Shown: positions 1 to 32,823 of the stretch, one piece after another
How positions within the stretch are numbered: position 1 is the stretch's first letter
Layout: the number at the start of each line of letters is the position of its first letter
Origin: a virus
Reading direction: 5' to 3' (one strand)
IMG/VR virus record: IMGVR_UViG_3300036770_004592
Location: 1 to 32,823 of that record
Length of the DNA stretch: 32,823 bases
Made by a program: the position numbers and the translations under genes
The notes under the pieces: model-generated
Told to the model about the DNA's origin: nothing
The model's input: the letters and a program-made list of their open reading frames with translations, nothing else
Database searches by the model: none

Positions 1-482
1 GTAGAGGTTTTCGTGTTCCCTGGTATAAGCTTGACGAAGATAATCCTATTTTCAGACAAAATATGGCTGAGCTTGCTAGACTTCAGAGACGAGCTAATAG
101 ACAGGAAGAAAGAGAAACAGTAAGAGCTGAAAATAAGCCAATGACTGCTACTGTTCTTGGTGAGGGTGGTACTCCCGCTGAAACAGCTCCTACTACCGCT
201 ACCACTAACAAGCCGACTAAAACTACTACTACCAGCACAGGCCCAGGGACAGGCGCACAAAAGAAAGGCGAAAGAGCTAGTTCAGCATTCCCAGCTCGGC
301 TTGAAAAAAGGCATCAACGACTTCTAAAAAGAATTCGCAGATTGTCTAAAAGAAGTCTTCCGCCCGAAGCCCCAGCTCCTTTAGCTCCTTATCAGTACTC
401 TGGAGCAACATCATATCAACCATCGGGAGCTATGGTTTCTACTACTCAATCCCAGGGAATGATGGGAACTATTCTAGGCTAA
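1..482 (+). CDS. 3' part of a Lys/Pro/Thr-rich packaging-module protein (gene starts at 32384)
   Basis: The window opens inside this gene. Bases 1-253 equal 32571-32823, so the reading frame joins the ORF starting at ATG 32384 and the full protein is about 222 aa. The first in-frame ATG in this copy (63) is internal, not the true start. The protein is basic and low in complexity: a charged segment (LARLQRRANRQEERE), a Thr/Pro-rich linker, a second basic helix-like segment (RLLKRIRRLSKRS), then a Tyr/Ser/Gly tail. It lies between the large terminase and the portal, so a role in DNA packaging or head assembly is likely from position alone. I recognise no family. At base 126 the two copies differ (Ala here, Thr in the 3' copy). 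Confidence 0.8.
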   Translation, partial: RGFRVPWYKLDEDNPIFRQNMAELARLQRRANRQEERETVRAENKPMTATVLGEGGTPAETAPTTATTNKPTKTTTTSTGPGTGAQKKGERASSAFPARLEKRHQRLLKRIRRLSKRSLPPEAPAPLAPYQYSGATSYQPSGAMVSTTQSQGMMGTILG

Positions 483-495
483 CCTAAATACATAT
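483..495 (+). promoter_or_regulatory. Promoter-like motif CCTAAATA before the portal gene
   Basis: CCTAAATA (483-490) is followed by CATAT and then the ATG at 496. It follows directly on the stop codon of the upstream gene. The 5-nt spacing from TAAATA to ATG is the commonest arrangement in this genome. There is no Shine-Dalgarno sequence. Confidence 0.65.
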
Positions 496-2178
496 ATGAT
501 TACAGATAATGAGGCTCTGGCAGCCAAAAAAATTAAAGAGTTTGGTACTTTAAACGATATTAAGCGGCCCCTTGAGGTGATCTGGCAAAGTATAGCACAA
601 TATTGTCTTCCGCGTAAAGCAAACATTACTAAAAAGACCTACCGCCCAGAAGAGATAGAGCAGAATATCTTTGATACTGAGCCAATGGATGCTCTAAACA
701 TTGCTGCTGCTGGGATGATGTCTTGGACTACACCTAAGCAAGCAAGTTGGTTTGCTTTTGAGCCACCTTTAGCGGGTAAGCAAGATACTAAGACCAAGAA
801 ATGGTTAGCAGATTGTGCTGAACTTATCAAGGAATACTTACAAGCATCTAACTTCTATACAGAGCGCCATGAATCCTTAGAGAATAAGTTAGCATTTGGA
901 ACATCAGCACTATACTCTACATTAGAGAATGGTGTATTGCGCTTTGAGAACCTGGACATTACTACATTTTGTATTAAGGAGAATGCTTTTGGTGTTGTAG
1001 ATACACTCATGAAGAAGTGCTCTATGACCTTAGAGCAAGCAGCGCAGATGTTTGGGTATGATAACTTAGCCAAGGAGCATAAAGAGCAGTATGATAGGAT
1101 GGAACTCAGCAGAGAAGTAGAGTTCATACACGTAGTAGAACCCAGAAACCCAAGACTTATATCTACTAACTTACTCAAGGCTGCTAAAGATAAACCTTTC
1201 GCATCGTATTATATTGATGTAGAGCATAAGAAGATTCTAAGAGAGTCTGGATTTGATACATTCCCTTACGCTGTTGGTAGATGGCTTAAGTATAACAACC
1301 AAATATACCCTGGTTGGGGTTATGGTCCTGGATTCTCAGCATTGCCAGAGATGAGACAACTTAACTACCTAGCAAAAATGCTTGATATCTATGCTGGTAA
1401 GATTACTTTCCCGCCCTTACTTGTTCCTGATTCCTATGAAGGGCAACTGGATACAAGCATGAAGGCTATCAACTACTACTCACCTGAGATGGGTGCTGAT
1501 GCTATTGCTCCTATGAATGTAGGTGGTGATATAAGTGTAGCAATGAACAGGATTGACAATAGACGTAGAGCATTACAGGCTAAGTTCCATACTGACCTTT
1601 GGCAAATGCTCAACAATAGAGCAAATGTCCAAAAGACTGCTACTGAAGTTATGGAACTTCTCAATGAAAAGGTAGATATTTTAACACCTGCCTTTGATAG
1701 AGACAATATTGAGACCATTGAGCCAATATTGCTTAGAGTATTTGACCTTTGTGCTTCTGCTGGTATGCTTCCACAACCTCCAGAGTCTGCCATTATAATG
1801 ACTGAGGGTAATGTAGCAGAGGTAGCCAATCCTCGTATTGTATTGACAGGCAGATTAGCCTTAGCACTTCGTAGTATGCGTAATGCTACTGCTGACAGGC
1901 AACTACAGAGACTATTAAGTCTTGCGCAGTTTGACCCATCAGTTATGGATAACTTTGACCTTGACCAATATGCTCAAGATACATCATATGACCAAGGGAT
2001 TCCCACTCAGTTTGTTGTTGATCCAGAGGTTCGTGATGAGATGAGAGCGCAAAGAGCTCAAGCACAACAAGCTCAACAAGCTATGGCGATGGGTAATGAG
2101 ACAATGAGGGCTCTAGGGCAGCAAAATGTTGGCAGACTTATTGAAGAATCTGCCGGCGAAACTGCTGGTATGGCCTAA
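496..2178 (+). CDS. Portal protein (T7 gp8-like head-to-tail connector)
   Basis: This 560-aa protein is the dodecameric portal through which DNA enters and leaves the head. Length and character fit the T7-type head-to-tail connecting family (about 535 aa in T7). The N-terminus has the usual opening (PLEVIWQSIAQYCLPRK, then an LNIAAAGMMSWTTP segment), the middle has GPGFSALPEMRQLN, and a stem-like helix with NNRANVQKTATEVMELL follows. The C-terminal tail is rich in Gln and Ala (about 510-545), as in other podovirus portals. It begins right after a CCTAAATA motif and is followed 8 bp later by the next gene. It is downstream of the terminase and upstream of the scaffold, the standard T7-like order. 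Confidence 0.93.
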   Translation: MITDNEALAAKKIKEFGTLNDIKRPLEVIWQSIAQYCLPRKANITKKTYRPEEIEQNIFDTEPMDALNIAAAGMMSWTTPKQASWFAFEPPLAGKQDTKTKKWLADCAELIKEYLQASNFYTERHESLENKLAFGTSALYSTLENGVLRFENLDITTFCIKENAFGVVDTLMKKCSMTLEQAAQMFGYDNLAKEHKEQYDRMELSREVEFIHVVEPRNPRLISTNLLKAAKDKPFASYYIDVEHKKILRESGFDTFPYAVGRWLKYNNQIYPGWGYGPGFSALPEMRQLNYLAKMLDIYAGKITFPPLLVPDSYEGQLDTSMKAINYYSPEMGADAIAPMNVGGDISVAMNRIDNRRRALQAKFHTDLWQMLNNRANVQKTATEVMELLNEKVDILTPAFDRDNIETIEPILLRVFDLCASAGMLPQPPESAIIMTEGNVAEVANPRIVLTGRLALALRSMRNATADRQLQRLLSLAQFDPSVMDNFDLDQYAQDTSYDQGIPTQFVVDPEVRDEMRAQRAQAQQAQQAMAMGNETMRALGQQNVGRLIEESAGETAGMA

Positions 2179-2186
2179 ATATAAAT
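2174..2186 (+). promoter_or_regulatory. Promoter-like motif CCTAAATA before the 103-aa gene
   Basis: CCTAAATA (2174-2181) overlaps the end of the portal gene (stop TAA 2176-2178). The spacer is TAAAT and the ATG is at 2187, again 5 nt. Confidence 0.6.
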
Positions 2187-2498
2187 ATGTCAGTAATATC
2201 CAAACTATTTACACCTTTAAGCCAAGAAGAGAAAAAGAACTATGCTGATAGGATAGGTACTCTATTAGCTAATGAGGACTTTCAGTTCTTTATTAGGGAC
2301 ATCTTTGAGAAGGCTCCTCCTCTTACACCATCTTTTAGTGATAAGAAGAATAATGAACCTATAGCAGCAGCTAAGGCAGATGGTGAAAAAAACTTCTCCA
2401 GACTTGTATTGAAACTTTATATAGACCATGAACGTGGAACCCACAAAATCAAAAAAGCAACAGAGCAAAAAACAGACTGGTCAAAATTTGACAATTGA
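2187..2498 (+). CDS. Small hypothetical protein between portal and scaffold
   Basis: A 103-aa acidic/basic protein with no signal peptide or membrane segment. The start is fixed by the CCTAAATA motif 5 nt upstream of ATG 2187. The N-terminus (VISKLFTPLSQEEKKNYADRIG) looks helical, and the C-terminus is lysine-rich. Its 3' end overlaps the next gene by 71 bp in another frame. Small proteins in this slot of T7-like genomes are often virion or head-assembly factors, but I recognise no family here. Confidence 0.7.
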   Translation: MSVISKLFTPLSQEEKKNYADRIGTLLANEDFQFFIRDIFEKAPPLTPSFSDKKNNEPIAAAKADGEKNFSRLVLKLYIDHERGTHKIKKATEQKTDWSKFDN

Positions 2499-2652
2499 CC
2501 CACCTGTACAGGACCCAAGACTCGGCTACTTAACTCCAGACTATGTAGAGTGGTATGGGGAACACCATACCGCTGAGCAGTTTCAGGAGAAATATGGCAA
2601 GGTCAAGTATAGAGTGCCGGAGAGTGCTAGAGGATACTTTAAACAATACTAA
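2428..2652 (+). CDS. Small hypothetical protein overlapping the previous gene
   Basis: A 74-aa ORF that starts inside the preceding gene (71-bp overlap, different frame) and ends 5 bp before the scaffold gene. The N-terminal 20 residues are Lys/Gln-rich, and the rest looks like a small folded domain (PRLGYLTPDYVEWYGEHH, then EQFQEKYGKVKYRVP). The tight packing on both sides and protein-like composition support it. The long overlap means the true start could be a later non-ATG codon. The function is unknown; by position it is a head-module protein. Confidence 0.65.
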   Translation: MNVEPTKSKKQQSKKQTGQNLTIDPPVQDPRLGYLTPDYVEWYGEHHTAEQFQEKYGKVKYRVPESARGYFKQY

Positions 2653-2657
2653 TTTTT

Positions 2658-3542
2658 ATGAACACAGAAGCCGCATTAAGCGATAACTCCAATACAGTTC
2701 TTGGATCTATCCAAGAAGAAACTACAAATACACAACCTACCCTACCAGTAGATCCCAATGCACCCCCTGCGAACTCTTTTATAGAGTTGCTAAATGGTGA
2801 TGCTTTTGTTGATAACTGGGCTGAAAAACTACCTGGAGAACTTAAGGAGTATGCCAAGACTCTATCCAAGTTTAAAACACCTGGTCAGTTAATGTCATCA
2901 TACGCATCATTAGAGAAAGAGTTCTCTAAGAGAAGCGGAGAAGCAGTAAAAATGCCCGGTGATGATGCTACTGATGAAGATTGGCAAATGTATGCTAAGA
3001 AGATAGGTGCACCAGGTAGAGATGACTATAAAATCACTAAGCCTGCTGATGTTCCTGATGAACTATTCAACAAGGATTTAGTAGATAAAACAGTAGATAT
3101 TGCCGCAAAGTATGGTATTCCCAAAAAGGCAGTAGATGAATTAGTTGGTGCTTACAGTGAAAATCTTACTGGAATGCTACAGGATGAGTTAGCAGCAGAG
3201 ACCCAGGCAATAGAACAAACTGTAAATGCCTTAAAGGCTGAATATGGTGCTAATATGAGTTCTCAAATACAAAAAGCTCAGAGAGCAGCTGCAGCTGTAG
3301 GATTAGATGTAAATGATCCTATGATTGGTAATAATATTAGTGTAATCAAGGCACTTATTAAGGTAGATGAACTAATCTCTGAGGATAGTCTTAAGATACC
3401 AGGTACTACTGTCAATGATACCTATGAAGAAGCATATAACAAACTTCTCAAATCTGATGATTATCTTGGTAAGAACGGTACTAAGAAGCAACTTGAGGCA
3501 GGAGAGAAGTTAAAAGGTCTCTGGAATGCCATGAATAGTTGA
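2658..3542 (+). CDS. Capsid assembly scaffolding protein
   Basis: A 294-aa acidic, mainly helical protein directly upstream of the major capsid gene, where T7-like phages encode their scaffold (T7 gp9 is 307 aa). It has a disordered acidic N-terminus (about 1-35), a segment about 45-130 with TPGQLMSSYASLEKEF and GAPGRDDYKI that is typical of podovirus scaffolds, a long helical region about 165-235, and a short lysine-rich C-terminus (KKQLEAGEKLKGLW), the part that binds capsid subunits in characterised scaffolds. No promoter-like motif stands before it, so it is probably co-transcribed with the portal and the small genes. Confidence 0.85.
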   Translation: MNTEAALSDNSNTVLGSIQEETTNTQPTLPVDPNAPPANSFIELLNGDAFVDNWAEKLPGELKEYAKTLSKFKTPGQLMSSYASLEKEFSKRSGEAVKMPGDDATDEDWQMYAKKIGAPGRDDYKITKPADVPDELFNKDLVDKTVDIAAKYGIPKKAVDELVGAYSENLTGMLQDELAAETQAIEQTVNALKAEYGANMSSQIQKAQRAAAAVGLDVNDPMIGNNISVIKALIKVDELISEDSLKIPGTTVNDTYEEAYNKLLKSDDYLGKNGTKKQLEAGEKLKGLWNAMNS

Positions 3543-3713
3543 ATTTAGTTTTAGCAGACTACTAAATAATATCAAAGTGCCTGCTTAGCAGGGAACGCTT
3601 TTACCTTCGAACCTTAGGCCCGTTAGGGGAACCAAAAGTAGAAGTCAACATCATATAACCAAAATGTCGTAGACATTAATCTACAAACCTTAACAAATAG
3701 AAAAAACACTACA
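3543..3713 (+). promoter_or_regulatory. Intergenic promoter and structured leader of the capsid gene
   Basis: This 171-bp stretch carries no ORF. ACTAAATA (3561-3568) is followed by a predicted start near 3574, giving a leader of about 140 nt. It is the only motif copy upstream of a protein gene that is not close to a start codon. The leader can form a hairpin CCTGC-TTA-GCAGG (3580-3592) near its 5' end and another, GTAGA/TCTAC (3669-3684), about 30 nt before the capsid ATG; between them lies a G/C-rich stretch. The leader may stabilise the abundant capsid mRNA or control its translation (inference). Confidence 0.55.
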
Positions 3714-4607
3714 ATGTCACTTACAATAGACCAGTTTTATCCTAATCAATATCAAACCAATGTTGATTTGGCTATCCAACAGCTTGAATCCAAGCTTCAG
3801 GGTGCGGTTACTCGTGAGGATTTCGAAGGTAAGCGTAAAGCGTTCAACCTTTTAAACTCTCGAGCTGCTTCACTTATATCGGCGCGCAAGCAATCCACTC
3901 CTAACAATGACCCTTCTCTCGAGAAGTATTGGCTCACTCAGAATAGTTATCAAGTTACCGAAACTCTTGATGAGTTCGATGACTTCTACCTTGCGCAAAT
4001 CGTCCTTCCGACCTCTCCTATGGTCCAAAACTTTGCTGCCTCCTTTAACAGGACTGTTGACGATGTTATCATCGCTGCTGTTGACGGTGTTCGCTTAGTT
4101 GGTGAAGATGGCACGACCTCTTCTCAACTTTCCTCCTTCAATGGAGATTCTCAGCGCATTGCTGTTGATTATGTTGAAAGTGGTTCTGCTGTTTCCAGCG
4201 GATTGACCATTGGCAAACTTCGGCAAGCCTCTTACCTTCTTGATGCGCAGAACGTCCCTGAGGACGACCGCTACATCGTTGTTGGGCCTGCTCAGAAGAG
4301 AGACCTCTTACGTGCTGGTGAAATCGGCGATGCTGATTACAACACTGTTCGCGCGCTCGTTAATGCGGAAATCAATACCTTCATGGGCTTCACCTTCTTG
4401 CATTCAACTCGCCTTGGCACCAGTGGTGGCAACAGAAAGGTTCTTGTATTCCATCGCACTGGAGTTAAGTTCTCTCTTGGTCAGCGTAAGAGTTATATGG
4501 ATATCCGTCCTGACCTCTCGCACGCCTTGACTGTCCGCTCCACTATGGCGCTTGGGGCAGTTCGCACCGAAGACGAGAAGGTAGTCACCATTGCTTGCGC
4601 AGAGTAA
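3714..4607 (+). CDS. Major capsid protein
   Basis: A 297-aa protein placed after the scaffold, with the features of an HK97-fold podovirus capsid: a short N-terminal arm (MSLTIDQFYPNQY), an early coiled segment about 45-65, an A/P-domain-like central region with ESGSAVSSGLTIGKLRQA, and a late P-loop/E-loop type region LVFHRTGVKFSLGQRKSYMD. The C-terminus ALGAVRTEDEKVV is typical of such capsids. Its base composition differs from its neighbours: it is richer in G+C, and most Arg codons are CGN where other genes use mainly AGA. That fits strong expression or a different origin. Its mRNA has its own promoter-like motif and a long leader, and transcription probably ends at 4905-4938. Confidence 0.9.
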   Translation: MSLTIDQFYPNQYQTNVDLAIQQLESKLQGAVTREDFEGKRKAFNLLNSRAASLISARKQSTPNNDPSLEKYWLTQNSYQVTETLDEFDDFYLAQIVLPTSPMVQNFAASFNRTVDDVIIAAVDGVRLVGEDGTTSSQLSSFNGDSQRIAVDYVESGSAVSSGLTIGKLRQASYLLDAQNVPEDDRYIVVGPAQKRDLLRAGEIGDADYNTVRALVNAEINTFMGFTFLHSTRLGTSGGNRKVLVFHRTGVKFSLGQRKSYMDIRPDLSHALTVRSTMALGAVRTEDEKVVTIACAE

Positions 4608-4625
4608 CCTAAACCCTAATAAGAC

Positions 4626-4883
4626 ATGGCTGATTATCAATACAGTAACGGAATCGTTTACGGGCGCACTGAGCCTGGAAAAGGCAAGTTTGAGTCTGTC
4701 TACACTTCTGAGTATGCTACGGTTTACCCAGGAGGCGACACCACTGCTTATCAGCCTGCTTCAGCAATAAATCTTTTAAAGAGATTTGCCGACATCGTAG
4801 CGCTTAGTGGTACCACTCAAGGTGCCGCTCTTAGCGCCGCTGTTGACGGTTTGGACGGGCTAGGTGTTCCTGACAACGATTAA
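4626..4883 (+). CDS. Small capsid-linked protein, possibly a head decoration protein
   Basis: An 85-aa protein 18 bp after the capsid gene and before a strong terminator, so it shares the capsid transcript. It has the same G+C-rich composition as the capsid gene. The first half is Tyr/Gly/Thr-rich (QYSNGIVYGRTEPGKG) and probably beta-rich; the second half ends in an acidic Ala/Gly/Leu segment. A capsid cement or decoration role is suggested by position and co-expression only. No family is recognised. Confidence 0.75.
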   Translation: MADYQYSNGIVYGRTEPGKGKFESVYTSEYATVYPGGDTTAYQPASAINLLKRFADIVALSGTTQGAALSAAVDGLDGLGVPDND

Positions 4884-4904
4884 ACAATCACAAATAAACG
4901 CGGG

Positions 4905-4938
4905 GAGCCCAGGTTCATAGAGAGCCTGGGCTCTTTTT
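4905..4938 (+). terminator. Strong rho-independent terminator after the capsid operon
   Basis: GAGCCCAGG (4905-4913) pairs perfectly with CCTGGGCTC (4925-4933) across an 11-nt loop and is followed by five T residues. It separates the highly expressed capsid operon from the homing endonuclease gene. Confidence 0.93.
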
Positions 4939-4939
4939 G

Positions 4940-4952
4940 TATAAATAGATAT
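4940..4952 (+). promoter_or_regulatory. Promoter-like motif TATAAATA before the GIY-YIG gene
   Basis: TATAAATA (4940-4947) is identical to the T4 late promoter consensus. It is followed by GATAT and ATG 4953 and starts 2 bp after the T-run of the terminator. The endonuclease gene is therefore wired into the phage's own expression programme. Confidence 0.7.
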
Positions 4953-5522
4953 ATGACTGGGATTTATATTATTACCAACAGGCATACATTAAAGAGATAT
5001 GTTGGGCAATCAAAGAATATAGAGACAAGATTAAAATCACATTGGAATTCTCTATTGAAAAACAAACATATAAATCCTTACTTACAAAGTGCCTATAACA
5101 AATATGGTAAGGATGCTTTCATTGAGACTATTGTAGAATGCTCGGAGGTTGAACTTACTGCTATGGAGCAGTATTTTATTGATGTATGGTGGAAAACTGG
5201 TATTCTATACAATATTTGTAGAAAAGCAGAAGTCCCTCCAGCCTCCTGGGGCAGAAAGTATAAACACTCTGAAGAAACTAGAGCTAAGATGAGCGCTGAT
5301 CGCAAGGGCAGAATTCCTTGGAATAAGGGTAAAAAAATGCCTCCAGGTACTGGAGCAAAAGTAAGTGCTAAAAATAAGGGCAGAACTGCTTGGAATAAAA
5401 GTAATGCTTGGGATAGGGTTGATGAGATTAAAAAAGATAGACTTGCTGGATATACCCATTTAATGCTCTGTAAGAAATATAAATGTGGTTCTGAAACTAT
5501 AGGCAAAATCTGCCTCTCATAA
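4953..5522 (+). CDS. GIY-YIG homing endonuclease with NUMOD3 and C-terminal HTH
   Basis: A 189-aa free-standing homing endonuclease of the T4 Seg type. The nuclease domain occupies about 1-90: GIY at 3-5, YVG at 16-18, Arg26, His30, Glu72 (metal-binding Glu, in MEQYFIDVWW), and YNI near 86-88. After it come two NUMOD3-like DNA-binding repeats (about 98-150; SEETRAKMS and GRIPWNKGKK, then GRTAWNK), and a helix-turn-helix-like end (about 150-189). That end resembles the end of the second GIY-YIG protein at 26173-26661. It sits between the capsid operon terminator and the tail genes with its own promoter-like motif. It would cut an allelic site in competitor genomes and spread by repair. Confidence 0.92.
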   Translation: MTGIYIITNRHTLKRYVGQSKNIETRLKSHWNSLLKNKHINPYLQSAYNKYGKDAFIETIVECSEVELTAMEQYFIDVWWKTGILYNICRKAEVPPASWGRKYKHSEETRAKMSADRKGRIPWNKGKKMPPGTGAKVSAKNKGRTAWNKSNAWDRVDEIKKDRLAGYTHLMLCKKYKCGSETIGKICLS

Positions 5523-5524
5523 TG

Positions 5525-5537
5525 CCTAAATACATAT
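5525..5537 (+). promoter_or_regulatory. Promoter-like motif CCTAAATA before the tail adaptor gene
   Basis: CCTAAATA (5525-5532), spacer CATAT, ATG 5538. The motif-plus-start block CCTAAATACATATATG is identical to that before the portal gene at 483-498. Confidence 0.68.
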
Positions 5538-6134
5538 ATGACTAAAACCCAAATTTGTAATTTGGCTCTGACCCATTTAGGAGGAAGATTGCTTACCGAT
5601 GTTGATACTGAAACATCTCAAGAAGCAATATTATGTAGGACCTGGTTCGATATCGTGCGAGAAGAAATACTTAGAGAACATATTTGGAATTTTGCTACTA
5701 AGCGATCTGCGTTATCTGGTGCTACTGATTTAACAACTACTTCTCTATCAGGTTATGACTACCAATACTTGATTCCTCTTCCTGCTGATTATATTCGAAT
5801 AGTTAAAGTAGAGGATGTAGAATCAGAGTTTAACGTTGAATACGACGGAATATATTGCGATTACGCTAATCCATTAGTTAGATACGTATATGATAATACA
5901 ACATATACAACTTGGCCTAAAAACGTTATAGCAGCTTTTTCTTATCTCTTAGCTTCTTATATTGCACAAGGATTGACTGGCCCTGCGGGCGCTGCTGTAC
6001 AGCTAAGAGAACTTTATAACAGAACTATCGCAAAGGCGAAACGCTACGATTCTTACGAATCTCGCGAGAAGATTGTAGATAAAGACGAATACTCTGAAAT
6101 TATTCGCTTTAGACAACAAGATATGTTCTCTTAA
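5538..6134 (+). CDS. Tail tubular protein A (T7 gp11-like adaptor)
   Basis: A 198-aa protein that forms the adaptor ring between portal and nozzle. The family signature is clear at the N-terminus: TKTQICNLALTHLGG followed by a segment that ends in WNFATKRSAL near 50-60. The length matches T7 gp11 (196 aa). A central beta-rich part (YLIPLPADYIRIVKVED) and a C-terminal helix (QLRELYNRTIAKAKRYDS) follow. The start is supported by the CCTAAATA motif 5 nt upstream. The nozzle gene follows 12 bp later without its own motif, so the two are probably one transcript. Confidence 0.92.
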   Translation: MTKTQICNLALTHLGGRLLTDVDTETSQEAILCRTWFDIVREEILREHIWNFATKRSALSGATDLTTTSLSGYDYQYLIPLPADYIRIVKVEDVESEFNVEYDGIYCDYANPLVRYVYDNTTYTTWPKNVIAAFSYLLASYIAQGLTGPAGAAVQLRELYNRTIAKAKRYDSYESREKIVDKDEYSEIIRFRQQDMFS

Positions 6135-6146
6135 CAATATTTTTAT

Positions 6147-9100
6147 ATGGCTGATTTGCAACTATACCAAAACCGAGTAAATGGAGGCGAGATTTCACCT
6201 CAGCTCGAAGGACGCGTCGATAATGAGCGATACAATTCTGGAGCTAGACTTCTAGAGAATTTTATTGTAAAGCCTAATGGTTCTATATCAAAGAGACCAG
6301 GTACTCAATATCTTGCATCATTAGGAGATACAGCAGGTAGACTTGAAACATATCGTGCTGATGAAGAGACTAACTTTATGTTAGTTTTTACTCCCTCTGC
6401 TTGTAGAGTATACAATACATCTGGAACTGCGGTAACTACTACATCAGGTGTTATGGATATAGCGCCTATACAGTGGTTTTCTGACCCAACAAATTTAATT
6501 TGGTTTACTCAAGAGCTAGTTTATTCGCCAACAGATAATAGATATTATAAAAGATTTCTTGGATCTGCCAACGTTCCTGATCCTGCTAAAGGCGGTACCA
6601 GTTATGATCAATATACATTTCAACCAGGAGAAGTTGTTCTTTCTGGTTCTGCTCCTGGGAGAGCATTTAAAGCTAAAAGCGCCTTTACAGATTATGCGCC
6701 ATTAACTAATACAGAATTCTGGCAAGAGCTTGAAAATGTAGCTCAAACACCTGCACCGTATTATACGGAAGAGTTTTACGACGACATTTGGACTCCTTAT
6801 ACCGCTGATGAAATATTCGAAGTTCAAACAACTCAAATTAATGACCTGCTATTTTGTGCTCATAAAAACCATAAACCACTAATTATAGCACGGGATGGTG
6901 ATGGTAAATGGAAGAGCTACTATACTAATTTTACATTCGGGGCTGGAACCGATTATAATACAACTTCCAATACCTTAAAAATACAGCCTATATTTTCTGA
7001 ATGGGATAAAGACGCTGCTGTATGGGGATTTACAATTGCAGGTTGGCCGACATATTACGAAAATGATTATGTAAAGTATGCGAATTATTTTTACAGAGTT
7101 AAAGCTGATCACACACTTGATGGCTTAAGTGCTTTCTCTGCTTTATCAGCAACATACTATGAATTAGTTGAATACTATATCGATGATAAAACGTATAATA
7201 GTAATGATTTAGTATATACATCAAAAACCAACCATACCCCTGTAACTGCAACTAATTCCGAATTTGGTGAACCTGGAATTACAACTGGTGCCTGGTCTAA
7301 CAATTGGAGTGTAGGCTATACGAACACTGTTTATACAAGTTGGCAAAGATGTTTTTACGATCCTTGCACACCGTATTATGTAAATGACAGAATAACACAT
7401 AATGGAGAAAATTATAGGTGTATCTTACAGCATACGTCTAATAATTATAGGTTAACTGAACCCGGTGTTGGAGAAGAATGGTATACATATTGGGAATTGT
7501 TGCCTAAAACTGTCTCTAAGAAAGGTGCGGATGAATATTATCTTGTAAGTAATAATTCTTTATTTACACAAGATAGTATTAACGATGAAATACAGGTCGT
7601 TATTAATCAACCTAATAATGTTGGATCGATTAATATCGGCACAATGGCTACAGATTCTACTTCTGCTACTGATTCATACTTTTATCAAGGGGATTATATT
7701 GTTTCAACTTCTTGGACTGTTGGTAATGCTCTCTCTGGAGGTTCTACTATACAAATACAAGAATCTCTCGATAACATAAACTTCCAAACCATACGCGAAT
7801 GGAATTTTGATGGTAATAAAGTATCTAATAACATTTCCTTCACTGGTGAAACTCCATCTACCGGCGCTTGGTATAAGGTAATAATAAATAAAATAGGTGT
7901 AGGGGGAGCAGGTGCTCTGACTCTCGAAAATGTAATTAACACAACAACATTTAATTGTAGAGTTATAGAATACATAAGCCCAATTAAGGTTAGAGTAAAA
8001 ATAAAAGCTGGTAATACTGAAATTATACCTACAAAAGCCTGGAATATACCAACTACAGTATATAAAGAGTCAGCATTCTCTGTGAAAAACGGTTATCCAA
8101 GCACAGTAGCATTTCACGAACAAAGACTTTGGTTTGGTGGTGTTTCAAAATTCCCAGGGAGAATATGGGGATCTGCGAAGAATAGATTGTATGACTATAG
8201 AACTGGTGTACTTGATACAGATGCTATTGATATTACTATTGCTTCTAAATCTACTAACCAAACTTCGTGGCTACAATCTATAAATAGAAACCTCGTTGTT
8301 GGTACTGCAGGTGAAATATATACAATTGATTCAGGATCAACTTCGTCTAACATTACCCCTACATCGGTAAGAGCTCAGCTTAGAACGTCAATGGGTTCGT
8401 CAACTATACCAGGAAAGGTTGTTGGGGATTCTATATTGTTTATTCAGACTGGATCAAACAGATTGAGAGAGTTTATATATACCGATCAGACTGATTCGTT
8501 TATTGCGCCTGATCTTAATATAATGGCTGATCATATAGCTGAAGATAAGTTTATACAAACCGCTTATCAATCTAATCTTGATCAGACCCTCTGGATTGTA
8601 AATAGTAAAGGAGCTCTTCTCGGGTATACATTTGACTTTACTGAAGGTGTTGGAGCCTGGCATAGACATTTTACAGGCTCGCGCTCTGACTTCTATGGAG
8701 TATCTGGCACACCTTCGGTTTATGATAATGTTATTGGTAAACCAGATATGTTTACGAGTGTTGCTACTCTTAACCCAGAAGGTCAATCACTAACCGATCA
8801 AGTTTGGTTTATTGTTAAGCGCTGGGTCAATGGCCAATATAAGTATTTCATCGAAAGATTCGATCCTACTAATATGGATTTCATATTTGGTAGTAGTGAT
8901 TCTACAGTAGAGAGATGGAGATTTATTGACTCGTATAGAGAATATGATATGTCGAATCCTGATGATACGGGAACTGAGTCTATCGGTGATGACACTTACA
9001 ATTATAATCTGTTTTATTCTCACTTAAACAGTGGAACTACTATGTATATTCTTTCAGCTGGAGGTACGGGCTGGAATGATTTTTATGGTGATCCAGGAGG

Positions 9101-9599
9101 TAGAATAACATATGAAAGCGGCAACGGTGGTATTAAGATACTTCTTGACGCGTCCGGTCTCCAAGGTTCCTTTGCTGTTGGATTGCCTGTTTATAGTGTT
9201 TATCAACCTACTCGTATTGATGTTAATATGGGTAATGGTGGTTCACAAGGCAGATTGTTTAGATTAAACAGATTTTCGCTACGTTTATGGCGTAGTTATG
9301 GTGGTTCATTTAATGTATATGACCCTATACAATATACTGTTGGCGATGCTGTAACTAAGTTTGAATTTAGACCAGTTGAAGGAGATAGCATAACTGCGAT
9401 AGATTACGATAAATTTACATTTAACTTATCTAATCAATATCCTAAGATTACAAACGACCCATATTATACCGGTCAAACATCTGATCAACATGTAAACGGT
9501 AATTGGTCTAACAATCCAATATTCACGATTGTTCATAATGAGCCCAGGCCATTTAATATATTAGGCGTAGTTTATAAAGCTGAGGTTTCCTCTAATTAA
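6147..9599 (+). CDS. Tail tubular protein B (T7 gp12-like nozzle)
   Basis: A 1150-aa protein forming the tail nozzle. The N-terminus has the hallmark of this family: NRVNGGEISPQLEGRVD, then YNSGARLLENFIVKPNGS and KRPGTQYLA within the first 60 residues. The conserved core with FHEQRLWFGG (around 650) and the WLQSINRNLVVGTAGE segment that follows are also typical. The protein is larger than T7 gp12 (794 aa); the extra length lies mainly in Tyr/Thr/Asn-rich beta segments between about 150 and 600, which may be carbohydrate-binding-like insertions (inference). No promoter-like motif precedes it. The start ATG 6147 has no Shine-Dalgarno sequence. Confidence 0.92.
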   Translation: MADLQLYQNRVNGGEISPQLEGRVDNERYNSGARLLENFIVKPNGSISKRPGTQYLASLGDTAGRLETYRADEETNFMLVFTPSACRVYNTSGTAVTTTSGVMDIAPIQWFSDPTNLIWFTQELVYSPTDNRYYKRFLGSANVPDPAKGGTSYDQYTFQPGEVVLSGSAPGRAFKAKSAFTDYAPLTNTEFWQELENVAQTPAPYYTEEFYDDIWTPYTADEIFEVQTTQINDLLFCAHKNHKPLIIARDGDGKWKSYYTNFTFGAGTDYNTTSNTLKIQPIFSEWDKDAAVWGFTIAGWPTYYENDYVKYANYFYRVKADHTLDGLSAFSALSATYYELVEYYIDDKTYNSNDLVYTSKTNHTPVTATNSEFGEPGITTGAWSNNWSVGYTNTVYTSWQRCFYDPCTPYYVNDRITHNGENYRCILQHTSNNYRLTEPGVGEEWYTYWELLPKTVSKKGADEYYLVSNNSLFTQDSINDEIQVVINQPNNVGSINIGTMATDSTSATDSYFYQGDYIVSTSWTVGNALSGGSTIQIQESLDNINFQTIREWNFDGNKVSNNISFTGETPSTGAWYKVIINKIGVGGAGALTLENVINTTTFNCRVIEYISPIKVRVKIKAGNTEIIPTKAWNIPTTVYKESAFSVKNGYPSTVAFHEQRLWFGGVSKFPGRIWGSAKNRLYDYRTGVLDTDAIDITIASKSTNQTSWLQSINRNLVVGTAGEIYTIDSGSTSSNITPTSVRAQLRTSMGSSTIPGKVVGDSILFIQTGSNRLREFIYTDQTDSFIAPDLNIMADHIAEDKFIQTAYQSNLDQTLWIVNSKGALLGYTFDFTEGVGAWHRHFTGSRSDFYGVSGTPSVYDNVIGKPDMFTSVATLNPEGQSLTDQVWFIVKRWVNGQYKYFIERFDPTNMDFIFGSSDSTVERWRFIDSYREYDMSNPDDTGTESIGDDTYNYNLFYSHLNSGTTMYILSAGGTGWNDFYGDPGGRITYESGNGGIKILLDASGLQGSFAVGLPVYSVYQPTRIDVNMGNGGSQGRLFRLNRFSLRLWRSYGGSFNVYDPIQYTVGDAVTKFEFRPVEGDSITAIDYDKFTFNLSNQYPKITNDPYYTGQTSDQHVNGNWSNNPIFTIVHNEPRPFNILGVVYKAEVSSN

Positions 9600-9603
9600 T
9601 AAT

Positions 9604-9972
9604 ATGCGCGAATATACAGATATAGACTTCTTAACAATAAATGAATGGTCAAAACATTACGGATTGGAACTGGATAAAGAACTACTATCACCCCTTGGCT
9701 TTATTGACAATAATATATACTGTAGTGTTTACCTCGCCGTTGGCGCTAATTGTGTCTTTGTTGATAATTTTATCGCATCACCTGAAGCTAATGCTATAGC
9801 TATTAAAAACTCTATTAAAGAATTATATAAAGAAATAGAGCAAATGTTATTATCTTCTGAGGGAACCTGGTCTGTTCGCATTACAGCAATCGAGCCATTA
9901 GCGGGTATATTAGAAAAACTAGGAGGCATAGTTGATCCCGAAAGCTATAAGCAAATCCTTTTTTATGTCTAG
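9604..9972 (+). CDS. Probable T7 gp13-like small virion-associated protein
   Basis: A 122-aa protein between the nozzle and the gp14-like gene, the slot held by gp13 (138 aa) in T7. The sequence alternates strands and helices (a long helix at about 62-80) in a way compatible with the acyltransferase-like fold described for gp13 relatives (DUF2833), but I see no decisive motif. The stop TAG (9970-9972) overlaps the next promoter-like motif GACTAAATA by its final G. A weak motif, CTAATTA, lies 5 nt before ATG 9604. Function is inferred from position. Confidence 0.6.
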   Translation: MREYTDIDFLTINEWSKHYGLELDKELLSPLGFIDNNIYCSVYLAVGANCVFVDNFIASPEANAIAIKNSIKELYKEIEQMLLSSEGTWSVRITAIEPLAGILEKLGGIVDPESYKQILFYV

Positions 9973-9985
9973 ACTAAATAATCAT
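9972..9985 (+). promoter_or_regulatory. Promoter-like motif GACTAAATA before the gp14-like gene
   Basis: GACTAAATA (9972-9980), spacer ATCAT, ATG 9986. The motif decides the start of the downstream gene: the longer in-frame ATG at 9932 lies upstream of the motif and inside the previous gene. Confidence 0.7.
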
Positions 9986-10705
9986 ATGTATAAAATTATA
10001 CAATTTGCGCCTTATAAGCCGAAAAATGGCATCGTCGGCGCTGTATCAAGCATAGCCGGTACTGCTGCTAGTGTTGCAGGAGGAATGGCTCAAGCTGAGG
10101 GATTGGAGGATCAAGCTGCTGCGGTAGGTCAAGCTATAGAATCTTATCGCCAAGGAACACTTTTTAATTATCGCATTTCAAAAATAAATGAAAGTCGAAT
10201 TAAAAAGGCAACAAAGATAGAGCAACGTGCTATAGATCGCGAAGCAGCAAGACAGAATTTAACCTTCCAGGAAAACCGTAGAAGAGCAGTAGTTCAAGCA
10301 CGTTCATTTAGAGAAACACAAAAAGCTGCTATGAGCGATAGCGGTTTACAACAAGGAACCGGTTCTATGCTTGATATTGAAGCTGATACAGCAGCAAATA
10401 TAGCGCAAGTATTAGGTGATATGTCATATGAAAATACAATCGCGCAAACCCAAGCTCAATATGCTAGACGAGCATTAAAGTCGCAGTCAGTATTCGAGCG
10501 CATGAATCTTATGATACAAAGAAGAGCTGATATTATTTCTGCCGAGGGTCAAATCGCTCAGATGTTAGGTCAGCAGCAAGGTCTTCTTGCCTCTGCAGAA
10601 GCAGCAAAAATTGGAGCGATTGGGAGCGCAATCGACGGAATCGCAGGTTTTGCTGGCGGATTTAAGTCTAGTTCTAATTTAGCAACACCAAACTCTTTCC
10701 TTTAA
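9986..10705 (+). CDS. Internal virion protein (T7 gp14-like)
   Basis: A 239-aa protein of the ejection core that would enter the host outer membrane during infection. A Gly/Ala-rich hydrophobic segment lies near the N-terminus (about 17-40), a long Arg/Gln/Ala-rich helical coiled region follows (about 60-205; AAMSDSGLQQGTGSMLDIEA is typical of this family), and a second Gly/Ala segment is near the C-terminus. Start ATG 9986 is chosen over the in-frame ATG 9932 because it follows the GACTAAATA motif by 5 nt and avoids overlap. The next gene follows after 1 bp. Confidence 0.85.
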   Translation: MYKIIQFAPYKPKNGIVGAVSSIAGTAASVAGGMAQAEGLEDQAAAVGQAIESYRQGTLFNYRISKINESRIKKATKIEQRAIDREAARQNLTFQENRRRAVVQARSFRETQKAAMSDSGLQQGTGSMLDIEADTAANIAQVLGDMSYENTIAQTQAQYARRALKSQSVFERMNLMIQRRADIISAEGQIAQMLGQQQGLLASAEAAKIGAIGSAIDGIAGFAGGFKSSSNLATPNSFL

Positions 10706-10706
10706 T

Positions 10707-13700
10707 ATGCCAAAAATACCTTTAACAAATATTAGTATGGCTCCTGAACTTCGCGGTGGAGTCAATGTTCCTCAAACCGGACTTATATCTGATGCGTTAG
10801 GAAAAGCCATACAAGGTGCAGCTATTGACACTATGCAAGGTTCTATAGCTGCTGCTAGAGGCGAGATGGAAAAGGGTCAGGCGATCGCGGGCTTAGGAAA
10901 GAATATCGCTAATGTAGCAGGCGCATTTGCCGCCTTACAAGATAGAGAGAAAAAACTAGACTCACTTGAAACAAGATTAGCATTTGATCAGGATTTACAA
11001 CGCCACTATTTGACCCGCGAAGAGTTTGAATTTGCTAATAGTGAAAATCCTATCTTAAACGGTAAAAATCAATATACTGAATTTGCTATTAAAGGTATTG
11101 CTGATCTAAGAAAGAAATACGGGGAATTGGAGTTAGATCCAAACACTGCTGGTTATATTGCTGGTCAACTTAGTGAGCATACTATTAAATCCCCTGCAGA
11201 AGCAAGGATTAATTCTATTCGTCAACGCGGTATTAACTTTAACAATCAGTTTAAAACTTCTTTAGAAGGTAATAATTTTGATGCTGCTTTTAATATTAAT
11301 CAATCAGCATTTGAAAATGGATTAATAAATGAGACACAATTTAATGCCAATCAACAAACTGTAACCGATCAACGAGTTTCGTTTGTAAGAAAAAGTGGCG
11401 AAGAGGAAATTGGAGCATTACTTCTTGATAATAATATCGCTGCTGCTGATGAATCATTTAAGCGTTTACAGATAGAAGGTAATTATACTGATCAAGAAAA
11501 GGCCTATAATCAATCATATTATGATAATAAGAAAGCTAATGTTGTAGTTTATAATACTACTCTTAATAATGCTTTAGAAAACCCCTCCGATGAGCTGAGG
11601 AGAGTAATGGCAGAAACAGAGCGTCGTCAACAGCCTGGTTGGAGAGAAGATCCTAAAGATCCTACTGGATTGGGTCGACTTGATAATATTCAGCTTGAAT
11701 CTCTTAAAAAGAATATAGGCGAAGCTGTTAAAATAAAAGCAAATGAACAGCTTGGTAATGTATTAAGGTCTCTACCCGATTCTCCTGCTGGCGAAACTCA
11801 AGACGAGTTTAATAAGAGAATCAAAACAGAAGCACCCGAGCTTTATGCTTATGACGACGGAGCTATTACATCTTTCTTATATGACTTTAAGCAATCTGGT
11901 AAACAAGCCCAAGGTGGTATTACTGGCTATTTCCTCGACAAAATTAATGAAATAGATTTTGAAGATCAATCTGCTGGAGCAATGCAAGAGCGTGGTATGC
12001 TTATGGATGCTATCGAAGAGTTTACCGACGGTGGCGTTCAAGACGAGTTAAAAAATCAGTGGAGTAAAAGAGAAAAATTACATACTGACCCTGCTACCAA
12101 TGCTCAGGTTAAGTCAATGGAAGGTATGGTTGATACGTTTGTTGATTCACTACCAATGCCAGATATAGACGTCCAGGTTGAAGCAAAGCCAGCTAGAACT
12201 CCTTGGTATAAATTTGGTTTCGGTGAAAAAACTGTTCCTCCGGTTATGGGAAGACCTGGTAGAATTGAAAAGCAAGAAATATATGATGCTGATGGTAATT
12301 TATTAAGCGAAAAAGAAGTATTTGTTGCTGAAAAAGATAAAACAAAAGAACAAATTGTTATAGAGGAAAGAAAAACACTTAGTAATTCTATTAAAGCTCA
12401 GCTTCGTGAAAATGCAGCAACGGGTAAATACACTAAGTCTGATGGCACATTTAATACTGAACTGTTTAGAAATGACTTTAATCTTATAATTACCGATATA
12501 GCTCCTCTACCCGCTACAGGAGCTACTGTACCTTCTCCTACACTACCGGGAGATGAATCTGATAATATTACCCCTGAAACGAGAGCGGCTCGCGAGGCCG
12601 GAGCTAACATACCGATTCCGCAGCCTGAAATGCCTGTGCCCGTGCCCGTGCCTTCGCCTGAACCACAAGCATTTAATTTACCTCCAGTTGAACAGCTTGA
12701 AGAGGTATTTAATCCAGAACAACAAACAACACCCACTATGACAGCAGGAAACTTTAAATTTAACGTTGTAAATAAAACCAGAGATCAACTCGAGTCTACA
12801 AGCTCTACTATTGGAAATCGCATTGTATCCCTTGATTATAATTCATCTTCTGGCGGCGCTAATTATGCAATGATTGTTATCCCTAACGATGCTACTGCTG
12901 AAGAAAGAGAAGCAGCTAAGCTTTACGTTGATACAGTAACAGATTGGTTTAGATCAAATGGCATTCAAGTTGGCGATCCAATTGTAAAAACAACCAGTGA
13001 AAATGGTAGAGGTGTTGGTGGATTCTTCCATACTGAGCCCGCATTCGTTCAAAATAGGGCTGCGATGGGACTACTTCAAGAAAAAGCAGGAGAATACGCT
13101 AACATTGTTGCTAATACCCTAGGAGCTCTTCCAGGAACTACATTTATACCGCCTCATAAATCCAACGATCCAGGAGCAGGTGCTCCTGGCATTCTCGGCG
13201 AAAGAGACTTTGCTAAGACCTACATCTTGCCTGAGCTTGCTAAAATACAACAAGGAGTACAAACACAAATGTCACAAGGAGTGCAAACAAAAATGCAACA
13301 AGGCGAGCCTATTACTATAACTGCTTCAGCATATTCACCTAAGCGTGGAGCCTCCAACGTATCAGGAGCAGGAGGTGAAGGTGGATATGAAGCTTCTCGA
13401 CCTGGTCCTGATGGTAAAGCGATAGTTCGCACTCTTGATGATGTGCTAACAGGCCAATCTGACTATATTACTATAGCAGGTAATCCTGAGTTGTACGGTA
13501 AAGAATATATAATTCCTGAAATACCTTATACAGATAAGCAGGGAGTAAGACATATACTCACCAACGTAAGAGCTGTTGTTCATGATACAGGGTCTGCATT
13601 TAATGAAGCACCTGAAGGTAGATTCGATATTCCAGTAGCTAGAGATGTTGGGACTGAAACAATGGCCGCAAACCATGCTAGCTGGAAAGGTATTCAGTTT

Positions 13701-13718
13701 ATTCCTTTAGAGGGATAA
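10707..13718 (+). CDS. Internal virion protein (T7 gp15-like) with C-terminal 3D/double-psi barrel-like domain
   Basis: A 1003-aa ejection-core protein. The N-terminal about 560 residues are helical (LETRLAFDQDLQRHYL and others), as in gp15-type proteins. A Pro-rich linker follows (about 630-655, with VPVPVPSPEP), then a folded region about 675-800, then a short repeat of the type QQGVQTQM in three near-copies (about 848-866). The C-terminal domain, about 868-1003, resembles 3D/RlpA-type double-psi barrels: ITASAYSP, then VVHDTGSAF (Asp960) and GRFDIP (Asp974). In MltA-like enzymes such domains cleave peptidoglycan. It may open the wall during DNA entry (inference). The gene is 1 bp after the gp14-like gene and has no motif of its own. 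Confidence 0.82.
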   Translation: MPKIPLTNISMAPELRGGVNVPQTGLISDALGKAIQGAAIDTMQGSIAAARGEMEKGQAIAGLGKNIANVAGAFAALQDREKKLDSLETRLAFDQDLQRHYLTREEFEFANSENPILNGKNQYTEFAIKGIADLRKKYGELELDPNTAGYIAGQLSEHTIKSPAEARINSIRQRGINFNNQFKTSLEGNNFDAAFNINQSAFENGLINETQFNANQQTVTDQRVSFVRKSGEEEIGALLLDNNIAAADESFKRLQIEGNYTDQEKAYNQSYYDNKKANVVVYNTTLNNALENPSDELRRVMAETERRQQPGWREDPKDPTGLGRLDNIQLESLKKNIGEAVKIKANEQLGNVLRSLPDSPAGETQDEFNKRIKTEAPELYAYDDGAITSFLYDFKQSGKQAQGGITGYFLDKINEIDFEDQSAGAMQERGMLMDAIEEFTDGGVQDELKNQWSKREKLHTDPATNAQVKSMEGMVDTFVDSLPMPDIDVQVEAKPARTPWYKFGFGEKTVPPVMGRPGRIEKQEIYDADGNLLSEKEVFVAEKDKTKEQIVIEERKTLSNSIKAQLRENAATGKYTKSDGTFNTELFRNDFNLIITDIAPLPATGATVPSPTLPGDESDNITPETRAAREAGANIPIPQPEMPVPVPVPSPEPQAFNLPPVEQLEEVFNPEQQTTPTMTAGNFKFNVVNKTRDQLESTSSTIGNRIVSLDYNSSSGGANYAMIVIPNDATAEEREAAKLYVDTVTDWFRSNGIQVGDPIVKTTSENGRGVGGFFHTEPAFVQNRAAMGLLQEKAGEYANIVANTLGALPGTTFIPPHKSNDPGAGAPGILGERDFAKTYILPELAKIQQGVQTQMSQGVQTKMQQGEPITITASAYSPKRGASNVSGAGGEGGYEASRPGPDGKAIVRTLDDVLTGQSDYITIAGNPELYGKEYIIPEIPYTDKQGVRHILTNVRAVVHDTGSAFNEAPEGRFDIPVARDVGTETMAANHASWKGIQFIPLEG

Positions 13719-13737
13719 TAGAAAAAATACCGCGGTT

Positions 13738-13751
13738 GACTAAATATCTGT
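13738..13751 (+). promoter_or_regulatory. Promoter-like motif GACTAAATA before the giant ejection-protein gene
   Basis: GACTAAATA (13738-13746), spacer TCTGT, ATG 13752. A CCGCGG palindrome (13730-13735) lies just upstream. Confidence 0.7.
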
Positions 13752-16700
13752 ATGCCTGAGTTTATCACAGAGGAACAATACCTTGCAGTAGAAAACATTA
13801 TTAATAACCCACCCCCTGGTACAACAGACTACTATATGGGGGAGTGGAAGAAGCACCAAAACCGCTATAAAGAGCAACAGTTTAGAGCAGGTATTACTGA
13901 TTTAACTCCTAATAAAACAGCAAAGGCAGGAGCTGATCAGTTTGAAACTGTAAAAAAATATAACGAAATATACAGCAAAGGTATTGAGGGGTATGATGTA
14001 ACAACGGAACCTGATGGTCAATATCTAACTTCTCCAGAAGCAATTGCGCGACGTGTAAATAGAAACTATCTTTCAACCATCTATACAGGTGAGAAAATTG
14101 ATGCATCCAATCATGATTTAGTAAGAACAGACTTTGCCAAAAGGTTTCTTAGCAGAGAAGATATTTTAGATGATGTTACATTTTTTAACGCTGTAAAAGA
14201 TCACGTTGGAAAAACCGTTAAAAATGCTGAGCGTGAGCAAAAGATACAGCAACAAGCTGTTGTAAACTACTATGAAGGTTTATCGCTTAGTGATTCATTA
14301 AAGCAAATACAACAATTCGGGCCTGTTGACGCATCCAATGTAAGAACTATACATCAAAATCTCGATAGTGTAATTAACCCGGTTAAGCCTAAAATTGATA
14401 ATTTATTGTCTGCATTATCTCGTAAAACTAAACCTGAGGTAATGAAGCAGTATGCTACTGAAACTGGCAAAACTGTCGAAGAAATTAAAGCTGAAGATAA
14501 GCTTATTGTTGATGACTTTACAAATACTTTAATTCAAATTCACCCTGATAATCGCAGTAAGATAATGAAAAAGGCTCTTGGTGAAGCTGCGCGTAAGGGT
14601 AAATTAGAACAAGAAGATCCTCAGGGGATTTATAATGAAACTGTAAAGCTTTTTGATGAAGCAGTTAAATCTGCTAAAAATGTATTTGAGGGTTATGATG
14701 CCGCTATGCGAATGGACGCTGAGGTATCGCTTAATAAAATGTCTTTTGCCCCTGGTGATGAATTACGAAGCGCGACGCTAACAGAAATAACTACTCCAGA
14801 GCAAGCTAGACAATATATTATGACTCAGCTTCGCGGTGGTGAAATTGCCCCTGCTGTAGGTCCAGGTGCAAGGCCTTTCATACCCGAGTTAAATAAAATA
14901 CAACTTAACGAAAATTCTACCAAACTACTAAGAGATGCAAAAGCTGAACTTTCTAGCGTTATAGATATAGATAGAAAAATAGGTCAACTAAGTAAAGCTG
15001 TAGATCCGTTCAGAGAAGGGATTCTAACTGATATGGCTACTACTCTCGGTAGCTCTGTTGGTATTATGGGAGTATATGGTCTTGCTGGATTAGCTGGTCC
15101 AATAGGTACTGCTGGTGGCCTATCGTTTGTTGGAACTCTTTATACAGGCCTTAACTATGACGAAATTAGAGAAAAATATCCTGATCTCTCACCTGATAAA
15201 GCGCGTAATGTAGCTGTTGCTTCGGGCGGAGTTGAGGCTCTACTTGATTTGGGTCAGTTTAGCATTATTACAAAAGCGTTTAAATCTCTTGGAGTAAAAG
15301 AAGCAGTAGATCTTGCTGGAAGAGGAGCAGCTAGTAGATTTGGTATTAAAGCAGCTGAAACGACCATTAAAACCTACATATTTGAATTAGGTATCGAGTT
15401 TTTACAAGAGGGAGCTAGACCTATTGTTCAAGAGATATTTGCTCAATATGATAAAGAATATAGCATAAATATTTCGGAGGAATGGGCTGATTGGAAAGAT
15501 GCTGCGCCTCATATAGCTATAGGAATGATTCCTCTTGCCGTTATTGGTGGATTAGGTGCTGGATCGAAGCGTATATTTGCTGATTCAGCACTCAAGAAAT
15601 CTATAATGAAAGAGGGCGAATTAACTGCTTTTGGTCTCTCTCAAGAACAAGTCGTCGAAGTTCAAAATCTTGTCAATAATAATATGTTTGACGCTGCGAG
15701 ATCGCGATTACAAGAACTCAACAAAGATCAAAATGTATTAGAGCGTCGCGGAGACGCATTACAGCGTATCATCGCAGCGCAGGGTATAGAAGAAATTAGA
15801 GCTTTCGATGAAGCTCGTAGAGATGGATTAATTCCAAAATATACAACTAACGAACAAAATAATTATGTTCTTGAAGACGGAACTATATTGCAAGATCAAA
15901 GAGCATATATTGAGTATACTCGATCCAAAATAGAAGAGCTTGAAATAGAATATGCCAATACTACAAAACAGCTCATTGAAGGTGGTAGTGCTGAAGTAGT
16001 TGATATCGATGAATTAAATCGCAGAACTAGCCTTATCGGGAGAGTTAAGGGTCTTACTGTTGATCAACTTAGGTCGTATGATAGTATCTTTGGAACAACA
16101 GCAGTCGAGCAGTCTGATGTTGTAGATCGGCTCATAACATCTATTGTTGACAAAGGACCTGTTGAAGGTATTAAGAGTTATCTCAACGAAATATATGATA
16201 ATATAACTGAGGATGTAAAACTCGCTTTAGGAAAAGATAAAACAGAGGGTATAGAGACTTTGTATAGTATTATCACTGGACAATCTGTGGCTATTAGAGA
16301 TGAGAATGATATGTCTGGTGTGAACGTCGTTATTAAGCCAGCAGATCATATAGTTGATTATGAGGATGTAAGCATAGTAGAAAAAAATAAGGAGGTTGAT
16401 GATACATTCTACCTTGCTGGTCTAAAAGGATTTGATGCTGCGAGAGACAGTCTTGAAAAAAATAGATTACAATCATATAGTGGGTCTGGAGGTCTTAACT
16501 TTGTTAATATTAAAGGGGAACAAACAAGTGTTGGTGGTAAATATGTTCAAACTATAGTTAATACACTCGAGGAGCAGTATAATGTTAGATTTTTCTTTGT
16601 AAAAGGTCAAAAGAATGATCAAGGTAAATATGTTGGAGCGTATGGTATAAGTGTTGATAATGCTATTATTATAGATATTGACCGGGCCAGAGGATCAGTA

Positions 16701-19700
16701 TTAAATCATGTATTAGGTCATGAGTTTGCTCACTACCTCGAAAATACATCTGCTTATAAAGACATGAGCGATGCTATTATTAGATTTAGCCAAAAGCAGT
16801 TTGATGACTATAGAAAGGTTCATGGCGAAAATACGCAAAGAGAGTTTGTTGCTGATATGTTAGGCTCTAACTTTAGAGATATTAACTTTTGGAGCAAGTT
16901 AACCGGTGAAATGTATAAAGCAAATCCTACCACTGCTGATAGTTTTATTGGCACTGTGAAGGCATACCTCGGCGGTATAAAGGAAATGCTTCCTAAGTCA
17001 TTACAAAATCGTGAAATAGATACAGAGAGTATTCAGGATTTTGATAAACTACAAAGTGCTATTATTGCTGGTATGTTGAAAGGTAGAGCTGATCAGTCAC
17101 AGCAAACTGGGGAAGCCAAGTTTATGGAAGCTACTCCAAGCTCTGAAAATCGTTCTGTTGATTATGTATCACGTAAACTCCGTGATCAGATTAATTACGC
17201 TATGTCTCGCATACAAGAAGCAGGTGGATTACCCGTTGGTAAAGAAGCACTACTCGCGCGATTACTTACTCCACAAACAGAGGAGCAGTATACAGATTAT
17301 ATAGAAAATAGAAAATCTTCTATTTTAAGAAGAATAAATGCTGAACGTAAAGCAATAGATAATTTGAATATTGGCAGAACGCTGCGTAATATATCTAATA
17401 ATCTATACACGGCTCTTAAAGATAATACTACAACTTTAAAGCAGATAGCTGAAGCTGAAGCAGCGAAAATTGCTATTGATAAAGATTATACCCCGCTTAC
17501 TCTTGCGCAAATACAAGATATACAAAAAAATCCAGCTAGTAAAACAATGGAGTATATCGAGACATTTAATAAAGCGCGTAACGAATATTTAACTGAAGTT
17601 GTTAATGTCAAAATAAAATATATTTATGACGCTTTAACGGGTCGTATAACACCTGACAGGGAAGATGTAAAAGAATGGGTTAAAACTCTTAGAGATGTAA
17701 TAAAAGAAAGCCCTATTATTAATAATCTATTTAATAATATTGATAATGCTTTGTTTGAAACAGACATTAAAAAAATTAAAAGCGAACTTTCTGAAGTTTA
17801 TAATGAATTATATACAGCAGAAGGAGTGCCTAGAGAGATGAGTGATGAGGCATTTTTAAACGCAATGTTAAAATATAGCGTGTATAAAACATTTGGGGGA
17901 TGGCAAAAAAGGAATATTAATGAAAAAGAAAATGTAATAACACAAGCGTTAAAATTAACAAGTCGAGCATTTCTTGACAACGTACAAGATATTTTTGTTA
18001 ATCCTCAAACAGAGGAGCTTGTAGAAAAAAGTATAAAGGAAATAGTAGAAAATAAAAATACTATAAAAAGAAAGGTCGATAGAAACCCGCTTATTGCTGA
18101 TACTGTTGAAGGTATATTTTCATACCTCGATAATCATATTACCTTTTCTTCTGAACTTGAGTTAATATCTCCTAGTGTTGGTACTCCTGGCAGACCTATT
18201 ACATCTGAATTACAGAAAGTAAATGATATGTTAATAAATGCTTATCTCAATATACAAGATGAGCAAATTGAAACCCAACAAAGCATAACAAGTAAGGTTT
18301 CAAAAATATTCGGAATAACAGAAAAAGAAGCTATAAAAATAATATACGATATACTTACTGCTAAAAATAAAATTAAGGTCACAATAAAAGGTAAGAGTGT
18401 AAAACTTAAAGAAGGCTACGCTGCGTATATTCTTAATATAGAAGATCAGTTAATATACCAAGATCAGTTAAATAGTGCTGGGTTTACAACTGAGGTATTA
18501 AACGATATTAGAAGTCAAATATCCAAAGAGGTTGATGCTTTACGTCGCGAACTAAGAGACGATTTGATTAAAATTGTTAAGCGAAATAATCAAAAACTAA
18601 GAGATATCGGAACTTTTGCTATAGATCCTAGCGAAATATTTTTCCCGGTACAAAAGCAATCACTTATAAGATCTGTTGTTGATAATTTCGATATTGCATA
18701 CGGCAATGGAATTCAGTCTGATGCAGTAGAAAATGAATTAGCAGATAAAAATGAGCTTGAGTTTGATATTGATGAACAAAATATAAACATTATATCAATG
18801 TATAATACTCACGCATATCATGTAATACATAAAGCTAATGTCGCTCAACCTATAAATATATTAAAGAGAATTTTTACATCTAAATCCGTAAGAGATAAAA
18901 TTAATACATATATGGGCAGTGACGGTATTAAGGGTATATTTAAATTTATAAACGCTCTCGAAACAGGTGGTATTACAACTACAGAATTTAATCGCAGTCA
19001 AAAAAGAATAGTAAATCAGATATTATCCGGAACCGCAAGAGCTTCTCTAGGTTTAAATTTAAAGACATATATGGTAAATATGATGTCAGCCGCTAATATT
19101 TTACTCGATACATCTATACCTACTAGTATTAAAATAAAATCAGTTTTCACCGCTTTTTCTGGTATGTATGAATTCGGCTCAAAGAGTGCTCTTGATAAAT
19201 TAATTAGAAGAAGAAAAGATGCTGGAGCAAACGCTTTATTACAAATTATCAAATCAGATACAACTGGTATTTCGCCGGGTAGTAAATTTTACCCAATTAA
19301 ACAATTAAGTGATCGATCTCTTGAATGGATAGGAGAAATTGACGCTAATTTCTTAACATTTTCTGCTATTGCAGCATATAATGCGCATTACGAAATAGGA
19401 AAACTAGAAGGATTGCAAGGCGAAGAGCTTAAGCTTTTCGCGGAAAATGGAATGGTAAGATCAATTACAAAAGTCGCTCAACCTAATATGGCAGCAACTA
19501 AATCTTACCTCGAACAAACTAGTAATCCGTTTTTCAGAACAATTTCAATGTTTATGTCTGAATCTCGTAAAAATTTAGGCATTGAATATACTGTAATGAG
19601 AAAGAATGGTATTTTATCTAGAGAATTTCTAAACATATTCTTATTCAACCACCTTATTATAGGATCCGGTGCTTATGCTCTTCGCGCATTGGGAGGAACA

Positions 19701-20081
19701 ATATTAGGCGAAGAAGATCCTTGGGATATTGAAGAATGGTTAATGTATACCTTATCAGGCCCGCTAAGTGGTATTATATTATTTGGAAGTGCTGCTGATA
19801 GTCTTATAAAGAAAATATATAATGAGCTCGCACCAGGTTTGGGTCTAGACAAAGTAAGGGTTTTTGGCCCATCTGCTCCCGCTCCAATAAGAGTTATTGA
19901 GGATGTAATTAAACTAAAAGATTCTCTTGATAAAGGTGCGAGTTTAAATGAGAGGGCTGATGATATTGCGACAGGTTTAGAATCAATTGGCACTATATTA
20001 AATCAACCAATAATTGGTAGTGCTGGATCTATATTAGATGCTATAACAGATCTTGTTAAGGCGACAGTTGAAAGAGAGTAA
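13752..20081 (+). CDS. Giant internal virion protein (T7 gp16-like) with a zinc metallopeptidase motif
   Basis: A 2109-aa protein, the largest in the genome, in the gp16 slot (T7 gp16 is 1318 aa). Hydrophobic Gly/Ala-rich segments at about 428-467, 586-605 and 1957-2020 could enter the host envelope. In the middle is HEFAH (His990, Glu991, His994), followed 37 residues later by QREFVADMLG with Glu1031 as the probable third zinc ligand, a gluzincin-like arrangement. The region from about 1200 to 1800 is charged and helical. T7 gp16 carries a transglycosylase at its N-terminus; I see none here. The metallopeptidase may cut virion or host proteins during ejection (inference). Start supported by the upstream motif; no Shine-Dalgarno. 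Confidence 0.85.
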   Translation: MPEFITEEQYLAVENIINNPPPGTTDYYMGEWKKHQNRYKEQQFRAGITDLTPNKTAKAGADQFETVKKYNEIYSKGIEGYDVTTEPDGQYLTSPEAIARRVNRNYLSTIYTGEKIDASNHDLVRTDFAKRFLSREDILDDVTFFNAVKDHVGKTVKNAEREQKIQQQAVVNYYEGLSLSDSLKQIQQFGPVDASNVRTIHQNLDSVINPVKPKIDNLLSALSRKTKPEVMKQYATETGKTVEEIKAEDKLIVDDFTNTLIQIHPDNRSKIMKKALGEAARKGKLEQEDPQGIYNETVKLFDEAVKSAKNVFEGYDAAMRMDAEVSLNKMSFAPGDELRSATLTEITTPEQARQYIMTQLRGGEIAPAVGPGARPFIPELNKIQLNENSTKLLRDAKAELSSVIDIDRKIGQLSKAVDPFREGILTDMATTLGSSVGIMGVYGLAGLAGPIGTAGGLSFVGTLYTGLNYDEIREKYPDLSPDKARNVAVASGGVEALLDLGQFSIITKAFKSLGVKEAVDLAGRGAASRFGIKAAETTIKTYIFELGIEFLQEGARPIVQEIFAQYDKEYSINISEEWADWKDAAPHIAIGMIPLAVIGGLGAGSKRIFADSALKKSIMKEGELTAFGLSQEQVVEVQNLVNNNMFDAARSRLQELNKDQNVLERRGDALQRIIAAQGIEEIRAFDEARRDGLIPKYTTNEQNNYVLEDGTILQDQRAYIEYTRSKIEELEIEYANTTKQLIEGGSAEVVDIDELNRRTSLIGRVKGLTVDQLRSYDSIFGTTAVEQSDVVDRLITSIVDKGPVEGIKSYLNEIYDNITEDVKLALGKDKTEGIETLYSIITGQSVAIRDENDMSGVNVVIKPADHIVDYEDVSIVEKNKEVDDTFYLAGLKGFDAARDSLEKNRLQSYSGSGGLNFVNIKGEQTSVGGKYVQTIVNTLEEQYNVRFFFVKGQKNDQGKYVGAYGISVDNAIIIDIDRARGSVLNHVLGHEFAHYLENTSAYKDMSDAIIRFSQKQFDDYRKVHGENTQREFVADMLGSNFRDINFWSKLTGEMYKANPTTADSFIGTVKAYLGGIKEMLPKSLQNREIDTESIQDFDKLQSAIIAGMLKGRADQSQQTGEAKFMEATPSSENRSVDYVSRKLRDQINYAMSRIQEAGGLPVGKEALLARLLTPQTEEQYTDYIENRKSSILRRINAERKAIDNLNIGRTLRNISNNLYTALKDNTTTLKQIAEAEAAKIAIDKDYTPLTLAQIQDIQKNPASKTMEYIETFNKARNEYLTEVVNVKIKYIYDALTGRITPDREDVKEWVKTLRDVIKESPIINNLFNNIDNALFETDIKKIKSELSEVYNELYTAEGVPREMSDEAFLNAMLKYSVYKTFGGWQKRNINEKENVITQALKLTSRAFLDNVQDIFVNPQTEELVEKSIKEIVENKNTIKRKVDRNPLIADTVEGIFSYLDNHITFSSELELISPSVGTPGRPITSELQKVNDMLINAYLNIQDEQIETQQSITSKVSKIFGITEKEAIKIIYDILTAKNKIKVTIKGKSVKLKEGYAAYILNIEDQLIYQDQLNSAGFTTEVLNDIRSQISKEVDALRRELRDDLIKIVKRNNQKLRDIGTFAIDPSEIFFPVQKQSLIRSVVDNFDIAYGNGIQSDAVENELADKNELEFDIDEQNINIISMYNTHAYHVIHKANVAQPINILKRIFTSKSVRDKINTYMGSDGIKGIFKFINALETGGITTTEFNRSQKRIVNQILSGTARASLGLNLKTYMVNMMSAANILLDTSIPTSIKIKSVFTAFSGMYEFGSKSALDKLIRRRKDAGANALLQIIKSDTTGISPGSKFYPIKQLSDRSLEWIGEIDANFLTFSAIAAYNAHYEIGKLEGLQGEELKLFAENGMVRSITKVAQPNMAATKSYLEQTSNPFFRTISMFMSESRKNLGIEYTVMRKNGILSREFLNIFLFNHLIIGSGAYALRALGGTILGEEDPWDIEEWLMYTLSGPLSGIILFGSAADSLIKKIYNELAPGLGLDKVRVFGPSAPAPIRVIEDVIKLKDSLDKGASLNERADDIATGLESIGTILNQPIIGSAGSILDAITDLVKATVERE

Positions 20082-20097
20082 AAATAAAACCGAAATA

Positions 20098-20111
20098 GAC
20101 TAAATATACAT
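20098..20111 (+). promoter_or_regulatory. Promoter-like motif GACTAAATA before the 96-aa gene
   Basis: GACTAAATA (20098-20106), spacer TACAT, ATG 20112, 16 bp after the stop of the giant gene. Confidence 0.7.
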
Positions 20112-20402
20112 ATGACAGAAGCAAAGTTTTTAACTCTTATTACATCTGCTACAGGAACCGCTTGGCAATCTCCTGCGAGTGTTGGTAATATTACAGTTCT
20201 TCACGTAATTAATAATACTGGACAAACTTGGGAATTTAGACGGAGCGGTGACACAGCTGCTGTGTTCCAACTTCCTGATGGTCTTGCTTATTCATTCCGT
20301 GGGTTAAGTAATTCCAATCAACTTCAATTCCGTAGAGCAGATTTATCAAACACTACTCTTACTGCTTATGCTGAGGCAGAACTTGAACACGATATAAGCT
20401 AA
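20112..20402 (+). CDS. Small beta-rich hypothetical protein, possible virion surface protein
   Basis: A 96-aa protein rich in Thr, Ser, Asn and aromatic residues with alternating strands (ITVLHVINNTGQTWEFRR), no signal peptide and no membrane segment. It is first in a tight run of four genes (1-bp gap, then an 8-bp overlap, then a 1-bp overlap) that leads to a glycosyltransferase. Composition and position before the fibre suggest a tail or head surface protein. No family recognised. Confidence 0.7.
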   Translation: MTEAKFLTLITSATGTAWQSPASVGNITVLHVINNTGQTWEFRRSGDTAAVFQLPDGLAYSFRGLSNSNQLQFRRADLSNTTLTAYAEAELEHDIS

Positions 20403-20403
20403 T

Positions 20404-20811
20404 ATGATATCTCGTAAAGCAAGTAGATTCTCTGGCGGGTCTGGAGGCGGGTCAGGAGCAGGTACAATCGAAAGATATTTCGAGCGACTTGTTACTGACC
20501 AAGCGCTTAATACTATTCTATCTGATATGTTTCTCTTTGTTGTTCCAGAAAATGGAACTGTTAAGAGAATTGATGCGGAAGTAGTAACACCAGGATCCTC
20601 AGATGTAACAATTAGTATAAACAAAAATAATACTGTTTTAAAAGATCTAATTAATGTCACTGAAGCAGGTAACGGAACATCTGGCCGATTATATATTTCT
20701 GAATCTGTATCAAGCTCTGTTGTAGCTGGAGATGAAATAAGCGTTACTATCGATAGTGACGGAACTGATGCTGTAGGGTTATATGTAGCAGTATTAATAG
20801 AAGATGAGTAA
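20404..20811 (+). CDS. Gly-rich-anchored beta protein, copy 1 of a related pair
   Basis: A 135-aa protein with a short basic N-terminus, a Gly/Ser linker (GGSGGGSGAG at about 11-20) and a beta-rich domain of about 110 aa (FVVPENGTVKRIDAEVV, then DVTISINKNNTVL). The next protein has the same plan and a recognisable match (xxPxxGxIxxVxx...SxVxIxxxxN), so the two look like diverged tandem duplicates. Such jelly-roll-like modules with a flexible N-terminal linker suit virion decoration or receptor contact (inference). It overlaps the next gene by 8 bp. Confidence 0.75.
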   Translation: MISRKASRFSGGSGGGSGAGTIERYFERLVTDQALNTILSDMFLFVVPENGTVKRIDAEVVTPGSSDVTISINKNNTVLKDLINVTEAGNGTSGRLYISESVSSSVVAGDEISVTIDSDGTDAVGLYVAVLIEDE

Positions 20812-21232
20812 TAAATATCGAAAGCATTATAATATAGGCGGTGGAGGAACTGCTGCTTCTTCTTCATATATAGAAAAAGAATTGTATGGACCTACAGAAG
20901 AAATACAAGGTGAAGAAAAGTTTTGCTTTATTTCACCCGTAAGTGGTCGTATTGCTAACGTTTGTTGCTACGCTGAACCAGCAACCTCTACGGTAAGTAT
21001 AGTTTTTTATAATAATGGTGTTTCATTTGAAACTATCGATATGGAAACTACCGATACTAGTAATTATACAGGTAAGATCTATAAGAGCTCTAATCTTACA
21101 AATGTTGGTACAATTCCTGGTGACGAATTTAAGGTCGTTATTACTCAAACCGGTGAAGATGCGTATGGTCTCGGTAAAGCGAAAGGTCTTGTTGTTGGGT
21201 TTGTATTAGATGAATATATTCCACCTAGTTAA
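20804..21232 (+). CDS. Gly-rich-anchored beta protein, copy 2 of a related pair
   Basis: A 142-aa protein with a basic N-terminus (MSNKYRKHYNI), a GGGGTAASSS linker and a beta domain (CFISPVSGRIANVCC, STVSIVFYNNGVSFETI, then GDEFKVVITQTGEDAYGL). The GDE-x-x-V-x-x-x motif near the end matches GDEISVTI in copy 1. It overlaps copy 1 by 8 bp, and its stop overlaps the glycosyltransferase start by 1 bp, so the three are translationally linked. A virion surface role is inferred. Confidence 0.75.
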   Translation: MSNKYRKHYNIGGGGTAASSSYIEKELYGPTEEIQGEEKFCFISPVSGRIANVCCYAEPATSTVSIVFYNNGVSFETIDMETTDTSNYTGKIYKSSNLTNVGTIPGDEFKVVITQTGEDAYGLGKAKGLVVGFVLDEYIPPS

Positions 21233-22149
21233 TGATTCGAGGTAGACCTATTATAAAGGATAGCTTAAGGAGTAATATTAACACCTCTCCTATTATTGCC
21301 CCATACTTGCGCCAAAACAACTCTACATTATATAATAACACAGTGGAAGATAAAGAATTAATTGTACATCATCTTGAAAATAGAGCATCAAAGAGCAAAA
21401 AAACTTTGATATATTATACTGTTTTTGGTTCAGTTTATAAAGAGATATTCGAATATAGTTTAAAATCAGTAAGATATTTTTATCCAGAAGCAGATATAGT
21501 TTGTATTTCCGATCAAACAGATTTACCGGTAGACACACTATTACAAGCGCCTGTAGATGATTTTATACAAGCCTCAATGAAGAAGCTTGATATATTTTTA
21601 GCATTAGGAAGTAAAATTTATAATTACGATCAGGTGTTGTTTCTTGATGCTGACGTGTTAGCTATTAAACCGTTAAACTTTTTAAACGGTAAAGCTACTA
21701 ATAATAAAATAGAAGTAGTCAAATCAGGTCAATATAGTAATATTAATCCTGAATCGTTTGTAAATCACTTTCACGGTATTAATCTACCGCTTAGTGATAA
21801 ACAAAAGAAAGATATAATAAAAAAGAAAATTATGCCATTTAATGCTGGGCATTTCTTGTTTACTCCAAACAAAGAATTAAAAGACGATTTTGATAATATT
21901 CGATGGCTAAGTAAAATTTGGCCTGGAGATTATTTTTATGAACAAGGGTTCATGAACTACTATTTTGGCATTGTAAAACAGAGTGTATCATATAAAGTTT
22001 TAAATCCTAATGTAGAGTTCTGTTCGCTTAATAAAGGAGAAACCCCAAAAGGCAACCGCGCTCTTATTCATTTTATCGGATCGCAAATTACTCCCGAAGT
22101 TAAACTCAACGCTATGAAAAATGCCTACGAGCGATTTATACAAGGTTAA
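21232..22149 (+). CDS. Glycosyltransferase, GT8/glycogenin-like
   Basis: A 305-aa protein with a GT-A type fold after about 55 extra N-terminal residues. KTLIYYTVFG (57-66) is the first strand, YSLKSVRYFYPEADIVCISD the nucleotide-sugar region, and FLDADVL carries the Asp-x-Asp metal-binding triad at 139-141. FNAGHFLF and the late segment DYFYEQGFMNYYFG fit the acceptor-side motifs of GT8 enzymes. The N-terminal extension could dock it to the neighbouring surface proteins. It starts on the stop of the preceding gene (TAATG) and overlaps the sulfotransferase gene by 29 bp. It could decorate virion proteins or host surface glycans. Donor and acceptor cannot be read from sequence. Confidence 0.83.
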   Translation: MIRGRPIIKDSLRSNINTSPIIAPYLRQNNSTLYNNTVEDKELIVHHLENRASKSKKTLIYYTVFGSVYKEIFEYSLKSVRYFYPEADIVCISDQTDLPVDTLLQAPVDDFIQASMKKLDIFLALGSKIYNYDQVLFLDADVLAIKPLNFLNGKATNNKIEVVKSGQYSNINPESFVNHFHGINLPLSDKQKKDIIKKKIMPFNAGHFLFTPNKELKDDFDNIRWLSKIWPGDYFYEQGFMNYYFGIVKQSVSYKVLNPNVEFCSLNKGETPKGNRALIHFIGSQITPEVKLNAMKNAYERFIQG

Positions 22150-22642
22150 CTTTATACACATTCCTAAAACAGCAGGAACGACTATAGAGAAATATATTGG
22201 AACTGCTACACTCGAAGAGGGATGGCAAAACTGTTATGATTCACCTCAGCATCGATTTGCTTCTGAGTATCCAAAAAATAATTATTTTACCTTTACTGTA
22301 GTTCGTAATCCATATGATAGAATAATATCTGAATATCATTGGAGAAACGTAGACGAAGATGTAAACGATTTTGTTGAAAGAGCTATATATACAGCAGATA
22401 ATCCAGAGTGGGATAGACATATATTACCACAATCAAATTTTGTTGATGTAGATGGGGTTAAAGTATTTAAATATGAGAACATCAACGCGCTGTTTACTAT
22501 TTTAACGGGACTTATAAGCTATCCCATTCCCCGCGCTACTCCTAAAATATATGAGAAGTATATTTTAAACACAAGCAGTGTTGAGCTTATTAATGAGTTT
22601 TATAATGAAGACTTTAAACGGTTCTCGTATAATAAACTCTAA
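22121..22642 (+). CDS. Sulfotransferase (PAPS-dependent, Sulfotransfer_2-like)
   Basis: A 173-aa compact sulfotransferase. FIHIPKTAGTT (11-21) is the 5'-phosphosulfate-binding loop, and VVRNPYDRIISEYHW (60-74, Arg62 and Ser70) is the 3'-phosphate-binding motif. FVDVDGVKVFKYENI and the C-terminal ELINEFYNEDFKRFSY are usual for this family. It is shorter than most relatives (about 200-250 aa), mainly in the middle. It overlaps the glycosyltransferase by 29 bp, so a sugar is probably added and then sulfated, or both enzymes act on one polymer. The start at 22121 gives residues before the IPKTAGTT loop as in relatives; no better start is visible. Confidence 0.9.
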   Translation: MPTSDLYKVNFIHIPKTAGTTIEKYIGTATLEEGWQNCYDSPQHRFASEYPKNNYFTFTVVRNPYDRIISEYHWRNVDEDVNDFVERAIYTADNPEWDRHILPQSNFVDVDGVKVFKYENINALFTILTGLISYPIPRATPKIYEKYILNTSSVELINEFYNEDFKRFSYNKL

Positions 22643-22645
22643 AAT

Positions 22646-22662
22646 GACTAAATACATATAGC
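22646..22662 (+). promoter_or_regulatory. Promoter-like motif GACTAAATA before the tail fibre gene
   Basis: GACTAAATA (22646-22654) with an 8-nt spacer to ATG 22663, 3 nt longer than the usual spacing. It marks the true 5' end of the fibre gene, upstream of the reading-frame break. Confidence 0.68.
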
Positions 22663-24911
22663 ATGTCAATAAACTGGAAATTCGCAAACTTTCAAAGTGT
22701 CCCCAATACCGCTATTGAAGGTCTAAGCTCTGTCAATCAGGGACAACTTTTGGCCAACAAATCAATGGAGATGTTATTACTGTTGACCTTGGATTAGAAA
22801 CAACTGATTCTCCAGTCTTTGAAAACCTTACACTTAATGGCAACCTCACCGCTAAAGGTAATCTTACATATCTTGATACCAATGTCTCGGTTACGAGTGC
22901 GATGGAAATCGAAAATGCTGGAACAGGTCCCGCTCTTATTGTAAATCAAACAGGAACAGAACCCATAGTAGATTTTAGAGATGATGGGCAATCTGCTTTT
23001 TTTATTGCTGATGGAGGCAATGTTGGTATTGGAACAACAACACCAGATAAAGAATTAGTAGTAAACGGGAATGCTTCACTTAATGGATACTTATCTGCTG
23101 ACTCTGTTAAATTTAATATTGGAGCAGGTATATTAGATCCGGATCAAGGCGAATTATCCTGGGACGAAGACGATCAGACCTTACATTTTGGAATGAACGG
23201 AGTTACCTCCCGTATATCCCAGAATGAATTTATAAGAATTAAAGCAGACGTAACAATAAAAAAAGGTCAAGCAGTAAGAGCAACAGGCGCGTCTGGAGAC
23301 GGTTCTGGTAATATTACTGGTGCTTTATACAGTGCGAGTAGTGCGAGTGGTATAGATGAAATATATTTTATTGGCGTAGCAGCTGAAGACATGGGGCCTA
23401 ACGATTTCGGATTTGTATCCACTTTTGGTAAAGTAAAAGAAGTAGAAGTATCAGATACAAGAGGTAGTGATGACCCAGAATATGGATTAACTGCTCAAAA
23501 TGGTTGGGCTATTGGAACCATCTTATATGTATCTACGACAGAGCCTGGTAAGTATACCCAAACTCAACCATTGGCGCCTAATAGAGATATACCTTGTGTA
23601 ATTATTGTATCTACTAACGGAACAAAGAGAGGCTTCTTTGTAAGATATGAGCATGGATATAGTCTCAATGACATTCACGATGTAAGATATGACTTACCAT
23701 TAGTTGATGGCGACTTACTTACTTGGAATAATAATATTAGTGCTTGGACAAATAAATCTGAAACAGATCCAATATTCTCTACCTGGGCGCAAGCTAATAG
23801 CGCTAATTACGACTCAGTTTATACCACTGTTAACACAAATAGCGCTGGATGGGACGGAGGCACATTAAACTATCAAAGATGGTTTTTCACCGGAGATGGA
23901 ACTAATGATACGTTTAATATAGCGGGAATGGTGGAAAATGATGAAGAGGGTTATAGGGTTTATGTTAATAACGTCGTAGTAGATCCTAATGAATACCAGA
24001 TTATTCCTGCTACAAATTCTATCGCATTTGATACAACCCCTATAAGCGGTGCTGAAATACTTATTATTGGTCAATATGCTTCTCAGATTATTACATTATC
24101 AGCAACAGGAGATTTTGTTGAAGATTTTGGATATACACAAGCAGGATCATTAACAGGAACAAGACCATCAGGTTCATTTACAAGAACAAATCCTAAACTT
24201 GATTCTATATATACTACAACTAATATAAACAGTGCGAGTTGGAATGCTGCTTATACTAGTACAAATAGCAATAGTGCTAAATGGGAGTCTGTCTATACTA
24301 CAACTAACACAAATAGCGCCACTAATTGGAACAATACAGAAGGTAAGTCAGCTTATACCACTACGCAAAGTAATAGTGCGAGTTGGAATCAATTCTGCCC
24401 TACAGGTTCAGTATTAACTTATGCTGGCTCTGCTGCTCCTAACGGGTGGTTATTATGTGATGGCTCGGCTGTATCGAGATCAACATATGCTGGTCTATTT
24501 GCCGTAGTAGGGTCCATCTATGGTAATGGTGATGGGTCTACAACATTCAACCTTCCCGATCTTCGCGGTCGTGTTGCTGCGGGTAAAGATGATATGGATA
24601 ATTCGGTTGGCACAGGTGGAGGTACTGCTGGTAGATTAACAAACAGCGGAACCGGAAATTCTGGTATCGATGGAACCTTGCTTGGAGCTGCTAGCGGGTC
24701 TGACAGGCATACTCTCACGATCAACCAGATGCCCGCTCACACTCACGACCAATGGGATCCTGCTGCATTTGCCGCGTCGAGTGTTGTAGCTGGAGGTTCG
24801 CGGCGAGAAATTGCTGCTACTTCAAATACCGATACCGGTAGTACAGGCGGAGGTGCAGCGCATCCGATTGTTCAGCCAACTATTGTTCTTAATATGATAA
24901 TTCGCACGTAA
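22663..24911 (+). CDS. Tail fibre with C-terminal collar domain; reading frame broken near 22740
   Basis: The gene starts at ATG 22663 behind a GACTAAATA motif, but that frame stops at TAG 22792-22794. The protein continues in the -1 frame: NQG is followed by TTFGQQINGDVITVDLG from 22743. Adding one G to the GGG at 22740-22742 would restore a 749-aa protein. Parts in order: N-terminal tail-binding piece, beta-rich shaft with NVGIGTTTP (a common fibre motif), a central domain with KKGQAVRATG, repeats of the type YTTTNxNSAxW, and a collar domain (CPTGSVLTYAG, GWLLCDGSAVSR, FNLPDLRGRVAAG, MPAHTHDQW). The long remaining ORF starts at 22902 if the break is real. It probably recognises the host receptor. 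Confidence 0.82.
23792..24396 (+). repeat. Coding repeats of the fibre shaft, YTTTNxNSAxW type
   Basis: One copy lies near 23792-23851 (DSVYTTVNTNSAGW) and a run of about four or five imperfect copies lies at 24201-24396 (IYTTTNINSASW, AYTSTNSNSAKW, VYTTTNTNSAT, AYTTTQSNSASW). Units are 11-14 aa and could be recombined or change in number. Similar repeats are common in marine phage fibres (recollection, not a search). Confidence 0.85.
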
Positions 24912-24924
24912 AATCGGTAAGTCA

Positions 24925-24938
24925 GACTAAATATTATT
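24925..24938 (+). promoter_or_regulatory. Promoter-like motif GACTAAATA before the 134-aa gene
   Basis: GACTAAATA (24925-24933), spacer TTATT, ATG 24939. Confidence 0.7.
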
Positions 24939-25343
24939 ATGAATATTAAAGATACCTCTCTTATCGGAGCTCGCGTTGAAAAATGGGACAGTTATGCTGA
25001 AAAGCTTGAGAAGCTGGACGAATCAGTTAAAGCACTTAAGGATAAGATAATTGAAGTTCATAAAGATCTCACTCAATTAGCAAGACAAGAAAGACGGGAA
25101 CAACAACAAGAGAAACAAGGAAAGCCCTCTGTAGTTAACAGTATCAAAGTAGATCTAGGCGCAGAGTATAACTGCTACCTTACTAACATATTTGTAATAT
25201 ATCAAGCACGAAAGGGTAGTCCCACTGAGCCGGTATTCTTTGCTGATGCTGAAGGTGATTCTCAACTACTTGAATGGCATGAGTTTTATGACTTCTATAG
25301 AGAGTATGCTTTTACTGTAATAGAAGACCGCGCAGGAAACTAA
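24939..25343 (+). CDS. Hypothetical protein with N-terminal coiled coil
   Basis: A 134-aa protein. Residues about 14-65 form a probable coiled coil (WDSYAEKLEKLDESVKALKD, then QLARQERREQQQEKQ). The rest is a small alpha/beta part with several aromatic residues (EWHEFYDFYREYAF). No membrane segment or signal. It follows the fibre gene with its own motif and precedes a small membrane protein. It could be a fibre partner or a lysis accessory protein; I recognise no family. Confidence 0.72.
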   Translation: MNIKDTSLIGARVEKWDSYAEKLEKLDESVKALKDKIIEVHKDLTQLARQERREQQQEKQGKPSVVNSIKVDLGAEYNCYLTNIFVIYQARKGSPTEPVFFADAEGDSQLLEWHEFYDFYREYAFTVIEDRAGN

Positions 25344-25351
25344 TTCTACAA

Positions 25352-25363
25352 ACAAATAAATAT
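25352..25363 (+). promoter_or_regulatory. Weak promoter-like motif ACAAATA before the 80-aa membrane protein
   Basis: ACAAATA (25352-25358), spacer AATAT, ATG 25364. It departs from the consensus at the second base but keeps the 5-nt spacing. Confidence 0.45.
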
Positions 25364-25606
25364 ATGAGAATGCCTGCTATAGTACAGAAAAACCTAAGTG
25401 TAATTATAACAGTGATTACCTTTATCTTTACAGCAGGTATTGTATACGCTAAATTGGAGTATACAAATAGTGCTTTGAATCAATATATAAATATGACTCA
25501 AAGTCTGCAAAAAGAAGTTGTGCGTATTGATAAGGAAACAGCTACTATATTGAAAGACCTACAGTATATAAAAGAAGGTATTCAGGAAATTAAAGGAAAG
25601 TTATAA
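25364..25606 (+). CDS. Small membrane protein with coiled coil, possible holin/spanin-type lysis protein
   Basis: An 80-aa protein with a short N-terminus, one hydrophobic segment at about 11-29 (SVIITVITFIFTAGIVYA) and then a charged helical coiled coil (about 40-80; KEVVRIDKETATILKDL). This N-in signal-anchor layout resembles i-spanins and some pinholin-like or haemolysin XhlA-like phage proteins. The lysis role is inferred from layout and position after the tail genes. It is 1 bp from the next gene. Confidence 0.65.
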   Translation: MRMPAIVQKNLSVIITVITFIFTAGIVYAKLEYTNSALNQYINMTQSLQKEVVRIDKETATILKDLQYIKEGIQEIKGKL

Positions 25607-25607
25607 T

Positions 25608-25733
25608 ATGCCACTCAAAAAAGGAAAATCTAAAACAGTTCTCAATGCTAATATTAGAGAGCTAATGAAGTCAGGAAGACCTCAAAAACAAGCTGTAGCT
25701 ATAGCACTACAAGCTCAAAAGAAATCAAAGTGA
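25608..25733 (+). CDS. 41-aa basic protein of the MPLKKGKS type (DUF6496-like)
   Basis: A 41-aa Lys-rich protein: MPLKKGKSKTVL, then NIRELMKSGRPQKQAVAIAL and a Lys-rich end. Tiny proteins with this pattern (PxKxGxSxxxxxxNIxxxxxxGxPxxQAVAIAL) are widespread in phages and some are grouped as DUF6496; their function is not known to me. It starts 1 bp after the membrane protein stop and its 3' end overlaps the convergent gene on the minus strand by 9 bp. Confidence 0.85.
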   Translation: MPLKKGKSKTVLNANIRELMKSGRPQKQAVAIALQAQKKSK

Positions 25734-26171
25734 TTCTCTAATTGCTCGAACGAGGAATAGAATCTTTACTGCTCCACTGTAGCGTAGATCGAGAATAATA
25801 TCTCCAGCAACATCTACAAGCTCGGATAAGCAATCTGTAGAGATTTCCTTATAGTTTTCATCTACTATATACAGATCGTCTGACGTAATTCCAAATAGTG
25901 TAGAATTATTCATACGAACATAATCAAGGATTTTGTTATAATCCTGTATTCTATCAGGTGTAGATGCGCAGGTTTTCTTAAACTCATTAATAATATCATC
26001 AAGATTATCCTGAATGCCATTAGAAATAATAAGACTAAGCCGATTACAAACCGGCTTAATCTTAACTTTTCGAAGCAAAATAGGTTGTGAATACTTCCTT
26101 TTACGGAAGAGATTAACCATATCTAACTTTTCGACATATTTTTTTATTACTTCAATATAAAGAGCATCCAT
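25725..26171 (-). CDS. Hypothetical protein downstream of the second GIY-YIG gene
   Basis: A 148-aa protein read leftward. ATG 26171 lies 1 bp after the stop of the GIY-YIG gene, so the two form an operon. In-frame upstream ATGs (26222, 26357) would overlap the endonuclease gene and are less likely. The N-terminal half is basic (NLFRKRKYSQPILLRKVKIK), and the C-terminal half is acidic and helical with a hydrophobic end (AVKILFLVRAIRES). No motif recognised. It may be a passenger of the homing element or an older resident interrupted by it. Confidence 0.7.
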   Translation of the reverse strand: MDALYIEVIKKYVEKLDMVNLFRKRKYSQPILLRKVKIKPVCNRLSLIISNGIQDNLDDIINEFKKTCASTPDRIQDYNKILDYVRMNNSTLFGITSDDLYIVDENYKEISTDCLSELVDVAGDIILDLRYSGAVKILFLVRAIRESL

Positions 26172-26172
26172 T

Positions 26173-26661
26173 TCATCTATTGGTAGCTTCCAGGATCCTC
26201 CAAACTGTTGTATATGATGCATTAAGTCGTGCTGCAATTTCTTTGAGCTTAAGGCCTTCTTCATATCGCAAACGGCGAATTTCCGATATTCTTTCCCATG
26301 CATCAGAAGATCTTTCCGAAATCCTTTTCCTGTCAGTGTAGTAGACGTTATAGACATTATAATCTGTATTTATGTCAATAGTGACTTTTTCGACGGAACT
26401 TAGGTATTCTTTCATAACAGGCCAATATGTAATGGTAAATTTATTTATTCCGTGCTTTTTATAATCGGAGAGCATTTCCTTAGGAAATTTAACTCCCCGT
26501 CTTAAGCAGGACTTGCTATACATAATGCGCGTATAAAGTTCTTTCGAACTTCCAACATAAACTCTACCATTTTTATTATTTTTAATAATGTAAACAGCCG
26601 AGATTTTCGGTAAAGTCTTATAGTTTACCGCTGACAAGGGGATTGTAGTTGTGTTATTCAT
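26173..26661 (-). CDS. GIY-YIG family homing endonuclease with C-terminal HTH
   Basis: A 162-aa leftward gene. The nuclease core is at about 19-105: AVYIIKN (22-28, in place of GIY), YVG at 35-37, Arg45, then a helix and the segment DYKKHGINKFTITYW. The expected catalytic Glu is probably Glu84 in YLSSVEKVTIDINTDYNVYN, with the Asn of the family at NVYN. Residues about 118-162 are a helix-turn-helix of the type EGLKLKEIAARLNASYTTVW. This end resembles that of the endonuclease at 4953-5522 (AWxRxxEIxxxR...), so the two share a DNA-binding module. The start has a CTAAATA motif upstream on the same strand. Confidence 0.88.
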   Translation of the reverse strand: MNNTTTIPLSAVNYKTLPKISAVYIIKNNKNGRVYVGSSKELYTRIMYSKSCLRRGVKFPKEMLSDYKKHGINKFTITYWPVMKEYLSSVEKVTIDINTDYNVYNVYYTDRKRISERSSDAWERISEIRRLRYEEGLKLKEIAARLNASYTTVWRILEATNR

Positions 26662-26677
26662 ACACTATTATTTAGTT
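26662..26677 (-). promoter_or_regulatory. Minus-strand promoter-like motif AACTAAATA before the second GIY-YIG gene
   Basis: Read on the minus strand, AACTAAATA (26677-26669) is followed by 7 nt and the ATG at 26661. With the motif at 26724-26731 it makes a divergent promoter pair. Confidence 0.62.
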
Positions 26678-26723
26678 AAAAGAACTATTTTTGATGAACT
26701 TTCCGGCAAAAAAGTTGTTGCCT

Positions 26724-26736
26724 TATAAATAATAGT
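26724..26736 (+). promoter_or_regulatory. Promoter-like motif TATAAATA before the ClpP-like gene
   Basis: TATAAATA (26724-26731), spacer ATAGT, ATG 26737. Confidence 0.7.
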
Positions 26737-27165
26737 ATGTTACAACACCCTGCTACGATTTTACTTTACGGGAATATAGATGAAAGGATGTCTTTATTTT
26801 TTCTAAAAGAGATGAGACGCTTACATTTACACAAAAATGTATTGGTTAGGATTAACAGCTATGGAGGTGATTTGCTATGTGCACTTAGTATTATTAATGT
26901 TATGAAACAGCACAGAGGCCACGTTATAACGCTAGTTGATGGATTTGCTGCGAGCTCAGCATCTTTGATAGCAGCGTCTGCGCAAGTGAGATTTATGCAC
27001 AAGACCTCTTTTCAGCTAGCACATAAAGTAGTCAACGACTGCCCTGCAAATGGGCCAATCTTTAATAGCGTTATAAAAAGCATTTATAAAGAGGACATCC
27101 CAGAAGATAGATGGCTTACTGCTAGTGAATGTTTTGAGTATAGGATATGTGATAAAATCATCTAA
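26737..27165 (+). CDS. ClpP-like serine protease
   Basis: A 142-aa protein with the crotonase/ClpP fold signature: LYGNIDE at 10-16, VRINSYGGDLLCAL at 37-50 (ClpP has INSPGG), GFAASSASLIAAS at 69-81 with Ser73 aligned to the nucleophile of GxAASMG, and FQLAHKV at 92-98 with His96 aligned to the catalytic His. The C-terminus EDRWLTASECFEYRICDK matches the ClpP end that holds the catalytic Asp. It is shorter than ClpP (about 195 aa), with trimmed N- and C-termini. It could be the head maturation protease, since no other prohead protease is visible, although T7-like phages need none; or it could replace or hijack host ClpP (inference). Confidence 0.87.
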   Translation: MLQHPATILLYGNIDERMSLFFLKEMRRLHLHKNVLVRINSYGGDLLCALSIINVMKQHRGHVITLVDGFAASSASLIAASAQVRFMHKTSFQLAHKVVNDCPANGPIFNSVIKSIYKEDIPEDRWLTASECFEYRICDKII

Positions 27166-27171
27166 AAGCTT

Positions 27172-27220
27172 ATGAGCTCCTTAACGCTCTCCTATTTGTT
27201 TCATTATTGAAAGAGCTCAT
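27172..27220 (+). terminator. Inverted repeat between convergent genes, possible two-way terminator
   Basis: ATGAGCTC (27172-27179) and GAGCTCAT (27213-27220) are perfect complements around a 33-nt loop. They lie between the ends of the ClpP-like gene (+) and the 79-aa gene (-); the right arm is inside the latter. There is no clear T-run, so this is a weak call. Confidence 0.35.
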
Positions 27221-27443
27221 CATCATCACCAATAATATCTCTTATTTCATCAGAGAAAGAATAATCACGCTTCATCTTACTAGTGACGAGTGTAAGGATA
27301 ACGTCATCTAAATCGCCGTGAATATACTCTTCATATTCCGCATCAGTTATATCTTGCGTAAGTAATTCTGTTATATCCGCTTGAGTTTTGTTTAATGCAG
27401 CTACGAAATCCTCAAGAGTATCTAAATGTATTTTTTGTTCCAT
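27204..27443 (-). CDS. Acidic small hypothetical protein
   Basis: A 79-aa acidic, helical protein read leftward: MEQKIHLDTLEDFVAALN, then a region full of Asp and Glu, ending GDDDELFQ. ATG 27443 is chosen because TATAAATA stands 8 nt upstream on the same strand; the longer frame to 27506 would run through that motif and the promoter of the predicted RNA at 27502. Small very acidic phage proteins are often DNA mimics or binders of host enzymes, but nothing here proves this. Confidence 0.65.
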   Translation of the reverse strand: MEQKIHLDTLEDFVAALNKTQADITELLTQDITDAEYEEYIHGDLDDVILTLVTSKMKRDYSFSDEIRDIIGDDDELFQ

Positions 27444-27459
27444 AATGAAAATATTTATA
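27444..27459 (-). promoter_or_regulatory. Minus-strand promoter-like motif TATAAATA before the acidic protein
   Basis: On the minus strand TATAAATA (27459-27452) is followed by 8 nt and ATG 27443. It is divergent to the motif at 27488. Confidence 0.6.
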
Positions 27460-27487
27460 GTATTTTGTTGGTATTCGCGAACTTTTA

Positions 27488-27501
27488 AACTAAATATATT
27501 T
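27488..27501 (+). promoter_or_regulatory. Promoter-like motif AACTAAATA before predicted RNA 1
   Basis: AACTAAATA (27488-27496) with predicted start at G27502. No ORF follows; a hairpin begins at the predicted first base. Confidence 0.6.
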
Positions 27502-27600
27502 GACAACAGAGGGATCTTTTGTCGTTATTCATATTCACTCACTAGATTACCCTCTATCAGTTTTTCCGCTACCCTTGGAGCTGATAGAGGGTTTTTTTTT
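27502..27600 (+). ncRNA. Predicted small structured phage RNA 1
   Basis: About 95 nt between a promoter-like motif and a strong terminator, with no ORF on this strand that fits it. The 5' end folds as GACAA/TTGTC (27502-27506 with 27519-27523) with an inner AGA/TCT pair and a GGGA (GNRA-type) loop. A single-stranded part with ATTCACTCA follows, then the terminator CCCTCTATCAG/CTGATAGAGGG (27550-27560 with 27581-27591) and nine T. Plan and some sequence are shared with RNA 2 and RNA 3. The target is unknown. Confidence 0.6.
27550..27600 (+). terminator. Rho-independent terminator of predicted RNA 1
   Basis: An 11-bp perfect stem (CCCTCTATCAG with CTGATAGAGGG), 20-nt loop, then nine T. Confidence 0.92.
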
Positions 27601-27630
27601 GTTTTTTACTAGAATAATTCTACCTATTTG

Positions 27631-27643
27631 CTTAAATAAGTAT
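27631..27643 (+). promoter_or_regulatory. Promoter-like motif CTTAAATA before predicted RNA 2
   Basis: CTTAAATA (27631-27638), spacer AGTAT, predicted start at A27644. The five spacer bases and following A look just like those before start codons elsewhere, although no ATG follows. Confidence 0.58.
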
Positions 27644-27744
27644 AGCTGAGGATATCTCAGTATTAGTTTAGGGGGCGCAGTCAATCAACTCTGTTTTATA
27701 ATTTAGTTTGATGCTCATTCACTCAGACTGCGCCCCCTTTTTTT
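27644..27744 (+). ncRNA. Predicted small structured phage RNA 2
   Basis: About 100 nt with no credible ORF. A 5' hairpin CTGAG-GATAT-CTCAG (27646-27660) is followed by a long stem GGGGGCGCAGTC/GACTGCGCCCCC (27671-27682 with 27726-27737). Inside its 43-nt loop an ATCAA/TTGAT pair can form, and ATTCACTCA, also present in RNA 1, is exposed. Seven T end it. CTCAG in the loop (27722-27726) repeats the 3' arm of the 5' hairpin, so an alternative pairing is possible. Confidence 0.6.
27671..27744 (+). terminator. Rho-independent terminator-like stem of predicted RNA 2
   Basis: A 12-bp perfect GC-rich stem followed by seven T. The 43-nt loop is unusually large for a simple terminator, which supports a structured RNA. 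Confidence 0.8.
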
Positions 27745-27754
27745 GTTCATTGCT

Positions 27755-27860
27755 AAAACATGGCAACATATAAACTTCTCTCTCTACTGTAGATTGATTG
27801 AATTGAAAAAAAAACATGGCAACATATAACTCCTCTCTCTATCTAAAATTGAAAAAAAAA
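27755..27860 (+). repeat. Two tandem direct repeats of about 56 and 50 bp with A-tracts
   Basis: Both units begin AAAACATGGCAACATATAA (27755 and 27811), continue with a CT-rich run (CTCTCTCTA) and end in ATTGAAAAAAAAA. Unit 2 is a few bases shorter in the middle. They lie in a non-coding zone between RNA 2 and the polymerase-like gene. Iteron-like direct repeats with A-tracts are typical of replication origins or of packaging or regulatory sites. Each unit opens with an in-frame ATG (see the finding on the tiny ORF). Confidence 0.85.
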
Positions 27861-27894
27861 AGTAAAAAAAAGGGTGGGGTTTTAGCAGGGCCTT

Positions 27895-27910
27895 GACTAA
27901 ATAGATGTGA
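27895..27910 (+). promoter_or_regulatory. Promoter-like motif GACTAAATA before the polymerase-like gene
   Basis: GACTAAATA (27895-27903) with a 7-nt spacer to ATG 27911. An ATG at 27905 is followed at once by TGA and is not used. Confidence 0.66.
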
Positions 27911-28921
27911 ATGAACATTAAACCCAGAATCATAAACAGAGATATAATACAGTTTTCTTGTGGTAAGAAAAAAAGAGAAGAGCTTTGTGGATCACTTGGC
28001 TCCAAGTTAGGAGTAGCATTTTTTGATATTGCTAACTTGTCAGATAGCTATATGTCCTCAAATATATGTGGTGAGAATAGGAAACCCTATTGTAAAACAG
28101 CAAATATAGCACCTAGAGACTTATTTGCCTTCTATCAATATACAGAACACCCTGAGGATGAAAGGGTTATGATTAAAGAGGATTTAACTGGTCCTAGTAA
28201 AAGCAAGAATAAAAAGAATTGGAAGTTTATATGGGTCAAGCCTATTACTGAAACTGATGAAGAGATCCTCAATATCCTAATTACCTGGTTGACAAATAAG
28301 TTCCAAGATGAACTCACCGAAGGTGAATTTAATTACAGCAATACATCTTGTGATAGAAAGTATCATCCATTACAAAATATGCCCTCTACTGTTAGAAATG
28401 GAGTGTTCAAATCCAAGGGCTATGATGGTAAGTTTGATGTTAAATCCTGCTTACCCACTACAATGGGTCAAGTTGCAGGTGAAGAATGGGATGTAAATAC
28501 TGTAGATTACATAGCAGAACAGCTAGGAGTTGAGAGAAAACTTGCAAAATTAGCAGTAAACAGTTCATTCTATGGAGCAACATTAACAGCATTTTCATCT
28601 GTTCTGAGATTACTTGACTTCAATGATGCTTGTACAGTACAACTTATAAGAGTTAGCCCTATTTTTATGAACACCAAGAAAAAGATTAATAGAATCAGAA
28701 AAGCAACAGGGCTAGATAAGGATTTTAATGCTTATTTTAGAGTAGAGAGACAAATAATAGAGTGCATTGAGGCATATATCAAAGCAAAAGGTGGTAGAGT
28801 TTTCACAATCCATGATGGAGGCTATTGTGATATAGAACTTGATAGGGCTGATTTAGAAGAACATGTGTTTAACCAAACAGGCTTTAGATTACAAATAGAA
28901 GTTTCACCCAATGACTACTGA
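27911..28921 (+). CDS. Miniature polymerase-like protein (family A DNA polymerase / single-subunit RNA polymerase motifs)
   Basis: A 336-aa protein with the palm/fingers motifs of the Pol I-T7 RNA polymerase superfamily in order. CDRKYHPLQNMP at 147-158 resembles the pre-A element (GR...PNLQNIP of Pol I). FDVKSC at 175-180 gives the motif A Asp176. ERKLAKLAVNSSFYG at 208-222 is an exact R-x3-K-x7-YG O-helix (Arg209, Lys213, Tyr221, Gly222). FTIHDGGYCD at 298-307 is motif C with Asp302, ending 34 residues later as in Pol I. The residues after HD are GG, not Glu (Pol I) or Ser-Phe (T7). It is far shorter than T7 RNAP (883 aa) or a Klenow-size core (about 600 aa), and I see no exonuclease or T7-like promoter-binding domain. 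It might be the phage transcriptase, a replicase or a primer-making enzyme. Activity is unproven. Confidence 0.75.
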   Translation: MNIKPRIINRDIIQFSCGKKKREELCGSLGSKLGVAFFDIANLSDSYMSSNICGENRKPYCKTANIAPRDLFAFYQYTEHPEDERVMIKEDLTGPSKSKNKKNWKFIWVKPITETDEEILNILITWLTNKFQDELTEGEFNYSNTSCDRKYHPLQNMPSTVRNGVFKSKGYDGKFDVKSCLPTTMGQVAGEEWDVNTVDYIAEQLGVERKLAKLAVNSSFYGATLTAFSSVLRLLDFNDACTVQLIRVSPIFMNTKKKINRIRKATGLDKDFNAYFRVERQIIECIEAYIKAKGGRVFTIHDGGYCDIELDRADLEEHVFNQTGFRLQIEVSPNDY

Positions 28922-29000
28922 GCAAGAAATGAGTTGGGAAGAGTGGCTACAAAAAGCCTCAGACTTTTTAGATTATCTTGAACAGCAAATACTATTATGA
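28911..29000 (+). CDS. 29-aa possible small protein
   Basis: ATG 28911 overlaps the end of the polymerase-like gene by 11 bp. The peptide is acidic (MTTEQEMSWEEWLQKASDFL...) and amphipathic, and its stop overlaps the next ATG (ATGA at 28997-29000). The overlaps on both sides are the main evidence; the size is small enough to be chance. Confidence 0.45.
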   Translation: MTTEQEMSWEEWLQKASDFLDYLEQQILL

Positions 29001-29182
29001 GAAAAAGGTCAAAGCGTAAGAGAAGCAATAAAAGAACAAACAGTCTTGAGAAAATATTTACTGAAGGTACTCCATCAAATCATCTTGGAGCAGCAGGTAA
29101 GGGTGGTTGGGCTGCTACAAAAGGTTATAGTAAGACAAAGAATGAGGTGTATAAAAACTATCCTGTAGCAGGAGATTATTAA
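28997..29182 (+). CDS. Very basic 61-aa protein
   Basis: A 61-aa protein with an Arg/Lys-rich N-terminus (MRKRSKRKRSNKRT) that could bind nucleic acid, followed by a Gly/Ala/Lys stretch with SNHLGAAGKGGWAATKGYSK. It overlaps the preceding small ORF by 4 bp (ATGA) and is in the same transcript as the polymerase-like gene. It may be an accessory to it (inference). No family recognised. Confidence 0.65.
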   Translation: MRKRSKRKRSNKRTNSLEKIFTEGTPSNHLGAAGKGGWAATKGYSKTKNEVYKNYPVAGDY

Positions 29183-29196
29183 TGTTAAATCTAACA

Positions 29197-29225
29197 AAAT
29201 AGTTCAAGTCTAACTTGACCTATTT
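29197..29225 (+). other. Long hairpin between the basic protein and the next promoter-like motif
   Basis: AAATAG-T-TCAAGT (29197-29209) pairs with ACTTGA-C-CTATTT (29213-29225) with a single T/C mismatch and a CTA loop. There is no T-run after it; the next motif TTAAATA starts 2 bp later. It may stabilise the 3' end of the upstream mRNA or act as an operator. Confidence 0.6.
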
Positions 29226-29227
29226 GA

Positions 29228-29239
29228 TTAAATATCTAT
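29228..29239 (+). promoter_or_regulatory. Promoter-like motif TTAAATA before the 59-aa gene
   Basis: TTAAATA (29228-29234), spacer TCTAT, ATG 29240. Confidence 0.62.
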
Positions 29240-29419
29240 ATGGAATTATTTTTCGACGAAGATTATTGGAAATCAGAGCTAGATTATTATTCTCGTCTTC
29301 AGAGTCTTATAGATATCTCACTTGATTTGGAATATTGCCGCGAAATGGCAACGGAAAACACACCGGTCACTATAAATAAAAATAGTGATTATAATTTCCC
29401 TAAACAGAACACCGACTGA
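29240..29419 (+). CDS. 59-aa hypothetical protein
   Basis: ATG 29240 is 5 nt after a TTAAATA motif. The protein begins MELFFDEDYWKSELDYYSRL and is acidic, with a helical first half and a polar tail ending NFPKQNTD. It overlaps the next gene by 35 bp. No recognisable domain; placement by motif is the strongest support. Confidence 0.65.
   Translation: MELFFDEDYWKSELDYYSRLQSLIDISLDLEYCREMATENTPVTINKNSDYNFPKQNTD
29371..29384 (+). promoter_or_regulatory. Promoter-like motif TATAAATA before a GTG start
   Basis: TATAAATA (29371-29378) lies inside the preceding gene, 6 nt before GTG 29385. Confidence 0.5.
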
Positions 29420-29567
29420 AAGAGATCTAAAAATAGCAAAGCAGTTTAATGATGCGCTATTAAAAATGGGCTATAACAGGACTACAGTTCGAAATGACGA
29501 TAATATTTTCTCTGTTCAGTATATTAATTTAAACGCAAGTCCGAAAAACGATAAACAAAATGAGTGA
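29385..29567 (+). CDS. 60-aa hypothetical protein with GTG start
   Basis: The frame opens with GTG at 29385, which stands 6 nt after TATAAATA, so the GTG start is favoured. The protein has an N-terminal strand, a helix (TERDLKIAKQFNDALLKMGY) and a polar C-terminus. It overlaps the previous gene by 35 bp and the next by 8 bp. Function unknown. An internal ATG at 29466 is possible but would leave only about 33 aa. Confidence 0.55.
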   Translation: MIIISLNRTPTERDLKIAKQFNDALLKMGYNRTTVRNDDNIFSVQYINLNASPKNDKQNE

Positions 29568-29703
29568 TACAGAAACAGAAGCAGTGGTACACATTACATA
29601 TTATATAATAGGTATAGCAATTTGGTATTGGAGTTGGTATTTACCATGGCGTGAAGAAAAAAATAAATCACGCAGAGAAGAGAGAGAGCGAGGAGAAGGA
29701 TAA
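29560..29703 (+). CDS. 47-aa single-pass membrane protein, possible lysis protein
   Basis: ATG 29560 overlaps the previous stop by 8 bp, and the stop TAA overlaps the next start (TAATG). After an acidic N-terminus comes a hydrophobic, aromatic segment (about 12-29; ITYYIIGIAIWYWSWYL) and a charged tail (REEKNKSRREERERG). The size and layout resemble small phage holins or lysis regulators (N-out/C-in). It sits two genes before a holin-like protein. Confidence 0.62.
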   Translation: MSDTETEAVVHITYYIIGIAIWYWSWYLPWREEKNKSRREERERGEG

Positions 29704-29939
29704 TGAAAAAAATACCTGAATGTTGGCAGAGTAGATATTTAAAGGGGGTATTAAGAGTTGATCCAGAGAGAGATGTATCAGCTAATGTAGCCTCTAAGAT
29801 CTTTAATAAAATAGAAGAGTATGTTTTAAGATTAAACCTTGAAACAATTATGCTATCTGTAGGTACGCCTGTTAGAAGCAATTTATGTAATGAAGTGTAT
29901 TATAAGTTCCGATACAATTCTGACATAAATAAGGTATAA
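29703..29939 (+). CDS. 78-aa hypothetical protein in the lysis-region gene run
   Basis: A 78-aa protein with overlapping start (TAATG) and overlapping stop (TAATG at 29937), so it is translationally linked on both sides. MKKIPECWQSRYLKGVLRVD, then a helix (ASKIFNKIEEYVLRLNLETI) and a basic end. No membrane segment. No endolysin motif is visible. Confidence 0.62.
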   Translation: MKKIPECWQSRYLKGVLRVDPERDVSANVASKIFNKIEEYVLRLNLETIMLSVGTPVRSNLCNEVYYKFRYNSDINKV

Positions 29940-30175
29940 TGAAATATTCAGATCTACCTAAAATTATTAGACCAGCAGGCTTAGTTGTAGTTTTACTTTC
30001 GTATATTACAGTCTGTATATTATCACTATTTGTTTTACCTCTTGATCGTGAATCTATTTTTGAAACAGTCATAGACTCACTACTTACTTTAACTATAACT
30101 TGGTCTTCATTGTATATTGCGAGCCGAGGAGTAGAAAAAAGTATATCAATTTCCAGGAATTCTAATCAGAGCTGA
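29939..30175 (+). CDS. Holin-like membrane protein
   Basis: A 78-aa protein with two hydrophobic segments, about 12-33 (AGLVVVLLSYITVCILSLFV) and about 44-62 (VIDSLLTLTITWSSLYIAS), joined by an acidic turn, and a basic end with SRGVEKS. The layout and the Arg-Gly-x-Glu-Lys end resemble the GTA-type/3TM holin group (PF11351-like). It would form the pore that triggers lysis. The stop TGA (30173-30175) overlaps the next GACTAAATA motif. Confidence 0.68.
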   Translation: MKYSDLPKIIRPAGLVVVLLSYITVCILSLFVLPLDRESIFETVIDSLLTLTITWSSLYIASRGVEKSISISRNSNQS

Positions 30176-30187
30176 CTAAATAAAAAC
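30174..30187 (+). promoter_or_regulatory. Promoter-like motif GACTAAATA before predicted RNA 3
   Basis: GACTAAATA (30174-30182) overlaps the holin-like gene's stop codon (TGACTAAATA). The predicted start is G30188, the first base of a perfect hairpin. Confidence 0.62.
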
Positions 30188-30290
30188 GGATAAGAGCTGT
30201 TTCTCTTATCCGGTATTAAGCATAAGTTCTATCAAATCGTTACTCATATAGGGACCCTCATCAGCAAGTCTGATGAGGGTTTCTCATTTT
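30188..30290 (+). ncRNA. Predicted small structured phage RNA 3
   Basis: About 100 nt without a credible ORF. The predicted first base opens a perfect 9-bp hairpin GGATAAGAG/CTCTTATCC (30188-30196 with 30203-30211). A 42-nt unpaired stretch follows, then the terminator ACCCTCATCAG/CTGATGAGGGT (30254-30264 with 30270-30280) and TTCTCATTTT. The terminator stem resembles that of RNA 1 (CCCTC..ATCAG). It separates the lysis run from the terminase operon. Confidence 0.6.
30254..30290 (+). terminator. Rho-independent terminator before the terminase genes
   Basis: An 11-bp perfect stem with a 5-nt loop followed by a T-rich tract (TTTCTCATTTT). It ends RNA 3 and any read-through from the holin-like gene. 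Confidence 0.85.
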
Positions 30291-30299
30291 GTAAGTATA

Positions 30300-30311
30300 T
30301 TAAATAAAAAT
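30300..30311 (+). promoter_or_regulatory. Promoter-like motif TTAAATA before the small terminase gene
   Basis: TTAAATA (30300-30306), spacer AAAAT, ATG 30312. It decides this start over the in-frame ATG at 30273, which lies inside the terminator. Confidence 0.62.
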
Positions 30312-30734
30312 ATGAGCCTTGGTAAAAAGATAACTCCTGCTGATGAATATTTTGTCTCCCTTATGACAGAAGGTCATATTAAACCGATGGAGGCCTATTT
30401 GATGGCTTTTCCACATTATAAAGAGAGAAAAGATAGCACAAACAATACAGAACTGTGCTACTATCTTAAGAGTCCTAAAATCTCTGAGATGCTTGAAGAG
30501 TATAAAGCACAGGTTCGTGAAAAATCTGTAATGTCTGTAGAGTTTATGCTTGAGAAACTTAGAGAGTTTGTTACAGACGAGAGTGTTCGCACTAATGACA
30601 AGATAAAATCTATGGAACTCGCAGGAAAACTGCAAGGTTTATATACACAAAAAGTGCAACATTCGGGAGGTGTGGAAGTATCCCATAATATTACACCAGA
30701 AATGGCGGCGGCCGTAGATGAATTATTGCGATAA
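30312..30734 (+). CDS. Terminase small subunit
   Basis: A 140-aa helical protein directly upstream of TerL. The N-terminal part (about 9-50; ADEYFVSLMTEGHIKPMEAY) is the DNA-binding HTH-like region, the middle holds SPKISEMLEEYKAQV, and the C-terminal half has the typical TNDKIKSMELAGKLQGLYTQKVQHSGG followed by a short acidic end. It would recognise the packaging site and recruit TerL. Start chosen by the motif 5 nt upstream. Confidence 0.85.
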   Translation: MSLGKKITPADEYFVSLMTEGHIKPMEAYLMAFPHYKERKDSTNNTELCYYLKSPKISEMLEEYKAQVREKSVMSVEFMLEKLREFVTDESVRTNDKIKSMELAGKLQGLYTQKVQHSGGVEVSHNITPEMAAAVDELLR

Positions 30735-30746
30735 TCCGTAATATGG

Positions 30747-30759
30747 TATAAATATTAGT
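30747..30759 (+). promoter_or_regulatory. Promoter-like motif TATAAATA before the large terminase gene
   Basis: TATAAATA (30747-30754), spacer TTAGT, ATG 30760. Confidence 0.68.
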
Positions 30760-32364
30760 ATGTCTGATATACTTCCAAGCAATCCATTCCTTCCAAAACT
30801 GCAAGACCAGAAGTGGAGACTTAATAACTTCTACACAATCATCCCAGAGACTCCTGTTGATGGTCAAACGATTATACCATTTAAACTAAGAGAGGCACAG
30901 GAGGAGTTATTGGATAATCTACACAATAGAGTAATCATAAACAAATGCAGAAAGATTGGCTACTCTACACTATTGGCTCTATTATGTTTGGATAATTGCC
31001 TATTCAACAAGAACTATAAAGCATCAGTATTGGACTACAAAGAAGTATCTGCATATGATAAGTTGGAGATGCTCCGTGTTGCCTGGTATAACTCCGAGAA
31101 GTATGCTGAAAATCAGGCAATCAGGTCAATGTGGCAATACATAAAAGGTAAAATACATCTTGTATCTGAATCCAAAGGAGAACTAAAATGGTCCAATGGG
31201 TCCTCTTTTACAGCCTCGACCACAACGATGGGGTCATCACCTAACTTACTCTGGATATCTGAGCTTGGACCTCTAAGTGTTCACGCACCAGATAGAGCAG
31301 CAAAGATAAAAAGAGGTTCTTTGAACTCTGTAGCACCAGATGCGCAGTTAATAATAGAATCTACAGCAGAAGGCGCCCATGGAGTATTCTATGATCTATT
31401 ACAATTAGGCCTAGAGTCATTAGGTAAAGATAGACTTGAAAAGACTGAGTATAGACTCATTTTCAAGCCATGGCAGCTACACCCTTCTTACAAAATAGAT
31501 AATGCTAATCCTGAATTAATAGAAGAGTCTACATGGAAGTATGCTGAGGAACTAAAAAAATCGCACGATATTGATTTAACAGTAGATCAGCTGTTTTGGT
31601 ATCAGATTAAGCGTAAAGAGATTGGTGAGGATATATTCTCACAGTTCCCATCTACATTTGAAGAGTCTGTATTAACATCTTCTACTGGAGCAATATATCC
31701 GCAGATTATATCTCTTAAAACGCAAGGGAGAGTAAAAGAAATAGAGCATGAGCCTGAATACCCTCTTTATACAGCATGGGATTTGGGTATATCAGACACA
31801 ACAGTAGGTATACTATTTCAAGAATGCGGTAGAGATATTATTATTCATGATAGCTGGTCTACAACTGGTGTTGGTTGTGAACATGTATCGAATAAGATAA
31901 CAGAATGGGAACGAGAATATAATACAAATATAACAAAGAACTTCCTACCCCATGATGCTGGTAGAAGAGACTTAGGCTCTGGTAAAACATATGTTGAGCA
32001 ATTAACTCAAGCTGGTACATTTAGGAAGTCTATATATGTTCTACCTCAAACCAGTAGTGTATGGAACGGTATTAGGCATTGGAGACAGTTATTCCCTAGG
32101 CTATGGATACATCCGAGATGTAATAATCACTATACAGGTATAGATGGTATTACATTGCCAAGCTTAATGGATTGTATTGTTAATTATAAAAAGAACGAAA
32201 AGACTGGACAGCCCTTACATGATCTTTATTCTCATGGCGCTGATGCCTTTCGTTATATTGCTGAAGCTCATATATTAGGATTATTCCAAGGATCTAATGG
32301 AGACATTCAGAGAGCTAAAATACGCAGATCTACTAAGCAATCAGGAGATTTTGTATTAGCATAA
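30760..32364 (+). CDS. Terminase large subunit
   Basis: A 534-aa packaging motor and nuclease. ATPase: a Walker A-like loop at 62-70 (KCRKIGYST, the deviant RxxGxST form of phage terminases) and a Walker B at 163-168 (LLWISE, Glu168), with a coupling-type TTTMGSSPN just before it. Nuclease: TAWDLGISD (Asp341), LPHDAG (Asp399) and SHGADAFRY (Asp495) form the RNase H-like metal site. Length fits T7 gp19-type enzymes (about 585 aa). It has its own promoter-like motif and lies 25 bp after TerS. Confidence 0.93.
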   Translation: MSDILPSNPFLPKLQDQKWRLNNFYTIIPETPVDGQTIIPFKLREAQEELLDNLHNRVIINKCRKIGYSTLLALLCLDNCLFNKNYKASVLDYKEVSAYDKLEMLRVAWYNSEKYAENQAIRSMWQYIKGKIHLVSESKGELKWSNGSSFTASTTTMGSSPNLLWISELGPLSVHAPDRAAKIKRGSLNSVAPDAQLIIESTAEGAHGVFYDLLQLGLESLGKDRLEKTEYRLIFKPWQLHPSYKIDNANPELIEESTWKYAEELKKSHDIDLTVDQLFWYQIKRKEIGEDIFSQFPSTFEESVLTSSTGAIYPQIISLKTQGRVKEIEHEPEYPLYTAWDLGISDTTVGILFQECGRDIIIHDSWSTTGVGCEHVSNKITEWEREYNTNITKNFLPHDAGRRDLGSGKTYVEQLTQAGTFRKSIYVLPQTSSVWNGIRHWRQLFPRLWIHPRCNNHYTGIDGITLPSLMDCIVNYKKNEKTGQPLHDLYSHGADAFRYIAEAHILGLFQGSNGDIQRAKIRRSTKQSGDFVLA

Positions 32365-32366
32365 AA

Positions 32367-32383
32367 GACTAAATAATAATATT
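32367..32383 (+). promoter_or_regulatory. Promoter-like motif GACTAAATA before the Lys/Pro/Thr-rich gene
   Basis: GACTAAATA (32367-32375) with an 8-nt spacer to ATG 32384, immediately after the TerL stop. Confidence 0.66.
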
Positions 32384-32823
32384 ATGGCGACCGCACTTTC
32401 ACAAAATGTTCAAAATAGGCTTGAGTTTACCCCGGTAACACCTATGCAGACTGCTACCCCGGCTAAACCAGCTAAGAAGCCTAAGCCAGCTAAAGCAGCG
32501 ACTCAATCTACTACACTTAATAAAGGTTATCCTATGCCGGACTTTGGCGAAGAAAATCTAGTAACTATAAGTAGAGGTTTTCGTGTTCCCTGGTATAAGC
32601 TTGACGAAGATAATCCTATTTTCAGACAAAATATGGCTGAGCTTGCTAGACTTCAGAGACGAGCTAATAGACAGGAAGAAAGAGAAACAGTAAGAACTGA
32701 AAATAAGCCAATGACTGCTACTGTTCTTGGTGAGGGTGGTACTCCCGCTGAAACAGCTCCTACTACCGCTACCACTAACAAGCCGACTAAAACTACTACT
32801 ACCAGCACAGGCCCAGGGACAGG
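32384..32823 (+). CDS. 5' part of the Lys/Pro/Thr-rich protein; continues at base 254 of the window
   Basis: ATG 32384 begins a frame that runs off the window end. Since 32571-32823 equals 1-253, it continues to the stop at 480-482. The N-terminus includes a Lys/Pro/Ala segment (AKPAKKPKPAKAA) and then ENLVTISRGFRVPWYKLDED, the best candidate for a folded part. The function is unknown; the TerL-portal position suggests packaging or head assembly. Confidence 0.82.
   Translation, partial: MATALSQNVQNRLEFTPVTPMQTATPAKPAKKPKPAKAATQSTTLNKGYPMPDFGEENLVTISRGFRVPWYKLDEDNPIFRQNMAELARLQRRANRQEERETVRTENKPMTATVLGEGGTPAETAPTTATTNKPTKTTTTSTGPGT
32571..32823 (+). repeat. Copy of bases 1-253 (end overlap of the contig)
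   Basis: All 253 bases match the window start except G126/A32696. This shows that the sequence closes on itself, with a unit length of 32,570 bp. It could be an assembly overlap of a permuted genome or a true terminal repeat; raw reads would tell. Confidence 0.97.

Follow-up and report, generated by a model that had tools for sequence, protein, structure and literature searches.

The podovirus studied here is represented by an uncultured virus contig of 32,823 bases, the whole of which we refer to as the window. Profile matches identify its portal protein (PF12236, 3e-102) and major capsid protein (PF19821, 4e-60), and its nearest isolates are pelagiphages of the HTVC028P/HTVC010P type, with 39% identity to the capsid protein and 31% to the portal protein of HTVC028P. 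The segment of interest contains the following genes in this order, and all open reading frames of the cassette region lie on the plus strand:

13752-20081: 2109-residue protein, taken to be an internal virion protein by its position and homology
20112-20402, plus strand: 96-residue protein matching phrog_19032 (9e-8), which forms the constant left edge of the variable segment
20404-20811, plus strand: 135-residue protein with a Ser/Gly linker (SGGSGGGSGAGT), a candidate virion component and candidate acceptor
20804-21232, plus strand: 142-residue paralogue of the 135-residue protein, likewise a candidate virion component and candidate acceptor
21232-22149, plus strand: GT8-like GT-A glycosyltransferase of 305 residues, with a DxD motif at residues 139-141
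22121-22642, plus strand: predicted PAPS-type sulfotransferase of 173 residues (Sulfotransfer_2 and phrog_3347)
22902-24911, plus strand: tail fibre of 669 residues with a Phage Tail Collar domain, the next downstream structural gene and an alternative candidate acceptor

Annotation of the open reading frames with Pfam and PHROGs places the glycosyltransferase gene within the structural module. The genes for the 135- and 142-residue proteins overlap by 8 bp, those for the 142-residue protein and the glycosyltransferase by 1 bp (TAATG), and those for the glycosyltransferase and the sulfotransferase by 29 bp. A first-pass annotation had given these three overlaps and had placed the enzyme pair at 21232-22642, in exact agreement with our open reading frame calls, and the motifs it had named (DAD at residues 139-141, IPKTAGTT, and VRNPYDR) are all present, the first within FLDADVL and the second within FIHIPKTAGTT. 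It had also described the two small proteins as a linker-plus-beta-domain pair; their relationship as paralogues holds (26% identity, E 7e-9), whereas the domain type is a reading of the sequence, as neither protein has a family match in Pfam or PHROGs. One codon separates the ATG of the sulfotransferase frame from the stop before it, and its first 30 codons contain no further ATG, GTG, or TTG; the start is thus unambiguous and the 29-bp overlap independent of start choice. A scan for promoters and terminators found sites no more numerous than in shuffled sequences.

The window has further features outside the enzyme pair. The 2109-residue protein contains an HExxH motif (GHEFAHYLE), which by reading suggests an embedded metalloprotease, and a free-standing GIY-YIG/NUMOD3 homing endonuclease lies at 4953-5522, between capsid and tail genes. 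By reading, the gene at 26173-26661 on the minus strand looks like a second GIY-YIG-type endonuclease, overlapping an open reading frame of 210 residues, and the one at 26737-27165 looks like a ClpP-type protease (SYGG, GFAASSAS). Residues ~498-620 of the collar fibre share 61-63% identity with fibres of unrelated Pseudomonas, Serratia, Escherichia, and Acinetobacter phages and the remainder is not alike, a pattern that looks as though the collar domain had been exchanged.

From its sequence, the second enzyme of the pair is predicted to be a PAPS-type sulfotransferase. It is a good member of the Pfam family Sulfotransfer_2 (PF03567; 46.6 bits at a cut-off of 22, E 6.4e-12) and matches phrog_3347, labelled 'galactose-3-O-sulfotransferase', with an E-value of 4.9e-19 across profile positions 9-216 of 219. 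Both phosphosulfate motifs are present, IPKTAGTT with K16 and VRNPYDR..S with R62 and S70, which we take to be the 5'- and 3'-phosphosulfate binding motifs, respectively. At 173 residues the enzyme is the shortest of the 30 sulfotransferases from cassettes of this type (173-241 residues), and it is about 30% identical to the sulfotransferases of phage ACG-2014f. Its structure model (pLDDT 87, pTM 0.84) aligns with PAPS sulfotransferases, namely SULT1C3 and heparan 6-O-sulfotransferase (Z 9.4, rmsd 3.5, 149 and 152 residues); Foldseek matches were weak (best 3.8e-3), and a sequence search of the PDB gave chance-level matches only. On alignment with VIA, SULTs, heparan 6-O-sulfotransferases, and tyrosylprotein sulfotransferases rank within about one Z unit of each other (Z 9.4 to 8.3). 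Because the fold ties enzymes of the small-molecule, heparan, and tyrosylprotein types, the acceptor class is not readable from it.

The glycosyltransferase scores below the cut-off of the Pfam family Glyco_transf_8 (PF01501; 14.8 bits versus 24.3, E 0.021), and we therefore call it GT8-like only; its homologues in loci L018 and L009 exceed the cut-off with 34.4 and 26.1 bits. The structure model, built from six sequences (pLDDT 73), has a predicted GT-A fold. Foldseek placed glycogenin-1 first (2.4e-9), and after realignment with VIA the GT6 enzymes lead, with BoGT6a (4cjc) at Z 17.5, 3.2 A rmsd, and 211 aligned residues. Identity to the top structural matches is 11-13%, and a sequence search of the PDB returned no matches. 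Membrane segments are absent from both enzymes of the window, the highest 19-residue hydropathy being 1.12 in the glycosyltransferase and 1.09 in the sulfotransferase. None of 50,697 isolate phage records matched four queries from the glycosyltransferase family (tblastn). Across a collection of 84,980 species' genomes, a first scan found nothing and a second found only two partial matches of 25-26% identity in Clostridia MAGs, both being short-pattern scans that distant relatives can escape.

As single queries on viral contigs, the glycosyltransferase, the sulfotransferase, and the 2109-residue protein of the window gave no confirmed relative, so that alignment queries were needed. From a search of viral contigs with a sulfotransferase alignment we kept the best 80 of 109 relatives, and among their neighbours, homologues of the window's glycosyltransferase lie directly upstream of the sulfotransferase and overlap it in L009, L018, L019, and L034. 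Searches of uncultured viral contigs with the glycosyltransferase alone gave 48 loci with a first alignment, made from these homologues and the window's enzyme, and 56 with a broader one, together 101 loci, of which 99 have an open reading frame for the enzyme and 41 are non-redundant at 85% identity. A sulfotransferase is the next gene on the same strand in 29 of these 41 loci; the order is reversed in one, a sulfotransferase lies elsewhere in the stretch in two, and none is present in the stretch examined in nine. The paired genes overlap in 22 of the 29 cases, by 4 to 56 bp. Since one glycosyltransferase query (A4) was seeded from neighbours of sulfotransferases and another (A8) from pairs, the proportion of 29/41 is too high as an estimate for GT8-like phage genes in general. 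This seeding bias leaves unexplained the contrast within the loci, where sulfotransferases account for 29 of the 43 glycosyltransferase-adjacent genes but for only 3 of the 452 other genes.

Variants of this arrangement occur as well. At 3059-6916 of L009 (L098 is the same contig), genes for a GT2-like enzyme, the GT8-like enzyme, the sulfotransferase, and another GT8-like paralogue precede a tail-sheath-like gene and make up a four-enzyme version of the cassette. Tandem or multiple sulfotransferase copies are found in L020, L025, L026, L032, L069, and L085, which fall outside the GT8-like cassette type. The glycosyltransferase family also has members without a sulfotransferase (L118, L120, L123, and L183), and by reading three of them (L118, L120, and L183) adjoin collagen-like or fibre-like proteins, which suggests that glycosylation without sulfation may also take place at adhesin loci.

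We compared the residues of both enzymes in 25 pairs, the window's own and those of 24 further cassettes. In the glycosyltransferases, D139 and D141 of the DxD motif are kept in all 25, as are N204, A205, G206, W230, E237, Q238, Y244, H280, and K291; in the sulfotransferases the same applies to K16, R62, P64, S70, and Y170. Loss of catalytic residues in relatives, which the first-pass annotation had named as an outcome that would speak against its reading, was thus seen in none of the 25 pairs, yet the phosphosulfate loops are altered in the four most distant partner sulfotransferases (L127, L130, L132, and L189), and not every partner need therefore be an active sulfotransferase. The identity matrices of the two enzymes correlate with a Mantel rho of 0.55, a value reached by 0 of 2000 permutations.

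Reading of 24 cassettes showed that the gene directly upstream of the pair often encodes an adhesin-type protein, and that these are of unrelated kinds (glycine-rich, YadA/Hep_Hag-like, or with Thr/Ser/Tyr repeats); other upstream genes resemble LamG-type or other fibres. A rule built on these three adhesin classes, which were set after the neighbours had been viewed and leave 13 of 29 cassettes unclassed, picks out 16 of 29 cassettes and 2 of 53 other phage sulfotransferase loci (Fisher 1.6e-7). The families listed for 62 upstream proteins include central tail fibre J, tail fibre, fibre assembly, tail sheath, baseplate wedge, BppL_N, BclA_C, and Gly-rich domains, and those listed for 43 downstream proteins include head-tail adaptor, sheath, and head closure. 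These tallies name families rather than loci, list up to 25 families each, and cover same-strand proteins of 100-900 residues (sets A2/A3) or proteins of at least 90 residues (A6/A7); one tail sheath protein (L098:8748-11759) was added to the downstream set by hand and raises the sheath count by one. Some downstream neighbours carry the PHROGs labels 'kinase' or 'polynucleotide kinase'. In 22 cases the upstream gene shares the strand of the pair, and in 15 of these the gap is no more than 12 bp. L117 is an exception, in that its surrounding genes do not look structural. The glycosyltransferase-sulfotransferase pair is a cassette of two genes that recurs among uncultured phages and is tied to tail adhesin loci.

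Two of the cassettes, in L116 (same contig as L018) and L088, belong to relatives of the window phage, with 27-30% identity in the large protein and 63% (L116) or 39% (L088) in the 96-residue protein. The 135- and 142-residue proteins of the window have no match in either at an E-value of 1e-4, and both relatives carry the glycosyltransferase and sulfotransferase after different proteins of their own. Across these three related podoviruses, the presumed adhesin segment varies while the enzyme pair persists, as expected if the enzymes serve whichever adhesin is present, although this does not by itself prove the substrate. Tail loci are frequent landing sites for accessory genes, so that position alone is likewise no proof.

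We give roughly even chances to the interpretation that the two genes form a cassette for decorating the virion, in which tail adhesins first receive a sugar and then sulfate. Presumably late in infection, the soluble, cytoplasmic GT8-like enzyme would take a sugar from a nucleotide-sugar donor and attach it to a tail adhesin or fibre subunit encoded by the adjacent genes. The sulfotransferase from the overlapping gene would then transfer sulfate from host PAPS to that sugar, and the host-binding appendage of the phage would come to bear a sulfated glycan. The sequential action, the virion-protein acceptor, and its identity are what we infer here, along with a benefit that might lie in charge, stability, masking, or receptor use. 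The best acceptor candidates in the window are probably the 135- and 142-residue proteins, which we favour on account of their coupling to the glycosyltransferase by gene overlaps and their Ser/Gly-rich stretches, with the collar fibre next.

Sulfation would depend on a supply of PAPS. A search with PF01583 found no APS kinase in the window, and PAPS would therefore have to come from the host. The nearest isolate relatives infect SAR11 bacteria, which to our knowledge do not have genes for sulfate assimilation; the sulfation model would meet a difficulty if the host of the window phage were SAR11. Elsewhere, a gene of the APS kinase family lies within three genes of the glycosyltransferase in L089, L105, L117, L162, and L174, and directly after the sulfotransferase in L089 and L105; the five loci were selected with a P-loop pattern, and PF01583 matches four of them. 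We rejected an enrichment of APS kinase at the level of whole records as support, because matches above the PF01583 cut-off are no commoner in cassette records (7 of 29) than in other sulfotransferase records (11 of 52), and used only the proximity in the five loci.

The first-pass annotation had proposed that the pair acts either on virion proteins or on host surface sugars, in the latter case to block rival phages. The former is favoured by the recurrence of the pair, its adjacency to adhesins, the persistence of the pair while its neighbours change, and the way it is coupled to two small genes of structural type; none of the evidence speaks specifically for the exclusion of rival phages. 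The main rival, which we consider rather unlikely though worth weighing, is that LPS, capsule, exopolysaccharide, or another glycan of the host surface is modified, for instance against re-adsorption or superinfection, with the tail side serving as a convenient, late-expressed site. Epimerases, methyltransferases, and glycosyltransferases do accompany related phage sulfotransferases in larger glycan-synthesis clusters, including those of ACG-2014f and Mosig, and the sulfotransferase of LR756500 is, by reading, clustered with KDO synthesis-type genes, a context equally in keeping with host or extracellular polysaccharides. Most cassettes, however, consist of the pair only and lack the sugar-nucleotide genes of those clusters, the window's glycosyltransferase has no membrane segment, and both the repeated direct adjacency to different adhesins and the overlap with structural-type genes argue against it.

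We give little credence to the idea that the two enzymes modify virion proteins independently of each other, the glycosyltransferase attaching a sugar and the sulfotransferase directly sulfating tyrosine or another site. It is compatible with a sulfotransferase fold that leaves the acceptor class open and with the family's glycosyltransferases that occur without a sulfotransferase. The best family matches of the sulfotransferase are nevertheless of the carbohydrate type (Sulfotransfer_2 and the 'galactose-3-O-sulfotransferase' phrog_3347), and the pairing of the two genes is tight and ordered.

A chance union of two unrelated accessory genes without joint function is very improbable. The low GC content of both genes (0.31 and 0.33) is compatible with a recent gain, and in a free tree the window's sulfotransferase falls outside the clade that unites 19 of the 30 cassette sulfotransferases (SH-aLRT 93). 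The AU test, however, rejects neither a single clade of all 30 (p-AU 0.644) nor one of the main 19 plus the window's (p 0.863). The window's sulfotransferase also carries the motif D-x-H-x-x-x-Q-x-x-[FY], which is present in 19 of the 30 cassette sulfotransferases and in 2 of 53 other phage sulfotransferases, and the pair recurs in 29 of 41 loci as described above. Several independent origins of the pairing with different sulfotransferases had been considered and were dropped as a claim, as the AU test does not reject one clade.

Least probable of all is a target in phage DNA or a small molecule: DNA-modifying phage glycosyltransferases exist (as noted in PMC12619734), but the pair lies in the structural module and the neighbour families listed include no base-modification genes.

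Decoration of the virion's own adhesins could extend well beyond the window. Tentatively, and with somewhat less than even confidence, we propose a widespread two-gene system of uncultured tailed phages that places a sulfated glycan on the phage's own tail adhesins, in which the GT8-like enzyme persists as adhesins are swapped, accompanied by an overlapping sulfotransferase gene and sometimes by a gene of the APS kinase family whose product could provide the sulfate donor. The occurrence of the cassette at adhesin loci gives the repeatedly reported phage sulfotransferases a concrete possible role, the chemical decoration of the host-binding part. If this is true, sulfation would join the known modifications of phage particles and would matter for the charge of environmental phages and for how they bind their hosts; the small, soluble enzyme pair might also be used for making sulfated glycoproteins. 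In our searches of the open-access literature, none of the entries returned described the glycosyltransferase-sulfotransferase pair or sulfated phage particles. We know of no sulfated phage particle reported before, and this one, if confirmed, would be the first.

Phage virion glycosylation is the known kind of system to which the cassette would belong, and the pairing of a glycosyltransferase with a sulfotransferase at adhesin loci would be its novel part. The gtr clusters of temperate phages, which encode membrane glucosyltransferases and a flippase and modify the host LPS O-antigen, also represent phage-encoded glycosylation, but their glycosyltransferases are membrane proteins, unlike the window's enzyme with its lack of a membrane segment. 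Glycogenin and other GT8 enzymes, GT6 enzymes, and LARGE1 share the predicted GT-A fold and the DxD motif with the window's glycosyltransferase, at the low identity to the top matches given above. Phage sulfotransferases are known as auxiliary metabolic genes, among others from contigs of OM43 phages, with a function called unclear (PMC10580990). Those of phrog_3347, OM43 phages, ACG-2014f, and Mosig are of the same P-loop type as the window's. They differ in context: in ACG-2014f and Mosig the gene is part of a glycan-synthesis cluster, which in ACG-2014f lies a short way ahead of a gene for a tail fibre, and no isolate record has the GT8-like partner (tblastn with four queries). A close parallel is the glycosylation of mycobacteriophage virions, in which glycans are reported on the C-termini of capsid and tail tube subunits (Freeman et al., 2023, Cell Host Microbe, as described in PMC12619734; also cited in PMC10877033 and PMC12691614). 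There phage glycans are described on virion proteins, as is proposed here; the passages considered on the mycobacteriophage system mention no sulfotransferase, and the glycosyltransferase described here is paired with one beside the tail adhesins.

Follow-up and report, generated by a model that had tools for sequence, protein, structure and literature searches.

Positions 27502–27744 of a phage genome hold two tandem units of about 102 nt, each preceded by a TAAATA box. Do these units specify small RNAs, and on what would such RNAs act? The analysis covered the window, a 32,823-nt stretch of DNA at positions 1–32,823 of IMG/VR record IMGVR_UViG_3300036770_004592. To our knowledge, few small RNAs are known from uncultured, probably lytic environmental phages. 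The last 253 bases of the window (32571–32823) match its first 253 (1–253) with one mismatch, and genes for connector, scaffold, capsid, tail and terminase are present. In view of the end overlap, the window probably represents a complete podovirus genome. The closest named kin according to capsid and head–tail connector are pelagiphages of the HTVC010P type, at approximately 30–39% protein identity (capsid at most 39%, connector at most 31%).

Both units start at a fixed distance from their box, and we examined how this spacing is used in the window. There are 12 TAAATA sites exactly 5 nt before an ATG, while any other spacing between 0 and 15 nt occurs at four sites at most. The overall frequency of TAAATA is not above that in shuffled sequences; it is the placement which is non-random. 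A promoter profile was trained on the 12 TAAATA-5nt-ATG sites and gave scores of 12.1 for the first unit (RNA1), 11.4 for the second (RNA2) and 12.5 for a third unit described below (RNA3). Every match scoring above 12 is a gene start, RNA1 or RNA3, with RNA2 just under this value. The relatives that could be recovered, short contigs around the capsid gene only (L002 and L003), retain the box and the 5-nt spacing. By these sequence features, TAAATA plus 5 nt is the phage's own promoter, of a late type.

In the T4 family, the late box is located about one helical turn ahead of the transcription start, and in Aeh1 it carries a/gC at −13/−12 instead of TA (PMC2988020). The Aeh1 variant combined with the T4 box gives (a/g)C-TAAATA at −13 to −6, which resembles ACTAAATA of the window with +1 six bases past TAAATA. 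Relative to the transcription start that we infer, the window promoters have a T4-type late box (TATAAATA or (a/g)CTAAATA at −13 to −6). As T4-family numbering places +1 on the A of the ATG, most mRNAs of this phage are predicted to be leaderless. The late promoters of T4 and Aeh1 depend on the sigma factor gp55; in contrast, the window belongs to a podovirus in which a profile search did not detect gp55, and its +1 on the ATG would give leaderless mRNAs. A T7-type RNA polymerase was not identified by profile search of the window either. Identical box and spacing were found in three uncultured large phages (G001, G002 and G003, with 7, 5 and 22 sites, and 0 at a spacing of 8 nt) and at four sites in HTVC008M, all of which encode gp55. 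HTVC010P, unlike the window phage, is devoid of CTAAATA-5nt-ATG sites. If correct, the promoter rule would allow transcript starts to be predicted both for this group of podoviruses and for many large uncultured phages with a late sigma factor. Such T4-late-type leaderless promoters precede many virion genes of the window podovirus, in which no gp55 was detected.

The features of the units are compiled in Table 1.

Table 1. Coordinates of the predicted RNAs, their promoters and related features in the window.
Feature	Position	Strand	Evidence
RNA1 promoter (ACTAAATA, 5 nt ahead of predicted start)	27489..27496	+	Box and spacing as in 12 gene starts
RNA1, predicted noncoding RNA, ~100 nt	27502..27604	+	Fold −33.7 kcal/mol, z −5.1; architecture scan
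RNA1 5' hairpin, starts at +1 (GACAA.../...TTGTC)	27502..27523	+	
ATTCACTCA element, RNA1	27533..27541	+	
RNA1 terminator (12-bp stem, T-run)	27549..27600	+	
RNA2 promoter box (TAAATA); predicted +1 = 27644	27633..27638	+	
RNA2, predicted antisense RNA, ~100 nt	27644..27744	+	Fold −36.3 kcal/mol, z −5.4; architecture scan
RNA2 5' hairpin, starts at +2 (GCTGAG/CTCAGT)	27645..27661	+	
RNA2 closing stem and terminator (13-bp stem, 43-nt loop, T-run)	27670..27745	+	
RNA2 antisense segment (GTTTGATGCTCATTCAC)	27706..27722	+	16/17 nt paired with 27907–27923
ATTCACTCA element, RNA2	27717..27725	+	
Promoter box, predicted target gene	27898..27903	+	
Predicted RNA2 target, across ATG at 27911	27907..27923	+	
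Gene for a 336-aa protein; at motif level only, possibly a very divergent single-subunit polymerase	27911..28921	+	
RNA3 promoter box (GACTAAATA context; TAAATA)	30177..30182	+	
RNA3, third unit, same plan as RNA1/RNA2	30188..30290	+	Fold −36.7 kcal/mol, z −6.6
Promoter and leader of the capsid gene, RNA begins with hairpin	3563..3713	+	Three compensatory pair changes versus L002

The layout given in the original prediction was confirmed: two tandem units with TAAATA, a hairpin within 2 nt of each predicted start and a shared 9-mer, ATTCACTCA. The spacer after TAAATA is exactly 5 nt (box at 27491–27496 for RNA1, hence a predicted +1 at 27502). Both terminators have perfect stems and T-runs, but the description as GC-rich applies to RNA2 only (13 bp, 27670–27682 with 27726–27738); in RNA1, only half of the 12 pairs (27549–27560 with 27581–27592, 20-nt loop) are G–C. 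The 9-mer occupies an unpaired stretch, between the two hairpins in RNA1 versus within the long terminator loop in RNA2. The two plans are therefore similar, not identical. Both RNAs fold better than all of 200 shuffles. As had been proposed, no reading frame fits. RNA1 is devoid of ATG, and the sole ATG of RNA2 opens a frame of 20 codons which runs through its terminator; judged by these frames, neither RNA codes for a credible protein.

We scanned 2,111 TAAATA sites, located in the window and in some 210 further loci, for a strict arrangement in which the box is followed after 5 nt by a hairpin starting within 2 nt and by a strong terminator no more than 170 nt away. Only RNA1 and RNA2 passed. 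Five scrambled control motifs with 2,000–2,600 sites apiece gave 0–2 passes each, namely RNA1 itself displaced by 2 nt and otherwise one L080 site counted under two motifs. The architecture of RNA1 and RNA2 is beyond chance. Searches against Rfam revealed no family above the gathering score, and permissive limits gave only chance-level matches. Being short and noncoding with a promoter and terminator of their own, RNA1 and RNA2 agree on sequence alone with small RNAs of the OOP/sar type.

RNA3 was missed by the strict scan because of its weaker T-run. A 9-bp hairpin begins exactly at +1, 5 nt past TAAATA, and a 15-bp terminator stem follows at 30250–30284, downstream of the 29939–30175 gene and upstream of the promoter for the terminase small subunit. 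The proposed small-RNA family is thus supported, with three members instead of two.

The gene 10 leader of T7 is a known case of a capsid transcript that opens with a hairpin at its extreme 5' terminus, and further stem-loops that stabilise RNA from the 5' end have been described. In the window, only the capsid mRNA has a long leader, which is structured and comprises 140 nt (3574–3713). Its hairpin at +1 (3574–3601) is kept in L002 with three double changes and zero broken pairs, as seen in this one sequence pair. Such conservation supports the predicted start site and the rule that leadered transcripts open with a hairpin; for RNA1–3 it provides no direct evidence. Compared with T7, the same device would in the window phage also cap three noncoding RNAs.

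A possible function was indicated by RNA2 and the adjacent gene at 27911. Segment GTTTGATGCTCATTCAC can pair with 17 nt across the start codon (16 paired, including one G–U; −20.6 kcal/mol), an energy matched by 15 of 40,000 dinucleotide shuffles. This gene start is the best for RNA2 among 35, with p about 0.04 after correction for approximately 105 RNA-by-gene combinations, and the site ranks fourth by energy in the genome, self-pairing excluded. The immediate vicinity of RNA2 and gene 27911 adds to the credibility of the pairing. With an mRNA start at 27909, positions 27907–27908 would be outside the transcript and 15 of the 17 target positions would remain; for 27909–27936 alone, 13 of 40,000 shuffles were as good. 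The pairing segment sits in a loop which may itself be partly folded.

Short phage RNAs pairing with phage mRNA are exemplified by lambda OOP (against cII) and P22 sar (against ant) (PMC12197685). RNA2 is likewise short, phage-encoded and able to pair with an mRNA of the phage. Whereas OOP and sar come from the DNA strand opposite the one that encodes their targets, RNA2 is on the same strand as gene 27911 and upstream of it. Its pairing is imperfect, located at a translation start and better than in shuffles, as for trans-encoded small RNAs. RNA2 may thus have an antisense mode of action without being cis-encoded.

We therefore favour, tentatively and with a probability of about 0.45, the following reading. 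Three noncoding RNAs of about 100 nt would be made from the late-type promoter of the phage (TAAATA plus 5 nt) and would be stable, each guarded by a 5' hairpin at one end and a 3' terminator stem at the other. The loop of RNA2 would pair with the start of gene 27911 and cover the start codon, most likely as an antisense repressor. The leader predicted for the mRNA of this gene measures only some 2 nt, and the ribosome would therefore have to bind the 5'-terminal AUG itself; covering the AUG should then block translation. RNA2 thus probably switches off its neighbouring gene. RNA1 and RNA3 are probably sisters of RNA2 that act on other targets. Double-hairpin-capped RNAs on a phage late promoter, one of them aimed at a near-leaderless start codon, would constitute a simple RNA brake.

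The suggestion that the units encode antisense regulators is thus supported for RNA2; RNA1 and RNA3 lack a convincing target. The best gene start for RNA1, our best guess for its target, is that of the minus-strand gene 26173–26661 (start at 26661), which is reached by 0.8% of shuffles but was picked from 35. For RNA3, comparison with the gene starts and the genome did not reveal a convincing target. General pairing of the RNAs with all leaderless starts was rejected, as the mean start percentile was about 0.5. The idea that the shared 9-mer is the pairing seed was not supported. Apart from the two RNAs, ATTCACTCA does not occur on either strand of the window, a search of the phage for TGAGTGAAT gave no further match, and the RNA2 segment predicted to pair contains only part of the 9-mer.

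Could the RNAs instead be decoys for a protein such as a host ribonuclease, RNA polymerase or an RNA chaperone? The missing mRNA targets of RNA1 and RNA3 would fit, and ATTCACTCA in RNA1/RNA2 and TCGTTAYTCATAT in RNA1/RNA3 would then be the binding site. Both words are short, and their sharing exceeds chance only mildly. A shared 9-mer is found in 11% of shuffles of the whole RNAs and in 1.2% for the middle stretches; TCGTTAYTCATAT (13 nt, one mismatch) is reached by less than 1% of whole-RNA shuffles and its 11-nt core by 2.8% for the middles. Moreover, there is no element that all three RNAs share, and RNA2 has a good antisense match. We consider decoys quite unlikely.

The units might also be mere punctuation, i.e. 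operon-insulating terminators each with a nearby late promoter, the RNAs being functionless by-products. The location of RNA1 and RNA2 between operons agrees with this, as does that of the RNA3 terminator between the 29939–30175 gene and the terminase promoter. Ending one operon does not, however, require two complete tandem promoter–hairpin–terminator units, a 5' hairpin at +1 is useless in a terminator, and the loops closed by the RNA1 and RNA2 stems are unusually long; this explanation is unlikely, but deserves to be kept in mind. That TAAATA, hairpins and T-runs merely came together by chance in AT-rich DNA is very improbable. The background frequency of TAAATA speaks for such a coincidence, and hairpins as strong as the 5' hairpin of RNA1 begin at 7% of positions, but the strict arrangement is absent from about 2,000 other TAAATA sites and almost absent from the control motifs, and three units with fold z below −5 occur within 33 kb.

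Under the antisense reading, gene 27911 would be the target of RNA2. Family searches with the 336-aa protein gave no match. It contains an R-x3-K-x7-YG spacing and, later, IHDGG, two features reminiscent of motifs B and C in polymerases of the T7 type. With a six-member profile of T7 RNA polymerases it was the top-scoring product among window ORFs of at least 100 aa, aligned at motif B, at a probability of 1.6%. An AlphaFold model computed without relatives was unusable (pLDDT 37). We regard the resemblance to a very reduced single-subunit (A-family) polymerase palm as a lead and not as an assignment; were the protein a polymerase, RNA2 would act as a brake on it. As T4-type late promoters precede most of the virion genes and the three RNAs and no late sigma was found, the phage might also borrow this factor from a co-infecting T4-like phage in a satellite-like manner, with RNA2 silencing gene 27911 at the onset of the helper's late programme. 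This we regard as a long shot.

To find the locus in other genomes, we searched IMG/VR for close relatives of the terminase, connector, protease and 336-aa genes; none carried the RNA1–3 region. Among GTDB genomes, no kin of the 336-aa gene with the RNA locus was found, and a pattern search of viral contigs for the RNA2 terminator stem gave no match. A broader capsid search yielded 80 loci, all of at most 45% identity past L002 and without a clear excess in promoter spacing.

Between RNA2 and the next gene, at 27757–27860, there are two imperfect direct repeats (ACATGGCAACATATAA...CTCTCTCTA...TTGAAAAAAAAA). The minus-strand gene 26173–26661 codes for a GIY-YIG domain fused to a helix-turn-helix, with an additional weak match to sigma-70 region 4. 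Another GIY-YIG-like gene, preceded by a TAAATA promoter of its own, is located at 4953–5522. As it is missing from L002 at a clean junction, it looks like an inserted homing endonuclease.

Follow-up and report, generated by a model that had tools for sequence, protein, structure and literature searches.

A putative miniature DNA polymerase A-superfamily protein in a podovirus-type phage and its relatives in PHROG 4756

Introduction

Minimal polymerases of superfamily A have been known since Iyer, Abhiman and Aravind (2008) described the TV-Pol family, which keeps only the core of the superfamily, has no exonuclease, and occurs in mobile elements and viruses (PMC2579912). Its hallmarks are a conserved hairpin arginine that contacts the template, two metal-binding aspartates, and an RxxxK (R-x3-K) motif in the fingers. 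The TV-Pols were proposed to be primase-polymerases and are usually linked to a helicase; typical companions are a linked or fused D5-like helicase, or else a linked resolvase, integrase or transposase (PMC2579912). Within the TV-Pol group, the CCPol-MP pair of SCCmec, an A-family mini polymerase with the small partner protein MP, has been shown to act as a primase, synthesising DNA primers de novo (PMC7581432, PMC10061031). CCPol keeps the steric-gate glutamate that excludes ribonucleotides, as does Pol I, and prefers dNTPs (PMC7581432).

Here, we analyze a 336-aa phage protein, P0001, encoded in the IMG/VR virus record IMGVR_UViG_3300036770_004592, whose whole 32,823 bp constitute the window of this study. 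A first-pass annotation, made from the DNA sequence alone, had described P0001 as a miniature polymerase carrying Pol I/T7 RNA polymerase (RNAP) motifs.

The phage genome and its gene content

The portal, major capsid, tail, and terminase proteins of the window are of podovirus type. A terminal direct repeat of 253 bp (252/253 identical) indicates a complete or terminally redundant genome, in agreement with the first-pass annotation, and we consider the genome probably complete. A portal-based search of IMG/VR returned a sole close relative, the genome L031, with identities of 55% for the portal, 60% for the terminase, and 67% for the capsid protein. No family A DNA polymerase (PF00476) or DnaB-type helicase (DnaB_C) was matched in the window genome, no D5 helicase (D5_N) in either this genome or L031, and no recombinase was recognised among the scanned window proteins. 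The claim that P0001 is the only polymerase candidate thus holds for PF00476, DnaB_C, and D5_N, while the search for T7-like RNA polymerases (PF00940) carries no information, as it matched none of the control genomes either.

Such a sole candidate in a complete genome, with a family matching DNA polymerase A, might be the replicase that copies the whole phage genome. We regard this as very unlikely, as neither an exonuclease, a helicase nor an SSB is recognisable, the fingers are very small, and phages of this size usually rely on host replicases, which commonly serve them.

Other genes of the window include two GIY-YIG homing endonuclease-like genes (4953-5522, plus strand; 26173-26661, minus strand, the latter also with a helix-turn-helix) and, distant from the head genes, a short gene for a ClpP-like head maturation protease of 142 aa (26737-27165). 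Two long ORFs (10707-13718, 1003 aa; 13752-20081, 2109 aa) occupy the position of internal virion proteins and have no PHROG match. A sulfotransferase-like gene (22121-22642; PHROG 3347, E 5e-19) adjoins the gene of a possible glycosyltransferase of 305 aa.

The P0001 gene, its motifs, and its surroundings

The ORF and every motif named in the first-pass annotation were found in place (Table 1): RKYHPLQNMP at residues 149-158, FDVKSC at 175-180, RKLAKLAVNSSFYG at 209-222, and IHDGG at 300-304, followed by a tail of 34 aa from Asp302 to the C-terminus. Judging from the alignment, the pre-A arginine corresponds to the conserved hairpin arginine of superfamily A (PMC2579912). Upstream of the gene lie two exact direct repeats, 56 nt apart, which could possibly represent an origin or a control site. 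A 100-aa ORF, also upstream, resembles by eye a 75-aa ORF (L031:2873-3100) that stands upstream of the gene for P0002, the counterpart of P0001 in L031, and is a possible candidate for a partner of the polymerase.

Table 1. Features of the window discussed in the text, with their positions.
Feature	Position	Strand	Basis or remark
Terminal direct repeat, copy 1	1..253		repeat comparison
Terminal direct repeat, copy 2	32571..32823		repeat comparison
(C/T)TAAATA sites	484-490, 2175-2181, 5526-5532, 9974-9980, 13740-13746, 20100-20106, 24927-24933		motif scan
Further (C/T)TAAATA sites	27897-27903, 30749-30754, 32369-32375 and others		motif scan
100-aa ORF upstream of P0001 gene	27204..27506	-	by-eye likeness to ORF in L031
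19-nt exact direct repeats, two copies (AAAACATGGCAACATATAA)	27755-27773, 27811-27829	+	upstream of P0001 gene
CTAAATA, candidate promoter	27897..27903	+	7 nt before P0001 start codon
P0001 gene, putative mini A-superfamily polymerase, 336 aa	27911..28921	+	ORF, profile comparisons
Pre-A segment R149-R162 (RKYHPLQNMPSTVR)	28355..28396	+	alignment; R149, R162 invariant (n=17)
Motif A FDVKSCLPT	28433..28459	+	D176 invariant; D+5 = Leu181
Motif B R209-x3-K213-x7-Y221-G222	28535..28576	+	K213 invariant, R209 in 16/17
Motif C IHDGG	28808..28822	+	H301, D302 invariant

Homology through a bridge protein and the wider family

Taken alone, P0001 has zero matches in Pfam, PHROGs, NCBIfam, PDB sequences, phages, and plasmids, and scans of IMG/VR and GTDB contigs revealed no relatives. 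Degenerate motif DNA scans of IMG/VR gave chance matches only, save L031, and when the whole of IMG/VR was scanned for the motif arrangement of P0002, L031 and chance frames were all that came up. A match to a Clavibacter plasmid (E 9) was rejected, its ORF being devoid of the motif pattern.

P0002 is a 372-aa protein encoded upstream of the terminase genes of L031, the same placement as that of P0001 in the window. It reads RLYHPL...R...IDVKSC...MHDGMM, and in both proteins YHPL and the motif A aspartate are the same distance apart. The two are barely alike by plain tblastn (E 1.3), and it is therefore the combination of motif, spacing, and synteny that makes the case for their relationship.

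The lead to a wider family was a hand-written consensus; the later tests used database sequences, with the exception of a tblastn query that was an alignment consensus with gaps filled by hand. The hand-written consensus matched proteins of a Hymenobacter plasmid and of uncultured huge phages, a consensus built from these pointed to a protein of a Vibrio phage (L143), and a search with the latter retrieved 242 phage records, including ICP1, Rheinheimera, and Aeromonas phages, some with up to three matching places. The Vibrio phage protein falls in PHROG 4756 (E 3.7e-105), a family listed as of 'unknown function', and ICP1 gp100 (L147:7356-9023) belongs to the same family. The Hymenobacter plasmid homologue adjoins a gene for a CAP12/Pycsar TIR-domain effector, a defence protein (L132:5112-5885); an identification of this neighbour as ParA was discarded.

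An HMM of 15 family members, from which the window and L031 were left out, recovered P0002 at E 7e-8, with the next sequence at 0.27. Once P0002 was added, P0001 became the best remaining match among 6,439 sequences (E 0.02), and hhalign aligned the family plus P0002 with P0001 at P 2.1e-6 and a score of 44.5, the decoy maxima being 20.2 (190 natural) and 24.4 (60 shuffled). The alignment is weak without P0002 (P 7e-4), and neither P0001 nor P0002 gives a direct PHROG HMM match to PHROG 4756. These comparisons show that P0001 is homologous, via P0002, to a wider family that contains PHROG 4756.

Six residues (R149, R162, D176, K213, H301, and D302 in P0001 numbering) are invariant in the 17 aligned proteins and agree with known catalytic positions of the superfamily, and R209 is present in 16 of them; Tyr221, previously taken for a key residue, is not conserved across the family. 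At position D+5 of motif A, P0001 has Leu181 and its relatives His, Gln, or Trp, the steric-gate glutamate being absent throughout. The members of PHROG 4756 share with P0001 the invariant residues, the order of motifs, and the length of the C-terminal tail, yet they are longer (400-555 aa) and found in phages of about 85-145 kb, whereas P0001 is far diverged and its N-terminal region is not alike.

Position within the superfamily

By hhalign, the clade from huge phages aligns over 154 columns with a profile built from nine phage DNA polymerases A (P 4.4e-7), and the whole family does so at P 7e-6. Against five T7-like RNA polymerases the whole family reaches P 0.03, which is not significant, while for the PHROG 4756 clade by itself P falls to 3.7e-4 around motif C; such a missing match proves little, because with these small alignments DNA polymerase A and T7 RNAP themselves match each other only at P 0.19. 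In tblastn searches with the family consensus, the matches beyond six known members were mostly DNA polymerases of family A, and a member from a huge phage has a match to PHROG 15971, annotated as 'DNA polymerase I' (E 0.002). Closer to P0001, a direct comparison of the window and L031 pair with the Pol A profile gives no match (P 0.016), and P0001 has no match to PF00476 (DNA polymerase I proper) above the Pfam cut-off and no Pfam match to PF00940. When the family profiles were searched against the PDB, no polymerase came up, only weak unrelated matches to the N-terminal part. The profile results therefore link the family to the superfamily, and place it nearer to DNA polymerase A. The profile search suggested in the first-pass annotation thus failed for P0001 alone and succeeded by way of P0002 and the family, and the nearness to T7 RNAP suggested there is not supported; the SC of FDVKSC, read as a sign of T7 RNAP, is not diagnostic.

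Structure prediction adds a local indication. AlphaFold models of two sequences are poor overall (pLDDT 34 and 47), too weak for judging a palm, but the motif C region is predicted as helix-strand-HD-strand-helix with HD at the hairpin turn (local pLDDT about 57-80), a predicted hairpin between helices that would have a superfamily-like appearance. Foldseek with the core model gave no match at E <= 0.001; among the 50 matches listed were five family A polymerases with E values of 3.5-8.9, which are insignificant and not counted as evidence.

From these profiles, reached through intermediates, and the invariance of Asp176, Lys213, His301, and Asp302, we regard as real the membership of P0001, a putative and extremely diverged mini-polymerase, in the DNA polymerase A/T7 RNA polymerase superfamily, as had been proposed. 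That P0001 is no polymerase and owes its motifs to chance, as its want of a direct database match and of a confident AlphaFold fold might suggest, is the least probable of the explanations considered: when the protein was shuffled 100,000 times, a generic D / R-x3-K-x7-[YF]G / HD pattern with the spacing of P0001 arose just 29 times, and it is absent from all 5,839 other natural ORFs, the syntenic homologue P0002 repeats the motifs, and the family profile scores far beyond the decoys.

In bacterial and phage DNA polymerase I, the reference residues are E710 and F762, and motifs A and C lie about 177 aa apart. P0001 shares with these enzymes the pre-A arginine, the motif A aspartate, R-x3-K, and HD, but it has no exonuclease and no equivalent of E710, has N217 in place of F762, and spans only about 126 aa from A to C. 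With T7 RNAP it has in common an exact R-x3-K-x7-YG motif B and the HD of motif C; unlike T7 RNAP, it has no N-terminal promoter domain, its D-x2-GR motif is degenerate, and the profile match is not significant. The compression of motif B and the finger region would fit a polymerase-derived but catalytically inactive protein with a replication or regulatory role, and reduced A-family Pol proteins, possibly vestigial, occur in mobile elements (Rice 2023, PMC10061031). We think this unlikely for P0001, in which both metal-binding aspartates, R209, K213, and H301 have been kept despite extreme divergence.

A proposed primer-making polymerase and a possible transcriptase role

We favour, with a probability of roughly 55%, the reading that P0001 is a compact palm-fingers replication primase-polymerase, similar to the TV-Pols and kin to PHROG 4756. 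It would make or extend a primer at the phage origin, and host enzymes would then carry out the bulk of DNA synthesis. The protein would have to be active and might accept ribonucleotides, a loose sugar selection that we infer because the steric-gate glutamate is absent from the whole family. The basis of this reading lies in the motifs, the invariant residues, the homology via P0002, the homology of the family to polymerases A, and the absence of any other detectable polymerase or of a replicative helicase. Counting against it, no D5 or DnaB helicase goes with the P0001 gene, unlike the usual situation of TV-Pols, and both the alignment without P0002 and the direct comparison of the window and L031 pair with Pol A fall short, as given above.

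Measured against the published list of features, P0001 has the hairpin arginine, the two aspartates, RxxxK, and the nuclease-free minimal core of TV-Pols. It differs in its length (336 aa versus 400-600 aa) and in that no D5 helicase, resolvase, or integrase was found linked to its gene. It is thus most likely close in kind to TV-Pol and not a new class, a likeness drawn from the published description, and the label 'ancestor-like' given to it earlier is needless for a minimal core familiar since 2008 (PMC2579912). CCPol, likewise, is a small A-family polymerase without proofreading that serves a mobile element, and after the model of CCPol-MP, P0001 would most simply be read as the priming polymerase of the phage. 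Yet CCPol requires the SSB-like partner MP, while for P0001 no partner was identified, and it has the steric-gate glutamate where P0001 has leucine.

The TAAATA sites pointed out in the first-pass annotation are real and strongly placed. Of 24 starts in the window, 12 have the motif in the preceding 25 nt (0.4 expected), as do 10 of 22 in L031 (0.2 expected), and no SD-like sequence was seen before the gene starts of either genome. At many starts of the window the gap between TAAATA and ATG is exactly 5 nt, which would suit leaderless mRNAs. The 18 portal-related phage loci differ, with TAAATA before 0-2 starts each and SD-like sites being common. Short AT-rich promoters, similar to the TAAATA sites, are used by N4 RNAPII gp16 (404 aa) (PMC4496689). 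P0001 might accordingly be thought of as the phage transcriptase, a reduced single-subunit RNA polymerase starting leaderless mRNAs at (C/T)TAAATA sites, and it would agree with this that no other phage RNA polymerase was found (by the uninformative PF00940 search), that the steric-gate glutamate is absent, and that the PHROG 4756 clade has a T7 RNAP match over the motif C region. We nevertheless hold this to be doubtful. The two features occur together in two genomes only, which are related, so that the TAAATA pattern amounts to one observation, and an unusual, perhaps non-SD, host would explain it too. T4-type late promoters and host -10 promoters also resemble TAAATA, the profiles favour DNA polymerase A, and no T7-like promoter-recognition domain was seen. 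Moreover, P0001 has relatives in large phages, among them ICP1, a phage with a replisome of its own and a Pol I-type polymerase (PMC7145576).

The two roles might also be combined, if P0001, with relaxed sugar selection, were both a transcriptase of leaderless mRNAs from TAAATA sites and a primer-maker. This seems improbable; if true, P0001 would rank with the smallest polymerases of this sort and would be a living model for the core that Pol I shares with the T7/mitochondrial RNA polymerases.

Significance

If the preferred reading of P0001 as a priming polymerase is extended to its relatives, a widespread yet unannotated group of putative mini-polymerases probably starts the copying of viral DNA. 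On the profile evidence, PHROG 4756, with more than 200 phage records of 'unknown function', is a compact family of the DNA polymerase A superfamily. This ties to the superfamily both a protein that no database matches and a set of phage proteins of 'unknown function', among them gp100 of the well-studied cholera phage ICP1, an assignment that points directly to mutants and assays. If active, these proteins would help to show how small an A-superfamily polymerase can be and still work, and would offer a test of how priming or transcription arose from a Pol I core.

Follow-up and report, generated by a model that had tools for sequence, protein, structure and literature searches.

Background

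In phage lambda, pR'-tR' (6S RNA) is the classical promoter-terminator pair used in late antitermination. Packaging sites (cos or pac) are often found in or beside the gene for the terminase small subunit, terS. Packaging of the phi29 type involves a short phage RNA, the pRNA (Rfam accession RF00044), and operates without TerS. Late promoters of the T4 type depend on gp55, and the form described for phage Aeh1 is CTAAATA, starting from -12 (PMC1524935). Other phage-encoded small RNAs have been reviewed (PMC12197685), and include Hfq-binding and antisense RNAs.

We analyzed a stretch of viral DNA of 32,823 nucleotides (hereafter, the window), in which sequence evidence supports the presence of a late-expressed, short noncoding RNA unit at positions 30174-30290. 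The predicted RNA resembles lambda 6S RNA in that it is a short late-region RNA that extends from a promoter to a nearby terminator upstream of late genes. However, the genes downstream of it, unlike those downstream of lambda pR'-tR', appear to carry their own promoter-motif sites, and no Q-like gene was recognized among the genes scanned. With phi29 pRNA it shares the property of being a short phage RNA, here beside packaging genes, but in contrast to phi29 both TerS (phrog_51) and TerL (phrog_2) are encoded, and the RNA is predicted to comprise ~100 nt with two simple hairpins. Its putative promoter has the same core as T4-type late promoters, at roughly -12 to -6, and likewise occurs strand-specifically ahead of head and tail genes. 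Unlike T4, however, the genome is of podovirus type and only 32.6 kb, the spacing would often place the transcription start on the ATG, giving leaderless mRNAs, and no gp55 was recognized. Finally, as with the reviewed small RNAs, this would be a short noncoding phage RNA made in infection, here predicted from sequence; RNAs that bind Hfq and antisense RNAs are among those reviewed, whereas no significant target of the predicted RNA was found within the phage.

If confirmed, this would be a late noncoding RNA locus kept in position beside the terminase genes across diverged phages, and an example of a 32.6-kb podovirus whose T4-type late promoters yield mRNAs apparently without leaders. Position 30188 provides a precise site at which to seek the RNA in infected cells or virions.

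Results and discussion

Source genome and relatives

The ends of the contig form a 253-base repeat with one mismatch, and a gene that begins at 32384 runs on in frame across this repeat to 482. Both features would fit a genome of 32,570 bases that is circular or circularly permuted. As the sequence of a self-closing contig, the window does not fix the physical genome ends or, with them, the place of any cos or pac site. Among phage records, the capsid protein has its best match in Pelagibacter phage HTVC028P (39% identical); the promoter-motif pattern described below is absent from this phage, the nearest isolate by major capsid protein (MCP). Close relatives were found neither by megablast against phage records nor in species genomes, and searches of IMG/VR with TerL, TerS and the exact promoter-hairpin DNA pattern recovered no relative. 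A search with the TerL core identified one informative contig, IMGVR_UViG_3300020043_007451 (32,115 bases; hereafter L011). A TerL alignment search returned only this same contig and distant TerLs, and the motif pattern is absent from the loci of the latter. In L005 and L006, two IMG/VR fragments at 88-90% capsid identity, gene starts are again preceded by the motif; both fragments end short of terS. The comparison at the terS locus thus involves a single relative, a small sample that is the main limit of our argument.

No replication genes were recognized among the genes scanned in the window, a 32.6-kb self-closing contig, or in the L011 contig. The occurrence of T4-like late promoters without a recognized replication gene might reflect unrecognized genes, a missing part of the genome, or functions supplied by the host or a helper.

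Organization of the locus

The predicted features of the locus, all on the plus strand, are as follows.

29939-30175, +: open reading frame (ORF) of 78 amino acids with hydrophobic stretches, ending in a TGA that overlaps GACTAAATA
30174-30182, +: T4/Aeh1-type late promoter core GACTAAATA, at positions -14 to -6 relative to the predicted start
30188-30290, +: predicted short noncoding RNA of ~97-103 nt, its start taken from the promoter register and its end from the terminator
30187-30212, +: 5' hairpin of 9 bp plus one flanking pair, with loop CTGTTT
30250-30284, +: intrinsic-terminator-like hairpin of 15 pairs, with an imperfect U-tract after it
30300-30306, +: TTAAATA, a likely separate terS promoter 5 nt before the ATG, one of 12 TAAATA-N5-ATG sites
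30312-30734, +: terminase small subunit (terS), likely start ATG 30312 (phrog_51, E = 1.2e-9)
30760-32364, +: terminase large subunit (terL) (phrog_2, E = 1.4e-15)

The TGA stop codon of the 78-amino-acid ORF contributes its last two bases as the first two of the promoter core. At the other end of the unit, the terS ORF as defined by its first ATG (30273) would begin within the terminator; we take 30312 as the likely start. A promoter-like site precedes terL at 30748, and terS, terL and most late genes in the window have motif sites of their own. Since terS has its own promoter-like TTAAATA beyond the terminator, the unit at 30174-30290 looks self-contained.

A T4/Aeh1-like late promoter motif

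The sequence GACTAAATA occurs eight times on the plus strand of the window and never on the minus strand, compared with 0.47 copies expected from dinucleotide shuffles. Similarly, 12 sites of the form TAAATA-N5-ATG are present, in comparison with 0.8 expected, and the minus strand has none. All 13 copies of CTAAATA lie at gene borders, and 10 of them sit 5-8 nt before a start codon; the other three are in the MCP leader (3562), in RNA 1, another predicted small RNA (27490), and at the 30174 site. Both core forms of the T4-type late promoter, TATAAATA and CTAAATA, are present in the window, and in predicted register as well as sequence the motif matches the published Aeh1 form. Applied to the 30174 site, the Aeh1 register of CTAAATA predicts a start at 30188, which is 6 nt past the motif and the first base of the 5' hairpin. 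For many late genes, the predicted start coincides with the A of the ATG, and their mRNAs would thus be leaderless. Searches of the window and L011 for a gp55-like sigma factor by tblastn and phmmer gave only matches at chance level (best E values, 1.3 and 0.43).

We also considered TAAATA as a translation signal, and rejected that as the principal reading, since TAAATA is missing from about half of the gene starts. Moreover, the spacing varies in L011, and at corresponding positions both phages have copies with no start codon close by; these positions include the capsid leader, the stretch before an ORF of 336 (window) or 372 (L011) amino acids, and the region before TerS. Shine-Dalgarno matches of at least 4 bases were found at 2 of the 30 window starts and at none of the 18 in L011, operon-internal genes included, and the host may not rely on this signal. 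As almost no gene in the window has a Shine-Dalgarno sequence, we dropped its absence at terS as an argument.

The predicted RNA and its hairpins

The preliminary description, which was made from the sequence alone, reported that the motif is followed at +1 by a perfect 9-bp hairpin, and this was confirmed: the stem GGATAAGAG-CTGTTT-CTCTTATCC is perfect over 30188-30211. A tenth pair is formed by C30187 and G30212, although C30187 is just outside the predicted RNA. On the minus strand, this hairpin together with the promoter complement can be read as a terminator (CGGATAAGAG...CTCTTATCCG TTTTTATTTA). An A/U-rich linker of ~40 nt separates the 5' hairpin from the terminator, whose core, CCCTCATCAG-CAAGT-CTGATGAGGG, is a perfect stem at 30255-30279. 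This terminator had been called strong, an assessment that the 15-pair stem bears out and the U-tract does not: the latter (TTTCTCATTTT) is imperfect, so the designation rests on the stem. Between its predicted start at 30188 and the terminator stem, the RNA contains none of the triplets ATG, GTG and TTG, and thus no protein-coding start.

Only five distinct hairpins in the window have a perfect stem of 9 bp or longer and a loop of 3-8 nt (0-3 in ten shuffles), and the 5' and terminator hairpins are the only two of these five that are not dominated by A/T. The fold of the entire predicted RNA has a free energy of -36.7 kcal/mol (z = -5.7); upstream of the terminator, too, the RNA is more stable than shuffled sequences (z = -3.4). 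No credible match to the RNA was found in Rfam. The terminator stem was previously likened to that of RNA 1, and this likeness is visible (CCCTCATCAG versus CCCTCTATCAG), but upstream of the terminators the two RNAs show no significant local similarity (p ~0.1). The linker stretch TCGTTAYTCATAT is common to RNA 1 and the RNA at 30188 in 12 of 13 positions; similarity among RNAs 1-3, of which the RNA at 30188 is the third, is not significant.

Comparison with a related phage

The TerL proteins of the window and L011 are 60% identical overall. Upstream of TerS, L011 has a corresponding layout (6423-6570), in which GACTAAATA at 6423-6431 is followed by ~90 nt of noncoding sequence, a terminator and TerS. 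The GACTAAATA copies of the two phages align at this locus, the L011 terminator before TerS is strong (AGTCCGCTTGGTGTCTGTATCAAGCGGACTTTTTTTG), and the L011 TerS gene has its own ATAAATA-N6-ATG in the same place as TTAAATA of the window. We regard this layout as the strongest evidence for a short-RNA unit, and the earlier proposal of a noncoding unit that runs from a promoter to its own terminator is well supported, by this layout among other evidence. Past the promoter, no convincing alignment of RNA sequence was obtained between the window and L011, and the part of the L011 unit that precedes the terminator does not exceed shuffled sequences in stability (z = -0.4). As these two results leave no feature inside the RNA shown as conserved, it is the promoter-terminator unit that, as judged from the sequences, is kept between the two phages, and the 5' hairpin is not.

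Possible functions

Our best guess is that the locus specifies a trans-acting small RNA. That is, a stand-alone late unit would make an RNA of ~100 nt that likely works in trans as an ordinary small RNA, a reading that we favor tentatively and with somewhat less than even confidence. Under this model, the T4/Aeh1-like late promoter would direct transcription from ~30188, the hairpin terminator would end the RNA at ~30284-30290, and terS would then be transcribed separately from TTAAATA at 30300. The 5' and terminator hairpins would shield the ends of the RNA, and late in infection the ~40-nt A/U-rich linker could act in trans, either base-pairing to an RNA of the host or phage or serving as a protein-binding site. 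Both the sequence and its comparison with one relative back the promoter, the terminator and a distinct promoter for terS; we infer that the unit is transcribed, where the RNA begins and ends, and that its linker acts in trans. A search for antisense targets in the phage yielded none that is significant (p = 0.14 genome-wide; p = 0.75 for gene starts).

The preliminary description saw no other clear purpose for such a unit, which is too strong a statement, given the lambda pR'-tR' (6S RNA) precedent and the ability of a promoter-terminator pair to insulate. Insulation is the chief rival, and we consider it somewhat unlikely: the terminator would stop transcripts of the small genes in the lysis run, the short RNA from the promoter would be a by-product with no function, and the conserved entity would be the break between the lysis-run and packaging modules rather than an RNA. 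The recurrence of promoter and terminator in L011 without the RNA sequence or the 5' hairpin favors such a break, and the loss of RNA sequence similarity fits it equally well; elsewhere in the window, a terminator-like hairpin (GAGCCTGGGCTCTTTTTG) stands directly before TATAAATA at 4941, with a gene at 4953. However, a terminator alone would be enough for this purpose, leaving no need for the best-consensus late promoter that is kept in both phages, and the 5' hairpin of the predicted RNA stands out in this genome. It is unlikely that the unit is instead an attenuated leader like lambda pR'-tR', at which a phage factor would permit late read-through into terS-terL and the head genes. The order of promoter, ~100 nt, terminator and packaging or structural genes is that of lambda, and is the same in L011; moreover, as Shine-Dalgarno sequences are nearly absent genome-wide, a missing one at terS is no argument against read-through. 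Yet terS, terL and most late genes in the window, and terS also in L011, appear to have motif sites of their own, so that read-through is not needed, and a Pfam and PHROGs scan of genes, many without any family match, turned up no Q-type antiterminator.

The position beside TerS had also led to the idea of a role in packaging. The location holds, directly upstream of terS in two phages, and would suit an RNA, or an element of the gap DNA such as a cos or pac site, that works with the terminase. Location is all that speaks for this reading, which is very unlikely: the gap sequence past the promoter is not conserved between the window and L011, TerS and TerL are both present, unlike in phi29, and the Rfam model of phi29 pRNA (RF00044) finds no match in the window at its gathering score, and none in the 3.9-kb locus even at E <=10. 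A broader proposal seems to us very unlikely: a new kind of phage RNA, linked to the terminase genes in a clade of small podoviruses, that is made late from a T4-like promoter, acts directly in packaging or in the late switch, and is kept by position and not by sequence. Least probable of all is that the motif and hairpins coincide in this gap by chance. The minus-strand terminator reading and the imperfect U-tract do leave parts of the unit ambiguous, but the motif and hairpin statistics and the matching layout in L011 argue against coincidence.

Other leaders, RNAs and genes

The MCP gene is preceded by a leader of ~150 nt after a late-promoter motif (window, 3560-3714; L005, 1557-1728; L011, 12740-12940). 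By eye, a short stem with a GAA bulge covaries in these three phages (GUG-CCUGC..GCAGG-GAA-CGC, GUG-CCAGA..UCUGG-GAA-CGC and GAG-CCAC..GUGG-GAA-CUC), and a conserved GTAGACA...TCTACA lies further on. The window copy of this leader has no credible match in Rfam.

RNA 2 (27643-27745) is complementary to the start of the 336-amino-acid ORF (27911) just downstream of it (GTGAATGAACATTAAAC). The complementarity score of 31.5 was reached by 1 of 500 shuffles, a figure that is uncorrected for the five RNAs tested. In L011, a hairpin unit without a clear U-tract (3328-3412) occupies the place of RNA 2. The ORF itself (window, 27911-28921; L011, 3459-4577) matched no family, and the structure model of the 336-amino-acid protein was too poor to use; its DVKSC and (I/M)HDG sequences recall motifs A and C of PolA-type polymerases.

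On the minus strand, a gene for a protein of 207-210 amino acids is found at the same place in the window (25725-26357) and in L011 (1607-2230), with 21% identity. No family match was obtained for the protein, the structure model of the 210-amino-acid form was too poor to use, and profile searches of PDB sequences with this and the 336-amino-acid protein gave chance matches only. The gene adjoins that of a homing endonuclease, and its L011 product has zinc-ribbon-like cysteines; we list the protein as a candidate late regulator. Several further genes were noted among the late genes.

4953-5522, 26173-26661 (minus strand), 22121-22642 and 26737-27165: GIY-YIG homing endonuclease genes, a sulfotransferase-like gene and a short ClpP-like protease gene
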